From Nitrospirota bacterium (GTDB lineage: Bacteria > Nitrospirota > Nitrospiria > Nitrospirales > UBA8639), in contig RFGF01000042.1 of the NCBI GenBank assembly GCA_003695915.1, forward strand, positions 1 through 64,000: a stretch of DNA of 64,000 nt, in the 5' to 3' direction. A program made the translations under genes and the position numbers. Positions 1 through 64,000 of this stretch are shown piece by piece. Numbering within the stretch: position 1 is the stretch's first letter; every line of letters starts with the position of its first letter. The notes under the pieces were generated by a model. The model was given only the letters and a program-made list of their open reading frames with translations. It was not told where the DNA came from and made no database searches.

Positions 1-575
<575 letters not shown>

Positions 576-650
576 TTCGAGTTTATTTATTCACTCACGA
601 GGGCCGCCACTTCAACACACTTTTTTTTCACGTGGCTGTTTTCTATTCAA

Positions 651-662
651 TTGTCAAAGAAC
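651..662 (-). promoter_or_regulatory. boxA-like rRNA antitermination site
   Basis: On the minus strand this reads GTTCTTTGACAA, close to the boxA element (TGCTCTTTAACA in E. coli) of rRNA leaders. It lies about 75 bases upstream of the 16S 5' end, as expected for a leader antitermination signal bound by NusB/NusE. Confidence 0.55.
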
Positions 663-679
663 GCCATAAGCGAAATTGT

Positions 680-708
680 AAAATAATCAATCATCGAAGA
701 ATTGTCAA
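680..708 (-). promoter_or_regulatory. Probable rrn promoter
   Basis: The minus strand has TTGACA (703-708), a 17-base spacer, then TATTTT (680-685): a perfect -35 and a fair -10 for sigma-70. It sits directly upstream of the boxA-like leader site and about 105 bases from the mature 16S 5' end. It separates the rRNA operon from the rhomboid gene, which is read in the same direction. Confidence 0.6.
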
Positions 709-835
709 GAGTCCCTCTTTGACTATCTTCCATCGTTCGTTAAAGACTAGCACAAGCATACCAGGATTCATAATGTATGTTAGCGTGATTTTGATCTACG
801 CTTTGGTCAATCACAACGTTGCTTTGTTTGTAGCT

Positions 836-1555
836 TTAGTATTCCCACGTTCTATGGTGTCGTGGGGGCGGATTGAAAAATCGAACATGAGGGTGCTTGA
901 AGAGCCCGACCAATAGCATTCCGGCTATGAATCCGCCGATGTGAGCGAAGAATGCTACTCCTCCACCTTCATGTCCAAGGCTCATTCCTCCACTTAAAAG
1001 TTGCATGACAAACCATAATCCGAGCACGAGCCCAGCCGGGACATACATCAATCGAGTAAAAATACCTAACGGAATGAGAACCAAAACATGGGCCCTGGGA
1101 TATAAGAGTAAATACGCACCAAGAATTCCTGATATGGCCCCGCTAGCTCCTACCATTGGCACTTGGGATTCTGGATCAATAAGCGCATGACTTAAAGCAG
1201 CCAGAACTCCGCATACACAATAAAAAATAATAAATTTCACGTGACCCATAACATCTTCGATATTGTTGCCAAAAATCCAGAGATATAACATATTTCCAAT
1301 TAGGTGCATCCAGCCCCCATGGAGAAACATGCTCGATAGAAGAGTGGCCATTGGTGGCAATGCCACCATATCAGATGGAAGATCAGCATATCCAAATATT
1401 ACTGCCGGGATCGCTCCATATTGATAAATAAATCTTTCAGCCAAACTCGGAGGCAGTGAAACTTCATAGAGGAAGACCAACACGCAGGCAATAATTAACG
1501 CGACCGTGACAACAGGAGTCGTTTCGGTTGGATTATCATCATGCAAAGGAATCAT
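836..1555 (-). CDS. Rhomboid-family intramembrane serine protease
   Basis: 239 aa. Rhomboids cut transmembrane segments inside the membrane using a Ser-His dyad. The catalytic serine is in GASGA (S138) and the partner histidine in AHIGG (H205); the HGGWMHLIGN segment (79-88) is the conserved motif of the second helix region. About six hydrophobic helices are visible, as in the minimal bacterial rhomboid core. The C-terminus is short and basic/His-rich (PPPRHHR). The gene lies just upstream of the rRNA operon in the same direction but is separated from it by the rrn promoter. Substrate unknown. Confidence 0.92.
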   Translation of the reverse strand: MIPLHDDNPTETTPVVTVALIIACVLVFLYEVSLPPSLAERFIYQYGAIPAVIFGYADLPSDMVALPPMATLLSSMFLHGGWMHLIGNMLYLWIFGNNIEDVMGHVKFIIFYCVCGVLAALSHALIDPESQVPMVGASGAISGILGAYLLLYPRAHVLVLIPLGIFTRLMYVPAGLVLGLWFVMQLLSGGMSLGHEGGGVAFFAHIGGFIAGMLLVGLFKHPHVRFFNPPPRHHRTWEY

Positions 1556-1598
1556 AAGTGCTCGGGGCTATATAAACCATCGATGATCAGACCGCCTA

Positions 1599-2474
1599 TC
1601 ATGAAGTTGATCGGGAGAGAGAAGATAAGCGCAAATCGTGGAATGGATCAAGAATTGCACATTGCTGAGAGGTAAGCTGCACAGAGAAACCGGCCGCATG
1701 GGTATGTCCTCCACCACCGTATTTGGCAGCAATCGCCGCCACCGAAATCCCATTCGCCCGCGATCGTAAGCTAAAATATCGTCGCTTGTCTCGTTGATGC
1801 CAGATCACCCCAAACGCTGACATCTGCGCAAACCGTTCACCGATTTGGCTCGTCAAAATGGGGCTGTAGACTGATGGCACCCGTTCTCCTTCAAATTCTA
1901 CCCAAATAGCTTCCTCAACGATTTTATCCACAAGCATGTTTTCGTAACGCAAAATTGCTCGCCCTTCAACCTCCAGGATCTCGCGTTTCAAGTTATCCCA
2001 GACCTGAAAATCGTTCGGGTACGAAGCAAGTGCTGCATTGATTTCTCGACTTGCCGGAAGCCGCCACCGCCAAAGATCCTTATCTTCGATATACTGAATC
2101 AACCACGGCACTGGGGTACCATGAGCCCATTCCCAGGCCAAGGTTGCCCCACTTTTCTCCAGATCGAATACCGCGTAAGGAAGATCAGAAAGCGTCGCCT
2201 GCGCCGTCACATGATGATCCAAAATAGTCAAACTTGCCGACTGCTTGGCCAATCGTTCAATGATCTCCCGTGGATAACTAAAATCCACAATGACGACGTG
2301 CTCACGATCAAGCCCTGGCGGGGGAGGATCGCCGTGCTTGACAGGGATAAATCTGGCCTCTGGAAATCGCTTCCATAAGGCCCATGCAGCCCCAAATCCA
2401 TCCGCGCAATCAGCATGATACAACACAACCGTTGGCGCGTGTCCGTGTGCGTCCCATTTTTGAAGATCTGGCAT
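1599..2474 (-). CDS. DHH-family phosphoesterase
   Basis: 291 aa, DHH/DHHA1 superfamily. The N-terminus has YHADCADGFGAAW (19-31), then IVDFSYP, then the signature DHH (86-88) that binds catalytic metal. The C-terminus carries GGGGHTHAAGF (about 253-263), the DHHA1 substrate-binding loop. Relatives hydrolyse short oligoribonucleotides (NrnA/NrnB), pAp or cyclic-dinucleotide products. The overall form, with YHADCADGFGAAW and no linked RecJ domains, fits an oligoribonuclease-like protein, but the substrate cannot be read from the sequence. It starts 153 bases to the left of the LOG-family gene, which is on the same strand. Confidence 0.88.
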   Translation of the reverse strand: MPDLQKWDAHGHAPTVVLYHADCADGFGAAWALWKRFPEARFIPVKHGDPPPPGLDREHVVIVDFSYPREIIERLAKQSASLTILDHHVTAQATLSDLPYAVFDLEKSGATLAWEWAHGTPVPWLIQYIEDKDLWRWRLPASREINAALASYPNDFQVWDNLKREILEVEGRAILRYENMLVDKIVEEAIWVEFEGERVPSVYSPILTSQIGERFAQMSAFGVIWHQRDKRRYFSLRSRANGISVAAIAAKYGGGGHTHAAGFSVQLTSQQCAILDPFHDLRLSSLSRSTS

Positions 2475-2627
2475 CGGGTTGAATCCTTTACAAGAAAGCC
2501 CGCTATGATAAAACTTTTTTAATCTGATGAAACATTTATCTTACGCCTCTAGCTCTCCTTCTACAGAGGACCTATTAGAAGACAGATACCGACATGCTTC
2601 CTGTGTTTCGCATTCTTCTGATGAAAG

Positions 2628-3728
2628 TCAACGATCAGGGCGAACATTGATCCAATCGATCAATTGGCGAAGGCGTCCCGCATCTTTCCGATTGTAGCGA
2701 AACACTAAGCGAGGAAGGCGAGCAAGATCCGGCTCATCGCGTTCTTCGGCTAATGCCGAACTTGACTCAAACTGTCCTTCGGTCAACAGATCACGAAACT
2801 CTCGATTCACACAAGCCAGCTCATCCGGCGTCAAGGGCTGACGCAACCGCATGACCAAAAGAGGCCCAACATATCTAATCGAATGATACCGTCGATAAAA
2901 GGTTTCAATTTCTTGAACGGCCGAATACTCATCGTGTACGATTTTAAACAAAGCAAAATCGCTTGTGCTGATCAAGCCTCGGGATAATAATTGATCGGCG
3001 AGAAATTCCGACCATCGCTCCCAATAATCACAGCCCGGTGCTGCAAGACACACGACAGGCGCCGGGTTTGTTTTTCCTGTTTGTATCAACGTCAAGACCT
3101 CGAAGCCTTCATCAAGGGTCCCAAACCCGCCGGGGAACAAACCCGTGGCATGGGATTCTTTCACGAATAACAGCTTGCGAGAAAAGAAATATTTCAGGTT
3201 CACTAGTTTTTTATCTTCTGCAATCAGTGCATTCGGCGCCTGTTCAAAAGGCAGCATAATATTTATCCCGAAACTCTGCTCTTTTCCCGCCCCCTCATGA
3301 GCAGCCCACATAATCCCCGGTCCCGCACCCGTGATCACCATGAACCCTCGTGCGCTGAGCAACCGCCCAAATCGATATGCCAGTTGAAAATTCGGGTCAT
3401 CAGGTGATATACGCGCGGAACCATAAATGCTCACCTTGGGAACATGATGATACGGACGAAACATTTTGAAGGCATATCGTAATTCTTTGATTGCCCGATG
3501 AAGAATTTTGACATCAAGGAGATCGACATTCGGATCGGACAATTTCACTACGGATCGCAACATTTCCTGCAGTAATGTGGTCTTGAGATCGCGAGCAGGT
3601 GCCGTGAGCAGCTGCTCAATTTCCTTAAGAAGCCGTTGACCGTTTTCGAGTTCGCCTCCCGGCCTCGCTGAAGAAAGCGGGGCGGTCGCGTTCGAGAGAT
3701 GCTTATCCATCGTCCCTCGCACAATCAT
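2628..3728 (-). CDS. LOG-family (TIGR00730-like) Rossmann-fold protein
   Basis: 366 aa. The central domain has SIYGSAR (about 100-106), GAGPGIMWAAHEGA (134-147) and PGGFGTLDE (199-207), the hallmark of LOG/lysine-decarboxylase-like proteins, several of which are cytokinin riboside 5'-monophosphate or nucleotide 5'-monophosphate phosphoribohydrolases. It is longer than the usual ~200 aa because of an N-terminal helical extension (about 1-95) and a C-terminal extension (about 290-366). A second start (Met7) is possible. Biological role in bacteria is often nucleotide salvage; here it is inferred only from the family. Confidence 0.85.
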   Translation of the reverse strand: MIVRGTMDKHLSNATAPLSSARPGGELENGQRLLKEIEQLLTAPARDLKTTLLQEMLRSVVKLSDPNVDLLDVKILHRAIKELRYAFKMFRPYHHVPKVSIYGSARISPDDPNFQLAYRFGRLLSARGFMVITGAGPGIMWAAHEGAGKEQSFGINIMLPFEQAPNALIAEDKKLVNLKYFFSRKLLFVKESHATGLFPGGFGTLDEGFEVLTLIQTGKTNPAPVVCLAAPGCDYWERWSEFLADQLLSRGLISTSDFALFKIVHDEYSAVQEIETFYRRYHSIRYVGPLLVMRLRQPLTPDELACVNREFRDLLTEGQFESSSALAEERDEPDLARLPRLVFRYNRKDAGRLRQLIDWINVRPDR

Positions 3729-3912
3729 TAGGATTGTATTGTCGTCGCGGTTGTTCTGCTATACTCAGGGCCAACGTGCTCATAAAGCTATTAAGACGTG
3801 CTACCTCACACGGTAGCACAAGCAGTGATCGTCAACAATGCTCTGTGTTTTTCGGCAGCCAAAATTGGCAACTCAAGCATTCCCACCCGATGTATAACAA
3901 CTCGACCTCAGC

Positions 3913-5058
3913 ATGAATTTTTGGCAACACCTCGAACAACCAATCATTGGTCTCGCACCCATGGACGGTGTGACCGATGCCGTTTTTCGCCATATAGTCG
4001 CTCGCTATGGCGGCCCCGACGTCATCTTCACGGAATTCACCAATGTGAACGAGTTGTGCCAGGGACAGAATCGAGCGCTCCAAACGCTCTACTATTCCGA
4101 GATCGAACGACCCGTCGTTGCACAGTTATACGGCAAAGAACCCGAGTGGTTCTATCGTGCTGCGCACATTGTATGCGCACTCGGATTTGATGGACTCGAC
4201 ATCAATATGGGGTGTCCCTCGAAAAATGTCGCGGCATCGGGGAGCGGAGCTGCGCTCATCCGCACACCCGAGCGTGCATTAGCCATCGTGGAGGCGGTAA
4301 AACAAGGGGTCCACGATTGGGCGGCAGGACAATCGCTTACCGACGTAGGGATAAAACCGGCACTGATTCAAGCCATTCACCACTTCAATGCCCAACGCGG
4401 GGACACTGGCTTTGAGCGGCGTCGCATGCCCATCCCCGTTTCCATTAAAACACGATTAGGCTACGACACCGATATCATCGAGGAATGGAGCGCGTGCTTG
4501 ATACAAGGTCGCCCTGAGACCATTACGATTCATGGGAGGACCTTGACGCAAATGTACAAGGGACAGGCCAATTGGGAATCGATCGCACGAGCTGCAGCCC
4601 TAATCCGCAAGCAAGGGATTCTGGTGTTGGGGAATGGCGACATTCAGTCCTTAACAGACGCCTATGATCGCATTCGCCAGACTGGTGTGCATGGCATATT
4701 GATTGGTCGAGCCGCTCTGGGAAACCCCTGGCTCTTTCAAAGTACAAGAGCATTTCGCCATGCGTATCGATCTCGCAGACGAGACGGTCTTGTTCGGCCA
4801 GCTATCATGATGGAGGATCGATGCCACCTTATGCTCACACATGCTCGCTTGTTCGAACGAGTCAATGGGCAAGAAGCATTTCCTAGAATGCGCAAACACT
4901 TAGGATGGTATTGTGCGAATTTCCCTCATGCAGCAGCGATGCGCGCACATATGGTCAAAACCAAGACCAGTGATGAGGTGGCTGCCATTCTTGAAGCCTA
5001 CCGACGAAGCCGACATGATGTTCCCAGCTCTCCTCCATCAAGCCTTATCAGGATCTAA
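3913..5058 (+). CDS. dus: tRNA-dihydrouridine synthase
   Basis: 381 aa. A flavoenzyme that reduces uridines in tRNA to dihydrouridine. It has the FMN-barrel start GLAPMDGVTDAVFR (13-26), the active-site segment INMGCPSKNV with the proton-donor Cys101, IKTRLGY and the GNGDI and GRAALGNPW phosphate-binding segments. The length is somewhat longer than the usual 320-350 aa, with an insert around residues 135-155. The subfamily (DusA, B or C) is not assigned. The next gene, maf, starts 8 bases after the stop, so the two are probably co-transcribed. Confidence 0.93.
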   Translation: MNFWQHLEQPIIGLAPMDGVTDAVFRHIVARYGGPDVIFTEFTNVNELCQGQNRALQTLYYSEIERPVVAQLYGKEPEWFYRAAHIVCALGFDGLDINMGCPSKNVAASGSGAALIRTPERALAIVEAVKQGVHDWAAGQSLTDVGIKPALIQAIHHFNAQRGDTGFERRRMPIPVSIKTRLGYDTDIIEEWSACLIQGRPETITIHGRTLTQMYKGQANWESIARAAALIRKQGILVLGNGDIQSLTDAYDRIRQTGVHGILIGRAALGNPWLFQSTRAFRHAYRSRRRDGLVRPAIMMEDRCHLMLTHARLFERVNGQEAFPRMRKHLGWYCANFPHAAAMRAHMVKTKTSDEVAAILEAYRRSRHDVPSSPPSSLIRI

Positions 5059-5066
5059 CATCGGAC

Positions 5067-5693
5067 ATGCGTATCATTTTGGCGTCAACATCCCCCCAGC
5101 GAAAGGCGCTGTTGGCCTTGCTGCATTTGCCCTTCGACATTGTCGAGCCGATATGGGAGGAACCTACAAATCGGCGTGGCTCTCCACGAGCACTCTGCGC
5201 ACATCATGCCGTTCAAAAAGCACGATCCATTGCCGCCAGATTTCCCCATGCCTTGGTAATCAGCGGAGACACGGTCATAGAATTGGATGGGCTCCCCTTG
5301 GGAAAACCCCACGATATCGACGAAGCTCGAGAGATGTTGCGGCAACTGAACCATCGCGCGCACCAAGTCCATACGGCAGTGGCGCTGGTGCACAAGGTGC
5401 GACAGATCGACGTTTCGTTTATTGAGACGGCTACAGTGTGGATGAAGCCTCTTACCAACGACGACATCGCCACATACGTAGCGACCGGAGAAAGTTTGGG
5501 GAGGGCTGGCAGCTATTGCATCCAGGGAGAAGGCGCCAAACTCATCTCCCGTCTCGCAGGCGATTATACAACCGTGGTGGGATTTCCGCTCTGGAAACTG
5601 GTGGACTACCTCGAAGACCTCGGACTCGAACCGCCTATCAATCTTCCTGCCCTCTATCACGACCGTCCTTATCCCAATTGGGATCGATTTTGA
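5067..5693 (+). CDS. maf: Maf-family nucleoside triphosphate pyrophosphatase
   Basis: 208 aa. Maf proteins hydrolyse dTTP/UTP or modified nucleotides to monophosphates. The N-terminal IILASTSPQRKALL is the family signature and SGDTVIELDG carries the metal-binding acid; GRAGSYCIQGEGA is the conserved region before the C-terminal helix (VGFPLWKL). Length is typical. It follows dus with 8 bases between them. Confidence 0.93.
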   Translation: MRIILASTSPQRKALLALLHLPFDIVEPIWEEPTNRRGSPRALCAHHAVQKARSIAARFPHALVISGDTVIELDGLPLGKPHDIDEAREMLRQLNHRAHQVHTAVALVHKVRQIDVSFIETATVWMKPLTNDDIATYVATGESLGRAGSYCIQGEGAKLISRLAGDYTTVVGFPLWKLVDYLEDLGLEPPINLPALYHDRPYPNWDRF

Positions 5694-5786
5694 GTGTGCC
5701 TCTCGACGAAAAGACAGGTGTTTCGTCAACCAGCGACGAGAATTCCTCTCACAAAAAGGGGTTGTCGTCGGACATCCGTCGTGCTT

Positions 5787-5815
5787 GCGAAAGCAGGCAT
5801 CCCAAAATTAGGAAC
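5787..5815. terminator. Hairpin with GNRA-type loop between convergent genes
   Basis: TGCTT-GCGA-AAGCA forms a short stem with a GCGA loop between maf (plus) and the PCP_red gene (minus). On the minus strand it is followed at some distance by CCCCTTTTTG. It resembles the small REP-type palindromes scattered in bacterial genomes, but I see only one copy here. It could serve as a weak bidirectional terminator. Confidence 0.3.
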
Positions 5816-5885
5816 CATTGGCTTTCCGAGCAGAGGGTATAAAAGCAAAATTTCTGCTAGACGTGGAAGGAGTTTGCGGCAGGTG

Positions 5886-6638
5886 CTACATAAACTTCAT
5901 GAATTTTTCTTTAGCTTCATCCATCAGCTCAGCCGTGATGGACGTCGCCCCCCGTTCCTTGGCGAGCCGTTCGATTTCTTTCCTGGCCATAGGGCGAATG
6001 AAATCAGGGATATTCTCCAACCGTTTTTCGGCTTCCGATGTCCAAGCAATGCCATCCGATGCGTTTTTCGAATCATCCATCACCTGAAGCGTGATTTTGG
6101 TAAATCCGTGTTTCCGCGCATAAGCCTCGACACTGCTTCGGACCATGGGCTGGACAAAGGCAGGCAGACGATCCAAGCGTTCCTTCGCATCAGGTGTCCA
6201 GGTCAAGGATTCCTGGTCCGGCGTGCTTTCCCCGGTTCCCGATGACGTCAACCCCATCTGCGCCACCATGGCTGAAAATGGACATCCCCCAGATTCATTA
6301 GACTGAGTAGTCGCACCAGGGGCCGACGAGACAGTCGAATCTGCGGATTGCCCAGCCTGAATCTTTTCATTGAGATAAGCGGCCATTGGATTGCTTCCTG
6401 CTCCGACCTCTTCTTTGAGTCCGCTACGAGTCATTTCCAGAGGCGCCGCCGGTGCCGAACGTCCACCCAACTGTACACCCAGCGAACTCACCATCTGGGT
6501 TTCGCCAGGATTGGTCACCATGGAAAACTTGGCGTGACACGATGGGCATACAAAAAAGACGCCAAGAGAACCCTCCGCTGGCTTTTCCACTTTCTCAAAC
6601 GTCATATATGTTTCACAGTTCATACATATAAATTTCAT
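5886..6638 (-). CDS. Zinc-ribbon protein with two PCP_red domains
   Basis: 250 aa. The N-terminus is a zinc ribbon with Cys5/Cys8 and Cys31/Cys34 (CMNC and CPSC). After a low-complexity linker (about 60-140) come two copies of the ~45-residue PCP_red domain (roughly 147-190 and 197-250). Each has the pattern A.(E/K)RL..(L/I)P.F(V/I)(R/Q)PM.R...E..A...G. This domain is otherwise known from the C-terminus of the light-independent protochlorophyllide reductase subunit. No photosynthesis genes are nearby, so that role is unlikely. It lies just downstream of an Mrp-type Fe-S carrier on the same strand, which suggests a redox or Fe-S linked job (inference). Confidence 0.8.
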   Translation of the reverse strand: MKFICMNCETYMTFEKVEKPAEGSLGVFFVCPSCHAKFSMVTNPGETQMVSSLGVQLGGRSAPAAPLEMTRSGLKEEVGAGSNPMAAYLNEKIQAGQSADSTVSSAPGATTQSNESGGCPFSAMVAQMGLTSSGTGESTPDQESLTWTPDAKERLDRLPAFVQPMVRSSVEAYARKHGFTKITLQVMDDSKNASDGIAWTSEAEKRLENIPDFIRPMARKEIERLAKERGATSITAELMDEAKEKFMKFM

Positions 6639-6712
6639 GGTTGCTCCCCTTTCGCACTCACCTGAAATCTACTCATAATAGAGGTTCTTAAACCGGCATC
6701 TTGACTGGAAGT

Positions 6713-7633
6713 CTACAGCTTTTCCGCAAGCACTTTCTTATATGCCAGCAACATCTGGATTTTCTCTGCAATCTCTTGGAATCGCTGAACAGTCGGGTAC
6801 TGGTCGTCCAATAATGGCTGCCCTTTATCGAATGTGCGCGCGAACACCCGATCGAAGGGAATGCGTCCTAACAAAGGGATGCCCAACGCCTCGCACATCG
6901 CTTCCGTATCACCTTCGAACAATTCATGCTCAGCGCCACACGAAGGACATCGGTATTGGCTCATATTTTCTACAACACCCAAGACCTTGATCCCCAATTC
7001 CCTGACATACGCAATGGATTTTTGGACGACATTGGAAGCGACTTCTGACGGCGTTGTCACCACAACTGCTCCAGCTAAATCTGGGATAAATCCAGCAAGA
7101 AGCGGGGGTTTATCGGCTGCCGCGCCCGGCGGCAGATCCGCCAGCAGATAATCCAATTCTCCCCAAACAATATCCGATAAAAATTCCCGAATTACATTCA
7201 TTTCTGTAAGCCCAAGCCATACTGGGCTTAAGTCCATCGGCCCTTTCCATCTCACGGGCGATTCCGGATTTAACAAAAAATCCATTGAGGCAACTTTAAC
7301 GCCGTACGGACCAACGGGGGGAACAGCACCTTCCTCACTTTCACCAAGCGGCTGGCCTCGCATCCCCAACATCTGCGGAACACAGGGGCCATTGAGATCC
7401 ACATCCAGCAGACCTACACGCTGCCCGCGCCGAGCCAACGCCAAAGCGAGGTTTACCGTGGTCATGCTTTTGCCCACCCCACCCTTGCCGCTCATCACGA
7501 CGAGCTTGTAGCGGATGCCGGCCATCCGGGCATGCACCACCCGAGTTTGCTCGGTGATCTGCTCGACCACCTTGGCGTCGTCTGTATATTGGAGTTTGCG
7601 CAAAATCGATTTCAAATCGGGTTCAGGTGCCAT
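6713..7633 (-). CDS. mrp: Mrp/NBP35-family P-loop ATPase (Fe-S carrier)
   Basis: 306 aa. The deviant Walker A motif GKGGVGKS (49-56) and following LLDVDLNGPCVPQMLG identify the Mrp/ApbC family, which binds and transfers iron-sulfur clusters. Further signatures are DLPPGAA and the CPSCG pair in VENMSQYRCPSCGAE that binds the cluster at the dimer interface. It is probably co-transcribed with the PCP_red protein gene about 75 bases downstream. Confidence 0.93.
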   Translation of the reverse strand: MAPEPDLKSILRKLQYTDDAKVVEQITEQTRVVHARMAGIRYKLVVMSGKGGVGKSMTTVNLALALARRGQRVGLLDVDLNGPCVPQMLGMRGQPLGESEEGAVPPVGPYGVKVASMDFLLNPESPVRWKGPMDLSPVWLGLTEMNVIREFLSDIVWGELDYLLADLPPGAAADKPPLLAGFIPDLAGAVVVTTPSEVASNVVQKSIAYVRELGIKVLGVVENMSQYRCPSCGAEHELFEGDTEAMCEALGIPLLGRIPFDRVFARTFDKGQPLLDDQYPTVQRFQEIAEKIQMLLAYKKVLAEKL

Positions 7634-8114
7634 AGCGATAATACTTGTTTATTCTTTGTTATTTCTCGACAATCAGGCTATTCGGGCTCGACGATATCAC
7701 ACCATTCTTCAGAGGGTCAAACAAAGTGAGCCAATGCCCGCATTCATGGAAACCCGTTTCCCTCTCACTTTCCATCCCGGAATTTCCTCATTATGCCAAT
7801 AAGCTCGGAACATCGTTAATGCACTCGATGGTTTCTCTAAATGCAATCTTTTATCCTATTATTTTATCCAAAGCGATACTTCCTTGTATCGCTATTGATA
7901 CAAATATCAAAGCCTTACCCTCAAACGATACATCTGTATTTCCCTAACCTGTCGCTTCCTACCAACCATTGATCCATATCTAAGCGAAATTAAAGAAGAT
8001 TCAGAATAATGTTTCAATTGTCCTAATCGTCCAAGCAATCGGAACAACTATTGCGGACTCACCACAGATAAACAGAACGGCATAAAATGACCGCCACCAT
8101 TTAGGCAGGCAATC
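7634..8114. other. Intergenic region with GATAC-type inverted repeats
   Basis: About 480 bases between the divergent mrp and tpsA1 genes, AT-rich, without a convincing gene. It contains two close palindromes: GCGATAC-TTCCTT-GTATCGC (7873-7892) and TGATA-CAAA-TATCA (7896-7909), with a further GATAC at 7927-7931. These may be operators for one of the divergent transcripts. I see no clear sigma-54 site. Confidence 0.4.
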
Positions 8115-11100
8115 ATGCATAGATATCATTCTTCCACGATAGGACGACTAGTGCGTTCCTATATCTTTCTATTTCTATCATTGGCGGAGGCTTTCCTCCG
8201 CCGCTCACTCGCAAGTAATCCTCGATGGCACTCTTGGCGGATCGCCTGGACAAGTAGTTGGCCCTGGAATGATTCCTGGTGGAAAGTTGTTATCCAATGG
8301 TGCCACCAAAACCGATCATCTCATCGTGCAGGATCTCGGAACCACCGTCGGGAACAATCTTTTTCACAACTTCCGCACATTCGATATCGAAGCCGGGAAA
8401 AGCGCGACGTTTACCGGACCAGACTCCATCGCCAACATCATCGGTCGTATCACGGGAGGCTCGGCTTCCACAATCAATGGCCTCCTGGCTTCAACCATAG
8501 ACAATGCCAACGTATTTCTCATGAATCCAAACGGCGTCATCTTCGGTCCCCAGGCAACAATCGATATCAAAGGAGCGTTTTACACAACAACCGCCAATGT
8601 CATCAACCTAGGAGATAACGGCATATTCCACGCAGACACTACCATGACAAACGTCTTGACGACGGCGCCTCCGGAAGCCTTTGGTTTTTTAGGCCCGAAT
8701 GCACCAACGCTTGATCCCAAAAGCACTGCAGCCATCGAGATCCAAAACTTGAACATAAAGGGAAGCGACCTCACGGTCGTCGGGCGAGACGGACTCGTTA
8801 AGGAAACCCTAGTGCCTAGCGTCAAAGTGGCGATGGCTCTCAAGACCGAAGGCGGAATCCTGACGATGGCGAGCGTGGCTTCTCACGGCAATGCTACGTT
8901 GGGCTCAATTAATATCGAGGATTTTCCCGCTCAAGGTCACATCACGATCAATAGCGGCGGGACAATCGATACTCGCCAGGTTAAACCATCTGGCATTTTA
9001 AACGGTGGAGATATCATGGTTCAGGGCGGTGTGTTCGTCATGGAATCAGGCTCCGCGATCGATACCGGAGCTACGGAACTCGCGGCTTTTGGTGGCGGTC
9101 CACCTCCTCCACCGGGAAGTCCCCCGTCTCCCCGCGTAGCAGCTCGCCACCGCCCACGGGCGTTCTTAGCCCACCTCCTCCGCCTGGCGCCGGACTCCCG
9201 CCGCCACCACCCTCAACTGCGGGATCACCTTCTCCTGGTCTCAGTTTGCCACCGTCTCCCGGTTCCGGATCGCCCGCTCCATCAGCAGGGGGAGCCGCTG
9301 CTGAAACCCGAGCGGGGAATGTCATCATCGTAGCGGCTGAATCAGTTTCGATGGATAGTGCATTGATCGATACGAAATTAATCAGAGCTAACGGCCAGGC
9401 GGGATCGGTCACCATCACCGCACCGACCATCGACATGTTCGATACGAAAATTAGGACCCAGGCTTTTGGAGGCGAGAAAGGCGATTCCGGTCCAGTAATG
9501 TTCATCGCCACCGGGCCGGAGACCATCTCACTCGTGGATTCGGAGATCGTGACCAGCGCAGAAAACGGAGCCCTCAATGCCGGCGACATCACAATGACGG
9601 GCCCGTCAGTGAACGTAGCAAACACGCAAATCAGAGCCGAAGCACAGGAAAGCAGTGGCGGAGTAGCGGGGACGATCATCTTTAACGTCGAAACGGTCAC
9701 ATTCACTGATCAATCTTTCGTTCTCTCCCGAAACGTAACTCGCACTGGAGGTCAAGCTAGCGCTATTCGTATTCAGGGGTTGATGGGGCCCAGCTCGGAA
9801 GCCCATGTGGTCGTATTGGACAAGCAATCGCGATTGCAAGTCAGTAATGAGGATGCCAGTGTCGGGCCAGTGGCGGCACAATCGACATCCATAGCCATAT
9901 TGTGACACTCACAAACGGCGGTGCAGTGGACGCGAGAGCGACCAGCGGAGAAGGTGGGATCATCACCGTCACAGCTTCCGAAGCTCTCAACATTTTAGGG
10001 CAGTTGAGTCAAATCACTGCTGCAAGGAAGCGAGGTAGGGGCTCTGGAACGAGGGGTGCTTCTATCGAACTCAACACCATACAGTTTACCTTAACCGGTG
10101 GCGATCTCGTCGATGCTCAGAATAATCGAACCTTCCTTGGTGGAACCGTGACCATCCAAGGGCCTGAAGGCTCGGGGACCGAAGCCGAATCCATCATGAT
10201 CACTGGCCAAGATGGATTCGGGAACCCGAGCAAAATTTCCACCGCGACCAATAGCCAAGGGCCAGGTGGGAACATCATGTTGCATGCGCAACAGATCGCT
10301 GTGGGCAATGGCGCATCGATAACCGCCTCCAGCGCTTCTCAGGAGATGCGAGCAGGGTCAGGCGGAGACATCGTGCTCGCCAGTTCAGGCTTCATCTTTA
10401 TCGATGAAGCAACCATTACCAGCGCCGCTCAAGAAGGGACCGGCGGCAATGTGACGTTTACGGCGCAGGGAGGCATTGTCCTCGCCAACACCGCAACGGT
10501 CACCACAAAAGCGGAAGGTCTAGGAAATGCCGGGGACATTCATTTCAAGACCGCGGGTTCGATCAAGTTCGCCGACAGCCTCGTCTCCACCTTAGCCACA
10601 CGAGCTGACGGTGGCAACATCAAATTGACCGCCGTCAATACCATCCGCATGATCAACAGCATGCTCACTAGCTCAGTGAGCGGTGGAGAAACGACGTGGG
10701 CGGCAACATCAGCCTCGATCCGCAATTCATCATTCTGCAAAACAGCCGGATTCTGGCGAACGCCTTCGAAGGGCAGGGCGGGAACATTTCCTTGATCGGC
10801 GATGTGATCTTCGTCGATCCCTTGAGCACGTTGGATGCGTCCTCGGCGTTGGGTGTGAGCGGGTCGGTGGATATTCAAGCCCCGATTCAAAACTTGAGCG
10901 GGACGATCGCGCCACTTCCTCAAAGCCCCATAACTGTAGCAGCGCTGTATGGCTCACGATGTGCGGCGCAAAAAAACGGGAAGTTCAGCAGTTTTTCAGC
11001 TATTCATAGTAACGGAATTCCCCAGATTCCAGGTGGGTGGCTGCCCAGCCCGCTCCCCAAAAGGTTGACACACCAAGATCTTGGAAACTCTCGATCAACC

Positions 11101-11196
11101 CGATACAGCCAGCAGAACCGCTTGGGAATTCCTATCGTTTTCGACCACGTTCAGATGGATGCACGAGCCACTCACTGGGACATTCTTTGTTCCTAA
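8115..11196 (+). pseudogene. TpsA1: filamentous-haemagglutinin-type exoprotein, frameshifted
   Basis: Together the pieces encode a two-partner-secretion exoprotein of about 1000 aa. The signal peptide is in frame 3 from 8115 (MHRYHSS..., hydrophobic SYIFLFLSLA). The mature TPS domain continues in frame 1 from about 8205 (SQVILDGTLGG; FLMNPNGVIFGP; TTAPPEAFGFLG). A proline-rich stretch shifts to frame 3 near 9100-9140. The beta-helix repeats then shift to frame 2 near 9865 (SGGTIDIHSH), and to frame 1 at about 10695. At the last point tpsA1 has ACGACGTGGGCGG where tpsA2 has GCGACGGTGGGCGG, a one-G loss. The final ~110 residues (PQFIILQNSRILANAFEGQ) are nearly identical to those of tpsA2. At least four frame changes make it a likely pseudogene. 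Confidence 0.85.
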
Positions 11197-11302
11197 ATAG
11201 AATGTCTCAAATCTTGCTCATGATCACGCTCGTTTAGCATCAAACTAGGGAACCTTGCGCTACTTCGAGTGTTTAGCCGCTAAAAAGGGAAGGCGAGACA
11301 TA

Positions 11303-11737
11303 ATGAATTCCTTCATGGCGCATCCTAAGATTGTTGTCCTGAGTGCTGGCTTATTTATTCTTCTAGCTTGGTCTTCTGCTGGATGGGGAGGAGCACCATG
11401 CACCATCGCGCCATATGTTTCGAGTTGTTCAGATACGAATTATTACTATCTTAATAGCACAGAAACATTTACCACTTCTGAGCATGGGCCACCCAGCTAT
11501 AACCAATCACGCTTCGATCTTATCCCTGTTACCGGGATATATTATGCATGCTCTTACGGTTGGCGTCCCTATTCCGACGTTAACAACCATGGGGAGCAAG
11601 AATCCGTTACATGTCACAGTATTCCTGGATGGCCAGCATGTGCGCCCCAATGGTGCGAATATAAGGCCGAAACAGACTATTATGACCTAAATGGATACTT
11701 CGATACGGAATTACCGAAAAAGAATTACTACCGATAA
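11303..11737 (+). CDS. Small secreted protein of unknown function
   Basis: 144 aa from the ATG at 11303, chosen because a GGGAAGGCGAG-type ribosome site precedes it and a signal peptide follows directly (MNSFMAHPKIVV, then LFILLAWSSAGWGG). The mature part is rich in Tyr, Cys and aromatic residues (CSDTNYYYLN, PGWPACAPQWCEY) with about six cysteines, suggesting a disulfide-stabilised periplasmic or exported protein. I recognise no family. It lies between tpsA1 and a lipoprotein gene. Confidence 0.6.
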   Translation: MNSFMAHPKIVVLSAGLFILLAWSSAGWGGAPCTIAPYVSSCSDTNYYYLNSTETFTTSEHGPPSYNQSRFDLIPVTGIYYACSYGWRPYSDVNNHGEQESVTCHSIPGWPACAPQWCEYKAETDYYDLNGYFDTELPKKNYYR

Positions 11738-11825
11738 GCAAACTCGGGAGCTACGTGAAAAAGGCCAGTATATCCATTGCTCTGACCGTTGAGCGTTCGC
11801 TCATTATACAAGAAAGGAGGGCGCC

Positions 11826-12326
11826 GTGAACCGCTTCTTCCATCGACCGTGTAGCCTTCCTATGATCATAATCGTCATCGGAGAATTTATCTTAGCCGGG
11901 TGTATTGGCACGGCTCCGCGCATTGTTGGATTTTCCAGCCCGCTCGAGCTTGACCCTACCATTCTTTGCAATGAAACCGTCAGCAAGCCAGACGGTACGA
12001 AACGAAATACCCCTTGTGTCAAGAACCGATCATCCTGCAAAGACATTCCCATACCTGGGAAAGGCGAAGAGGTTTGGCTGAAAGCTTCGCTCGACTGGAT
12101 CGAACGAGTGAATCTCCCTAACTTAGGCGTCCCGAAAGGATACACCACCCAAGATGGGACACTCTCCAAGCAATTCGCAGCCGACCTTGTCGCCTACCAG
12201 CAATGCCTAAAAAGGGGGCGAAGCGTGCCGGGGGCCGGCTCGAAGCTTCAACACAGTGTCGCTTCATCAAGCCAATCCTCTACACCCACGAACGGCACAA
12301 CATGCACCCCTCCACACAACCTGTAG
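11826..12326 (+). CDS. Putative lipoprotein
   Basis: 166 aa with a GTG start behind a strong AAAGGAGG (11813-11820). The N-terminus is a lipoprotein signal with lipobox LAGC (cysteine near residue 26). The mature part has four more cysteines and a Ser/Thr-rich tail (QHSVASSSQSSTPTNGTTCTPP). No family recognised. Placement between the two tpsA genes suggests a cell-envelope role. Confidence 0.6.
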   Translation: MNRFFHRPCSLPMIIIVIGEFILAGCIGTAPRIVGFSSPLELDPTILCNETVSKPDGTKRNTPCVKNRSSCKDIPIPGKGEEVWLKASLDWIERVNLPNLGVPKGYTTQDGTLSKQFAADLVAYQQCLKRGRSVPGAGSKLQHSVASSSQSSTPTNGTTCTPPHNL

Positions 12327-12708
12327 AAGGGCGGACCACAACGATTGGTCACCTGGTTCAAGGTGAAAGCTCCCAATTGAATCACCAAAGATGGAACGGA
12401 ACATGCCGTCACCCCTAGACCGTTGGATATTCAAAGACATGCTCTTGTGAGCCGGCATGGAAATGGGACCAGCTTGATGCGATCTCATGGGGAGAAGCGC
12501 AGCTCATACTCTTGAGAATATCTTTTGGGGTGCACACAGGGGGCTTGGAAAGGTTCCTAGACGTCTCAACTGTTCACGGTGTGCAATGACCTGTTCAAGC
12601 CGCAATCATTGCCAACGCCCAGTAGAAATTTAACTTTTTCATAGGCAAATCAGACCGTCGTAGGCTATATTGCGGATTCTTTATTGACCAAAGCGACGTT
12701 TCTTGTAT
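12327..12708. other. Intergenic region, nothing recognised
   Basis: About 380 bases between the lipoprotein and the histidine kinase genes. Only short open frames without ribosome sites or protein-like composition are present. I see no clear terminator. Confidence 0.5.
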
Positions 12709-14016
12709 ATGTCCCGTATCGATTCGCAGGATTATTTATCCTCTTCACCTGATCGCCACAGACGCGAGATGGAGGCCGTCCGGCGCATCAGCCTCTCGCT
12801 TTTCCAGCATCGCCATGTCACCGACATCGTCGAACACGCTCTGAAAACGGCGCTGGAGGTGGCGAATGCCGAAGCCGGTTCCGTGCTCCTCGCCGATCCT
12901 GACCGCCAATCGCTCGTCTTTACGTATTCCATTGGCACCATTCCTGTTCCGGCAGGCACAACCATCCCCTGGGACCACGGCATCGCCGGGTCTGTGTTTC
13001 AATCGGCAGAACCTGCCTACATTGCCGATGTGCAAAGCGACCCACGCCATCTGCCCACAATCGATCAGGCTACCGGGTTCCATACACGCGAACGTTTGGC
13101 TCTGCCACTGAAGCGCTGGGAGGGTGATCCGATCGGCATCTTGGAAGTGTTGAACAAACGGGAAGGACACTTAGACGACGAAGACATCGAAGTGCTCACC
13201 ATCATCTCAGCGCTCACTGCCTTGTCCATCGAAGAAGCCCGTCTCTACGAGGAGGCCAAATTGGCAGAAGTGGCCCGCCTGCTCGGAGACATCGGCCATG
13301 ATATCAAAAACATGTTGATGCCGGTCCTGATGGGCTCGCAACTCCTGCGCGAGGAATTCCAAGAACTGTGCGAGGCGCTGCCGACCAACGATCGGGCGCG
13401 TGCTCAAAAGAGCCGGGCGCTGTGCGAAGAATTAACCCAGATGCTGCGGACCAACGCGCTCCGGATCCAAGAGCGCGTGCGAGAAATCAGCGATTGCGTC
13501 AAAGGCTTGAGTACCCCACCGCGTTTTGAAAATTGCCAAGTACAGAAAGTCATTGAGGACGTCTTTTGCACCTTGAACGTGTTGGCTCAGGAGAACCGTA
13601 TCACGCTTTCGCACGAAGGACTCACACGATTACCCGTCATTCGCGCGGACGAACGGCGCTTGTTCAATGCGTTCTACAATCTCGTGAACAATGCCATTCC
13701 TGAAACACCGCCTGGCGGCTCCATCACGGTACGCGGAACGATGGAACCAGACGGGCAACATGTGAAGCTCTCCGTGAACGACACCGGTAGGGGGATGCCG
13801 CCCGAGATCCGTGACAGCCTGTTGACCTCCCACGCACGCAGCCGTAAAGCGGGCGGGACAGGACTGGGAACCAAGATCGTCAAAGACGTTGTCGATGCCC
13901 ACGGTGGCACCATCGCCGTCGAAAGCCAAGAAGGGGTCAGGACAACCTTTATCATTTCTCTTCCCATCGCCGGCCCAGTTGAAGCCCATTCAACGCCATC
14001 AAGCAGTTCAGTCTAG
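12709..14016 (+). CDS. GAF-domain sensor histidine kinase (soluble)
   Basis: 435 aa from the ATG at 12709 (a TTG lies two codons upstream). A GAF domain (about 20-180) is followed by a dimerisation region with IGHDIKNMLMPVL, where the HD.KN form of the H-box supplies the phosphorylated histidine. A HATPase domain follows with N box NLVNNAIPE, G1 box DTGRGMP and G2 box GGTGLGTKIV. No membrane segment is present, so it senses a cytoplasmic signal. It sits alone between the two exoprotein genes with no response regulator beside it. Confidence 0.88.
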   Translation: MSRIDSQDYLSSSPDRHRREMEAVRRISLSLFQHRHVTDIVEHALKTALEVANAEAGSVLLADPDRQSLVFTYSIGTIPVPAGTTIPWDHGIAGSVFQSAEPAYIADVQSDPRHLPTIDQATGFHTRERLALPLKRWEGDPIGILEVLNKREGHLDDEDIEVLTIISALTALSIEEARLYEEAKLAEVARLLGDIGHDIKNMLMPVLMGSQLLREEFQELCEALPTNDRARAQKSRALCEELTQMLRTNALRIQERVREISDCVKGLSTPPRFENCQVQKVIEDVFCTLNVLAQENRITLSHEGLTRLPVIRADERRLFNAFYNLVNNAIPETPPGGSITVRGTMEPDGQHVKLSVNDTGRGMPPEIRDSLLTSHARSRKAGGTGLGTKIVKDVVDAHGGTIAVESQEGVRTTFIISLPIAGPVEAHSTPSSSSV

Positions 14017-14362
14017 CCTACTGATAACCCAGCCAGCGCTTTTCCTGTTTCTCCAATCTCTCTCCTGTTCTTTGACTCACGCGAGCAGTCTCTTTGTCCG
14101 GCCCGGTTTCACATATTGCTCGGTTCCACGCTAACAATCGCTTGACATTTTTAGACAATAATTTCACGCTATTCGTGCATAGGGCCAGGAATTTCCCCTA
14201 TCTGCATTCACCTCAGCAGCAACGATGGGCTTTTATCCTTTCATACCTGTTATTCATTTTTTTCACGGGATGCGCTGGCAAATCGAGCGCGATTCATGAT
14301 CCCGACGATCTCCACCACGCCGGGATCATGGCCAGGCCCATCCCAGAAAGGGGAATCGCGCC
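14017..14362. other. Leader region of tpsA2 with a lipoprotein-like open frame
   Basis: About 345 bases. An open frame from 14094 runs into tpsA2 and contains a hydrophobic stretch ending in FFTGC, which looks like a lipobox, but it loses protein-like character after entering tpsA2. It may be a small lipoprotein remnant. The tpsA2 ribosome site (AAAGGGG, about 14345-14351) lies at the end of this region. Confidence 0.35.
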
Positions 14363-17300
14363 ATGGCCTCCTCGCAGGACATCCCTATCCATTTGGGCTG
14401 CGCTCTCACCGCACTGTTGCTGGTACTTGGACTTGATGCCGCCATCCTGCTGGAACGGATCACGTCAGTTCAGGCGCAGGAAGTGACAACGGCGGTCATC
14501 GCCGACGGCACTTTGGGCACCGTCGTCACTGCCACCGGCACCACACATGACATCACTGGCGGCACTCGCCCCGGCAATGGGCCCAATCTCTTCCATAGCT
14601 TTGGCCAGTTCGACGTCGGAGCCGGGGACATCACCAATTTCTTAAACGACTCCGGCCTCCCCACCACCAATATCTTGAGCCGCGTCACCGGCGGCGATCC
14701 CTCGCAAATTTTCGGCACGATTCAAACCACGGGCTTCGGCGGAGCCAATCTGTTTCTCATGAACCCGGCGGGCGTGCTCTTTGGCCCCACGGCCTCGCTC
14801 AATATCGGTGGCTCGTTTCATGTCACCACGGCGGATGTGATTCGGCTGGCCGATGGCACCCCGTTCATGGCCCTGCCGAGTGCCGCCGACGAAGTCCTGA
14901 CGACCGCGCCGCCGGAAGCCTTCGGGTTTCTCAACGAGAATCCGGCAGGCATCACGGTGGACCGGAGTGCACTCCACGTCCTGAAGGGTGAGACCATGAG
15001 TCTTATCGGAGGACCCATCACGATCGATGGCACCTCCAAACAGGACCCCCCACTTGAGGCTGAAAGTGGACAGGTGCACTTAATCAGTGTGGCCTCGCCG
15101 GGCGACGTGCTGTGGAGCGGGGATATGGTTCAAAGTCTCCCACAGGTCGAGTCGTTTACAGAATTAGGATCAATCACAATAGTGGATAATAATAGCTTGG
15201 ATGATCCGAGTGCGGTAGGCGACGCGATAAGCACTGCTGGTAATCCGGGAGGCACGATTGTGATCCGAGCCGGAAGGCTGGAGCTCACTGACGCTAGCTT
15301 CGTATCGTCGACGAGAGGCCCAGTGGATCACCCCGGCTTAGGATTCGATATCGAGGTTCAGGGAGACCTGATCATGGATCGGTCTGAATTCGGTTCTTCG
15401 ACTTTCGGCGCCGGCAGCGCAGGTGCCGTCCGCATCACAGCCGGAAAGCTCCATATGAAGGGAACCTCGGCGCCGTTGTTCAATTCGAATATTGGTTCCC
15501 GGGCATTTTCTACCGAGCCTGATGCCGGAAACGGCAACGATATCGACATCACGGCCGAGCACCTCATCCTCGAAGAAGTGGCGTTTATCAATACCACCAC
15601 GTTCGGCCCTGGCCATGCCGGCAACATTCGAGTGAACGTCAAGGAATTGGAATTGAACGGCCAGAAAGAAGGCGTTTTTATCTCGACGTCGACCCAAGGC
15701 TCGGGCAATGCCGGGTCGCTGGAGGTCAACGCGCAGTCCATACGCATGATCGGCGGTCCCCGATTTGCTGCGTTATCGAGCCAGATCGCTTCGGGAGGAA
15801 CCGGGAGCGCCGGCGATCTGCGCGTCACGGCCCAGTCGATCGAGCTGCTGAATGGCGCCCAAATCGATGCCTCGGTCTTTTCAGGCTCTGGCACAGGTGG
15901 GAATATCGAAGTGCACTCCGAGACGCTAAAGATAAATGGCCTTGATGCTAACGGATTTGGGGCTGGCATTGCCTCTTCCGTCGAATTTCCTGCCAATGGC
16001 ACAGCCGGTAATGTTCTCATCACCACGACTGGCGATCTCACGGTCGCTAATGGCGGATTCATCTCCGTTTTTTCCGGCGGCTTTGGCAACAGCGGCCAAC
16101 TCGATATTCACGCGGGGAATGTATTCGTCATGGATGGCGGGGGAATATTCTCTTCGAATTTCGGTGCGGGATTTGGTGGAAATATCAACATTACCGCCAA
16201 TAACGTCCGCATGGCCGGCCTAGGGACCCCGAGACGATTCCATGGGATTTTTGCACTCGGAGGGTTCTTTGCCCAAGGTGCGGGCAATATTTCCATCACC
16301 ACCGGCACTCTCGAGCTATTCGATGGAGCCCTTATTACCGCCCGCACCAATGGCGGGGGACAAGCTGGTAATATTGATATCAGTGCCGACACGCTGCTGA
16401 TCTCCGGAGCCGATCCGACATCACGTTCAGCACCCTTCGATGGCATTGAATCCGGCATCATTGCTTCGACCTGTGCTTTTGAGCCGCTTCCCGAGCGCGC
16501 TACAGGGGACGGCGGCAACATCCGCTTGAATATAAAGACAATGGAATTAAGTCACGATGGACGAGTTCAAGCACTATCCACCAGCTCAGGAAATGCTGGG
16601 AGCATCGAAATTGCCAGTGAGTCACTTAGTTTAACCACGCGCGGCAATATTTCGACCGCAAGTACCGGAACCGGCGATGCTGGGTCGGTAATGATCGAAG
16701 CCAATGACATCACCATCACCGGCGTTGCCACCTCCGCCAACCCGTTTGGAGAGGATTTCACGGGCATTCCCACCCGCACGGTCACCGGGGTCGGCGGGGA
16801 CCTGACGGTCACCGGCCACACTCTCCAAGTGACGGACAAGGGATTCTTGACCTCGTCCACCGCCGGGGAGGGTTCGGCTGGTAATATCGATCTCGCCCTC
16901 ACCGACACGTTGCAGGTCACGAACGGCGGCGCCATCAGTGCGAGCACTTCTGGCCCGGGATCCGGAGGCACTATTGCGATTTCGGCCGACTCGGTCGTGG
17001 TGAGCGGGGCTGGTCGGTTCAATGGTCCTGATGACGAGGGTTCCTCTGTCATTTCGTCGCAAACCTTAGTGGGTGGTGGAGATGCCGGGAACATCGATAT
17101 TACCGCACACACGATCGATGTCTCGGATGGCGCGCACATCGCCGCTGACACGTTCGGGGCTGGTCGAGGGGGAAACATTACCGTCACCGGCAAGCGCATC
17201 CAGGTATCCGGTGCCAATGAAGCGCTCCGCAGCGCGCTGCGCCAGATTCCTTCGATTAGCGACAAGACCGTCGATCTTTCCCCACGCTCCAGCGTGACCG

Positions 17301-18378
17301 CCAACGCAAGCAGTTCTCTCATTGGCCCCTTGGCCACGGGACGGGCCGGGAGCGTTCAACTCATGGGTGGCATCGTGCACATTGCCGATGGCGGCTTCGT
17401 GAGCAGTGAAACGACCTCTGGCGCGCTGGTGGCTCGGTGGGTATTTCCGGGGATCAGATCACCTTGAGCGATGATGCTCGGGTGTCTGCTGAAAGTGCTG
17501 TGTTTCCCGCTGCCGGTCCTGCGGGGAATGTCGTCATCGCTGCAGGAGGAACCTTTGAAGCGAATGACAGTATGGTGACCAGTTCGGCTGAACTTGCTGC
17601 GGGAGGGAACGTAACGATCACTGCCGGGCAAGATCTCCTCTTAACCAATGATGCCATCGTCGCAGCCCAAACCCAAGGTCCCGGAGATGCCGGTGACATT
17701 CTCCTGGAGGCCGGGCAGACGATTCGCGTCACCGACAGTGCCGTGACCACGGTGGCGCAACAGGCCGACGGAGGAAATATCAAGCTCACGGCCAGCGACA
17801 CGATTCACGTGATCGACAGCGACATCACGAGCTCAGTGGGCGGGGGCGCCGCGACGGTGGGCGGGAACATCAGCCTCGATCCGCAATTCATTATTCTTCA
17901 AAACAGCCGCATTCTGGCCAATGCCTTTGAAGGACAAGGGGGGAATATTACACTCATCGGGGATGTCGTCCTCGCCGATCCCTTCAGTACCCTCGATGCT
18001 TCCTCGGCGTTGGGGATCAGCGGTTCGGTCGATGTCCAAGCCCCCATTCAAAACCTGAGCGGAACGATCGCGCCTTTGCCACAAACCCCCGTACGTGTGG
18101 CGAAGCTCTATGCCGATGCCTGTGCAGCGCAAAAGGGCAGCAAGTTTAGCAGCTTCGTGGCCCGGAGCCAAGGCGGGATCCCTCCGCTCCCTGGCAACTT
18201 TCTGCCTAGCCCGTTGCGAGCGATCCCGAACGGTTCCTTGCACTCGAAGGTATCCGGAAACACTATGCGTGTGCAAGGGCAAATGGATCGTCTGGGGATT
18301 ACCGAATTTTCTTTGAACCTGAACACGCGCTGGCAGGACGATTTCTCTCAAGCCATGGAAGGTTGCCGCTTGTCTTAG
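14363..18378 (+). pseudogene. TpsA2: filamentous-haemagglutinin-type exoprotein, one frameshift
   Basis: About 1330 aa if the frame is restored. It has a Sec signal peptide (hydrophobic CALTALLLVLGLDAAILL, cut after VQAQ), a TPS secretion domain (about 40-290) with LFLMNPAGVLFGP and TTAPPEAFGFLN, then a long right-handed beta-helix of degenerate repeats built around G(N/S)(I/V).(I/V).A. Frame 2 runs from 14363 to a stop at 17467. The protein continues in frame 1 from about 17440 (AGGSVGISGDQITL) to 18378. Restoring one G in the GGCGCGCTGG stretch near 17430 rejoins them. The rest of the frame is intact, so this may be a recent lesion, a slippage switch or a sequence error. TpsB at 19803 is the likely transporter. 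Confidence 0.85.
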
Positions 18379-18513
18379 CTCCATGAATGCCGGCGATCAT
18401 GACACGTTTTGGACTTGTACTTTAGTGGCTTGAATCATCGAGGAGAAAAAAATCTATAAGGCGGGAGCGACAACAAGAATGTGTTTGATGGAGCACGGCT
18501 CGATACGCTTCCA

Positions 18514-18553
18514 CCCCGGGAAGGCTCGTGTTGATGTCCTCACCTTCCCGGGG
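18514..18553. terminator. 11-bp inverted repeat between convergent genes
   Basis: CCCCGGGAAGG (18514-18524) pairs perfectly with CCTTCCCGGGG (18543-18553) across an 18-base loop. It lies between the end of tpsA2 and the end of the convergent lipoprotein gene. A bidirectional terminator is the simplest reading, although no T-run follows on either side. Confidence 0.4.
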
Positions 18554-18582
18554 CCATGGAGTCAGCATTCTGCCTATCGAGA

Positions 18583-19017
18583 TTATCCAAGTTCGAATCC
18601 CCGTTCTTGCAGGCAGGCGTTCAGCGCTTTTTCTCTTGCCTGTTCTTCTTTCGCTATTGCTACGGCTGCCGTGAAGAAACCGGCGACCTCGCCGATGTCT
18701 TTCCCTACTCGTGCCCCGGTATCGGATTCGCTTCCGGTCAAAGCATCAGACGCAGATCCGGCCTTGTTCCCGACATTGCCAAATGTTTTTGTGGATTGAT
18801 TCAACCGATCGAGATGCTCCTGAAATGAAGATGCCGGAACCTCGGCCTCACACTGAGCCAGGGCTTCGGAAGAAGTTCCAACTTGCGTGACCCCTTTCAC
18901 AGGCTGAACGGTACGGGGCACAATCCCGCATCCAACCGTCAAAAATAACGGAATAGCGAAGGACACACTTACAGCGAAGGAACGTGACGCTGTTGATCTG
19001 GAATTGTACCGTCTCAT
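18583..19017 (-). CDS. Putative lipoprotein, glycine/alanine-rich
   Basis: 144 aa. The ATG at 19017 is chosen over an upstream in-frame start because AAGGAGGGAGG precedes it. The signal ends in a lipobox (LTVGC). The mature part has a helical segment (SFQEHLDRLNQSTKTFGNVG), a small Gly/Ala/Ser region with an AAVAIAKEEQAREKAL helix, and ends CLQERGFELG. Family not recognised. It lies between tpsA2 and tpsB but on the opposite strand. Confidence 0.65.
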   Translation of the reverse strand: MRRYNSRSTASRSFAVSVSFAIPLFLTVGCGIVPRTVQPVKGVTQVGTSSEALAQCEAEVPASSFQEHLDRLNQSTKTFGNVGNKAGSASDALTGSESDTGARVGKDIGEVAGFFTAAVAIAKEEQAREKALNACLQERGFELG

Positions 19018-19802
19018 GATGCCTCCCTCCTTGGCTAAATTGGTCTTTGTCCCTTTGCCAAAGCAAACCCTATACCAATAGCTACCTTTAAAAAAGCGGA
19101 AGAATATGAATGATTTTTCAAGTAATTCAAGCGCATTGACGATCCCCAAATTCTCGCATGAAGCAACGATGTGCCACGTTCAACGACCAAGACAGTAACG
19201 TTGTCACTTTGTGTATCCGTAATGGACAGGATCGAAGGCGTTGGCCTCGTAAACGAGCTGTTGAGCCCCAGCATCAATTAACGATGAGTGTAGGATTGCG
19301 GCTTCTATATCGGCCATGTTGTATACGACGGGACTGAGACACACTCGAAAAGACATGTTTTTCCAGATTCGACCGTTCCGCACGGGGGAGCATTCGGATC
19401 CATGGAAATGGCTCGGTAGCTACCTTGGTTGCCAGTATGACTCCGGCATGTTTTTGACAATGCCTGCCACGCACCGCCGCTGCCCCCGTTCTACTACTGA
19501 ACATTCCACTTTGTCGAAAGCGAGACGAGTGCATTTTCTCATCTCGAGAGGAGGAACTCCTTCCATAAAAAATTTCATTGACTTCTATGACGGGGTTTTC
19601 AACAATGGTTCGGTAATCGTTTCTTTTAAGTCAGTATTCTTCTGCACCAACATTTTCAATCACGCTGGATTAACAATGCTGATCTCATCGATGCTCACGG
19701 TTCTTGGCATATTTATGATTTTGTCTTTCTTCATCACGTTCTTGTGTAAGAGTTTCATCCTAAAATTCATCTCTTTTTATAACTTTTCCGTAGAGGCCGA
19801 AC
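19018..19802. other. Long intergenic region upstream of tpsB
   Basis: About 785 bases between the divergent lipoprotein and tpsB genes. An open frame from 19316 overlaps the tpsB start and includes a hydrophobic stretch (LTVLGIFMILSFFITFL). It has no ribosome site and an implausible first half, so I do not call it. The 19560-19800 part is AT-rich and probably holds the tpsB promoter, which I cannot place. Confidence 0.4.
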
Positions 19803-21581
19803 ATGAGCGCACCTTTCATGATCCTCACATGCCTCGATCACAGACGTACTTATTATTCCGTCCTTATCCTCTTTCATAGTTGTCTTTTCTGCTTTTTCCC
19901 ATTCCTCGTTCCATTGGAAACATATGGTCAACCCTTGCCTCCTGTGATCGAACCTTCCGGACGGTCCAGCGAACCTCCGCCTGTGATGAAAGAGGAACCC
20001 CTTAAGCCGACGCCACCCCCCACTCAAATCCTTCCGCCGCTAGAAGAACTGCCGGGACTCGAGAAAGGTACAATTCCTCCCCTTCGCGTGTTCGTCAAAC
20101 ACATTCGAGTGGTAGGAAGCACCGTTTTTACATCAGAAGCATTACAAAAAATCACAGCCCGCTATGAGAATCGCTTGATTTCCACGGCAGAATTAGAGGA
20201 ACTCCGACAAGAGCTGACTTTACTATACGTCAACAACGGCTACATCAACTCCGGCGCCGTCATACCCGATCAGACGGTGGAAGAGGGGACGGTCACCATC
20301 CAGATCATCGAAGGTCGGCTGAGCGAAATTCATGTTGAAGGGACGAAGATCTTTTTCCCATGGTATTTCGAACAGCGGATTCGTTTGGCCGCTCAACGCC
20401 CCTTGAATATCAATCCGCTCCGCGAGCGATTGCAACTGCTACTCCAAGATCCCCGGATTCAACGCCTCAATTCGGAACTCAAACCCGGCCTTCGTCCCGG
20501 CGAAAGCATCCTGCGCGTGCGCGTCCAGGAAGCCAGTCCTTATAAGCTTTGGGTGGAATTCAACAATTTTCAGTCTCCCACGGTCGGAGCAGAACGGGGT
20601 TTGGCGACTCTTCAGCATCAAAATGTCTTCGGCTTTGGCGATCAGTTCCGTTTCACGTTCGGTCGTTCCGAGGGCGTCAATCCGCTGATCGATACGGCGT
20701 ATACCGTCCCTATCACCCCATGGGATACGACCCTGACCGCGCAATTCCGTCGCAATGATTTCGAGGTGGTCTCCGATCCGTTCAAATCGCTGAATATCGA
20801 AAGCGAAACAGAAATTGTCACCGTCACCATTCGCCATCCGATCTATCGCACACTCACGGACGAGGTGGGCCTCGCCGCTACCTTCGAGCGATTGCGAAAC
20901 CAGAATTTTTTGGGTGGAACGGGCTTTTCCTTTACCCCCGGAACCACCAATGACGGGGAATCGATCGTCTCCGCGCTTCGCTTGATCCAGGAATGGATTC
21001 ATCGTGAACCCGCCCACGTGCTGGCCCTTCGCTCCCGATTTACGGTCGGATTGGATGTACTGGATGCCACCAATGCACGAATTACCAGGACCGATCCGGA
21101 CGGCCAATTTTTTGCCTGGTTGGGTCAGGCACAATGGGCGAGGCGGTTCGATCCTTCGGGAATGCAACTGTTGAGCAGTCTGGCGCTCCAGCTCGCCAAT
21201 GACAGCCTATTTCCGTTAGAACAATTTGCGGTGGGCGGACGATACAGCGTTCGAGGCTATCGTGAAAACCAACTCGTGCGGGATAACGCCTTTGTCTTTT
21301 CGGTGGAAGCGCGGCTTCCCATTCTTCCCACGATCATCGGTCGTAATGTATTGTTTTTTGCCCCTTTCATCGACGTGGGGCGCTCCTGGAATGCCCGTAT
21401 TCCAGTGACCACTCAGGAGACGATCGCCAGCATCGGCGCAGGTCTCCGCTGGTCGATTAGGGACCGCGCGCAGGCGAATGTGTATTGGGGCCATCAACTC
21501 AATCATATTCCCAAACCGGCCGGAGGCAATAATTTGCAGGATCATGGGCTGCATGTGCAGTTGGTCGTGAATATTTTGTGA
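19803..21581 (+). CDS. TpsB: ShlB/FhaC/HecB-type outer-membrane transporter
   Basis: 592 aa. It exports TpsA proteins across the outer membrane. A signal segment (SVLILFHSCLFCFFPFLVPL) is followed by a proline-rich linker (about 45-85), a POTRA_2 domain (VKHIRVVGSTVFTSEAL; YVNNGYINSGAVIPDQ; GRLSEIHVEG) and a 16-strand barrel region. The conserved loop motif VGGRYSVRGY corresponds to the VRGY/F lid-lock motif of the family. The barrel ends with alternating residues and a terminal aromatic-like pattern (VQLVVNIL). It is the only TpsB seen here and probably serves both tpsA genes. The first Met may be a few residues downstream. Confidence 0.93.
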   Translation: MSAPFMILTCLDHRRTYYSVLILFHSCLFCFFPFLVPLETYGQPLPPVIEPSGRSSEPPPVMKEEPLKPTPPPTQILPPLEELPGLEKGTIPPLRVFVKHIRVVGSTVFTSEALQKITARYENRLISTAELEELRQELTLLYVNNGYINSGAVIPDQTVEEGTVTIQIIEGRLSEIHVEGTKIFFPWYFEQRIRLAAQRPLNINPLRERLQLLLQDPRIQRLNSELKPGLRPGESILRVRVQEASPYKLWVEFNNFQSPTVGAERGLATLQHQNVFGFGDQFRFTFGRSEGVNPLIDTAYTVPITPWDTTLTAQFRRNDFEVVSDPFKSLNIESETEIVTVTIRHPIYRTLTDEVGLAATFERLRNQNFLGGTGFSFTPGTTNDGESIVSALRLIQEWIHREPAHVLALRSRFTVGLDVLDATNARITRTDPDGQFFAWLGQAQWARRFDPSGMQLLSSLALQLANDSLFPLEQFAVGGRYSVRGYRENQLVRDNAFVFSVEARLPILPTIIGRNVLFFAPFIDVGRSWNARIPVTTQETIASIGAGLRWSIRDRAQANVYWGHQLNHIPKPAGGNNLQDHGLHVQLVVNIL

Positions 21582-21726
21582 GGAACGAGAAAATCGCTTC
21601 TGCGTAGAGCCTTCGAGTCGCTCTCACCAGGTGACGTGCAAGTTTCCGAGCCACGTTCGCCTATTGGCGTTCATTAGATTTATTTTTTGTCGGAGAGGAT
21701 TCATTTCAGGAAGGACGCGAAACTGC

Positions 21727-22476
21727 TCAATCGAGGCCTCTTGGTCCATTCGGTTTCGTGGCGAGCCAGATTTGCTGATGCGATCGGAGAGGAGGATCAT
21801 CGAAGAATGCCTGACGCAATCGAACAGGCATGCCAATCACCCGCAACCGGGCCAAGCATCCCCGTCGAGACTCTCCGATCGACACCAAACGAAAGACATG
21901 CGTCCTGCGCAGGCGCTCTTCCCAACACTCTGAGGAATTCGCCTGACATGCCGGTGTTTCGGCACCATAATTCACGATCCTCACCTTAGCCGGATGCACA
22001 CCAAGCGCGATGAGATAGTCTCGTATTCCGCTCATCCGCCTCTGGGAGATCGCCATCGCGTACGACGCGCTCCCTCGCTGATCGCAATAGCCTTCGATTT
22101 GCAAGACCCAATCCTGTTTTCGAAACAGAATGACCCTGATCCGCTCGAATAAGCTCGCGAGTGTTTCGTCGATCCTCGATCGTCGATCATCTATGTAGAC
22201 ATCCGCCAAGGTGGGAGAAAGCAAGCGAGAAAAAGCATGAGGACGATGTACAGGAACGAGCGCCGGTTCTACTGGATCACGTGCGATGCGGTAGCCTTCG
22301 ATCCTTTCGCCGGGCATGAATTCAGGTGACGGCGTGTGAGGCGGAGTCGACAAGACGAGGCCGCTATTCGACCCCGCGCGTTTGCCTCCCCATCCTTGCG
22401 ACGTTCCCAGAACGACGACAACGCCGGTCAGCCATGCGATCCGCCATACGATGAACCATTTTCTCGATACGCACAC
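21727..22476 (-). CDS. OmpA-like domain protein, exported
   Basis: 249 aa, GTG start. A signal segment (IVWRIAWLTGVVVVLGTSQGWGG) is followed by a low-complexity region and an OmpA/Pal-like peptidoglycan-binding domain (about 110-210). It includes LQIEGYCDQRGSASYAMAIS and a C-terminal R(L/R)RTHVFRLV, in place of the usual G.TD..G and NRRV.. consensus. The arginine of the classic site is partly retained. A C-terminal extension of about 40 residues is unusual. It is the last gene of a minus-strand run with the MBL, DUF928 and TPR genes and ends facing tpsB. Confidence 0.75.
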   Translation of the reverse strand: MCVSRKWFIVWRIAWLTGVVVVLGTSQGWGGKRAGSNSGLVLSTPPHTPSPEFMPGERIEGYRIARDPVEPALVPVHRPHAFSRLLSPTLADVYIDDRRSRIDETLASLFERIRVILFRKQDWVLQIEGYCDQRGSASYAMAISQRRMSGIRDYLIALGVHPAKVRIVNYGAETPACQANSSECWEERLRRTHVFRLVSIGESRRGCLARLRVIGMPVRLRQAFFDDPPLRSHQQIWLATKPNGPRGLD

Positions 22477-22667
22477 GGCACAGGCCTAGCGAAGGGAACA
22501 CGTGGACAAGGCTCACCGTGTTATCGGCCTGTTGAACGCCCATCTTTATGGAAGTGCCCCTGCTTGGAATGATGAACCGTCTTAGGAGATCCACCATCCC
22601 CAGGCCCTGGGATATGGACGGATCAGTGCCTGCAGATTGGAGGTAGAAAGGATACTTGTGTGCTCGT

Positions 22668-23471
22668 TTATAACGTGATCACTTGGCCTTCATGAAGCAC
22701 ATCAAGGGTCGGAAGATCCAATGCGGCCAATTGATCGATGATGCGTTCCCGAAAGGCGGGTTTGAGATGATAGGCGTACAGGGGAAGATGAGGATTTTTG
22801 AGTTTGTCAAACTCTCGGGCGAGCAATCGCGGCGTGAGGTGCTTGCTAGTCTGGGCAAGTTCCGTCATCTCGTCAGGGAAAGAGGTTTCGATACAAGCCA
22901 TTTTCAGATTGGACAGAGCTGCCGCTCGGACCCATAGCGCTTCCGTTGCATACGTATCTCCACTCAACACCCAACTCGATTGGCCATCTTCAACGATAAA
23001 TCCGACCGATGGCACCGAATGGTCAACGGGGATCGCCGTAATTTTCAGCTCACCGAACATGTGAGGTCGGTGAGGCTCCAGGGCCAATTCCCGGAAGATC
23101 GGGCGGCGAGGTGTCGGCAATACAAAGAAATCCGGAAGCACGATATTGTTGAAGATGTGCGCCTTCAATCCATTCAAGATCGATTGGAGACCGGCGACGA
23201 CAATCTGATGATCAATGAGGCCACCTAAATTGACGGCCAATGCAGGCAGTTCTTTGATGTGATCGAGGTGAAGATGAGACAGAACGACGTACCGAATGCG
23301 CTGTTGCTCCTCCAATGTCAATCCGGATGCCGCGGTTCCGGCATCGAGCAGCAGCGCGTCATTGATCACAAACCCCATACTGCGAAAGACCACCGAGCTC
23401 GTCTTCCCAGGTTGTGACAAGTCGGATCCGTGACATCCGAGAATACGGATTTTCAATGATGGCGTCCCCAA
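22668..23471 (-). CDS. MBL-fold hydrolase, class II cyclic-nucleotide phosphodiesterase-like
   Basis: 267 aa. The metal-binding motif HLHLDHI, the later VDHS segment and LSGDT fit the metallo-beta-lactamase fold, and the overall pattern (ILGCHGSD at the start, DALLLDAGTA, AYHLKP near the end) matches the PDEase_II family that hydrolyses cAMP or cGMP. The start is a TTG with a weak ribosome site, so the true start may differ by a few residues. It sits in a minus-strand run with DUF928 and TPR proteins. Whether it acts on cyclic nucleotides is a family inference. Confidence 0.75.
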   Translation of the reverse strand: MGTPSLKIRILGCHGSDLSQPGKTSSVVFRSMGFVINDALLLDAGTAASGLTLEEQQRIRYVVLSHLHLDHIKELPALAVNLGGLIDHQIVVAGLQSILNGLKAHIFNNIVLPDFFVLPTPRRPIFRELALEPHRPHMFGELKITAIPVDHSVPSVGFIVEDGQSSWVLSGDTYATEALWVRAAALSNLKMACIETSFPDEMTELAQTSKHLTPRLLAREFDKLKNPHLPLYAYHLKPAFRERIIDQLAALDLPTLDVLHEGQVITL

Positions 23472-23546
23472 TCTCGTCTGACACGTTTCATCATTCTCTC
23501 CTTCTTTTCTTACGGGCCATTATAAAGGCTCGTGGTCTCATCCCGG

Positions 23547-24371
23547 TTATTCTGGCTCTATGTCGGCTAATCCGATTTGATTCAACAAGGCAGCTCGCAT
23601 GCTCTGCAACTCCCCGCTTCCTCGCCGTGCCTCGATGCCATTGGAAACAGCGTCGACCGCATCATACCAAAATCCAGCCTCCGCGAATACGCGCGTCGCG
23701 TCCGCCGGATCCATGGCTTTGAGCTGACCTGCCAAGCTCTGAGGAAGCTCGCTGAGTTCGATCCATCCGCCGGTAATCACATCGCTGGAAGGCCGCTGCG
23801 GATCTACCACCAGAGACACCAACCATTGATACGCTTTGCCTGGCTCCAACGCGATACCGAATCGGTTCAAATCGACACGTTGAATGCCTTCACGAGAAGG
23901 CGGCGGAAGCTCAACTTCGATCAATGGTTCATAGCGATCTCGTTCATTGATCGTCAAGATGAGTGGTCGATCCGTAAGTTGCGAGAGGTACCAATATAAC
24001 ATCGGCGTGGGGTGAAAAGTCCGCCCGATATGATCATCAGGAGCCAATGCCGCAATCATTGGCAGTTCGTGTTGACTGCCCCGCGTTCCTCCCGCGACTC
24101 GATGCCCCGGCGCCCCTCGAAGTGGAGGTTTGTAGACCGGCATACGAGGTGGCTTCGACATCTTGCATGTTTGCTCCACAGCTCGATGCACATGTTGGCC
24201 GGTTCCTTCCCCTGCTTTCATGTTCGGTGAAGACGAGCCGATACGGCCAGTTTGAGATCGTTTCGCCACCTCAGGTTGTGGAGTCCTTTCTCCACTGGCT
24301 GGTACGATGCCTCCTACCAACCACATCATTATTGCGGTCATTGCTGTAGATATCATCATCCTAGAGATCAT
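23547..24371 (-). CDS. DUF928-domain exported protein
   Basis: 274 aa. The ATG at 24371 is preceded by AGGAGG. A signal segment (MISTAMTAIMMWLVGGIVPASG) is followed by a linker and the DUF928 core (about 120-270): PMLYWYLSQLTDRPLILTIN, GIALEPGKAYQWLVSLVVDP, and W(Y/F)DAVDA near the end. DUF928 proteins are known mainly from cyanobacteria and some other bacteria and often lie near TpsA/TpsB and CHASE2 genes; no CHASE2 gene is here. Function unknown, probably periplasmic and linked to the Tps system. Confidence 0.75.
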   Translation of the reverse strand: MISRMMISTAMTAIMMWLVGGIVPASGERTPQPEVAKRSQTGRIGSSSPNMKAGEGTGQHVHRAVEQTCKMSKPPRMPVYKPPLRGAPGHRVAGGTRGSQHELPMIAALAPDDHIGRTFHPTPMLYWYLSQLTDRPLILTINERDRYEPLIEVELPPPSREGIQRVDLNRFGIALEPGKAYQWLVSLVVDPQRPSSDVITGGWIELSELPQSLAGQLKAMDPADATRVFAEAGFWYDAVDAVSNGIEARRGSGELQSMRAALLNQIGLADIEPE

Positions 24372-24406
24372 GGCCCACCTCCTGTCGAAGCACACTCGGC
24401 CGGATC

Positions 24407-24739
24407 CTATCCTTCCTCGACTCGATCAGACTTTCCTTGAAACGTCAATGGAGCGCTCCATTCTTCAGTCTTCCAACGGAATCCAATCGAAGAACGTTCC
24501 TTCCTGGCCAGTGTATTCTTCTCTTTCCACTCTACATCACCGACACTAGTCGCAACTCGCGCCGGTACAGTCTGAGTGCTTGGCCTGTTCTTCTCGTCAG
24601 CGCGATCAGCACCCTTTGCCTCTGCTTCCATAATCAGATGTTTATCGACGACCCTGACTTTCCAGATCGCATGCACGCCCAAGAGCGCCACAATAATAAC
24701 ACAGACAAGAAACGTAAGAATTAAGCCAATCATAGACAT
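24407..24739 (-). CDS. Small membrane protein of unknown function
   Basis: 110 aa from the ATG at 24739, which follows GAGGAG. One N-terminal transmembrane helix (LILTFLVCVIIVALLGVHAI) is followed by a charged, probably periplasmic or cytoplasmic tail rich in Lys/Glu. No family recognised. It starts 73 bases downstream of the 39-aa peptide gene and ends 36 bases before DUF928. Confidence 0.55.
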   Translation of the reverse strand: MSMIGLILTFLVCVIIVALLGVHAIWKVRVVDKHLIMEAEAKGADRADEKNRPSTQTVPARVATSVGDVEWKEKNTLARKERSSIGFRWKTEEWSAPLTFQGKSDRVEEG

Positions 24740-24811
24740 CTCATTTGTCTCCTCGTTGATTCCCAGAGGCTTCACCCGAAGCTCAGCTTTCAGGCATTCT
24801 CTCTTTATTCT

Positions 24812-24931
24812 TTATTCACATTCGCCGCACGTCGGGCGAGCCCATGCAGAATCGTCGTTCAAGGGACTCCACATTCCACATACCAACACACCCGCCAAGA
24901 CCATGGTGAGAAGAAAGACGCTTCGCTTCAT
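24812..24931 (-). CDS. 39-aa secreted peptide ending in CGECE
   Basis: A short gene with a near-perfect AAAGGAGG ribosome site before its ATG. It encodes a signal peptide (MKRSVFLLTMVLAGVLVCGM) and a short mature part (WSPLNDDSAWARPTCGECE) with a CxxC pair (CGEC). The strong ribosome site, the hydrophobic core and the tight packing between the TPR and membrane-protein genes support it being real. The CGEC could bind a metal or haem only if a histidine followed, which it does not, so a redox or metal role is only a possibility. Confidence 0.55.
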   Translation of the reverse strand: MKRSVFLLTMVLAGVLVCGMWSPLNDDSAWARPTCGECE

Positions 24932-25000
24932 CGTTCGCCTCCTTTCATTTCATTGCGTTGACGTACGAACAGGCGTATTCATCTCTCGCCTGACATACAT

Positions 25001-25831
25001 TCACGCCGTTTTCTCCTGTTTGAGCTTGACTAATTGTTGTTCAAGATCTTCGTACGTCACTCGCTTTCCCGACAAAACCTTGTCTTGTGCTTGTTCAAGC
25101 GCAGCAATGGCTTCAGCTCGTTTCCCTCTCATTTCCAAGACCACGACCAGGGTATCGACAATGTCGTAATTCGACCAATTCGTGAGTTGAACCGCGCGTT
25201 TCACATATCGTTCGGCTTTATCCAGATCGCGCAACGCCACGTCCGTGGTTTTGGCATACACCCACGCCAAATTGTTCAAGGTCTCGGCATCCAACGGATT
25301 CTGAGCAATGGCCTGCTCCCCGACTCGAAGAGCTTCGGCCCAATACGCAGGTCCCAATCCGACATACAACGACGCAAGCGTGTGGGTCGCTCGCCAATAT
25401 TCGGTTTCCGGTGCATCCGCAGCAAGTGCAATCACTTGCTCTAAAAGATTTTGCGCACGATGGATATCATCTTCGCGCGAATGGGCCGAGGACTCGGTTC
25501 GCTTGACATACAATCCGCCGAGCCTCGCAAGAATTTGGGGGCTATGATGGCTTGCGAGGAGCGCTTCGTATTCTTGAATCGCATAATCCAGGTTGCCGGT
25601 CCGTGCGATCACACGCTCGATCGTGTGGATCTTGTCCCCGACTTCTACCTGGGCTAATCGAAGACTGAGAGTATAGGCGTAGCCCCCCAATATCGCCACG
25701 GCCACGAGTGGCACGAGAAAAATCAACAAAAATCGTCTGGCCAATGTCCGTTGAATGCTGAGGATATCGACGACCTGGCTCCGCGCGATCTTGGAATCCG
25801 TTGACGCTATGGATGACGATTTCTTGTTCAT
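25001..25831 (-). CDS. Membrane-anchored TPR protein
   Basis: 276 aa, ATG preceded by AAAGGAG. One transmembrane helix (FLLIFLVPLVAVAILGGYAY, about 34-53) is followed by TPR-like helical repeats (about 75-250). They include LDYAIQEYEALLASHHSPQ, the NPLDAETLNNLAWVYAKT repeat and the final EMRGKRAEAIAALEQAQ. TPR proteins mount other proteins; partners are unknown. Part of the run with DUF928. Confidence 0.75.
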   Translation of the reverse strand: MNKKSSSIASTDSKIARSQVVDILSIQRTLARRFLLIFLVPLVAVAILGGYAYTLSLRLAQVEVGDKIHTIERVIARTGNLDYAIQEYEALLASHHSPQILARLGGLYVKRTESSAHSREDDIHRAQNLLEQVIALAADAPETEYWRATHTLASLYVGLGPAYWAEALRVGEQAIAQNPLDAETLNNLAWVYAKTTDVALRDLDKAERYVKRAVQLTNWSNYDIVDTLVVVLEMRGKRAEAIAALEQAQDKVLSGKRVTYEDLEQQLVKLKQEKTA

Positions 25832-25863
25832 GAGATGCTCCTTTGACGATAACGCCTCGATGC

Positions 25864-26280
25864 TCAGACACCCTTTGGGAACATCGCCGGCAACAGAGGA
25901 CGCAGAATTTCCATCATGTGGTCTTCCTGTGCGTTCGAGCGGTTTTTCACCTGTGTTGCCTCGTGCATAGCGCTAACAATCGCTCGAAGCCCCCAGCCCG
26001 ACTCGAGGAAAAGTACAGCGGCAAGTAACATCGCCATTCCTAATGTGCCATTGCTAGCGTCGGCTTGCACAATCTTCCATGACCCCCATGGCATGACACC
26101 CATTGCGAAACACAACAGGACCCGAGAGATCAAAGAAAGCTGAGGCGTTGGATCTGCCTGGGTTCGGGGGTCGGTGCCGCGAGCGATCGGCAATCGCTTC
26201 GAGGGACGAAAGCGGGAACGGGGCTTTCGCAATCTGCGAGACCTTGCCGGTTTTCCCCTGTAGCCATTTGACCCTGCCAT
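25864..26280 (-). CDS. Small membrane protein, first gene of the run
   Basis: 138 aa with AGGAGG eight bases before the ATG. A basic N-terminus (KPARSRRLRKPRSRFRPSKR) precedes two hydrophobic helices (about 50-70 and 78-100). No family recognised. It is the first gene of the minus-strand run that continues with the TPR gene 32 bases downstream. Confidence 0.55.
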   Translation of the reverse strand: MAGSNGYRGKPARSRRLRKPRSRFRPSKRLPIARGTDPRTQADPTPQLSLISRVLLCFAMGVMPWGSWKIVQADASNGTLGMAMLLAAVLFLESGWGLRAIVSAMHEATQVKNRSNAQEDHMMEILRPLLPAMFPKGV

Positions 26281-26354
26281 TTTCTTTTCCTCCTCGAAAC
26301 CCTGTCGATCCGGACAGCTCCTGGGGACGAAAGGGTTGCCTTCCTACTTTCGTC

Positions 26355-26432
26355 TTAGGATTTCCAAATCAGATGAATCGATCCCAACGCGACGACAAGA
26401 GAAAGAAGAATGGCACCCACAGACATCATCAT
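26355..26432 (-). CDS. Possible 25-aa membrane peptide
   Basis: A very short frame MMMSVGAILLSLVVALGSIH... encoding one transmembrane-like helix with a Trp-Lys end, behind an AAGGAATCGGG-type ribosome site. It could be a real small membrane protein heading the run, but composition alone does not prove it. Confidence 0.3.
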   Translation of the reverse strand: MMMSVGAILLSLVVALGSIHLIWKS

Positions 26433-26813
26433 GATCCCGATTCCTTTTTGATGACCTTTGCGAATGGAACACGCTCATTTACTAAAGAAAGAAGGAAGAG
26501 CAAGGGCGATGCCATAGTATTTCGAGAAGATCCCTCAGATTGCCGTATCCATAACCGTTGATCATGCTTGAAGATTTTTGAACTCCGAGTCCACTATCTT
26601 GTTGTCACTCCGTAGCCAGCCATGTCTACGCATGATGCAGTTGTTTCCATCGTAGACAGTTTTGTTCGAAAGATTTGTGCAATAACTATTGTCCGGCTCC
26701 ATTTCACCAGCCGGTTTTCTTCCCGGCAGAAAACATGGTTGCTCTGACAATACACCGTACATCGCGGTTGACATACATGCATACATTGTTCACACTAAAT
26801 CCGTATCAGATTC
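26433..26813. other. Intergenic region between divergent genes
   Basis: About 380 bases separating the minus-strand run from the GAF-type activator on the plus strand. No gene seen. Promoters for both sides should lie here, but none stands out. Confidence 0.4.
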
Positions 26814-28388
26814 GTGGCAGGCTTGGTTTCCAAGGAAATACCGATGCCTCCCTCTCGACACCATGCTCAGCACCACTCCGATCCCATCCATGTTCCCCTC
26901 GAGGTGATTCGCCTCGGCCGGCAACTCACCGCACAACCGGATCTCCCGTCCATGTTCCAACTGCTGGCTCGGGAAAGTGCCAAGCTAATGGGAGCGGAAA
27001 GCGCAAGCGTGTTGCTCTTGGATCCAGAGAGAAGCGAATTGTGGTCCCAGGTCTCGGTGGACGGAGAGGTCATTCGCTTCGATTGTCGCCTGGGAATCGC
27101 AGGGGCGGCTTTATCGAGCGGTCAACTGATCAATGTCACGGATGCTCGACACGATGATCGGTTTTACACCGCGATCGATGCCAAAACCCGAAAACAAACC
27201 CGCACCTTATTGGCGGTTCCTCTCCGAGCGAGTACAGGCACGATCTTTGGCGTCTTGGAAGTCATCAACAAACAACGAGGCGCCTTTACCCGATCAGACG
27301 AAGCGATTGCGCAAACTCTCGCCGATCATGTTGCATATCCCTTGGAATCGGCACGGCTGGTTCAACATCTCCGCCAGCATCAACGGGCCATCGAAGAAGA
27401 AAATGCGTCACTGCGGCGCGAGGTCACGGAACGCTTTTCGACCCAGAATCTGATCGGCAACAGCCTTCGGATGCAAAATATCATCCGATTGATCGATCAA
27501 GTCCGCGACAGCTCGGTCGATGTTCTCATCACCGGCGAGAACGGAACCGGAAAGGAGTTGATCGCCAAGGCGATTCATTTCAACAGTCCGCGTGCCCAAC
27601 AGCCGTTCGTTCCCCTGAACTGCGCCGCGCTTCCCGAAACGTTGTTGGAAACTGAATTGTTCGGAATCGAAGAAAAGATTGCAACGGACGTCAAAGCCAG
27701 GAAAGGAAAATTCGAACAGGCTCAAGGAGGTACACTCTTTTTAGACGAAATCGGCGATTTGGGCTTTCCGGCCCAGGCCAAAATCCTTCGTGCGCTCCAA
27801 GAACGAGTCATCGATCGGGTCGGTGGCCAGAAGCCGATTCCCGTCGATGTCCGCGTTATCGCGGCGACGAATAAAGACTTAGAGGCCGCCATTCAAGCAC
27901 AGACGTTTCGGATGGATCTTTATTATCGTCTCAATGTCGTGCGGATTCAGACCCCTGCACTTCGCGAGATTCCCGAAGACATTCCCCTGCTGGCCAACTA
28001 CTTTCTGTCGAAATACTGTCGCGAATTCGGGAAAGAAGAGAAAAAATTCTCGGCTGGCGCGTTGCGGAGCCTTCAATATTACTCTTGGCCAGGAAACATT
28101 CGTCAGCTGGAAAACGAAATCAAACGCCTGGTGGTGATGCTTCGCCGAACGATCATTACCGCCGATGATGTCGATGCCCACATTCGAACCATGGCCGTTC
28201 CCACACCAGCCGATCCGCAACCAAGTGGATGGTCGCTTCCTCAAGCCGTGAGCGAACTGGAACAGAAAATGATCCGCGAGGCCTTGCTCGTGTGTCACAA
28301 CAACCAAGTACAAACTGCCAAGCGGCTCGGACTCAGCCGACAAGGGTTGATCAAGAAAATGAAGCGATACGGTATTTGTGGCAGTTGA
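26814..28388 (+). CDS. GAF-AAA+-Fis activator with a degenerate GAFTGA loop
   Basis: 524 aa. A GAF sensor domain (about 35-185) is followed by an NtrC-type AAA+ domain (about 208-430) and a Fis-like helix-turn-helix (NNQVQTAKRLGLSRQGLIKKM). Walker A is GENGTGKE and Walker B is GGTLFLDEIGD. The loop that normally reads GAFTGA and touches sigma-54 is replaced: ELFGIEEKIATDV instead of ELFGHEKGAFTGA. This suggests that it either does not activate sigma-54 or does so with a variant loop. No phosphorylation domain is present; the ligand acting on the GAF domain is unknown. It starts at an in-frame TTG. Confidence 0.85.
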   Translation: MAGLVSKEIPMPPSRHHAQHHSDPIHVPLEVIRLGRQLTAQPDLPSMFQLLARESAKLMGAESASVLLLDPERSELWSQVSVDGEVIRFDCRLGIAGAALSSGQLINVTDARHDDRFYTAIDAKTRKQTRTLLAVPLRASTGTIFGVLEVINKQRGAFTRSDEAIAQTLADHVAYPLESARLVQHLRQHQRAIEEENASLRREVTERFSTQNLIGNSLRMQNIIRLIDQVRDSSVDVLITGENGTGKELIAKAIHFNSPRAQQPFVPLNCAALPETLLETELFGIEEKIATDVKARKGKFEQAQGGTLFLDEIGDLGFPAQAKILRALQERVIDRVGGQKPIPVDVRVIAATNKDLEAAIQAQTFRMDLYYRLNVVRIQTPALREIPEDIPLLANYFLSKYCREFGKEEKKFSAGALRSLQYYSWPGNIRQLENEIKRLVVMLRRTIITADDVDAHIRTMAVPTPADPQPSGWSLPQAVSELEQKMIREALLVCHNNQVQTAKRLGLSRQGLIKKMKRYGICGS

Positions 28389-28462
28389 ACGCTTCCGAAA
28401 ACTTCTGGCGCTCGATTATTGCTCGTTCGACGATCTCTCCATAGTCGACCGAGCACATCGTG

Positions 28463-28867
28463 CTAGTCGATAAAGGCGATCGAAACCGCTGGCGGAAGTC
28501 CGAGCTTCAGTTCCACTTCCACATTGTTGAACGAAAGATCGGGCACTTTCTGTTTGATGCGCAGCGCCGCAGATAACGCTTGAAGAAGGGTGGCGAGCAA
28601 CTCGTTATCGCGATGTTGTTCGAGCAGTTCATGAATCCTTTGTTCATCCACCGTTTCGAGCGATCCGACCAAGGTCGCATGGATCTTGGGAATCATTCCC
28701 ATCTCGATGTGAAAATGCGTGATCGACAGTCCCATCGCCTTCGTCACCGCCACTCCCCGATTCAAGTCGTCCAACGCCCCGTCGATGGTATGTCCGACAG
28801 GCTGTGACATACCTTCCGCCTTCTCCGACAATTCCTCTGCTCGCCCCTTGAACGATCCGAAAATCAT
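28463..28867 (-). CDS. Conserved-looking hypothetical protein
   Basis: 134 aa. A mixed helical, acidic protein with a repeated Leu-rich pattern (IHELLEQHRDNELLATLLQALSAAL) and a beta-like end (NNVEVELKLGLPPAVSIAFID). No signal peptide or motif I can place. The ATG lacks a clear ribosome site. It converges with the GAF activator gene. Confidence 0.5.
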   Translation of the reverse strand: MIFGSFKGRAEELSEKAEGMSQPVGHTIDGALDDLNRGVAVTKAMGLSITHFHIEMGMIPKIHATLVGSLETVDEQRIHELLEQHRDNELLATLLQALSAALRIKQKVPDLSFNNVEVELKLGLPPAVSIAFID

Positions 28868-29183
28868 GATTATTATTTTTCTTTTTCATCTCACTCGGGA
28901 CATGCGAAACGGCCTTCACCGTCTTACTCAGAGCAAGTCGAATGCCATATATTGTTTCTTGATCATAGAGAGATAATATTGGCGATCGATCTCTGCGCTT
29001 TCATTGAACATACGCAAAATGGCGACATTTCGAATAGGTGCTCAAACTTCATCGATAAAATGTTGTCGCCGGCGAAGACAAAACTGTCCACAATGGAGAC
29101 ACTGAAGAAGGCAGTCGAATGGAATACCGTTGGCGAGAAGTACAAAAGATTGAAAAGCAAAGGACAAAGGCAGTGGAAGGAAA
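28868..29183. other. Intergenic region upstream of tRNA-Gln end
   Basis: About 315 AT-rich bases between the hypothetical gene and the 3' end of the tRNA. No gene or clear hairpin recognised. Confidence 0.4.
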
Positions 29184-29257
29184 TGGCTGGGGGACCAGGA
29201 ATCGAACCTGGGTTCTCAGATCCAAAGTCTGATGTCTTACCCCTAGACGATCCCCCA
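29184..29257 (-). tRNA. tRNA-Gln (anticodon UUG)
   Basis: The minus strand folds as a tRNA with acceptor TGGGGGA/TCCCCCA, D arm, anticodon stem CAGA/TCTG with loop CTTTGGA (anticodon TTG at positions 34-36), T arm GGTTCGATTCC, and an encoded CCA end. It is 74 bases with CCA. UUG reads glutamine codons CAA/CAG. Confidence 0.95.
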
Positions 29258-29371
29258 ACCAACAAGAACCTTACGCATTGAGACGACTTCAGTCAAGATT
29301 GACATCAAGGTGGTTTGTTCCTTGATCGAATCCCATGCCTTCGATCTCAGGAAAAGCTAAAGATTCTCTCG

Positions 29372-30070
29372 TTAGAGACGTCCGGAGACGATCCAATGGC
29401 GATCGTCTACAACATCGACCAGCAGCCGCGTGAGATTCAGCTCGGCCAGATGAGCCGCCACTTCATCCTCCGTGAAGGCCGCAAGGAGCGATCGATAGAA
29501 ATCCTCTTGCAGGCGTTTGGGTTCGTTGGCAGTATAACGCTCCACTATTTCTCGAGCCGCCTCCGCTGTAGCGGGACGGAGTAAATCCATGACCAGCACA
29601 GGCGATCCCGGTTTCGCCATTCTTTTGACGGCATACCAGAATTGCAATGGATTCCGAACATGATGAACAAGACTGTTCGAGATCACCCCATCGGCCGGTT
29701 CCGGTAGGATTACCTCCTGGAACCGCTGACAACACAGTTGAATACGCTCATTCAACCCTGCCCGTTCCACAGCTTGACGGGCAATAGCGATCATAGGCGG
29801 AGAGGCGTCGATCCCTGTAACCCGAACGGTATCCCGCCGTTTTGCCAGTCGAATCGGAATGTCGGCCGGCCCGCATCCGAGATCCACAATATGTGCATCA
29901 TCGAGCTCGCCAGCGCACAGGAGGAACTGATCCACGAACAGCGCGTTTTCTTCGGAAAAATCTGCAGCCGCATAAATGCGAGCCTGCTCTGGATCATCCA
30001 TGATCTCTGGTTCGAGTACTCGATCCATCATGCTGGATATCTCGAAGTCGGAATCATCAACATATGACAT
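29372..30070 (-). CDS. Class I SAM-dependent methyltransferase
   Basis: 232 aa from the ATG at 30070, which overlaps the end of the MOSC gene by 14 bases. The SAM site is VDLGCGPADIPIRLA followed by GIDASPPMIAIA, and the post-motif NSLVHHV lies before the P.G.L..D segment (MAKPGSPVLVMDLLRP). Substrate unknown. Translational coupling with the MOSC gene suggests the two act together. Confidence 0.85.
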   Translation of the reverse strand: MSYVDDSDFEISSMMDRVLEPEIMDDPEQARIYAAADFSEENALFVDQFLLCAGELDDAHIVDLGCGPADIPIRLAKRRDTVRVTGIDASPPMIAIARQAVERAGLNERIQLCCQRFQEVILPEPADGVISNSLVHHVRNPLQFWYAVKRMAKPGSPVLVMDLLRPATAEAAREIVERYTANEPKRLQEDFYRSLLAAFTEDEVAAHLAELNLTRLLVDVVDDRHWIVSGRL

Positions 30071-30593
30071 GCGAGTCAGAACCAGGCATAAAAAGGCGTA
30101 CGCAATCGCCCTGATGCACATAGCCCTCTCGAAGCACTCGGGCATAGAGTCGACTCCATCCCGGATGAACCTGCTGAGAAATCCGACGGTAATCCCCGTT
30201 TCGAAACCATCGAGCATTCTTCCGGCAAGGGTCGCAATACGCGGTCAGCTCCAGATGCACGGTTTCTCCGATATGCAAATGGCAGCCAGGGCGCAGAGCA
30301 TTCCATTGCAATCCAGCAATCGTCAAATTCTCCCCTGTCGCTCCCGGCGTAATCTCATGCCCTTCCGATTGAAGAGCCTGAATCAGTTCCAGCGAAAACA
30401 CACACACCGCTCGATCCGGACCGCCATGAAGCACGTGATTGCGCTGCGCGTCACCCACAAGCCCGTTGCAGGATACCCAAGCTGTAGGGACCGATCGCTT
30501 GGGAACACCGCCAAGGGAGACATTAATTTGGTAGAGGATCGGATGATGAGGCATGACTGGCGATGTACCTGCCGTAACCAACGCAGTCGGCAT
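30057..30593 (-). CDS. MOSC-domain protein (YiiM-like)
   Basis: 178 aa from the ATG at 30593 (a TTG lies six codons earlier). MOSC domains handle sulfur for molybdenum-cofactor enzymes or detoxify hydroxylated purines. Signatures are GLVGDAQRNHVLHGGPDRAV, TPGATGENLTI and the conserved cysteines in AYCDPCRKNARWF. Its stop overlaps the methyltransferase start. Confidence 0.85.
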   Translation of the reverse strand: MPTALVTAGTSPVMPHHPILYQINVSLGGVPKRSVPTAWVSCNGLVGDAQRNHVLHGGPDRAVCVFSLELIQALQSEGHEITPGATGENLTIAGLQWNALRPGCHLHIGETVHLELTAYCDPCRKNARWFRNGDYRRISQQVHPGWSRLYARVLREGYVHQGDCVRLFMPGSDSHVIC

Positions 30594-30649
30594 GGTAGTC
30601 CTGCGCCTCAAAGCCGGTCAAGACTTAAGCGCACGACGCGATAGCTCCT

Positions 30650-31402
30650 TTATCGAATGACCCGGCGCACAAAATTCAGCACGCGCTCGTAGTATCGATC
30701 GCCCCCGACAACCGGCACCGTGTTATGGTCAGCGCCGGGAACGACCCACCACTCTTTGGGCCCCTGAACGGCTTCGTAGACTTTTCGCCCCAGTGCCATC
30801 GGCACAACGGCATCGCGTTCTCCATGAATGACGAGCGTCGGAATGGAGATTTGGCCCGCATAGTCCACGAGAGGAAACCGGGCATCCACCACCCATCGTG
30901 CCGGGAATCCCCAGTAATGGTAATCGGCCATGGCTTGAATGGATGGGAACGCCCCTTCCAAAATCAGCCCGGCCGCGGACCGCATGGTGGCCAATTTTCC
31001 AGCCACCGCCGCACCGAGCGATCGTCCAAAGAGAACCAGACGATCCGCTCGGATGTGCCGATGCTGCACCAAAAAGTCATAGACCGCAATCGCATCTTCG
31101 TACAATCCGGGCTCTGTCGGCCGACCGGTGCTTTTCCCATATCCGCGATAATCGAAAATACACACTGTCAGCCCGCGTCGATAGAATTCGGCTATCTGAT
31201 CCAAGCGATGCGTCATATTCCCGGCATTGCCATGGCACCATAGGAGTATCGGCGCTGTAGCGGAGGCGACCACCAACCAGCCATGCACGCGCACATGGCT
31301 CGACACCGGAATCATCAACTCGTGCAGGGGCAATCCGCTGAGAGCCGCCCAGTCCCGCTCGACCCATGGCGAAGGAAAATAAATGAACAGATGATCTAGC
31401 AT
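30650..31402 (-). CDS. Alpha/beta hydrolase (BEM46-like)
   Basis: 250 aa from the ATG at 31402; the longer upstream open frame covers the intergenic region. The nucleophile elbow is GRSLGAAVAG (Ser), with acid in GERDAVVP (Asp) and base in GADHNT (His). The oxyanion motif is CHGNAGN. The N-terminus (LFIYFPSPW) is typical of the BEM46/ABHD13-type serine hydrolases. No signal peptide. Substrate unknown. Confidence 0.85.
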   Translation of the reverse strand: MLDHLFIYFPSPWVERDWAALSGLPLHELMIPVSSHVRVHGWLVVASATAPILLWCHGNAGNMTHRLDQIAEFYRRGLTVCIFDYRGYGKSTGRPTEPGLYEDAIAVYDFLVQHRHIRADRLVLFGRSLGAAVAGKLATMRSAAGLILEGAFPSIQAMADYHYWGFPARWVVDARFPLVDYAGQISIPTLVIHGERDAVVPMALGRKVYEAVQGPKEWWVVPGADHNTVPVVGGDRYYERVLNFVRRVIR

Positions 31403-31519
31403 GATTTGTCTCCGCCCGTAAAATCCGGCAGAATGCCGACAGACTGACAGCTGGCCTGCGTGGTGCCAGGTCAGACGCTTGCCAGAAACGGCTTTAGGAG
31501 ACTCAAGGCAAATCCGCTC

Positions 31520-32332
31520 ATGATCACGTATGCCATTGGCGACGTGCAGGGATGTTATGCGGCGCTTCAGCGACTGCTCGAATTGATCCGCTTTGACCCC
31601 ATCCAGGATCGACTCTGGTTCGTCGGCGATCTCGTCAATCGAGGGCCGGATTCGGATGCGGTGCTCCGATTCGTCAAACAACTCGGTTCCGCCGCTATCA
31701 CCGTTCTAGGCAACCACGATCTTCATCTCCTTGCAGTTTGGGCCGGCATTGCGCGCCTTCGTCCGGACGATACCCTCCATTCGGTTCTTTCCGCTCCGGA
31801 TTGCGAAGAATTGCTCACATGGTTGCGTCATCAACCCTTGATCCATCAAGAGGGAACATACCTGCTGGTACATGCCGGACTGCTCCCTCAATGGACCGCA
31901 ACTCAAGCTGTGCATCTCGCCCAAGAAGTTGAACGGGTCTTGCAACAGGACGATTTCCGCCTCGCACTTTCCTCGATATATTATCTCAAGCAGGACGCGA
32001 GTTCCGTCTGGTCCGATGATCTTCCTGCCCCTATGCGGCTAGGATTCATTGCCAATGTGTTGACGCGATTGCGGGTATGCTCCCCGGAGGGTCTGCCATT
32101 GTTTTCCTTCACGGGGCCACCCGAAGCTGTTCCTCCAGGCTACCTTCCGTGGTTCGAGGTGCCAGGGCGCCGCTCCGCGCAAGATACCATCGTATTCGGT
32201 CATTGGTCAGCTCTTGGCGTGCTTATCGATTCGCATGTGCTTGCGCTGGACGGCGGATGCGTATGGGGACGCGAGCTTGTCGCGGTTCGCCTCGAGGACC
32301 GCCGTATGTTCCGTGTGCGCTGCTCAGCCTGA
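31520..32332 (+). CDS. apaH: Symmetrical diadenosine tetraphosphatase
   Basis: 270 aa from the ATG at 31520. ApaH cleaves Ap4A to two ADP. The calcineurin-like metal motifs are YAIGDVQGCY (GD.QG), FVGDLVNRGPDS, VLGNHDLHLLAV and VFGHWSALG. Length and order match ApaH. It is divergent from the hydrolase gene. Confidence 0.93.
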   Translation: MITYAIGDVQGCYAALQRLLELIRFDPIQDRLWFVGDLVNRGPDSDAVLRFVKQLGSAAITVLGNHDLHLLAVWAGIARLRPDDTLHSVLSAPDCEELLTWLRHQPLIHQEGTYLLVHAGLLPQWTATQAVHLAQEVERVLQQDDFRLALSSIYYLKQDASSVWSDDLPAPMRLGFIANVLTRLRVCSPEGLPLFSFTGPPEAVPPGYLPWFEVPGRRSAQDTIVFGHWSALGVLIDSHVLALDGGCVWGRELVAVRLEDRRMFRVRCSA

Positions 32333-32461
32333 GCCGCTGCTTTCGCTTATTCCTTGCAAAGAACACGGACATGCCAACCTCGTTCGATCCATGTCCTTTG
32401 TCGGCTTAGACCAGATGATTGACGCTCCTGAATCCCTCACGATTCTTCGTTGTTTTTTGAA

Positions 32462-32489
32462 GTATCGATTCAGATACATCATTCGTATC
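32462..32489. promoter_or_regulatory. GTATC/GATAC repeat cluster
   Basis: GTATC-GATTCA-GATAC followed by a further GTATC at 32485-32489, upstream of the zinc-ribbon gene. It resembles the palindromes at 7873-7909 and 36107-36126. It could be an operator, but five-base matches are common by chance. Confidence 0.25.
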
Positions 32490-32761
32490 TAAAGAGATTC
32501 ATTTTTCCTTTACGAATAACAGGTTTTCTCACACACAACCGCAGAATCGCCCTCTCAATCTTCCGAAATCTCAATCTTCCGATAATTTCGTGTGACATTA
32601 TTTTCATTTGCATGCAGATGGTGGCACTAGATTTGCTGCCTTTCCACAGGAAACTCAACAGTCAAATCGAACGAGGCCTTCACAGGGATCTTCTTTACCA
32701 GCAGAAGAGCCCACTAATCGATGAACGTTCGTCGAGCCTTTTCTTGGAAAGGATGATCACC

Positions 32762-33124
32762 ATGAACAAGACCAAGAACATCAAGAGACGGCGTTCGCCT
32801 CTAGCAGCGCCACAAGAAGACAATCGGTCTTCCGCTCGTCGCTCTCGTCGAAAACGTTCCGTTCCGCCCCAGCGTGTCGCTCCCACTGCCTTTATACCGT
32901 CGATGCTCACACAATGTCCCAAATGTCACGGATTGCCTTCCATCATTCCCCAGGACTCTTCGCAACCTTTGGAAATCCGGTGCATCAATTGCGGATGGCA
33001 ACCCCAATGGGGCACCAAGATCATTGTCGAAACGGAAGAGGCGCGGACCATGCGGCGACTGACCGTTCAATCCTCGACCCAAGGCCTGTCGTCGACTCGA
33101 CGAATCATGAAACAGGCAGGGTGA
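32762..33124 (+). CDS. Small basic zinc-ribbon protein
   Basis: 120 aa; AAAGGA stands eight bases before the ATG at 32762. A basic N-terminal half (KRRRSPLAAP, RRSRRKRSV) is followed by a single zinc ribbon (CPKC and CINC, about 52-77). Unknown function; the basic tail suggests nucleic-acid or ribosome contact. Confidence 0.55.
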   Translation: MNKTKNIKRRRSPLAAPQEDNRSSARRSRRKRSVPPQRVAPTAFIPSMLTQCPKCHGLPSIIPQDSSQPLEIRCINCGWQPQWGTKIIVETEEARTMRRLTVQSSTQGLSSTRRIMKQAG

Positions 33125-33716
33125 CGCCGCGTCGAAAAGGAAGACCTTATCTCGGACATCGAATCAGAAAAACAAAGTCTTTCTCTCTGCAAGGAGAAAG
33201 GCGAGGAACAGGGCTGTTTGATTGGTCCAGAGAAGAGACGGATTTGGGCAACCCAGCGATGACTTGCCAGCGATGACTTGAAAGAGAGGCAATGCGGCTT
33301 CTTGAGGAGCGAACCACCTCCTGTCTTCTTTCGTTTGCGCATGTTATGGATCATGCGTCATCCACAGCAATCGAATGGACACTGGCCCATCACCGCGCTG
33401 GTATCGATACAATTTGTACGTCCAATCCGGTCCTGTTCCATCAAACGCTCGTCGACGTATATGTGAGCACTCGACATGTTCCAGGCAGTTCGCTCCCTCA
33501 CACGCTTTACGAGAACCAGGCTCCTGGTCAGGACGCCGCGCACCGATGCGAGAGACATCAACCGTTACGCAGACCGCGGCTTGACGAAATCCTAGATGTC
33601 TCCAAGGTCTTACAACAGGAAATACCCATGAACCATGCTGCGAAGCGGAAAAGTCGAGCGTACTCCTCAAAAGAGATCGCCTGCATTTGTTTTTTTCCGT
33701 GAAGCCATAGCTGGCT
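33125..33716. other. Intergenic region, weak open frames only
   Basis: About 590 bases before the large histidine kinase. A GTG overlapping the previous stop opens a 51-codon basic frame (to 33276), but it has no ribosome site or recognisable content. An exact 14-base tandem duplication, CCAGCGATGACTTG, occupies 33253-33280. No other gene supported. Confidence 0.4.
33253..33280. repeat. Exact 14-bp tandem duplication
   Basis: CCAGCGATGACTTG occurs twice with no gap (33253-33266 and 33267-33280). A small slippage duplication; a second copy of an operator half-site cannot be excluded. Confidence 0.7.
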
Positions 33717-35960
33717 ATGCCGATGAACGCAGCCCTGCCTCCTTTCCACTGGCCTCGGCTGGGCCTGAAGGCCGGTACAGTCTTATTGATCAGCGCCCTC
33801 CTCATCGGGGTGTGCTCGACGCTCAGTTGGTACATCCTTCATCGCTACAGGGAATTGATTGAGCAGTCGTTGCGAATCGAGGGTCTGTTTCTTCTGAATT
33901 ACTTCTCTCATCTCAGTCAATCGAGCTTGATGAATCAGGCGAAGGACGATCTCGAGCGAATGGTCCAAGGGTTCCTGATTTCCCGAGACGTCGTGTATGT
34001 CAGGCTTCTCGGTCCAGAAGGTGAATTGCTCGTTGCCCAAACAAAAGGGACATTGGTGGATCCTCGGCACGCGATCCGTTCGCAGGAACAGCCACTGTAT
34101 CCTGACCTTCATCGCGTCCAAGCCTTGATCCATTCATCCGTACAAACACCCTCCGTGGTTGCTTTCACTTCACTTGAGCGAGGCTCGACAAGGGTCGATC
34201 TCGGAGAAACCATCTATGATTTCGCACTCCCCATTAGGCCCCCATTATCGACGGCCTCCGCTTTGGACGGCTCGATTTTGGGTCCATTGCCAAACACCCA
34301 TAAGGAGATTCTATCCCCCCTCGCCCAGGACCGCGTGTTAGGTGTCATACAAATAGGGCTAACTGACCTCTATCTTCGCCAGGCACAGGAACCGCTTATC
34401 TGGAACATCGTGGGGATCACCCTGGCCGTCATTGCGCTTGGCCTCGGCATCGCAATCCCGATGATGAATCGCCTGATGGCGCCGCTTCGTCAACTGATCC
34501 GAGCGGCCCCACGCATTGCAGCCGGGGACTTGACGTCGCTCCCCGCACCGACGTCGCATGACGAGATCGGTCAATTGACGCGTACTCTCAATCAGATGAC
34601 GACGGCACTTGATCAACGCGAACGGGCGATCGCGACGTATCTGCATACCATTACCCGACAAGTATCCCAGCTCGAAATCTTGAACGAAACCGGCATGGCC
34701 GTTACGTCTTCGTTGGATATCGACGCGGTACTCAGCTCGGTCCTCACGCTGCTAGCGGACAAGCTCGGCTATACTCGTATGATGCTCGCACTGTACGAAT
34801 CCGAGCAGAAAACGGCGCGCATTGCGTTTATCGCGGGCGTGACTCCAGCAGACGCACAAACGGCTCTTCAACTCTCTCTTCCTGTACAGGAGGGCCCTGG
34901 TGTAGAAGCCGAACTCCTCGTTCATGGAAAACCGATCATCGTGCCACACATTGCCGCAATTGCCGATCGCTTTCATCCTGCGATGTACGACCTCCTGGAG
35001 CGAATCGGCATCCGGTCTTTCGTCGCGGTTCCCCTTGCAATCCAAAACCGCATCCTCGGCTATTTGGGGATCATGGAAATCCGCGAGCAAGCCTATACCC
35101 GTGAAGATCTCGATGTCTTAACGCCCATTGCACGGTATATCGCCGTGGCGATCGATAACGCCTATGCTTATCAATCGTTGGCAGCATTGAATCAAGGTTT
35201 GGAACAGCGTGTGCGAGACAGAACTCAGGAACTTGAACACGCCAATGAGCGTCTCCTGGAACTCGACCGGCTGAAGTCGGCTTTTGTCTCGATCGTATCC
35301 CATGAACTCCGCACCCCCATGACGTCCATCAAAGGATTGATAGAAAACATGGTGGATGGACTGACCGGCCCGTTAGCGGATCGTCAATCGTTTTATTTGC
35401 AACGTGTCAGCGCCAACATTGACCGCTTAACACGGATGATCAACGATTTATTGGATCTTTCCCGCATCGAAGCTGGTCGCCTGGAGTTGCAGGTCGCACC
35501 GCTTTCGATGACGGAGGTGATCTCAGAGGTGACGGAAAGTTTTAAAGAAGCCGTTCAAGAGAAATCTTTACGTCTATCCGTGGATATTCCTGACGATCTC
35601 CCACTCGTTTATGCCGATCGCGACAAACTCGTCCAAGTCTTGACTAATTTACTCTCCAATGCTGTGAAATTCACGGACAGCGAAGGCGACATTCGCCTGG
35701 AAGTCGCGTGCACTGATACCGGACATGTGACGATTAGCATTCAAGATTCCGGCCGTGGAATTCCTGACCACGAACAATCCATGATTTTTCATCCATTTTA
35801 TCGCAGCGGGACCACCTCTACAGATCGTCAAGGAGCAGGACTGGGGCTCGCGATCACCAAAAGCTTGGTTGAACTTCATCACGGCACCATTCAGGTGGAA
35901 AGCCAGGTGGGGAAAGGCAGTCGATTTTCCATCATGCTGCCTCTTCGACCATCTCGATGA
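33717..35960 (+). CDS. Membrane sensor histidine kinase (HAMP-GAF-HisKA)
   Basis: 747 aa. An N-terminal transmembrane helix (GTVLLISALLIGVCSTLSWY) starts a periplasmic sensor (about 45-210), closed by a second helix (IVGITLAVIALGLGIAIPMM). A HAMP domain, a GAF domain (about 310-490), a coiled coil, the HisKA H-box SHELRTPM and a HATPase domain (NLLSNAVKF, DSGRGIP, GAGLGLAI) follow. It senses an external and possibly an internal signal. No response regulator is encoded next to it on the same strand. Confidence 0.9.
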   Translation: MPMNAALPPFHWPRLGLKAGTVLLISALLIGVCSTLSWYILHRYRELIEQSLRIEGLFLLNYFSHLSQSSLMNQAKDDLERMVQGFLISRDVVYVRLLGPEGELLVAQTKGTLVDPRHAIRSQEQPLYPDLHRVQALIHSSVQTPSVVAFTSLERGSTRVDLGETIYDFALPIRPPLSTASALDGSILGPLPNTHKEILSPLAQDRVLGVIQIGLTDLYLRQAQEPLIWNIVGITLAVIALGLGIAIPMMNRLMAPLRQLIRAAPRIAAGDLTSLPAPTSHDEIGQLTRTLNQMTTALDQRERAIATYLHTITRQVSQLEILNETGMAVTSSLDIDAVLSSVLTLLADKLGYTRMMLALYESEQKTARIAFIAGVTPADAQTALQLSLPVQEGPGVEAELLVHGKPIIVPHIAAIADRFHPAMYDLLERIGIRSFVAVPLAIQNRILGYLGIMEIREQAYTREDLDVLTPIARYIAVAIDNAYAYQSLAALNQGLEQRVRDRTQELEHANERLLELDRLKSAFVSIVSHELRTPMTSIKGLIENMVDGLTGPLADRQSFYLQRVSANIDRLTRMINDLLDLSRIEAGRLELQVAPLSMTEVISEVTESFKEAVQEKSLRLSVDIPDDLPLVYADRDKLVQVLTNLLSNAVKFTDSEGDIRLEVACTDTGHVTISIQDSGRGIPDHEQSMIFHPFYRSGTTSTDRQGAGLGLAITKSLVELHHGTIQVESQVGKGSRFSIMLPLRPSR

Positions 35961-36287
35961 TCCGCTGCTTTGATGCCCGATCCAGTGAGGCCACATTTCG
36001 ATTCGCGGCCTTTTCCATAAAGCTCGAGGAAAAGACGCTTCTGCCGCTCAGGCGTATGGCTTCTTATGCCAAAAATCGAAGACGTTTGTATCCGTTTGTC
36101 CCATGTTCGTATCAAAACTGATACGAAACCACGCGGTACATTGTGCATCACAACGCGATCCTCTTACCAATCCATATCTTGTTCCCACGTTCACGGGACG
36201 ACCTTGGGCATAGAGATTGCGTGATAACTCCACGAAGATGTACGAAAGCACAGGTCTTGACAAAATTCCCGGAACACGGATAGAGCG
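35961..36287. other. Intergenic region with a perfect 8-bp palindrome
   Basis: About 330 bases between the two kinases. TCGTATCA-AAAC-TGATACGA (36107-36126) is a perfect inverted repeat, a likely operator or processing hairpin upstream of the large hybrid kinase. No gene seen. Confidence 0.45.
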
Positions 36288-39200
36288 ATGAGCCAAGATC
36301 TCTCTTCTCCTCCGACCATCCTCATCGTCGATGACGATTCGGACATCCGCATTGCATTGACAGATCTGCTGAGATCCGAAGGCCATCGCGTAAAAGCCGT
36401 CGAAACCGGTCGAGAAGCACTGCACTGCATCGAGCACTTTTCTATCAACACCGTGATTCTTGACGTCGGCCTTCCCGACATCGATGGCTTGGCCGTGCTC
36501 CAGGCCATGCACGAACATCATCCCCGACTTCCCATCATCCTGGTCACCGCTCATACGACGCTGGAACGAAGCCTCGGCCCCTTGGACTTGCACGGCGCGT
36601 TCGCGTATCTCACCAAACCCTATGATCGAGAAGAACTCAAATCCACCGTGCGCAAAGCCCTCGGACTTTCCGCGCTGGCATCCCGCACGGAACAGATCCA
36701 ACGAGCCTTAGGGGGGAGCGAACTGCGCTTTCGCTCTGTCGTGGAATCAGCCCCCGACGCGATCGTGTTGGCCGATCAGAAAGGAAACATTACCAATTGG
36801 AATCGCGCAGCCGAACATCAATTCGGTTACACCGAAGCTGAAGTGATCGGTAAACCGCTCACCATTTTGATGCCCTCACAGTATCGCGACGCTCATCAGC
36901 GAGCGTTGCATCACGTAAGATCCATCGAGCAATCTTCGCTCATTGGAAAAACCTTAGAGTTAGAAGGACTCCGAAAGGATGGGAGCCGTTTTCCCATTGA
37001 GCTCTCGCTCGGAAGCTGGGTCACGGAAGAAGGAATCGCGTTCAGCGGAATTATTCGAGATATCAGCTGGCGAAAGCATATCGAACAGGAACTTCGGGAA
37101 AGCCACGAACGTTTACAAACCATCACCGACCATGTCAGCGATGGACTCGTGTATCTCGATCGAGCAGGGACCATCACATGGAGCAATTGCCAAGCCGGCC
37201 TTCTTTTAGGACACCCATCTGAAGCATTGGCTCACCGTCCCTTTAGGACCTTTCTTTCCCCTGAATCCGCCACACTCATGGAGCCCCGACTCGCGGGCAT
37301 TCAGCGGAATGAGCCTGTACCTTTGCAAGAAGATTATCGGCAAATCCGGCCGCTCAGGCATTCGGTGTGGATCGAAATCAATGCAACCTTAGTGCAGAAA
37401 GACGAACAGGTAACCGGGCAATTGCTGGCCATGCGGGATGTCACCGCACACATCCGCATGCAACAGGAACTGCAACGCCGCCATATGGCCCAGCAAACGA
37501 TTGCAGCGATTTCTCGACGATTTCTTCACGCTTCCCTCGAGACGATTGACTCGGAGATTGTCGCTACATTGGGTGTCGTCGGTGCCATGATGGACGCAGA
37601 CCGCGTCTCGGTGATCCTCTTCGACCCAGAAGGGCAGGATGTGACGAATCCGTATATCTGGTGCGCACCGGAGACTCGTGCTGTCCCCTGGGAACCCGAT
37701 TCGCTCAAATCCCTTTCTTGGGTCACGGGCCGCCTCGCACAGGGGGCCAGCCTCGATGTGCCAGCGCTTTCGGCCCTGCCTCCCGAGGCCGATCGTGAAC
37801 GCGCGGTTCTCCAGACCGCCCAAGTTCACTCGCTCTTCGCCCTTCCCCTGATCTGCAACAACACGGTCATCGGAGCGCTTCAATTGGATGCCATAGCGCA
37901 TCCGCACCGGTGGGATGGCGACGACCGGGCATCGCTGACCATGATCTGCGAGATCATCGTCAATGCCATCGAACGCAAGCGTCTGGAACTGATTCGGCAG
38001 CAACAAGACGCGCGGTTCAGACGCTTGGCGGAAAGAACGAATATTCTTCCCTGGGAGGCGGAATTCGCTACGAATCGCTTGTCATACATCGGCCCACAGG
38101 CACGCGCGTGGTTCGGCTACGATCCAGAGGAATGGTACGAGGATCATTTTTGGCGTGATCACATTCACGTCGACGATCGTGAAACCGTCCTGCGTGTTCG
38201 CCGCGAAGCCGCTCATCATCAATCCGAATATGAATTGGAATATCGGATGTATGCAGCCGACGGGCGAACCGTCTGGGTCCACGACTTCGTTCACGTACGT
38301 CGTGACTCAGAAGGACGTCCTTGCACGTTGCATGGGTTCATGATCGACATCACGAAACGCATGCAAACTCAAGAGTTGCTGCAGGCCGCCCGTCAAGAAT
38401 TGGGAGCGATCCTCGCCAACCTTCCGCTTCCTGTGTTCATTCTTGATCGCGACACCCGAATCCTCTATGCCAATGCTTCGGCTCAGCAAGCGTTTTCACC
38501 GGGCTCGCGTCCCCTTGGACTTCTGCTTCAAGACGTTCTTACCTTGCCTCTGGAACCTTGGCAACGCCTCCAAACAGACATTGCGGCGTTTGCGCAGGCC
38601 GACCCCGGCCCTCCCGGAGAAGGAAAATTCCAAGCTCGGGGACGAACGTTCCAGTACCGCCTGTTCGATACGGGCATACCTTCCGCCTGCCTTTCCGGGA
38701 TCGGCCTTGCCCTCTGGGACAGGACCGATTACCACACCCTTCAGGATCAACTCATTCAAAGCGAAAAACTTTCCGGGCTTGGCACGTTGGTCTCGAGCAT
38801 GGCTCACGAGATGAGCAATCCCATGCAAGCCATTCTCGGCCTCACGGAACATCTGACCGAAGAAACTGACCCAGAGGTCATGCAAAGCCTCGCACAGGAC
38901 CTTCATCGTATCGGGAAACATGTCACCGTCGTGTTGCGCGACTTCTTGGCGTACGTGAGACCGACGGCCTATTCGACAACAGTGCCGCTTGATGTCAATG
39001 AACGACTCCAAAAAGCTGTGGAGATGGTCCATCGAGGACCGCATTTCGGGCAGGTCCATGTCGTGACGGACTTTCAAAATCCTCTCCCTCCCCTCCTTGC
39101 CCGTCAAGCAGACCTGGATCAAATCTTTATCAATTTGATCACAAACGCCGTACAAGCCATGAATGGCCGAGGCCGATTGACCTTGGCCACCATCCTGACA

Positions 39201-39455
39201 GACACGACCATACGCATCCGCATTCAAGACGACGGCCCAGGCATTCCACAGGACAAACTCAAGAAAATCTTCGAGCCGTTTTTTACCACGAAACCAATGG
39301 GGCTCGGGACGGGACTGGGCTTATGTATTGTGCAAAAGATCGTGTCCAAGTATTGCGGAACCATCGAAGTGGAAAGCCAACTCGGTCGCGGAACCGCTTT
39401 TACGCTGGAATTCCCTCTAACTTTCCCGACAGCGTCGATGCAAGAGGACAGCTAG
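36288..39455 (+). CDS. REC-PAS-GAF-PAS hybrid histidine kinase
   Basis: 1055 aa. An N-terminal receiver (ILIVDDDSDIR with D at the active site, LDVGLPDIDG, VTAHTT, KPYDREEL) is followed by PAS domains (about 145-265 and 275-390), a GAF domain (about 420-560), a PAS/PAC pair (about 580-700) and another PAS (about 705-820). The HisKA H-box is SMAHEMSNPM, then HATPase (NLITNAVQAM, DDGPGIP, GTGLGLCIV). A receiver at the N-terminus of a kinase is less common than at the C-terminus. It probably sits in a phosphorelay with the NtrC-type regulator encoded convergently at 39551-40966 (inference). Confidence 0.9.
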   Translation: MSQDLSSPPTILIVDDDSDIRIALTDLLRSEGHRVKAVETGREALHCIEHFSINTVILDVGLPDIDGLAVLQAMHEHHPRLPIILVTAHTTLERSLGPLDLHGAFAYLTKPYDREELKSTVRKALGLSALASRTEQIQRALGGSELRFRSVVESAPDAIVLADQKGNITNWNRAAEHQFGYTEAEVIGKPLTILMPSQYRDAHQRALHHVRSIEQSSLIGKTLELEGLRKDGSRFPIELSLGSWVTEEGIAFSGIIRDISWRKHIEQELRESHERLQTITDHVSDGLVYLDRAGTITWSNCQAGLLLGHPSEALAHRPFRTFLSPESATLMEPRLAGIQRNEPVPLQEDYRQIRPLRHSVWIEINATLVQKDEQVTGQLLAMRDVTAHIRMQQELQRRHMAQQTIAAISRRFLHASLETIDSEIVATLGVVGAMMDADRVSVILFDPEGQDVTNPYIWCAPETRAVPWEPDSLKSLSWVTGRLAQGASLDVPALSALPPEADRERAVLQTAQVHSLFALPLICNNTVIGALQLDAIAHPHRWDGDDRASLTMICEIIVNAIERKRLELIRQQQDARFRRLAERTNILPWEAEFATNRLSYIGPQARAWFGYDPEEWYEDHFWRDHIHVDDRETVLRVRREAAHHQSEYELEYRMYAADGRTVWVHDFVHVRRDSEGRPCTLHGFMIDITKRMQTQELLQAARQELGAILANLPLPVFILDRDTRILYANASAQQAFSPGSRPLGLLLQDVLTLPLEPWQRLQTDIAAFAQADPGPPGEGKFQARGRTFQYRLFDTGIPSACLSGIGLALWDRTDYHTLQDQLIQSEKLSGLGTLVSSMAHEMSNPMQAILGLTEHLTEETDPEVMQSLAQDLHRIGKHVTVVLRDFLAYVRPTAYSTTVPLDVNERLQKAVEMVHRGPHFGQVHVVTDFQNPLPPLLARQADLDQIFINLITNAVQAMNGRGRLTLATILTDTTIRIRIQDDGPGIPQDKLKKIFEPFFTTKPMGLGTGLGLCIVQKIVSKYCGTIEVESQLGRGTAFTLEFPLTFPTASMQEDS

Positions 39456-39550
39456 GCGGAACACTCATTGTATTCCGATCTGGCCCTCCGTCCGAACAGA
39501 CGAATCAGTTCGTTTCTGCAAAATTGCCGGTCGAGTATGGTAGCGTCGGG

Positions 39551-40966
39551 CTAGCTCGATGATCGCGGTGGAGGAATGGAAATGTTTTTTTGTTTCAACA
39601 GGCGAGAGAGATACGTTCGCTGAAGACCCAAGAGTTCAGCGGCTTTCGTCTGGCTCCAGTTACAGTGTCGTAGTGCACGCTCTAAGACGAACCGGCTATA
39701 GCGTTCCATGCTTTCATGGTATGGCAGAAGCTGTTCATCAAAACTCGCCGGGCTCCCACCATTGAGCCCCAGGTGCTCTGCCGTAATCGTGTCGCTCGTT
39801 CCCAACACCACAGCCCGAGCAATGGCATTGTCCAATTCCCGAATATTCCCTGGCCAGGGATATCGGCCCATCGCCTCCACTGCATCCGTCGAGAACCGAC
39901 GCGGCGACTTTTTCATTTCCTTGACATGGCGGTCCAAAAAAAATTCCGCCAACGGCACAATATCTTCCGGTCGCTCTCGCAACGGCGGCAACGACAATGG
40001 CACGACATTCAACCTGAAAAACAGATCCTCGCGAAACGCACCGTCCCGCACGGCTTGACGAAGATCTTTATTGGTCGCTGCAATCACACGAATATTCACC
40101 TTCACTGGCCGCGTACCGCCCACTCGAGGAAATTCATGATCTTGGAGGACGCGAAGAAATTTGGATTGCAGCGGGAGGGGCATGTCGCCGATTTCATCCA
40201 AAAAGAGCGTGCCGCCGTCTGCCTCTTCGATTTTTCCTTTTCGGAGACAATCGGCTCCGGTATAGGCCCCTTTTTCATGTCCAAAGAGCTCGTTTTCCAA
40301 CAACGACTCCGTCAAGGCCACGCAATTGATCACGCTAAACGGCATTTCGCATCTCGCACTCCATCGATGAATCGATCGGGCAAACAACTCTTTTCCTGTC
40401 CCGCTTTCGCCAAGCAGCAATACTGTGGCATCGGAATCGGCTGCGCGTTTGGCCAATTCCACTAACGAGACCATCATCGGACTTCGACCGACGATCGTGC
40501 CATAGCGATCCTCCACTGCCGTACGGAGCGACGCCACTTGTCGTTCCAAGACCTGACGCTTGAAGGCCTTGTTCAAGACGATGGAGAGATGATCGAAATC
40601 GATCGGTTTGGTGAGAAAATCGTAGGCGCCGGCCTTCATCGCTTCCACGGCTTTTTCGATGGACCCAAAGGCCGTCATGACGATCACCGGCACATCCGGC
40701 AACCTCTCCGTTCTCGCAGAGATCCGTTTATCTCCCTCGAATTCGGGACGCCGTTCTCGATTGAGATATTGCAGAACTTCGAGCCCGCTCATTCGCGGCA
40801 TTTCCAGATCCAACAACATCACATGCGGAGCATACTCTTCCAGGAGGCGGAGCGCGTGCTCGCCGTCATTGGCGGATCTCGTGTCATACCCCAATGCCTC
40901 AAGACGGTCGGTCAACAATATCACAATGTCGGCTTTGTCATCGACAACCAAAATTTTTCGTTTCAT
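39551..40966 (-). CDS. NtrC-family sigma-54 response regulator
   Basis: 471 aa, ATG preceded by GGAGGAATC. REC domain (about 1-130) with phosphoacceptor in LLDLEMPRMSG, AAA+ domain (about 155-390) with Walker A GESGTGKE, intact GAYTGA loop (ELFGHEKGAYTGA), Walker B GGTLFLDEIGD and R-finger region, and a Fis-like HTH (SQTKAAELLGLQRTYLSRLLKQ). The receiver carries an extra ~15 charged residues (NRERRPEFEGDKRISARTER) before its fourth strand. Convergent with the hybrid kinase. Confidence 0.92.
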   Translation of the reverse strand: MKRKILVVDDKADIVILLTDRLEALGYDTRSANDGEHALRLLEEYAPHVMLLDLEMPRMSGLEVLQYLNRERRPEFEGDKRISARTERLPDVPVIVMTAFGSIEKAVEAMKAGAYDFLTKPIDFDHLSIVLNKAFKRQVLERQVASLRTAVEDRYGTIVGRSPMMVSLVELAKRAADSDATVLLLGESGTGKELFARSIHRWSARCEMPFSVINCVALTESLLENELFGHEKGAYTGADCLRKGKIEEADGGTLFLDEIGDMPLPLQSKFLRVLQDHEFPRVGGTRPVKVNIRVIAATNKDLRQAVRDGAFREDLFFRLNVVPLSLPPLRERPEDIVPLAEFFLDRHVKEMKKSPRRFSTDAVEAMGRYPWPGNIRELDNAIARAVVLGTSDTITAEHLGLNGGSPASFDEQLLPYHESMERYSRFVLERALRHCNWSQTKAAELLGLQRTYLSRLLKQKNISIPPPRSSS

Positions 40967-40991
40967 ATGATTCCTCCCCTATCGAGAGAGG

Positions 40992-42002
40992 CTATTCGTT
41001 CAACCGCTCGATGACGGCTGCCGCGATCAAGGGGACCATTAGCTCATGATGCCCAATCAACGAATACCCGCATCCCCCCTTTTGAGTCGGTCGCTTCACC
41101 ACATTGGTCAGCGGGCGGTAATGCGGCAAAAAATCCAAATTCACCGTCGTAATTCGTTTGAGGGCAGCCCCGAGATTTCTGCTCAGTGTGACAGTCTTCA
41201 AAAACACTTCCGGCAAAAGGACCGCTGATCCTATATTGATATATACCCCCCCTTCCATCTTCGAGACTACTGCCGCCAGCCTTCGGAAATCAACCAAAGA
41301 AGTTGCCCCCAACGCTGCGCCATCGGCCCGAGGATGCATATGAATGATGTCTGTTCCGAGTGCGATGTGGACGGTCATGGGCAATCCCAGCCGAGCCCCG
41401 GTAGCCAGAAGACTGAGCCGACGATAAGGAAAAAGGTGAGGATGGCGGAGCAGATAGCGACCCACGGCTTCCCCCATCCCCATTCCTGCCTTCCATCCTT
41501 CTTGAATCGCCTCGTTCAATATTCGTCCTGTTTCCTCAGCCATACCGAATCGACCGGAATCGATCTCGGCTTCCACTTCCTCCGAGGTTCGACCAAGATA
41601 GGCGAGCTCGAAGTCATGGATGACGACCGCTCCGTTCATCGCAACGGCCGTGACAATGCCCCGCTTCATCAGATCGACCAGAATAGGATTGAGGCCCACT
41701 TTGGTGGCATGAGCCCCCATTCCCAGAATCACCGGTTTCCCCGCACGGCGGGCACGAACGATCGCCTCCACGACGGCCCGAAACGTTTTTCCCGCCAGAA
41801 TGTCTGGAAGTGAGCGGAGAAACCGCGCAAACGTACCGTGCCGTTTCCATGGATGTGCAAAATCGGCGACGTTGACCTTGCTATGACGCGATGCCAGCGG
41901 ATAGGTCTGCAGCCGAGAGAGATCCAGTGGTGGAATCGATGGATGCGGGCGTTTAGGGCGTTTCGGCAAAGATCCGCTCTTCGATGATTTCACAGAGCAC
42001 AT
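40992..42002 (-). CDS. Deoxyhypusine-synthase-like protein (unassigned)
   Basis: 336 aa. The sequence has a nucleotide-binding-like pattern (GKPVILGMGAHATKVGLNPILVDLMKRG), then VHIALGTDIIHMHPRADGAALGATS and a C-terminal YSLIGHHELMVPLI. The arrangement recalls deoxyhypusine-synthase-type NAD-binding folds; bacteria lack hypusine, and relatives with this look are found beside sugar isomerase genes. I do not assign a reaction. Its 5' end overlaps the gmhA 3' end by 50 bases, so the first codons (MCSVKSSKSG) may not be the true start; a downstream start is possible. Confidence 0.6.
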   Translation of the reverse strand: MCSVKSSKSGSLPKRPKRPHPSIPPLDLSRLQTYPLASRHSKVNVADFAHPWKRHGTFARFLRSLPDILAGKTFRAVVEAIVRARRAGKPVILGMGAHATKVGLNPILVDLMKRGIVTAVAMNGAVVIHDFELAYLGRTSEEVEAEIDSGRFGMAEETGRILNEAIQEGWKAGMGMGEAVGRYLLRHPHLFPYRRLSLLATGARLGLPMTVHIALGTDIIHMHPRADGAALGATSLVDFRRLAAVVSKMEGGVYINIGSAVLLPEVFLKTVTLSRNLGAALKRITTVNLDFLPHYRPLTNVVKRPTQKGGCGYSLIGHHELMVPLIAAAVIERLNE

Positions 42003-42570
42003 GTCCGAGAGTCATATGACATTCCTGAATCCGCGCCGTCACCGACGACGGAACGATAAAGGGATACTCGACCAGTGTCGCGAGTTTGCCACCCGTGCCT
42101 CCAGTCCATCCCACAGTCACCAATCCGCGTGTTCGCGCAACCTCGACTCCACGGAGGACATTATGGGAATTGCCGCTTGTGCTGATGGCCACAGCGATAT
42201 CGCCTTTGCGGCCATGGGCATGGATTTGCCGAGCAAAGATCTCGCTGTAATCATAATCATTGGCAATGCAGGTCACGGCGGCCAAGTCCGTCGCCAGAGC
42301 AATGGCCGGAAGCGCCGCTCGGTCACGATGATAACGCCCCACAAATTCTGCGGCGAGATGCGAGGCATCGGTCGCGCTCCCTCCATTGCCGAAAAACAGC
42401 ACTTTCCGTCCTTCGTGAAATGCCCGGATCATGACTTGCGCCACATCGACAATACGTTGGGCATAGGTTTGGACAAACTGCCGTTTGACTGCGGCACTGG
42501 TCTCGAATCGCTCGATCACTTCATCTCGGTCCATGGCGGCAGATTGTAACAAGTCATCGACGTGTTGCAT
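41953..42570 (-). CDS. gmhA: Sedoheptulose-7-phosphate isomerase (SIS domain)
   Basis: 205 aa from the ATG at 42570 (GTG two codons earlier). GmhA makes D-glycero-manno-heptose 7-phosphate for LPS inner core. The SIS pattern is GNGGSATDASHLAAEFVGRY, VAISTSGNSHNVL and QECHMTLGHVLCEIIE. The ring of conserved residues fits GmhA rather than a generic SIS protein. Overlaps the next gene by 50 bases. Confidence 0.88.
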   Translation of the reverse strand: MQHVDDLLQSAAMDRDEVIERFETSAAVKRQFVQTYAQRIVDVAQVMIRAFHEGRKVLFFGNGGSATDASHLAAEFVGRYHRDRAALPAIALATDLAAVTCIANDYDYSEIFARQIHAHGRKGDIAVAISTSGNSHNVLRGVEVARTRGLVTVGWTGGTGGKLATLVEYPFIVPSSVTARIQECHMTLGHVLCEIIEERIFAETP

Positions 42571-42620
42571 AGACACAAGGCCTTAATGACGAGCCAGACG
42601 ATCTCGTTGTGCTTTGCCTT

Positions 42621-42647
42621 GCTGGGCTTGGAGCGTAATGATATAGT
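42621..42647 (+). promoter_or_regulatory. Extended -10 promoter at the CARF gene
   Basis: TGATATAGT (42639-42647) is an extended -10 element (TGn plus TATAGT). A weak -35-like TTGCTG lies 17 bases before it. The predicted start site falls at about 42654-42655, on the GTG of the CARF protein, which suggests a leaderless mRNA. Confidence 0.4.
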
Positions 42648-42654
42648 CGTAGCC

Positions 42655-43908
42655 GTGAGTACCGAGGGTTCCGTCAAAGCATTGCTGATCGCCGTGACCG
42701 ACGCCCCCGGCCCTGTTATCGCGTGTCTCCGCCGTCTCACCCCTGAACTGCTGTGTTTTTTTCTCCCCGCGTCCCGTCAGGCCTGTGTCGATTCTGAGAT
42801 TCACCCTACCCTCACCAAACTTCCCCAACGATGGGACTCTATCGTCACGCCCGATGCCAGCAGCTTTCCTTCATCTCTTCAGGTTCTCGCTGATCGCTTA
42901 CCCGTTCTCCTTCGAACATGGACCGTCGCACCGGGAGAATTGGCCATCGACGTCACTTGTGCCACTCCAGCCATGGCCGCCGCGATGGCGTTAGTCGGGC
43001 TCCCTTTTGCCGGACGGATCGGAACATCAAACGTCCCCGGCCAAGACGAGATCTGCGATGATCGATCCCTTGATCGGACGATAACCTGGGCATACAGCAA
43101 CCCCTGGGATCGAACAGCGGAATACTTCGGACATGAGGCGGCCGACCTCTTCAACCTGGGCAGGTATGCCGCGGCCGCGCAGGGTTTTCGACGTCTTGAG
43201 CACCGAGTGAGCGGTGGCTTGAAACCGCTGTATCGAGCCCTGGGCGATTTGTCCGAAGGCTATAGCCTTTGGGACCGATTTGGCTATCGGCAGGCCTGGG
43301 ACAAGCTCAAAACAGCGCTCAAATCTTTGGAGCTGAGCGCGGCTTGGGGCGGCCCCTCTGGGTTGCAGACGGTCTTACGCCATGTCAAGGACAATTTCCG
43401 TTTCCTCGAACAGGTGGTCATGGATCCCCAAGCCGTCAAGCCTCATCTTGGTGCCGATCTTCTCGCACATGCCAAACGACGCGTGGAACGCGACCGCAAC
43501 ATCGAGGTCGGCACCCGCGTTCTGCTTCGAGCTCTCGAAGTTTATGCCCAAACACAATTGTTTACTCGCTACCACATAAAAAGCTGGGATGTGGACATTG
43601 ATCGGCTTCCACAGGCGCTGAAAGAAACATGCCGGACTTGTTATCTGAGCGATGTCGACGGGAAATATCACTTGCCGCTGCATGCACAATTTCGAGTCCT
43701 CGCCGGGCTCGGCGATGCCATGGGACAGGCGTTTTTAGCCAATTGGGCAGCGATGAAGTCGCTCATGGACGCTGCCGATCACGCCATTCTTGGAGGAGGA
43801 TTTACTCCTATTAAGCTCGAACGATTTTCTCAACTGTACGACATGGTGCTGAAGCTCTGCCAAGTTCGCGACGTCGACCTTCCGACGTTTCCCACCCTCA
43901 AACTGTAG
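42655..43908 (+). CDS. Orphan CARF-domain protein, Cas02710 (TIGR02710)-like
   Basis: 417 aa from the GTG at 42655 (an alternative ATG is at 42586). The N-terminal half reads as a CARF fold: a first strand and loop ALLIAVTDAPGPVIACLRRL with PELLCFFLP, then IDVTCATPAMAAAMAL in the place of the usual (D/N).TGGTK.M. The second half is helical: ADLFNLGRYAAAAQGFRRLEHRV, then LLAHAKRRVERDRNIEVGTRVLLRALEVYAQ, as in the Cas_Cas02710 family. These sense cyclic oligoadenylates in type III CRISPR systems. I see no CRISPR array or cas gene in the window and no clear R-x4-6-H HEPN motif. Family call moderately sure; function inferred. Confidence 0.65.
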   Translation: MSTEGSVKALLIAVTDAPGPVIACLRRLTPELLCFFLPASRQACVDSEIHPTLTKLPQRWDSIVTPDASSFPSSLQVLADRLPVLLRTWTVAPGELAIDVTCATPAMAAAMALVGLPFAGRIGTSNVPGQDEICDDRSLDRTITWAYSNPWDRTAEYFGHEAADLFNLGRYAAAAQGFRRLEHRVSGGLKPLYRALGDLSEGYSLWDRFGYRQAWDKLKTALKSLELSAAWGGPSGLQTVLRHVKDNFRFLEQVVMDPQAVKPHLGADLLAHAKRRVERDRNIEVGTRVLLRALEVYAQTQLFTRYHIKSWDVDIDRLPQALKETCRTCYLSDVDGKYHLPLHAQFRVLAGLGDAMGQAFLANWAAMKSLMDAADHAILGGGFTPIKLERFSQLYDMVLKLCQVRDVDLPTFPTLKL

Positions 43909-43916
43909 TCTGTTCC

Positions 43917-44346
43917 GTGCACATTCGCATTTATTACGAGGATACCGACTGCGGAGGGATCGTTTATTAGGCCAACTACCTCAATATTTCGAGCGAGCAC
44001 GCACTATGTGGAGGACCGTGGAATATCGGTTTCCGCATTGCTCGCGCAAGGACTGGAATTCCGTGTCACTCATGCAGACTTCACCTATCGGGCAGCCGCC
44101 ACATACGGAGATATCCTCGAGATCGATACGCATGTCACGGCCCGCCGCGCTTCGCTCAGGTTTCATCACCTCATCCGCAAAACCACCGAACGGCAGGTGA
44201 TTGTAGAAGGATCGGCCACTCTCGTCTGTGTGGATACACGAGGAAAGGTCGTGCGACTCCCGGCCTCGCTTCTTGCTGTCAGCGAAGAGCGGGCACTCAC
44301 GCAGCACACGGTCAACACCAATACTGTTGCCAACGACAGAACGTGA
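43917..44346 (+). pseudogene. Decayed 4-hydroxybenzoyl-CoA-type thioesterase (YbgC-like)
   Basis: The start reads VHIRIYYEDTDCGGIVY, the hot-dog thioesterase signature with its catalytic Asp, and then hits an in-frame TAG (43968-43970) where Tyr is expected before ANYLN. The following AATATTTCGAGCG appears to have lost a base relative to a Tyr-Phe-Glu-Arg reading, and the frame must shift again to reach THYVEDRGISVSALL at about 44000. The rest (TYRAAATYGDILEIDTHV, VEGSATLVCVDTRGKVVRLP) is an intact C-terminal half in another frame. One stop and two frameshifts indicate a pseudogene. It lies 8 bases after the CARF gene. Confidence 0.75.
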
Positions 44347-44404
44347 CTTGATTGCCAGACGCCAGACCCTTTTCAAATCTCTCGAGGCCAGGTAAAATTT
44401 ACGT

Positions 44405-44716
44405 ATGTTAGCCGCTTTGCCAAACCTCGTCACATGTGTCTTCGCTGCCTACATCTATGGCGGCCCGGACGTCAATTTACATCAATATCAGCCCTTGTCG
44501 AATCCCGATCCAGAATGCGGTTTCGTCGCATGGGTCGACGAAGATCACTTTCACTTAGAGCGGAACGGGTATCACGTTTCCGTGCCGCTTCCCATTCGTC
44601 AAGGCTGGTACCGCTTCCAGTATTACTGGGGGCAAGACTTTGCGTATTTTTCCAATCCTCATAGTTCGACCTGGTACGAGGTGCCGGTCCGAGCAGGGCC
44701 GAAAGGCTTCTACTAA
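44405..44716 (+). CDS. Small hypothetical protein
   Basis: 103 aa, rich in Tyr, Trp and Pro (WYRFQYYWGQDFAYFSNPHSSTWYEVPV). No signal peptide clearly visible beyond a weakly hydrophobic start. No family recognised. The composition is protein-like, but no strong ribosome site precedes the ATG. Confidence 0.4.
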   Translation: MLAALPNLVTCVFAAYIYGGPDVNLHQYQPLSNPDPECGFVAWVDEDHFHLERNGYHVSVPLPIRQGWYRFQYYWGQDFAYFSNPHSSTWYEVPVRAGPKGFY

Positions 44717-44821
44717 ACCCACCCGTCTCGGCTGACAGCTGTTCAACACTCTGCTCTGCTCTCCCTGTAAAAACGCTTCTAAGTCTGACGACGTCATTCG
44801 AAGCCCAGGCTCTTTTCCGCA

Positions 44822-45310
44822 CTACAGTCTCGCCAGGGCGATTCCTAGAAACAAGATCACAAGACCCGACACGAGCGTCATCCGGGCCAGCCACGGCGAA
44901 AGGCGCAAAAGCGTGCGCTCGCATGGGGTCCACATCGAACGATCTTTCCGCGCAATCTCACGGACCCGAGGGCCGACCACACGGTCGTGAATGATCGAGA
45001 GACCGAGCAGAACGATCACCATCCCCAATTTCGCTTGAACGATCCCGGGCCATTGGAATGGGGAGACAGCCCACGACACATGTCGAGTCAGCAAAAACGA
45101 CCCCGTCCCCACGAGCACCACGACCGCTCCCCACACCCATGATCGAAATCGGCGAGCGAGGTGGACAAACCACTCTCGCACCTCACCCGAACCCCTGCGA
45201 ACAAGCGGAGCCGCCACCAACGAAAGAAACAACATGCCTCCCACCCAAAACGTGGCCCCCACGAGATGCAACCAGACTATAATGATCTGGTACCAGATGG
45301 TGTCAGACAT
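44822..45310 (-). CDS. CopD-like integral membrane protein
   Basis: 162 aa from the ATG at 45310. Four transmembrane helices: IIIVWLHLVGATFWVGGMLF, VWGAVVVLVGTGSFLL, LGMVIVLLGLSIIHD, and MTLVSGLVILFLGIAL. The conserved HLVGA(T)FWVGG pattern with early His, and a second conserved His/Arg in the third helix, fits the CopD/DUF4149-type family linked to copper or haem. It is encoded near the copper oxidase region, but copper transport is only a family inference. Confidence 0.6.
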   Translation of the reverse strand: MSDTIWYQIIIVWLHLVGATFWVGGMLFLSLVAAPLVRRGSGEVREWFVHLARRFRSWVWGAVVVLVGTGSFLLTRHVSWAVSPFQWPGIVQAKLGMVIVLLGLSIIHDRVVGPRVREIARKDRSMWTPCERTLLRLSPWLARMTLVSGLVILFLGIALARL

Positions 45311-45416
45311 CGTTAGAAAGGCATAAGATTGAGAGGAGGGGCGTTCGTTGTCAAACGGGACAACATGGCTCGACGCGAAGCGAACCATGCGAACAGACTA
45401 GCGTATAAGACAGGAG

Positions 45417-45442
45417 GCGACCTTCTCCGAAAAGAAGGCCGC
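45417..45442 (-). terminator. Possible terminator after the outer-membrane barrel gene
   Basis: On the minus strand GGCGGCCTTCT-TTTCGG-AGAAGGTCGCC forms an 11-bp stem with mismatches, followed by a pyrimidine-rich TCCTGTCTTAT. It lies downstream of the barrel gene and before CopD. Confidence 0.4.
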
Positions 45443-45555
45443 CTATCTGACAGACCGGCCTCCAGGAAACGACTAGCTTTCGTATGCTGATTATTTTCCC
45501 TTGCCTTACTCTTGCGCAAGGGGTCTCGTGAACCCTGCGTGGTCACGCCCACACG

Positions 45556-46272
45556 CTAAAAAGCGATACCGACATAGCCGCCCACCGTCCCGAAATTATT
45601 GACGGTGTCCGTTTGATTCGTCGCCAGATGATATCGGCCATCGACGCCGAGGTGAAACGCTTTCCAAATACGATATTGCGCGCCGACAGCAAACTGCGCC
45701 CCGATATCCAAGACCGTGGTATCGTTGGACGGCGGACTGATCACGTGAAAATCCAGCCCGATGGGAATGATCCACGGCCGGAACCGGCTGCCTTCCAAGA
45801 ACAAAATTTTGGGCGCGACATTGACCGTGAGCATCGTGATTTGGACTTTTTTGTTCGCACTGCTATTGACATCGCATGCGGTCAACGAATTATCATCGGC
45901 CAGAGCACATGTTGTCGGCACCGCCTGCGTGACGCGTTTCGAATCGAAGCGCTTGAACTCCACTCCCAGTTCTCCCATCACCCAAGTCCCGGGCATCATA
46001 TCCCACAAGCTCTTGGATAGCACAAAATCCAACCCAGCTCCGACGTAGTAGCCGGTATTTCCATCGTTGGTTCCGGAAGCCCCAAACACATCGGTAAACA
46101 CCTCGTTCGATCGATCGTTGGCCAGAAAGGCTGCGCCGCCTCGGAAAAACACCATATTGCCAGTTCCTTGGCTTTGTTGTGCTCCCGCCACGCTCGAGAG
46201 CATTCCTCCTAGCATGGCAAACACGATCAGACAGGCAACGATCCAATGATTGACTTTTCGGAACGAAACCAT
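45556..46272 (-). CDS. Outer-membrane beta-barrel protein
   Basis: 238 aa. A signal peptide (WIVACLIVFAMLGGMLSSVAGA) is followed by amphipathic strands and a terminal aromatic (GTVGGYVGIAF, ending in Phe), the signature of outer-membrane barrels of about eight strands. Two cysteines (CALADDNSLTAC) in a loop probably form a disulfide. Porin or surface barrel; ligand unknown. Confidence 0.75.
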   Translation of the reverse strand: MVSFRKVNHWIVACLIVFAMLGGMLSSVAGAQQSQGTGNMVFFRGGAAFLANDRSNEVFTDVFGASGTNDGNTGYYVGAGLDFVLSKSLWDMMPGTWVMGELGVEFKRFDSKRVTQAVPTTCALADDNSLTACDVNSSANKKVQITMLTVNVAPKILFLEGSRFRPWIIPIGLDFHVISPPSNDTTVLDIGAQFAVGAQYRIWKAFHLGVDGRYHLATNQTDTVNNFGTVGGYVGIAF

Positions 46273-46343
46273 TGCGCCACCTCCTCTGTGTGAATATTCC
46301 GGTATTGCGAATAAATAAATTCTGCTCTCCTTCCTTGTGCGCG

Positions 46344-46778
46344 TTACCTCATGAGCATCTGGTTGGCGATGTTCTGCCGTTCAGCCAACGTGAGACGCGT
46401 ACCGGCTAACACGAACACCACCGTTTCCTCGTGACGAATATGCGTCTGAAATTGACCGATCAACGTGTGAATTTCCTCAGGATCGGGGATTGTGTGCTGA
46501 CAGGTCCCTTGCATGGCCTCCATGAGCTTTACGATCTTTTCTTCCAATTCGCGATGTTCCTGCACCAACGAATCGAGCGATTGGCCACCGCTTCCCAGCG
46601 CCGTTCGCAATCCTTCGAACAGGACCTGCTCTCTTCGGAAATGCACTCTACAATCGCGCATGAGAGCCTGCAGAAGAGCGAGACGGGTTTCTTTGTTTTC
46701 CACCTGCTGCTCGAGCAAGGCCAATTGCCCCAACAGGACAGCATGATCGTTCTTCAGCAGACTGACGGGATCGTCCAT
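46344..46778 (-). CDS. Hemerythrin-like (HHE) protein
   Basis: 144 aa from the ATG at 46778 (a TTG start at 46871 would add 31 residues but would leave only 8 bases between it and the FNR-like site). Four-helix bundle with iron ligands in NDHAVLLGQL, HFRREQVLFE, HRELEEK and HIRHEETVVF. Hemerythrins bind O2, NO or act in Fe-S repair. The nearby Crp/Fnr-type gene and FNR-like site suggest O2 or NO response. Confidence 0.85.
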   Translation of the reverse strand: MDDPVSLLKNDHAVLLGQLALLEQQVENKETRLALLQALMRDCRVHFRREQVLFEGLRTALGSGGQSLDSLVQEHRELEEKIVKLMEAMQGTCQHTIPDPEEIHTLIGQFQTHIRHEETVVFVLAGTRLTLAERQNIANQMLMR

Positions 46779-47134
46779 CGCAAGATCCAGCGATGTAGTT
46801 TCGTGAAGTCCGACGAGCCTCAGCGGCGCATCGTAGAGCAAGAAAGGTCGAGTGTCGTTGCGGAGGGACAAGACGTTTACTGATTCTGATCAAGTTCTTT
46901 CATAGGTCTTTAGGCCTGCCGGTTTGAGCTCTACTCGAGGCCTGTTGGCTTCAGAGAAACGGCAGATCCGCGTAACGTGTGGGTTTGAAGAAGGATGTCT
47001 TGAACAGCGTTCTCGCGACACTCTGCCCTTCACCTCGATGAGCTTTGGGGCAAATCGGCCTCGAAGACGATCGTGACCTCCCTGATGCGGGGAGGCTCAA
47101 CGATAAGGAGAAAGGAATAGGCGAAAGGAGACTC
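46779..47134. other. Intergenic region between Crp/Fnr and hemerythrin genes
   Basis: About 355 bases after the end of the Crp/Fnr gene. It contains an FNR-type box (46880-46893) and a TACGAT -10-like element near 46828. No gene supported. Confidence 0.45.
46880..46893 (-). promoter_or_regulatory. FNR/CRP-type binding site
   Basis: On the minus strand TTGATCAGAATCAG matches the FNR consensus TTGAT-N4-ATCAA in nine of ten positions. It lies about 100 bases upstream of the hemerythrin ATG at 46778. The Crp/Fnr-type protein encoded at 47135-47899 could bind it. Confidence 0.45.
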
Positions 47135-47899
47135 TTACGGAGAGGAAAGACGGCGGGCCGCCCGTGCGAGGCGGTCCGCCTGACAGATGGTGATCTCGCG
47201 CCCGTGGATCTCGATGATCTTTTTGGTATGCAACGCGGTCAGAATGCGCACGGCGGTTTCCGTGGTCATTGCAGCCATTTGCGCCAATTCCTCGCGTCGG
47301 AGTTGAAGCGCAATCCGGATGCCCTGCTCCGCCGGCTCGCCGTAGCGATTCGCCAATTCCAGCAAGAGGCCGGCAATGCGCTCGCGGGCAGAGGCAAACG
47401 CCAACTGATCGGATTCCTCCAACGACGAACCCATCGTTCGGCTCAACAACTTGACGAGGCGAACAGCCAATTCGCCATGTCGTTCGAGAAACGCGAGATA
47501 CTTCGTTCGATCCAGCACGCACACCTGAGAGGGCTCAATGGCTTCACAGGTGACTTCATGAACGGCACCGTCTTGAAACGTGTGCTTTTCGATGAGCTGC
47601 CCCGGATCGACAATGCCCACCAGACGGCATTGGCCGCGCGCCGTCGTCCGCGTCAGCTTGACCCGCCCCGAGCACAGGATATACAGCCCCAAGACCGCGT
47701 GCCCCTCGTAAAACAGGAATTGGCCTGGTCGATACACCAGCGTATGCCGAATGGCCTCGAACTCCGAAAAAAGACCGGGCTCCACATTACAGAGATCCGC
47801 GGTTTCCCGGCTCGGGCAAACTCGGCACTCGATCAATGCCGGCCGAGTCCATCGCGTGGTCGACCGATCCATGCTTCCAACTCTACCGTTTTCGCCCAT
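47135..47899 (-). CDS. Crp/Fnr-family transcription regulator
   Basis: 254 aa. A cyclic-nucleotide-binding-like beta roll (YRPGQFLFYEGHAVLGLYILCSGRVKL) is followed by the long dimer helix and a winged HTH (RREELAQMAAMTTETAVRILTAL). An N-terminal CRVC.........C set (Cys near residues 27, 30, 39) resembles the cysteines of FNR that hold an oxygen-sensitive [4Fe-4S] cluster, but spacing differs. This suggests O2 or redox sensing. It is followed by the hemerythrin gene with an FNR-like site. Confidence 0.85.
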   Translation of the reverse strand: MGENGRVGSMDRSTTRWTRPALIECRVCPSRETADLCNVEPGLFSEFEAIRHTLVYRPGQFLFYEGHAVLGLYILCSGRVKLTRTTARGQCRLVGIVDPGQLIEKHTFQDGAVHEVTCEAIEPSQVCVLDRTKYLAFLERHGELAVRLVKLLSRTMGSSLEESDQLAFASARERIAGLLLELANRYGEPAEQGIRIALQLRREELAQMAAMTTETAVRILTALHTKKIIEIHGREITICQADRLARAARRLSSP

Positions 47900-47981
47900 G
47901 CCGTGGCGCTGTCATGAAAATTCAAACGAGACTCACGCGTTCGCACACCGCCCTCGATCATCTCGAGCGTTGGTGCGAGCG

Positions 47982-48575
47982 TTATTCTTGCTCCAACGGG
48001 AACGAAATAATAACGCCGCCCATGACATCGCCGAGCTTGAAATCCCGGCGTGAGCTGAGAATATGGGCATTGTGGCAGTTGACGCAAGCCTGCGATACGG
48101 CTCGGTCCGCGTAGATGGCCTTGAAGAAGCGCTTGCCGCCTCGCGTGATAATGCCGGAATAGACGTCGTCGGGATTATTCGCGACGAATTGCAACCCGGC
48201 TTGTTCGAAATCGTTCGCCGGACCATTTCGTTCATAAATAGGCCACAAACTCGCCAATCGGTAATGAAGTCCTAACCCGCGCGCCGCCACTTCCTGACCC
48301 GACATCAACAACATTTGTGCGGGAAGCGGAAGCGCGTTCCGTTTTTTCCAACCCTCGCTGGCCATGACAATTCCTAGTTCCTGCATGCGTTCTACGACAT
48401 GGGTCGTGTAGAGCGTGCGATCCGCTTCGATAACAGCGTGAATATAATCGGCCACAATTTCCGGAGGAACTCCAAACGCCTTTTCCTCAGCTCGTACACT
48501 TGGCATGGCTGCTATCCATCCACACATTGCCGCACTCAGAACGATGACTTTCCAGAATGAAGGCTGAGTACGCAT
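47982..48575 (-). CDS. DUF3365 (Tll0287-like) c-type haem protein
   Basis: 197 aa from the ATG at 48575, preceded by GAAAGGAGGACGTC. A signal peptide (VIVLSAAMCGWIAAMPSVRA) precedes a PAS-like DUF3365 domain and a single haem-c site CVNCH (164-168). Similar single-haem proteins are periplasmic redox sensors or carriers. It lies between the cupredoxin gene and the Crp/Fnr gene on the same strand. Confidence 0.85.
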   Translation of the reverse strand: MRTQPSFWKVIVLSAAMCGWIAAMPSVRAEEKAFGVPPEIVADYIHAVIEADRTLYTTHVVERMQELGIVMASEGWKKRNALPLPAQMLLMSGQEVAARGLGLHYRLASLWPIYERNGPANDFEQAGLQFVANNPDDVYSGIITRGGKRFFKAIYADRAVSQACVNCHNAHILSSRRDFKLGDVMGGVIISFPLEQE

Positions 48576-48740
48576 GACGTCCTCCTTTCTCTCGCCCGCG
48601 ATTGACGAGAAGTCTACATGATTGATGCATTGCTTCGTGCCCCCATCCATAGGATTATTTGCCACTTGAGATGGCTTCGGGACACGTTGACTTTACTGTA
48701 TTGTACGCTTTTGCAAGAACGAAATCGACAGATGCCCCAA

Positions 48741-48778
48741 ACAAAAACGGAGCTGCCACTTCTTGCATGGCAGCTCCG
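48741..48778 (-). terminator. Strong terminator after the cupredoxin gene
   Basis: On the minus strand CGGAGCTGCCA, a nine-base loop, TGGCAGCTCCG, then TTTTTGTTT: a perfect 11-bp stem with a T-run, 24 bases after the cupredoxin stop. It shows that the DUF3365 gene has its own promoter. Confidence 0.9.
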
Positions 48779-48801
48779 CCATCGATGTCGGCATATGTCG
48801 A

Positions 48802-49713
48802 TTATTTTTGTAGCTCGACAGTGGGAACGATCTTCGATCCGCCCAACAATTCCATCCCGAAACGGGTTTGCTCTTGTGCTTCGTTGACGTACAACCGACC
48901 TTTAGGCGCTTCGAATTCGATATCCAAGGTCGTCGTTTGATTGGGCTCGATCGTGACGGTGAACTCCTTTGTGAGCATGGGATGCCAGGCCACGACTTGG
49001 TACGTTCCCGGCGGAATCTCATCGATCACGAATTTTCCCTGCTCGTCGGTCAAGGCATAATACGGATTTTTCACTGCCACGCCCCAGCTTTCCATATAGG
49101 GGTGAAAGCCGCACTGCATGGCGAAGATATTTCTTCCTCGCCGCATCTTCACTTTTTCGATCATGATTTTGCCGGCACGATTTTTCACCGTTTTGCCAGC
49201 CATCAGATCCTGCTTTCGAAGCTTTGGGCTCATCGGCAGCGGATCGTTGAACAAGACCCGAGCCCCATGCTTGGACGTTTCGTACGCCTGGATGTCGTGC
49301 ATGACCGGATCCATGTTCACCACTTTCACATTGCCCGGATCCCGAACGACTGTGATGTACGGCTCGAAACGACAGTCTTTCGCTTCGATCAGGGGCGGCG
49401 TGAATTTAAAAGGTTTTCCCTTTTCAACGCGCTTGAAGTAAATCACCACGTTCTGAAATTCGCCCTTGGGTCCCACTTGAAACGGCTGCAGCAATCGCCA
49501 GCCTTGTCCATTGGAAATTCGTCCGCAATACACCGGGTCGGGGAAACTGACCAGATTGTACCCTTTTGGCTTCGGCACCTCACCGTGCAAGGTCACCGTG
49601 CCTTGAAGTGTCCCGCCTTGTTCGACGGAAATTTCTTGATATGCCGCAAACGCAGGGGCCGCAACCAGCGCCAGCCCAACCACGATCGCAAGCATCAGCA
49701 TGCGCACATTCAT
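48802..49713 (-). CDS. Secreted cupredoxin / carboxypeptidase-regulatory-like protein
   Basis: 303 aa, ATG preceded by AGGAGGAGATT. Signal peptide MNVRMLMLAIVVGLALVAAP.... A central cupredoxin-like part (about 30-212) contains H139 and the motif CGFHPYM (C201, H204, M207), the type 1 copper set Cys-x2-His-x2-Met. The C-terminal part (about 212-280) is a carboxypeptidase-regulatory-like beta sandwich (GKFVIDEIPPGTYQVVAWHP) that often mediates protein contacts. It probably carries an electron for the multicopper oxidase encoded next to it (inference). Confidence 0.75.
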   Translation of the reverse strand: MNVRMLMLAIVVGLALVAAPAFAAYQEISVEQGGTLQGTVTLHGEVPKPKGYNLVSFPDPVYCGRISNGQGWRLLQPFQVGPKGEFQNVVIYFKRVEKGKPFKFTPPLIEAKDCRFEPYITVVRDPGNVKVVNMDPVMHDIQAYETSKHGARVLFNDPLPMSPKLRKQDLMAGKTVKNRAGKIMIEKVKMRRGRNIFAMQCGFHPYMESWGVAVKNPYYALTDEQGKFVIDEIPPGTYQVVAWHPMLTKEFTVTIEPNQTTTLDIEFEAPKGRLYVNEAQEQTRFGMELLGGSKIVPTVELQK

Positions 49714-49743
49714 AATCTCCTCCTGTATCGAATATGTATTTTT

Positions 49744-49752
49744 ATCATAGCA
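49744..49752 (-). promoter_or_regulatory. Extended -10 promoter of the cupredoxin gene
   Basis: The minus strand reads TGCTATGAT (TGn plus TATGAT), an extended -10, about 31 bases before the cupredoxin ATG and just downstream of the terminator at 49765-49800. It shows independent transcription of the cupredoxin gene. Confidence 0.5.
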
Positions 49753-49764
49753 GGTATCGACCAT

Positions 49765-49800
49765 GAAAAAAATGGGGAGCCGAGTTCGTCGGCTCCCCAT
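49765..49800 (-). terminator. Strong terminator after the multicopper oxidase gene
   Basis: On the minus strand ATGGGGAGCCGA, a five-base loop, TCGGCTCCCCAT and then TTTTTT: a perfect 12-bp stem with a T-run, 34 bases after the oxidase stop. It separates the oxidase from the cupredoxin gene. Confidence 0.93.
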
Positions 49801-49834
49801 CGTTGCGCAGGCCTCAGCGAGGAGACACCGCACG

Positions 49835-52800
49835 CTACTTCTGGAACGAAGCCGGAATCGGCTTGGTGTCCTCCGATGCTTCAACCAGCCGCTTCCCGGC
49901 TTTGGGTCCGCCCAGCGGAAGAATCCGGGAATCGTTCTCGGGCAAGACCCGGAGATACCCCCATTGACCGGATTGTGAGTACGGCAATCGTCCATTGCTC
50001 CAGACATAGTCGGCTGGAAGGGCATATTTTCCACCGGCCGAAGGCAGGAACACATCCAAGCCTTCGGAAGCCGCGAACTCGACGGTGCTGATCATATCGG
50101 CACCAGGCAAGAAGGGCTCGATCGGCCATTCGTGCTTTTCGATCGTGAACATGCCGTTCTGTTCACTGCTGGCGCCGAAGACATGGATCCGCACCGGATC
50201 TCCGGCATGCGCCTCGATGATCGGCGTCACCGGATCCTGAGGATTGTCGACCTGGCACGGCTGGAATACCCGACCGAGCGAGCAGCCTAGTTCTTCGCGA
50301 TACGGATACGGTTCGGCTCGATAGTTCACACCGGTCAGTCCGGCCACATTTTGGACGTAGGGCATGAAACTCGTGCCGATGATGTTGTCTTCATCTTGGA
50401 AGAACAACGCCGCATCCCGATAGTTGCTCCGCTGCTCGTTGCCTTGGATCGTGCGATCCACGATCACATCCGCAATCCAGCTATTTTTCAAGGAGATATC
50501 CTCTCCAGTCTTGGGATCGCGATAGGTCGAGCCCTTCGGTCCGATGATGATCGCACCAAAGAGACCGTTGCGCGGATTGACGGCAACATTGCCCCAATCC
50601 CACACGATGGTCTGCGTCTCACCGATAAAGGGATCCGCGTAGTAGGTATAGGTCCGGCTTTCATTCGGCCCGACCGTTTGATCACCCGGATTGTTGCCTA
50701 GATTCAAGCCGAGCGAATCCTTCGGGTCGAACGCCAAGCCGATCGCCGAGAACGAGGCCCGGCCTTCTTTCATTTTGTTGGTCAGTTTCACCTTGATGCA
50801 GTCGCCGACATTCGCTCGCAATGTGAGCGGCATCGGTTGTGCCCCTCCGGCAACTTTCTGAATATCTTCCTCCAGCGCATAGATCTTGGCATCAGGATTG
50901 CGCAGCAAGATCTTACGCTCGAAGTCGACCTCGATAGCTTCCGGAGCATTGGGATTGAAATTCATGTCGGGATAGTCCATAGCCACGACATTGAACTTTT
51001 TCACTGGGGCATCAGCAGGACAGACCGGCTGTGGCGCAGGCATGCCCTCGGCCCCATAGGCCTTGTTCGGCAATGGCTTGAGGTCATCCACCGGATGGTC
51101 GAGGACCCGAAGGATTCCCCAAGATCCCTCCGAGAAATGTGAGGTTCGACCGTTGAAGAAAATATAATCACCCGGTCGATGCCGAGGTCCTCCAGCCTCA
51201 GGGATCACCAAGTCATAGCGTTCCGCAATCCCGATATGGATGGAGTATTTGCGATTCGCCTCTTGGGCATACCGCTCCGTCCAGAAAGTATGGCCCGACA
51301 GCGTGAAGACATTGCTTTCGTTCATGGTCACATCGAGCAATCGGAAGACGATGGCATCACCGAGATATGCACGCAACAGCGGTGTGCTCGGATCTCCGTG
51401 CACCCAACTGCTGAACAGCTTGGAGGCATCCGGGTTGTTCGCAAGCCGTTGGGCAAACGGTTCAGCTCGGAAGTTGAGCGCACCGCCCGTGGTATGCGTA
51501 CCACCGTTCAAGAACGGCGACGGGGTCATTTTGATCTCTTCCGGCATGATGAAGGAGATCGTCTTCCCCGCCTCCAACGCCACTTCCACCGGCTGGCCAG
51601 GCGGATTGCCAGCGGTGACGATGTTGACGGTATGCGGAACGGTATCCTGAATGTGCACCATCAATTCTCTAAAGCTTCCGGCTACATCGTGCCCCACGCG
51701 TTCCGTGGCATGGATGTCCGCAATGGGCCCCGTCCGAATCCGTTTCCCGGTTTTGGGATCATGCCATGTGGAGCCGAATGGTTCAGCGATAATCGTTCCA
51801 ATCGCACCGTGCGGCCATGTCGTACCGCCGAAGGCGTGATCGTGCCAGAAGACCGTTCCCACATCGGCATCTACCCAGAACCGCTGCCACACATATTCGA
51901 CGGTCACGATGTCGCCGACTGGATGGTCATGTTTCAGCGGTTTGGTGAAGGTGAGGGTTTTGTCCCCGATCTTTTCGATCCGCAGGATTTCCCAGCCTCC
52001 GACATTATCGGCCCCGACCAGAATCGGAATGCCGACATGGTATTGTTTGGCATTCGTCACATGGATGGTACGCTCCCCTTTCTTGGCTGCTTTCGTGATC
52101 TTGGCATTCATCGGCACCGGCAACCCCTTATCCTTTTTCTTGGCGAACTGAATAAAGGGCCGCATCGATTGCTCATACGAGAGACCGGAGATCACACCAT
52201 CGGATGCTTGATTGTCGAATTGCAAGAAATGGAAATGGGTGTTGATCTTGGACGATTGGAAATTCGTGTAATCGTCGTCCACCCATTCGTTGGTCAGGAG
52301 CCAGTCCACACAATCGTAGACATTGGCTCGGACCACCAATGGATATTTCTTGTCGTTATTCTGTCGCACCTCGGCTTCTTCTTCATGAACCACATAGAGC
52401 AGGCCATCTTTGTCCACGATCGGGTTTTCTTTCCCTTGTTTCGCGGACAATTCGATGGGGGTCCGAATGAAGTGGATGTTGTACATCTGCCGGCCAGCCC
52501 GTTCCGGGCAAAGACTCCATCGGCCGTTTTCTCCCGGCTTGGCAGGATAGACGCTAATCTCACCATCCTCATCGATCCGAATCGGCTCCAGCCATGGCGC
52601 ACCGTTATGATCCCGAGAGAAGGGCGCCCGCTTGCCGAAATGCGGGGTCAACCACGGCCAGGCTACTTTTCCGGTGGTTGGCTCGAACCAAATGGGCCGA
52701 CGCTCGCCGGGTTTATAGCCCTGCCACTCGGGGTGATACTTGGGGTTTTCACCCAAGGTGGCCTCTTTTTCGCTCATCGCCCGGTTGCCATCCCATACCC

Positions 52801-54712
52801 AATCGACCACCGTGGCATCGTACGCTTTGAGCTGACCCAGTTCATCTTCTGTGTTGCCCGGCAACCCTCGGCTGGGCAACTGAATTTCCACCCAATCCTT
52901 GATGTTCACAACGGCGGGATCGGATTTCCAATCGCTTTTCCCGCTCGCCACAATTTTGAATTTCTTGCCGAACCAATTGACAGTTTTGCCGACCAACTGA
53001 TCCGAGGTCACCGGCTTATGAATCCGGCCAACGCGATCCGGCAACTCCCGCAGCGGCGGCATCACATCGTTTTGGAATCCAGGAACCTGCAGCGTGTTAT
53101 AGACCCGCCAGTATCCCCACATACCGGCTACATAGTGATGGGCCACGTGGCAGTGGAACAGAAAGTCTCCGGCCAGATATTGGCAGAGCCCAGATCCGCA
53201 CTCGGTCTCTAAATCCAAAGCTTCGGCCGGCCCGATTACTTCCACGTCGACCCGGTCGGATTTGGTCCGGACCACAGGATACTTCACCGGCCCACTCTGA
53301 CCCGTCGTCCAGACGGGCATTTGCGTAGCCCGTGGACTCCGCTGCCATCGAATCGATCCGCCATGCGGATGATGAGAATGGAAGACCTCCGATCCACCAT
53401 GTACAACCCGGAATTTCGCCGGATCGCCGAGATAACTGCGAGGAATGGTCGGTGCGGCATCGCCAAACGTATAGGCGCTATAGGCCATCGACTCGTCTTC
53501 GAAGCCAAAGTATTCATGCTGCACGTGCATATTGTTGATCCCGAAAGGCTCGCTCCGATAATTCAAGGCACGCGCCCCGGGACGATAGGCATCCGTGAGC
53601 GGGTCTCGTTGCGGAAGGAAGTCGCCGTGTTTGTTGACGGGACGGAAGGCTTCGTCGCCCACCTCATGATAGATCAAAACAAATTCGCGGAAATCCGGCC
53701 CTTTGGGCGTATCGATCATGACCTGCCACCCGCTCTTGGCTTCGGTGGCCGGCCCGGTTCCCAATGGTTCCAAATACTTAGATCCCGCGGGTTCCACCAC
53801 GAACACTCCGAACAATCCCATCACCGTCAGCTCGCGATCATTGCTGTACGTGTGGAATTGCCGTCCACCTTCTTGGGTCGAAGGATGGATATACCATTCC
53901 ATCTCAATCGTTTCGCCCTCACCGGCGACGGAATCGGGATTGGTGGTGGTGGCCGGCTTGCCGGTTTTGCTCATCACCATATCGGAGCCATTGATGTGCA
54001 AGCTGACCTCTTCGCCGAACTCTAGTTTGTTTCGCAGGGTGATCTTCACGCAATCGCCCTGGTTTCCACGAATGACCAACGGCTGGATCCATTGATTCTG
54101 GACGCCATTGATGACGCCGCCTGGATCCGAATGTCCTTCCTTCTCCCGGGCGGCAGCATTCTTGGCTTCCTCCTCCCGCACCTTGTCGATATTCTCGGTA
54201 AGCACATACATGTACCCGGGATAGTAATCGAGCCATTGATTCAAGGTGATTTCCACATTGATCGCGGAAATGTCGTAGTGCTTGACCGGTGCAGAAGCCG
54301 GACACCGCCCCCCTCGGTCGGAGACCGGCTCCACATCCGGATTCGAAGCCAGCAAGCCATTAGCTCGCCCGGCACCGTATTGGTGCATCATCGACATCGT
54401 ACCGAACGCGCCGGTGGTGGACCGCTGATGCCGCATTTCCTTTTGAATCTGCTGCATCATTCGCTGATGCTGCAGCTCCACCAGTGCCGCTCGTTCGGCT
54501 TTGCCTTCCACGGCGTTTTCGGTAATGGTTTGTCCTTTGAGTCGCTCAGCCCATCCCAGGGAAGCGGTAGACGATGTCGCCACCTTTTTCACCTGGGGAG
54601 ACGGCGAGGCATCCTTCGCACTCACTGACGGTGCACCGGTCAAAAACGTCGCACCTCCCAGCAGCGCGAAGAAGGCGGTAATGGTAAGTGGAGAAACTTT
54701 CTTGTAGACCAT
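49835..54712 (-). CDS. Giant multicopper oxidase with permuted copper motifs
   Basis: 1625 aa from the ATG at 54712, chosen over the longer frame because AAGGAGGGAGG precedes it and a signal peptide follows (LTITAFFALLGGATFLTG). Type 1/type 3 motifs: H445-S-H447-H448-P-H450 (about 445-450); HCHVAHHYVAGM (H520, C521, H522, H526, M531), the complete HCH-x3-H-x4-M set; then H826-F-H828 and H957-D-H959. The usual order (two HxH first, HCH last) is reversed. Three copies of a unit beginning NYRSEPF/NFRAEPF/NYRAEPY (383, 1079, 1462) show internal repeats. The C-terminal copies lack copper ligands. Probably periplasmic or extracellular; it could oxidise metals or phenols. Confidence 0.9.
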   Translation of the reverse strand: MVYKKVSPLTITAFFALLGGATFLTGAPSVSAKDASPSPQVKKVATSSTASLGWAERLKGQTITENAVEGKAERAALVELQHQRMMQQIQKEMRHQRSTTGAFGTMSMMHQYGAGRANGLLASNPDVEPVSDRGGRCPASAPVKHYDISAINVEITLNQWLDYYPGYMYVLTENIDKVREEEAKNAAAREKEGHSDPGGVINGVQNQWIQPLVIRGNQGDCVKITLRNKLEFGEEVSLHINGSDMVMSKTGKPATTTNPDSVAGEGETIEMEWYIHPSTQEGGRQFHTYSNDRELTVMGLFGVFVVEPAGSKYLEPLGTGPATEAKSGWQVMIDTPKGPDFREFVLIYHEVGDEAFRPVNKHGDFLPQRDPLTDAYRPGARALNYRSEPFGINNMHVQHEYFGFEDESMAYSAYTFGDAAPTIPRSYLGDPAKFRVVHGGSEVFHSHHPHGGSIRWQRSPRATQMPVWTTGQSGPVKYPVVRTKSDRVDVEVIGPAEALDLETECGSGLCQYLAGDFLFHCHVAHHYVAGMWGYWRVYNTLQVPGFQNDVMPPLRELPDRVGRIHKPVTSDQLVGKTVNWFGKKFKIVASGKSDWKSDPAVVNIKDWVEIQLPSRGLPGNTEDELGQLKAYDATVVDWVWDGNRAMSEKEATLGENPKYHPEWQGYKPGERRPIWFEPTTGKVAWPWLTPHFGKRAPFSRDHNGAPWLEPIRIDEDGEISVYPAKPGENGRWSLCPERAGRQMYNIHFIRTPIELSAKQGKENPIVDKDGLLYVVHEEEAEVRQNNDKKYPLVVRANVYDCVDWLLTNEWVDDDYTNFQSSKINTHFHFLQFDNQASDGVISGLSYEQSMRPFIQFAKKKDKGLPVPMNAKITKAAKKGERTIHVTNAKQYHVGIPILVGADNVGGWEILRIEKIGDKTLTFTKPLKHDHPVGDIVTVEYVWQRFWVDADVGTVFWHDHAFGGTTWPHGAIGTIIAEPFGSTWHDPKTGKRIRTGPIADIHATERVGHDVAGSFRELMVHIQDTVPHTVNIVTAGNPPGQPVEVALEAGKTISFIMPEEIKMTPSPFLNGGTHTTGGALNFRAEPFAQRLANNPDASKLFSSWVHGDPSTPLLRAYLGDAIVFRLLDVTMNESNVFTLSGHTFWTERYAQEANRKYSIHIGIAERYDLVIPEAGGPRHRPGDYIFFNGRTSHFSEGSWGILRVLDHPVDDLKPLPNKAYGAEGMPAPQPVCPADAPVKKFNVVAMDYPDMNFNPNAPEAIEVDFERKILLRNPDAKIYALEEDIQKVAGGAQPMPLTLRANVGDCIKVKLTNKMKEGRASFSAIGLAFDPKDSLGLNLGNNPGDQTVGPNESRTYTYYADPFIGETQTIVWDWGNVAVNPRNGLFGAIIIGPKGSTYRDPKTGEDISLKNSWIADVIVDRTIQGNEQRSNYRDAALFFQDEDNIIGTSFMPYVQNVAGLTGVNYRAEPYPYREELGCSLGRVFQPCQVDNPQDPVTPIIEAHAGDPVRIHVFGASSEQNGMFTIEKHEWPIEPFLPGADMISTVEFAASEGLDVFLPSAGGKYALPADYVWSNGRLPYSQSGQWGYLRVLPENDSRILPLGGPKAGKRLVEASEDTKPIPASFQK

Positions 54713-54911
54713 GAGCCGGCCTCCCTCCTTATGGTTAATAATATAATAATAAAAACGTCTCTCAGATAAGCTGCCTTCCCGAGTCTTCCATTTGTTGTTT
54801 TGCTGGTCACACAGCTCGACCCTACTCGACAACGTCCTGTTGTCGCACTGCATATGTTTCACTGTCGCTAGGTTCCGCGTGGTCGTCATGAGGATCCTAA
54901 AAACAGAGGGG

Positions 54912-54994
54912 GCCAGGAAGGGTGTTCCTCGCCTCTATTGAGAGGAGATCGGGGCATTCTGGAGGCCGGTCCATCACACCCAACCCTTCCTGGC
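54912..54994 (-). promoter_or_regulatory. 12-bp inverted repeat in the oxidase leader
   Basis: GCCAGGAAGGGT (54912-54923) pairs perfectly with ACCCTTCCTGGC (54983-54994). With the sigma-54 start near 54998, the repeat would lie at about +4 to +87 of the transcript, forming a stem loop at its 5' end. Inner complementarity (CCTCT/AGAGG at 54932-54945) adds to the structure. It could stabilise the long leader or be a control element. Confidence 0.5.
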
Positions 54995-55009
54995 TTGAAT
55001 CTGCTTTGA

Positions 55010-55024
55010 GCAATACCAATGCCA
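55010..55024 (-). promoter_or_regulatory. Sigma-54 promoter of the oxidase gene
   Basis: On the minus strand the site reads TGGCATTGGTATTGC. It fits the -24/-12 consensus TGGCACG-N4-TTGC with correct spacing; only the two bases after TGGCA differ. The predicted start is near 54998. The sigma-54 activator encoded at 55460-56893 lies directly upstream. Confidence 0.7.
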
Positions 55025-55134
55025 ACCTCCGCACCAAATGAAGCACAAGGGGAAATGAACGCATAGAACGCAATGTTAGGATCAGCAATCCGCGAAGGAC
55101 GTTGAGATCAACAGCGGGAAGTTATTCTACAATA

Positions 55135-55147
55135 CTAGACAATCTAG
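55135..55147. promoter_or_regulatory. Possible activator site (palindrome CTAGA-CAA-TCTAG)
   Basis: A perfect 5-bp inverted repeat with a three-base centre, about 115 bases upstream of the -24 element, where enhancer-binding activators usually bind. Confidence 0.35.
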
Positions 55148-55459
55148 CACTATTTTGAAAAAAACATTCGTAAATTCAAATAGATTCGACTGTCCAAGCT
55201 CTTAGACATGAAAATGAGGATTTTGAGGAAAAACGGGACAGTTATGGCTTTTGCTAAATTCGAAATCGACCAGAGATCGTGAACGTGCATCGAATCCCTG
55301 CTCACGGTCATTGGCGGACATCGAGAACGGTTTGTAGAGGGAAAATTCTTGCCGTGAGGATCAACATACAGAGAAGACGCCCAAATGGCCTCGCTGGCTC
55401 GGAATCCCCCTCGTCAAGACTCGATCTCGCATGAGACGAGAGGAGACATCGGGTTGTTG

Positions 55460-56893
55460 TTACTTTATAGAATAGGCCTTGAGCTTATTGTATAAACTCG
55501 CCCGGCTGATCCCCAACAACTTGGCGGCCTGAGTTTTATCTCCACCAGTTTGGCGGAGCGCATCCAAAATCCTGGTTTTTTCCACCTCTCGGCGAGCAGT
55601 TCTTCCAATCTCCCTCAGACTGACCGGATTGCTTTCGCTCCTGTTGGGCAGGCAACCGAAAAAGTCATGGGCGGTGAGCGGCGTGCGCTGGGAGGTCACC
55701 ACCACTCGCTCCACGAGATTTTCCAATTCACGGACGTTCCCCGGCCAGTGATGCGCCATCAAGGCTTCCATAGCGTGGTCGTCCACGGTCGGAACGTCTC
55801 GTCCGTGCTTGCGACAGGATTGTTTCAGGAAATAGCGGACGAGAAGCGGAATATCCTCTCGCCGTTCGCGCAACGGCGGAATCGTCAGCGGAAGGACTGC
55901 GAGACGATAATAAAGGTCCAGCCGAAACGCTTTCGCTTTCATCAACCCTTCCAGCGGACAATTGGAGGCGGAAATAACACGGACATCGACTTTGATGGAA
56001 CGGTTGCTCCCCACCGGTTTGATCTCGCCTTCTTGGAGAACTCGCAAGAGCTTGGCTTGGAAGACCGGCGTCGTATCGGCGATTTCATCCAAGAAAATCG
56101 TTCCCCCTTCGGCCTCCTCGAATAACCCTTTGCGATCGGAGGTTGCCCCGGTAAAGGCACCGCGCACATGGCCGAAGAGTTCGCTTTCCAACAACGTTTC
56201 CGGGAGGGAACTGCATTCGACGACAACAAACGGACGGGCTCGTCGCCGGCTCTGTCGATGAATCGTTTTGGCGACAAGCTCTTTTCCCGTCCCGCTCTCA
56301 CCCTGAATGAGGACAGTCGCTTCGCTTGCCGCCACCAGGCGAATCATCTCGATCAACTGTCGCATGGGTGGGCTTTCGCCCACGAGTTCGGGCAGGTCCG
56401 AGGCAATAGCGCGATCGTTTCGCGACTGTTCATCGCCTGCTTGCGCATTCCAGATCACGCTTGGCTGTCCGGTCGGCCCCATCATGACCACACAGCCCAC
56501 ACCTGTCTGTCCAACGATCGGCACGGCACGAGGCAAGGGGCACCGTTCATCGATCGGAGCGGCAGGCGATGCAGACGGGTCCCGTGGATTTTCTGCCAAT
56601 TCTTTTGCCGGGCATGCCGGACAGGAAGATGGGCCAGCAGGAGGCGCGGGAGCGCTCGCTCCCGGCTCGACCAAGGGGCAGGTTCCAGCGAGTCGTTCGG
56701 CCGAAGGATTGGCGTAGATGAGCCGCAGATCGGAATCGACGATCACGACAGGTTCGTTTACTTGATGGGCGAGAAGGGTCAGACCTTCAATCCGAGCGGC
56801 AAGAAGAGGATCCTCATGATAAGGAAGATAAGGAATATGTGTAAACGATCCGGCCATCGTATACTTCCCATCTGTTGGCTCATCTGCCAGCAT
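55460..56893 (-). CDS. PAS-AAA+-Fis sigma-54 activator
   Basis: 477 aa. PAS-like sensor (about 30-75) with a cysteine-containing insert (CPLVEPG...CPACPAKE...CPLPRAV) that could bind metal, an AAA+ domain (about 170-410; Walker A GESGTGKE, Walker B GGTIFLDEIAD), an intact GAFTGA loop (SELFGHVRGAFTGAT) and a Fis-like HTH (DKTQAAKLLGISRASLYNKLK). A second start at Met13 is possible. It is the likely activator of the oxidase promoter. No receiver domain, so it responds to a ligand or redox/metal signal. Confidence 0.9.
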   Translation of the reverse strand: MLADEPTDGKYTMAGSFTHIPYLPYHEDPLLAARIEGLTLLAHQVNEPVVIVDSDLRLIYANPSAERLAGTCPLVEPGASAPAPPAGPSSCPACPAKELAENPRDPSASPAAPIDERCPLPRAVPIVGQTGVGCVVMMGPTGQPSVIWNAQAGDEQSRNDRAIASDLPELVGESPPMRQLIEMIRLVAASEATVLIQGESGTGKELVAKTIHRQSRRRARPFVVVECSSLPETLLESELFGHVRGAFTGATSDRKGLFEEAEGGTIFLDEIADTTPVFQAKLLRVLQEGEIKPVGSNRSIKVDVRVISASNCPLEGLMKAKAFRLDLYYRLAVLPLTIPPLRERREDIPLLVRYFLKQSCRKHGRDVPTVDDHAMEALMAHHWPGNVRELENLVERVVVTSQRTPLTAHDFFGCLPNRSESNPVSLREIGRTARREVEKTRILDALRQTGGDKTQAAKLLGISRASLYNKLKAYSIK

Positions 56894-56953
56894 CCATTCA
56901 TGTTCGGCTCACGAACGCCCTTGCCGATCTTCACGCATGACGCGCATTGCATG

Positions 56954-57349
56954 TCAGGGGCGTGATCGATATCGACACGGATGCAATGGACAAATGCGCC
57001 CAATCACATCTTTGAGTGTGCTGATTCGCACCGGTTTATCCAAATACACCGTGATCCCGCATTCTTTCGCCTTGGTCTTCGTCTGTGCATCGCCAAACGC
57101 CGTCATGAGAACAATCGGACATTGTGGGGCTGCGGCACGCAAATCTCTCAAATAGCCGAACCCGCCTACGGGCATCTTCAAATCCGTGATGATGAGATCG
57201 GGCAGTCTCGTTCGCACCTGCATCAACGCATGATCACCGTTATGAGACTCCACGACGCAACATCCTTGATCTTGCAATTCATCCGCCAGCAAGCTTCTCA
57301 TTGCCGGATCATCATCGACGACTAAAATAAGGCATGAGCGATGTCGCAT
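56954..57349 (-). CDS. Single-domain response regulator
   Basis: 131 aa, ATG at 57349. A lone receiver: VVDDDPAMRSLL, IITDLKMPVGGFG (phosphorylated Asp), VLMTAFGD and LDKPVRI. It lacks an output domain. It lies 60 bases upstream of the activator gene on the same strand and could modulate it, or act in a phosphorelay with the large kinases. Confidence 0.85.
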   Translation of the reverse strand: MRHRSCLILVVDDDPAMRSLLADELQDQGCCVVESHNGDHALMQVRTRLPDLIITDLKMPVGGFGYLRDLRAAAPQCPIVLMTAFGDAQTKTKAKECGITVYLDKPVRISTLKDVIGRICPLHPCRYRSRP

Positions 57350-57665
57350 CCGAAATCCCGACCCGCGATCATGGACAAACACGAATAGCCTAGCTCACGC
57401 AAGCATATTAATGAGCAATATCCATGCCTTGTAACACTTGTTCAAAACTACAGTTGCTCGCAGAAAAATTTTAAAAAACTGTCGCAAAGGAACAAAGCCT
57501 AAGGCTCTGAATGTAGAAAAAATCCTCAAGATCGAGGGGCAGGTGTGTGGTAGGAGACCCCAGCACATGTAATCTATAGAGTGCCGCTGTCATCGATCTG
57601 AACGCCGACACAAAAACCGCGCAAAAAAATTGTCGTGTGTCATGAGGCCTATGGTCTCGTCAGAC
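57350..57665. other. Intergenic region between UspA and response regulator
   Basis: About 315 AT-rich bases. No gene or clear hairpin recognised. Confidence 0.4.
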
Positions 57666-58628
57666 TTACACATTGACTTTCTGAATCTTGACGGCTTTCC
57701 GCACAACCAGCACAGAGCAGGGCGCATGCCGGGCCACGCGATCCGAGACGCTGCCCAGCAACGTTCTCGTCAGCCCGGTATGTCCGCGTGAGCCCATCAC
57801 GATCAAATCCGGACGAAATCTATCCGCCGCGCGTAAAATTTCCTCCGCAGCATAGCCGACGGACATTTTCTCAATCGTGACAAATCCCCCGTGCAATCGA
57901 TGCTGTGTTTCTGTCAACAAGGACACGCGAGCAGCTTCCACGCGTTGACGAATCTCTTCGCTCACCCGCTTCCAATCGATGCCAGCCGCCGCATCGAGCG
58001 ACAAGGTCCGATAATCGTCCTGAACCACCGTATAATCCTTGGGCTCCATGACATGAAACAGAGTCACTTCGGATTTCGGCGGAAACCCCAGTTGACTCAG
58101 AAACCGCACGGCCTCCTGTGCATCGGGAGAGCCGTCCGTCGCGAGGAGGATCCGCAACCCTTCTGACGATGTTCGCTTTGCCCGTCGAGCCTGTCCACGG
58201 ACAATCAGCACGGAACATGGCGCCTCTCGCAAGACTCGTTCGCTCACACTGCCGAGGAGGAATCGTTGAAGACCAGTCACGCCTCGACTGCCGCAGACCA
58301 CCAGATCGGCGCCTTCCTGCTCTACTACCGACAAGAGCTCTTCCCGCGGATTCCCTTCTTTGAGAAGAATATGCTGCGTCATATCAGACCTGAAGCATGC
58401 ATCGGCAATTCGGCTCAGTCGCCGACGAAGCCGTTCCATTAACCGCTCCCGGACCGTTCGAATCGCACGCTCGAAGTCGCCCGCACCGACCAATGCCTGA
58501 ATTTCTTCGATTCCACGAATGACATGGACGAGATACAATTCCGAGCCGGCGGGGAACCTTAGCGTCGCGACACACCGCACGGCAGCTTTGGCATCCTGTG
58601 AAAAATCGATCCCGACGACAATCTTCAT
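57666..58628 (-). CDS. Tandem-domain universal stress protein
   Basis: 320 aa from the ATG at 58628 (CGAGGAGAACGAG precedes it). Two UspA domains. Each ends in the ATP-binding G-x2-G-x9-G(S/T) pattern: GSRGVTGLQRFLLGSVSERV and GSRGHTGLTRTLLGSVSDRV. A double-domain UspA acts in stress adaptation and may bind ATP. It follows a second double UspA gene. Confidence 0.92.
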   Translation of the reverse strand: MKIVVGIDFSQDAKAAVRCVATLRFPAGSELYLVHVIRGIEEIQALVGAGDFERAIRTVRERLMERLRRRLSRIADACFRSDMTQHILLKEGNPREELLSVVEQEGADLVVCGSRGVTGLQRFLLGSVSERVLREAPCSVLIVRGQARRAKRTSSEGLRILLATDGSPDAQEAVRFLSQLGFPPKSEVTLFHVMEPKDYTVVQDDYRTLSLDAAAGIDWKRVSEEIRQRVEAARVSLLTETQHRLHGGFVTIEKMSVGYAAEEILRAADRFRPDLIVMGSRGHTGLTRTLLGSVSDRVARHAPCSVLVVRKAVKIQKVNV

Positions 58629-58690
58629 GCCTCGTTCTCCTCGGACACACGCTCGTCTTGCATCGATCCGCGCACGGTACGAAGCACCTG

Positions 58691-59632
58691 TCATGGATTC
58701 CATGACCGCCGACGCACGATGACCACCGAGCAGGATGCATGCCGCGCCACGCGATCCGAAACGCTTCCGAGAAGCCAACGACGCAAACCGGTGAGTCCGC
58801 GGGAACCCATCACGATGAGATCGGGACGAAGTCGGCGTGCAGCTTTGAGAATTTCCTCTGCTTCGTGTCCAAAAGCTAAAATTTTTTCGAAGCCGAAGTT
58901 TCGCTCGGCAAACGCGCGGCAGGTGGAATCCAAAAGTTCGGCTCCTTTTCGACCTCGCGGACCGAACAATTCTTCCGCCATAGTCGCCAATTCTTGGGGC
59001 GGGAGGTGGGGAGGCGCGGTGATCACCTGAGACGTCTGATGCACCATTTTTTTAACCACGTGCAGGACCGCGAGCGTACAGGGGGCAGGAAAGTCGAGTT
59101 GTTGAAGAAATTCAACCGCGTTCCACGCATCGCGTGATCCATCGGTCGCCAAGAGAAGGCGGAAACCGGATTTCGGTTTTTTGGGCCGCGCCCGTGGCCG
59201 AACGAGCATGACAGAACAAGGAGCATCATGCAGCACCCATTCGCTCACGCTTCCCATGAGGAACTCTTCGATCTTTGAATGTCCTCGGGCTCCGAGCACG
59301 GCCAGATCGATATGCTTCTGGTCGATCGCCGCTAAAATTTCTGCTCCGGGAATTCCTTCTCGAAGCTCCGTATGAAGCGCGATCGGAAAGTCGCGAAAGA
59401 GTTCCGCCGTCTGGGTCAACAATTGTTCACCGGCTACCGTCAATCGGCCGCGCACGACATCGATCTGCTCGGGGACGGACAGGGAATCGCCGAGCACCGA
59501 TTCGTCGATCTGGTCGAGCGACAGCACATGCAGAATATACAGCTCGGATCCTGGAGGAAAAATCAGAGCTCTGAGAAACTGTGCACTGGCCTTGGAAACG
59601 GAAGAGCGATCCACTGCCAACAAGATTCGCAT
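58691..59632 (-). CDS. Tandem-domain universal stress protein
   Basis: 313 aa. Two UspA domains with GARGHSKIEEFLMGSVSEWV and GSRGLTGLRRWLLGSVSDRV. It is a divergent paralogue of the next gene, read in the same direction, with 62 bases between them. The second domain keeps the full ATP-binding pattern. Confidence 0.92.
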   Translation of the reverse strand: MRILLAVDRSSVSKASAQFLRALIFPPGSELYILHVLSLDQIDESVLGDSLSVPEQIDVVRGRLTVAGEQLLTQTAELFRDFPIALHTELREGIPGAEILAAIDQKHIDLAVLGARGHSKIEEFLMGSVSEWVLHDAPCSVMLVRPRARPKKPKSGFRLLLATDGSRDAWNAVEFLQQLDFPAPCTLAVLHVVKKMVHQTSQVITAPPHLPPQELATMAEELFGPRGRKGAELLDSTCRAFAERNFGFEKILAFGHEAEEILKAARRLRPDLIVMGSRGLTGLRRWLLGSVSDRVARHASCSVVIVRRRSWNP

Positions 59633-59750
59633 ACTCGCTTTCCTTTCGGTTGGATTTTTCTAAGCCTAGACGGTCACGCGATACGCGCTTGACCCTGTCG
59701 AATGGATCGTCGCCACCGCTTCTTTACGTCCGTGCGCAGAAAGCTCGCTT

Positions 59751-60959
59751 TCATGCCCCAACTTCAACATCGCTGAGGGTCTCGAGCCCTGGCAACGGCT
59801 CTCCGCCGATATAGCGTAACGATGCTCCCCCACCCGTGGACACATGACTCACCTCGGTTTCCATCACTTCGGCCTTCCGGAGCGCGGCAATGGTGTCTCC
59901 TCCCCCGACGACGGTCATGGCTCCCCGCCAATACGCCAAAGCCATAGCACGGGCCACATCGACCGTTCCGTCGGCAAACTCGTCGATCTCGAACGCCCCG
60001 AGCGGGCCATTCCAAAAAATCGTGCCTTCGCCCCGCATCAACTCATGCGTATAGGCGAGGCTGGTTTGGCGACCGATATCCACTCCGCGAAATCCTTCCG
60101 GAATGCTTCCATGGACGATCTGAAACCCTTGACGCTGCTCCAAGCTCACCGCGATGACATGATCGACCGGCAGGGCGATTTTCTCTTGATAGAGATCGAG
60201 CATGTGCTTGGCCCATGGCACGGCCTCCTGTTCGACGGGAGAATCTCCGACGTCGACACCCTTCGCCGCCAAAAATGTATAGGCCAGCCCCCCTCCGAGA
60301 AGAATCCGAGAGGCTTTGGGGAACAACGCTTTGAGCGCAGCCAATTTATCTTGAATCTTCATCCCTCCCACGACGATCGTAAAGGGCAACACAGGAGATT
60401 CCCGAATTTTTGCTAGGACTTCCACTTCCTTTTTGACTAAAAAGCCCATCACCCGAATGGAAAAATGCGGTGTGACGCCAACGGTCGAGGCATGGGCCCG
60501 ATGCATCGTGCCGAACGCATCGTTCACGAAGATTTCTCCGAAACTCGCCAGTGCCTGAGCGAACTGCGGATCGTTTGCCTCCTCTCCCGGATGGAAGCGC
60601 AGATTTTCCAACAATAGGACCTCGCCGTCTTTCAAGGCCTCCACGGCCTGCCTGGCCTTCTCTCCGATCACGTCGTCGACGAAGTGTACGGCCGGCACGC
60701 GCAAAATCGACGAAAGCCGTTCGGCCACAGGGCGCAACGAAAAGGCCGGCACCACCTTGCCTTTGGGGCGGCCCAGATGCGAAATGAGAATCACCCGTGC
60801 TCCCTGAGAGGAAAGGAATTCAATGGTCGGCACCGCTCGGCGGAGTCGGTAATCTTCACGAACCCGTCCATCCACAATGGGGACGTTAAAATCCACACGG
60901 ACGAGCACCCGCTTCCCCATAAAGACTTGTCGCGGCAAATCCGAAAGGCTTTGTTTCAT
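59751..60959 (-). CDS. pgk: Phosphoglycerate kinase
   Basis: 402 aa from the ATG at 60959. Pgk makes ATP from 1,3-bisphosphoglycerate, or the reverse in carbon fixation. Signatures are RVLVRVDFNVP, LISHLGRPKG, VNDAFGTMHRAHAST, VVGGMKIQDK and GGGDTIAAL with STGGGASLRYIGG. The usual VGGAKV(S/A)SK position reads VGGMKIQDK here. Length is typical. The gene lies upstream of the UspA pair on the same strand. Confidence 0.95.
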   Translation of the reverse strand: MKQSLSDLPRQVFMGKRVLVRVDFNVPIVDGRVREDYRLRRAVPTIEFLSSQGARVILISHLGRPKGKVVPAFSLRPVAERLSSILRVPAVHFVDDVIGEKARQAVEALKDGEVLLLENLRFHPGEEANDPQFAQALASFGEIFVNDAFGTMHRAHASTVGVTPHFSIRVMGFLVKKEVEVLAKIRESPVLPFTIVVGGMKIQDKLAALKALFPKASRILLGGGLAYTFLAAKGVDVGDSPVEQEAVPWAKHMLDLYQEKIALPVDHVIAVSLEQRQGFQIVHGSIPEGFRGVDIGRQTSLAYTHELMRGEGTIFWNGPLGAFEIDEFADGTVDVARAMALAYWRGAMTVVGGGDTIAALRKAEVMETEVSHVSTGGGASLRYIGGEPLPGLETLSDVEVGA

Positions 60960-61021
60960 CGATGAATCCTCGTGCTCACGCTGAGTCGATAGAAAGGCAA
61001 GCCATAACAGCACCCTGCCGA

Positions 61022-61942
61022 TTACGCCGAACGCCCCAAAGTCCGTTCCAACTCGATAACCTGGATAGTGGTTTTGCGAACCACGTCGGGATTCAACGAC
61101 AGACTCTCGATCCCTTGCTCGACCAGAAATTGGGCACATGCGGGATCATCGCTGGGAGCTTGGCTACAGATGCCGATTTTACGGCCTGTCTGTATGGCTG
61201 CTGCAATCGCCATCCTGATCAAGGGTTTGACCACTTCGTTTCGTTCATCAAAAAGCTGCGCCACGATCTCCGAATCTCGATCCACACCCAACGTCAAGTG
61301 CGTCAAAACGTTCGATCCGATCGAATACCCGTCGAGCATCTTTGCAAACGCCTCGGCCGACACGGCCTAGTCGGCGATCTCGCATATGACATAGAGCTCG
61401 AGCCCCTGTTCACCACGTCGAAGCTCACGACTGGCCATTTCCGTTTGAGATTCGTCAATCCCATTTCATCTTGCACCTTTTTCATCGCGCGGCATTCCAA
61501 GGCCAATCCGTCTCGATAGCGCGGATGATATTATCGCGGTGCTCCTCGAAAGCCGAGCATGGGGTTTCTTCACCGGTTCATATCGCCCCCAGCAGATTAG
61601 CATATTCATTGGTTGTAAAGTCACTCAATCGCACGATCATGTCCTTGGGATAAAAGGCCGCGGCGATCATGACCACTCCTGTGCCGATTTGTCCACAAAA
61701 AATTGCGGCTTGTCCGTCGGCTTGAAGACAGACCATTCATCCGCGCGATCGAGCCTTGCACCACATTTTCTCCAAGCCCATAGGCCGCATTGATGAGAAC
61801 CGCGTTCGGGAATCCGGGTTCCGTATCGATGGAAAACATTACCCCTGACGCTCCCGGATCGACCGCACCATCGAATACATTGCTGCAAGATCGCCCCTGT
61901 TCTGCGATTGACAAGAACGTTCGAACACCGCAACTCATTGGG
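61022..61942 (-). pseudogene. ppsA: Decayed phosphoenolpyruvate synthase
   Basis: Pieces of PpsA are found in order: [10 protein letters not shown]... [35 protein letters not shown] (in another frame), then directly [30 protein letters not shown], an in-frame TAA (61531-61533), YHPRYRDGLALECRAMKKVQDEMGLTN, a second in-frame TAG (61367-61369) and AEAFAKMLDGYSIGSNVLTHLTLGVDRDS to the end. The intact gene would be about 2400 bases; here about 920 remain, with the central phosphohistidine part and the N-terminus missing. Conserved GSNDLTQLTLG and CGQAP have changed to GSNVLTHLTLG and CSQAP. Confidence 0.85.
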
Positions 61943-61944
61943 AC

Positions 61945-62334
61945 CTAACGTGCTCTGGACTCCGCCGTTTTGGGAGCACACGAACGAACCCACTGCCACG
62001 CCTCGGTCAGTTGATCCGGCTTGAAATACTTGGCTTCGGTTTTCATGAGCGGACTGAACGCTTTCGTGCACCATTCCAACCAGCGTTGATCGCCGACTAC
62101 AGCGAACCGCTCAAAATCCCGCAAGTGGCGAAGGCCGAACTTAAAATCCTGCCAAAAGGCTTCGAGCTCCATGCCCTCGAAATCCGTCATGTCGCACAAC
62201 AGACTCACGCGTCCATGTTCCTGAATGAGGTTTTCTAAATACGGGACCAGCACATCGTAATCTTCCTTGGTGAGTTTCCCCTCGACCTTGATTCCCACGA
62301 CGTTTCCTGAACTCTCATCCAATACACGGTACAT
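61945..62334 (-). CDS. SpoIIAA-like (STAS-fold) protein
   Basis: 129 aa. SpoIIAA-like family (PF11964): GNVVGIKVEGKLTKEDYDVLVPYLENLI, LLCDMTDFEGMELEAFWQDFKFGLRHL and FERFAVVGDQRWLEW. These small proteins are common in stress-related operons; the reaction, if any, is unknown. It lies just upstream of the ppsA remnant. Confidence 0.8.
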   Translation of the reverse strand: MYRVLDESSGNVVGIKVEGKLTKEDYDVLVPYLENLIQEHGRVSLLCDMTDFEGMELEAFWQDFKFGLRHLRDFERFAVVGDQRWLEWCTKAFSPLMKTEAKYFKPDQLTEAWQWVRSCAPKTAESRAR

Positions 62335-62483
62335 AATCGTTCACCTCCTCTGGATGAAGGGTCATCGCTCACGAACCCTCTTTTGGGGAATGTTCTGACC
62401 GTTCTATAATCGTTTTCGCAACTTGTCGGAAATATCCGGATCCCATCGCAGCGGGAAGGCGCTCTCTCTTTGTAATGACCCTG

Positions 62484-63026
62484 TTACTCCATCATCCCGT
62501 GACCCGGCCTTCCTCGCATTCTCGGCCGATGATGCCTCCCGTTACAACACGGAGCTCCCATTCTCCCCTGTCCATGCCGCGCTGCAAATTCCCGTTCGTA
62601 GCGCAGCACCGCCCAGATTTCTTCGTCCGAGAGCAGGCCGCCGAAGGGAATCATCCCTGTTCCCGGCGAGCCATATTTGATGACCCAGAAGAGTTCCCCT
62701 TCGGTACGATGCCGCCACATCCCATGGTGTCGAAAATTTCGAGGCGGCGGATCCAACGCAACTCCTCCTGGACCATCGCCCCTTCCCGTCACACCATGGC
62801 AATTGGCACATGTCCCTTTCCCTTCATAAATCGCTTTGCCTTGCTCCACGACTTCCGGAGTCTCCGGCAAGGGATCCGCCAAAGCCCGTGCTTCTTCCAG
62901 TTTGTCCGCTGGCACCCGAGGGTCCATGAGATGACGGACGTTACCGGCTTCCGTCATCGCTCCCGGCATCAACGAGATGCTGAGCCACCATGTGAAAGCA
63001 AACGCGATCCGCACGATTTTCTCCAT
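62484..63026 (-). CDS. Exported c-type cytochrome with His-rich tail
   Basis: 180 aa from the ATG at 63026. Signal peptide (IVRIAFAFTWWLSISLMPGAM), a haem site CANCH (C73, C76, H77) and a likely axial Met in GTGMIPFGG (M125). A tail of about 25 residues (CCNGRHHRPRMRGRPGHGMM) is rich in His, Cys and Met and may bind metal. Single-haem class I-like cytochrome, periplasmic electron carrier. Confidence 0.85.
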   Translation of the reverse strand: MEKIVRIAFAFTWWLSISLMPGAMTEAGNVRHLMDPRVPADKLEEARALADPLPETPEVVEQGKAIYEGKGTCANCHGVTGRGDGPGGVALDPPPRNFRHHGMWRHRTEGELFWVIKYGSPGTGMIPFGGLLSDEEIWAVLRYEREFAARHGQGRMGAPCCNGRHHRPRMRGRPGHGMME

Positions 63027-63355
63027 TGTCAAGAAGCCCCGTTCGATGTTGAGTGAAATATGTCAGGCAACAAAGACTTTCTTTCTCGTGTCCCTCAAGC
63101 TTCTGTTCCTGCGATTCATGTGCCAAAAAAAGAAATGCCTGCTCCATCGTTGCGGAGCGTCTTGGGCTTTAAACCATCGAGAACAATCGAGCAGAAGAGA
63201 TGGCGAGAAAAGCGACAAATCAAAAGGAGGGGCCGTCGCTGGATGCTACAGCGAGGGAACGCCAAAATTAGGATGCATGCTCATCGCCAAGCGCGTCATC
63301 TACGATGAGCAATGCTCCCAAAATGGCGACATCGACAGAGAGTGGTTTCGAACAG
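63027..63355. other. Intergenic region between cytochrome and DUF2934 genes
   Basis: About 330 bases; no gene or clear regulatory element recognised. Confidence 0.4.
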
Positions 63356-63688
63356 TTACGCCGACCCGCACTCGCTTTCTGCCCGGATTTGCCGTTCGGC
63401 CTCCAGCCAATCGTCGAGATCCTGGCCATGATGCCCGCCACGGCGTTCATAGAGTTCATAGGCTCTAATGGCCACGCGCGCATGAAAATCGTCGGAGGGA
63501 GAGGAGACCGTGGAAGAGGGAGCCGTTTGGCTTGCCGGTTCTTCCTGGGCAGGCTTCCGAGAGGCCTTGACTGTTCGAGCCTTGGAACCGATGGGATTTC
63601 TCGACCTCGATGCCTGCTTGGGTTGCGAGCGCCGTTCAGCGGACTTTGACGAAGTGCCTTTTCGTGGTTGTCGTTTCTCTTGCGTCAT
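63356..63688 (-). CDS. DUF2934 protein
   Basis: 110 aa. A basic low-complexity N-terminus (SKSAERRSQPKQASRSRNP) is followed by the DUF2934 motif at the end: ARVAIRAYELYERRGGHHGQDLDDWLEAERQI. Common in Nitrospira and other soil or water bacteria; function unknown. Confidence 0.8.
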   Translation of the reverse strand: MTQEKRQPRKGTSSKSAERRSQPKQASRSRNPIGSKARTVKASRKPAQEEPASQTAPSSTVSSPSDDFHARVAIRAYELYERRGGHHGQDLDDWLEAERQIRAESECGSA

Positions 63689-63707
63689 CGTGCTTCCTTT
63701 TTTCGAG

Positions 63708-64000
63708 CTATGGACTGTTCACCACATCGATACTCGATCCGGCAGCATTATATTGCAGGCTCGGTTCCCCCAGCAATTCATAGGGAAAGGCCGGTTCCTT
63801 CCCGAGCACGCGCAGCGTTTCGACGATGCGCTCGGGGCGCCCCCAATCGCTCCACAGCACATCCTGTAATTCAATGACACCGATCCCATCCGCCGCTCGC
63901 TGCAACAGATCGGACGAAAAGTTCCGGCATGGCATCTGAGCGTATATAGCCTTGAGTACGGCACCCTCTTGCGGCGTGCCGACTGCCTGTTCAAGCTGCT
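63708..64000 (-). CDS. Sugar-phosphate nucleotidyltransferase, C-terminal part (truncated by window)
   Basis: The visible ~97 residues end the protein: MPCRNFSSDLLQRAADGIGV, then ELQDVLWSDWGRPERIVETL, as in the C-terminal region of mannose-1-phosphate guanylyltransferases and related enzymes. The catalytic N-terminus is beyond the right edge. Confidence 0.65.
   Translation of the reverse strand, partial: QLEQAVGTPQEGAVLKAIYAQMPCRNFSSDLLQRAADGIGVIELQDVLWSDWGRPERIVETLRVLGKEPAFPYELLGEPSLQYNAAGSSIDVVNSP

Follow-up and report, generated by a model that had tools for sequence, protein, structure and literature searches.

The 64,000-nt window analyzed here, the whole of the stretch taken from contig RFGF01000042.1 of a Nitrospirota bacterium, carries on its minus strand the gene for a giant multicopper oxidase. 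Directly downstream, on the same strand, is the gene for a 303-aa protein that resembles a type-1 copper protein (Table 1). The oxidase reading frame is open as far as 54889, and the ATG at 54712 was chosen as the start; a GGAGG-type ribosome site precedes this codon, and a Sec-type signal peptide, judged by eye, begins at it.

Table 1. Coordinates of features at the oxidase locus, numbered along the window
Feature	Coordinates	Strand	Basis
Sigma-54 activator, NtrC-type, with PAS domain	55460..56893	(-)	Pfam; immediately upstream of the oxidase
Sigma-54-type -24/-12 element TGGCATTGGTATTGC	55010..55024	(-)	Pattern search; 312 bp upstream of the start codon
Giant six-domain multicopper oxidase, 1625 aa, predicted to be exported	49835..54712	(-)	Translation; match to MnxG 9bxa
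Motif C (HxxHxH): H445 (T1), H448 (T2), H450 (T3); cupredoxin domain 2	53363..53380	(-)	Aligned to MnxG H281/H284/H286
Motif D (HCHx3Hx4M): H520, C521 (T1), H522, H526 (T1), M531 (axial); domain 2	53120..53155	(-)	Aligned to MnxG H334-C335-H336, M345
Motif A (HxH): H826, H828; domain 3	52229..52237	(-)	Aligned to MnxG HIH 529-531
Motif B (HxH): H957, H959; domain 3	51836..51844	(-)	Aligned to MnxG HDH 575-577
Copper-protein-like neighbor, 303 aa, predicted to be exported; type-1 copper ligand pattern (H139, C201xxH204xxM207); C-terminal CarboxypepD_reg-like domain	48802..49713	(-)	Pfam; family alignment
Tll0287-like (PF11845) protein with c-type heme site CVNCH, following the copper-protein gene	47982..48665	(-)	Pfam

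The neighboring gene and its surroundings

The ligand pattern of the 303-aa protein is shared by its family. Among 115 family sequences, H139, C201 and M207 are found in all and H204 in 114; C63 and C114 are also invariant. Since a PDB search with the 303-aa sequence returned no convincing relative, type-1 copper binding by this protein is a prediction. The pairing of the two genes recurs: the neighbor gene lies within 3 kb downstream of the oxidase in 58 of the 66 oxidase loci with room for it, and was not found within that distance in the other 8. The association with the Tll0287-like gene is only local, with such a gene downstream in 8 of the 66 loci.

Upstream of the oxidase, a strict sigma-54 pattern is present on the sense strand in 17 of 90 upstream regions and on the antisense strand in none, and 18 loci have a relative of the NtrC-type activator upstream of the oxidase. 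Several other genes in the window were identified by Pfam. Downstream of the oxidase unit are genes for a Crp/Fnr-type regulator (47135-47899, minus strand) and a hemerythrin-like protein (46344-46871, minus strand). On the plus strand, 42562-43908 encodes a 448-aa protein with Csm6 6H and HEPN domains, the type III CRISPR ancillary ribonuclease family.

The genome also encodes a second giant oxidase, on contig C98 (locus L129, 8170-13266, minus strand), that is 78% identical to the first. In this copy, Cys replaces Trp ahead of the HDH motif (VFCHDHAFG). Two members of the copper-protein family, a HEAT-repeat protein and a DsbH-like protein are encoded downstream of it.

Copper ligands and relationship to MnxG

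All the ligands of a multicopper oxidase are present in the protein, arranged from the N terminus as HxxHxH (residues 445-450; H445-S-H447-H448-P-H450), HCHx3Hx4M (520-531; H520-C-H-x3-H526-x4-M531), HxH (826-828; H826-F-H828) and HxH (957-959; H957-D-H959). Translation and alignment place the motifs where the initial annotation had located them, with C and D ahead of the two HxH motifs. That annotation had given the first set as H445-x-H447...H450. Its position stands, but in the alignment to MnxG the ligands are H445, H448 and H450, and H447 is an additional conserved histidine outside the ligand set. Conservation of the ligands is nearly complete: all 108 aligned sequences share H826, H828, H957, H959, H448 and H450, and 107 of them keep H445, H520, C521, H522, H526 and M531. 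In 20,000 composition-preserving shuffles, HxxHxH arose in 4.8% and HCHx3Hx4M never, so a chance origin of the motif set is excluded.

Which family does the oxidase belong to? Pfam returns only fragments, as weak Cu-oxidase matches, and TIGR01480 (CopA) scores 18.9 bits against a curated cut-off of 478.95. These weak matches are what would favor an ordinary laccase or a CopA-type protein, a disfavored assignment that is extremely improbable given how far the CopA cut-off is missed, the six domains described below, and the order of the motifs. In the laccase-type order A, B, C, D, the HxH motifs stand ahead of HxxHxH and HCH, which is the reverse of the order here. On both points, the distance from CopA and the reversal relative to laccases, the initial annotation is borne out.

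The best solved-structure match by sequence is instead MnxG from Bacillus sp. PL-12 (9bxa_A), far above all others, with E values of 1e-84 (sequence) and 1e-105 (profile). The profile alignment is colinear across all four motifs. MnxG residue numbers given here were counted off the printed profile alignment, in which residue 340 of 9bxa is Ala because that chain is the H340A complex. The likeness to MnxG, which the initial annotation had put forward and proposed to check by such a search, thus extends to sequence, to fold and to motif order. The best NCBIfam match is also MnxG (NF041487), at 133.2 bits against a cut-off of 3100, and judged by this family model the oxidase is not an MnxG equivalog.

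The same motif order is found well beyond Nitrospirota. In mnxG of Bacillus SG-1, the HCHL primer lies 5′ of the domain-B primer, consistent with this order (PMC3039467). Three plasmid-encoded proteins also have it: one from Priestia megaterium, identified as MnxG by its sequence score of 1700 bits against 9bxa, one from Streptomyces with 32.7% identity across most of its length, and one from the haloarchaeon Halalkalicoccus. Judged from these sequences, the motif order is a known trait of the MnxG-like oxidase group and is not new.

Because two overlapping AlphaFold models match MnxG 1-802 and 618-1216, the oxidase is modeled with the six cupredoxin domains of MnxG. It exceeds MnxG by an N-terminal segment, by extra length in the linker that joins domains 2 and 3, and by residues inserted between motifs A and B. 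The model of residues 130-1225 has MnxG 1-802 as its top match (Z 21.0, 697 residues aligned, rmsd 5.1), and the model of residues 1000-1620 has MnxG 618-1216 (Z 25.8, 499 aligned, rmsd 3.0); the two overlap in domain 4 and together span MnxG end to end. This architecture is well supported. Structure prediction therefore yielded the domain count that the initial annotation had asked for, but not a direct placement of the trinuclear site: pLDDT is below 50 at residues of about 440-534, parts of domain 2, so the trinuclear geometry is taken from homology to MnxG and not from the model. The low pLDDT is probably due to the input alignment, which consists mostly of sequences that are 67-85% identical, plus one at 53%.

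Distribution in Nitrospiria and published homologs

Among 186 Nitrospiria genomes that are at least 90% complete, the oxidase is present in 185, counting matches with E values up to 1e-50. Outside the class, a sample of the phylum gave few matches, all of them weak; the closest named relatives are from Nitrospirales MAGs. Two contigs filed under other taxa, L057 (Opitutales OFTM84) and L061 (Nitrosomonas OFTM190), encode oxidases that are 81% identical; these contigs are probably misbinned Nitrospirales.

The copper-protein family is likewise present in 185 of the 186 genomes, with several copies per genome. The sole genome without it (G043) is also the sole one without the oxidase, a 90%-complete MAG in which the joint absence is one data point; this genome retains close NxrA matches. 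From its position and distribution, the neighbor is proposed as a redox partner of the oxidase.

This near-perfect co-occurrence of two often adjacent genes could also mean that the neighbor, reduced by the periplasmic electron chain, is itself the true substrate, and that the oxidase delivers its electrons to O2 in a step that conserves no energy and would protect against O2 or redox stress. In keeping with this idea, Nitrospira and Nitrospina are described as having no SOD and catalase in the relevant part of the N. gracilis genome paper, which had earlier proposed for the oxidase a defense against ROS through Mn(III) (PMC3578206). However, several copies of the copper protein per genome imply that some must serve otherwise, and the closest solved relative, MnxG, oxidizes Mn(II). 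This explanation is possible but doubtful.

Is the oxidase part of nitrite oxidation? With a limit of E 1e-250, 121 of the 186 genomes gave a close NxrA match, all of them within the order Nitrospirales; this threshold is strict, and gaps in MAGs can mimic absence. Because the oxidase is present in genomes without a close NXR, its job is apparently not nitrite oxidation itself; allowing for the strict NXR limit and MAG gaps, the distribution argues that the oxidase is not tied to that process. The host of the window is probably a nitrite oxidizer, because its genome encodes a full-length match to NxrA 7b04 (1592 bits). Tight linkage of the oxidase and NXR was considered for this genome and rejected, as the NxrA-like genes are on other contigs. 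A separate case is a region of Nitrospira moscoviensis (L086, 5-12800), where an NxrA-matching ORF and a 449-aa ORF, probably NxrB, are upstream of one oxidase copy. This arrangement agrees with the NXR link of PMC3578206.

Homologs of the oxidase have been described before. As set out in its passages on this protein, the N. gracilis genome paper reports a periplasmic multicopper oxidase, part of an NXR-linked gene set, that is highly conserved in Ca. N. defluvii and similar to the SG-1 Mn oxidase (PMC3578206). MnxG-like genes are also mentioned in the relevant parts of papers on Nitrospira MAGs of sand filters (PMC12070406) and on nitrifier MAGs that include UBA8639 (PMC11995701). The main text of the N. 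marina paper, in which proteome support was sought, does not mention a multicopper oxidase. Hence, the Nitrospira and Nitrospina homologs, the likeness to MnxG and the link to the NXR cluster are already published. In the portions of the literature covered, no mention was found of a count across the class, a colinear alignment with a solved structure, the pairing of the two genes or the sigma-54 element. These points appear to be new, although they may have been published.

Proposed reaction and comparison with known oxidases

What reaction might the oxidase catalyze? We consider it reasonably probable that the protein is an exported, O2-reducing, MnxG-like six-domain oxidase that most likely acts on a reduced metal, with Mn(II) leading, and that the neighbor is its dedicated type-1 copper carrier. 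In such a scheme, electrons from a reduced metal ion, most plausibly Mn(II), or from the neighboring copper protein, acting as a dedicated type-1 electron carrier, would enter at the single type-1 copper of domain 2 (H445, C521, H526, M531). They would follow the His-Cys-His path (H520/H522) to a presumably copper-loaded trinuclear cluster between domain 2 and domain 3 (H448, H450, H520, H522, H826, H828, H957, H959), where O2 would be reduced to water. Mn(II) is the leading candidate, as yet unproven: a search for a published substrate test of this oxidase found none, and because identity to the MnxG-type proteins compared from outside the class is only about 25-33%, it is unsafe to transfer the substrate from MnxG.

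Other substrates can be envisaged. Ceruloplasmin, which has the same six-domain fold, oxidizes Fe(II) and NO. The Nitrospiria enzyme could similarly oxidize Cu(I), Fe(II) or NO to relieve metal or nitrosative stress; this is unlikely, given that no operon for copper efflux or for iron uptake was recognized directly beside the gene (a CopD-like gene is about 4.5 kb away). Nitrospira do have NirK, a putative NO-forming nitrite reductase (PMC8115632).

A further alternative concerns the fate of the electrons. The oxidase or its partner might pass electrons from Mn(II) to the periplasmic copper protein and on to respiration, supporting growth. The Ca. Manganitrophaceae, Mn oxidizers of the same phylum, have two multicopper oxidases each, and their authors, in the passages concerned, state that lithotrophy would require a periplasmic carrier (PMC9040806); a carrier-like protein is encoded beside the oxidase here. 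The same passages, however, express a preference for Cyc2 and PCC_1 (PMC9040806). Moreover, a complete trinuclear site directs electrons to O2, and the NXR in this genome is already a sufficient energy source. Growth on Mn(II) through this oxidase is thus distinctly improbable. More broadly still, the oxidase and the copper protein could form a core Nitrospiria redox module, independent of nitrite oxidation, that oxidizes Mn(II) and diverts some of the electrons into the periplasmic chain. This is very unlikely to hold in full; if it did, the class Nitrospiria would have inherited Mn oxidation from its ancestor.

The gene pair also bears on a practical setting. Nitrospira and their relatives are widespread nitrifiers, and the relevant parts of a study of drinking-water filters link them to manganese removal, with the enzyme unproven (PMC12070406). 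A near-universal, apparently uncharacterized MnxG-type oxidase and its likely redox partner provide a concrete protein pair to test.

How does the oxidase compare with others already described? Its likeness to MnxG of Bacillus sp. PL-12 (9bxa) and SG-1 covers the six cupredoxin domains, domains 2 and 3 as the site of the type-1 and trinuclear ligands, the motif order and the axial Met. The Nitrospiria oxidase is ~400 residues longer, owing to the N-terminal segment, the linker between domains 2 and 3 and the insert between motifs A and B, and it falls under the NCBIfam equivalog cut-off. It also differs in its company. Bacillus MnxG needs MnxE and MnxF (PMC5622069), whereas here the neighbor is copper-protein-like, and MnxE- and MnxF-like queries from Priestia, short and divergent enough to give only weak negatives, had no convincing match in the genome. 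The oxidase of N. gracilis and Ca. Nitrospira defluvii is called MnxG-like in the passages of PMC3578206 that treat it; those passages do not go into the order of the motifs, conservation across the class or the pairing with a copper-protein gene. An N. defluvii homolog, 72% identical, was recovered among the relatives in this analysis (L119).

Pseudomonas MnxG (NF041487), McoA and Leptothrix MofA are likewise giant bacterial multicopper oxidases tied to Mn oxidation. The match to NF041487 is far under its cut-off, and McoA and MofA are set beside the oxidase by description only. Ceruloplasmin shares the six-domain cupredoxin ring, in which every even domain meets the following odd domain in the same manner. 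Its trinuclear site is between domains 6 and 1, whereas that of the oxidase would be between domains 2 and 3: the ligands are at 445-531 and 826-959, which correspond to MnxG domains 2 and 3, and are not split over the first and last domains. The apparent permutation of motifs is therefore perhaps best read as a matter of which domain interface kept its copper, the 2/3 interface here and the 6/1 interface in ceruloplasmin.
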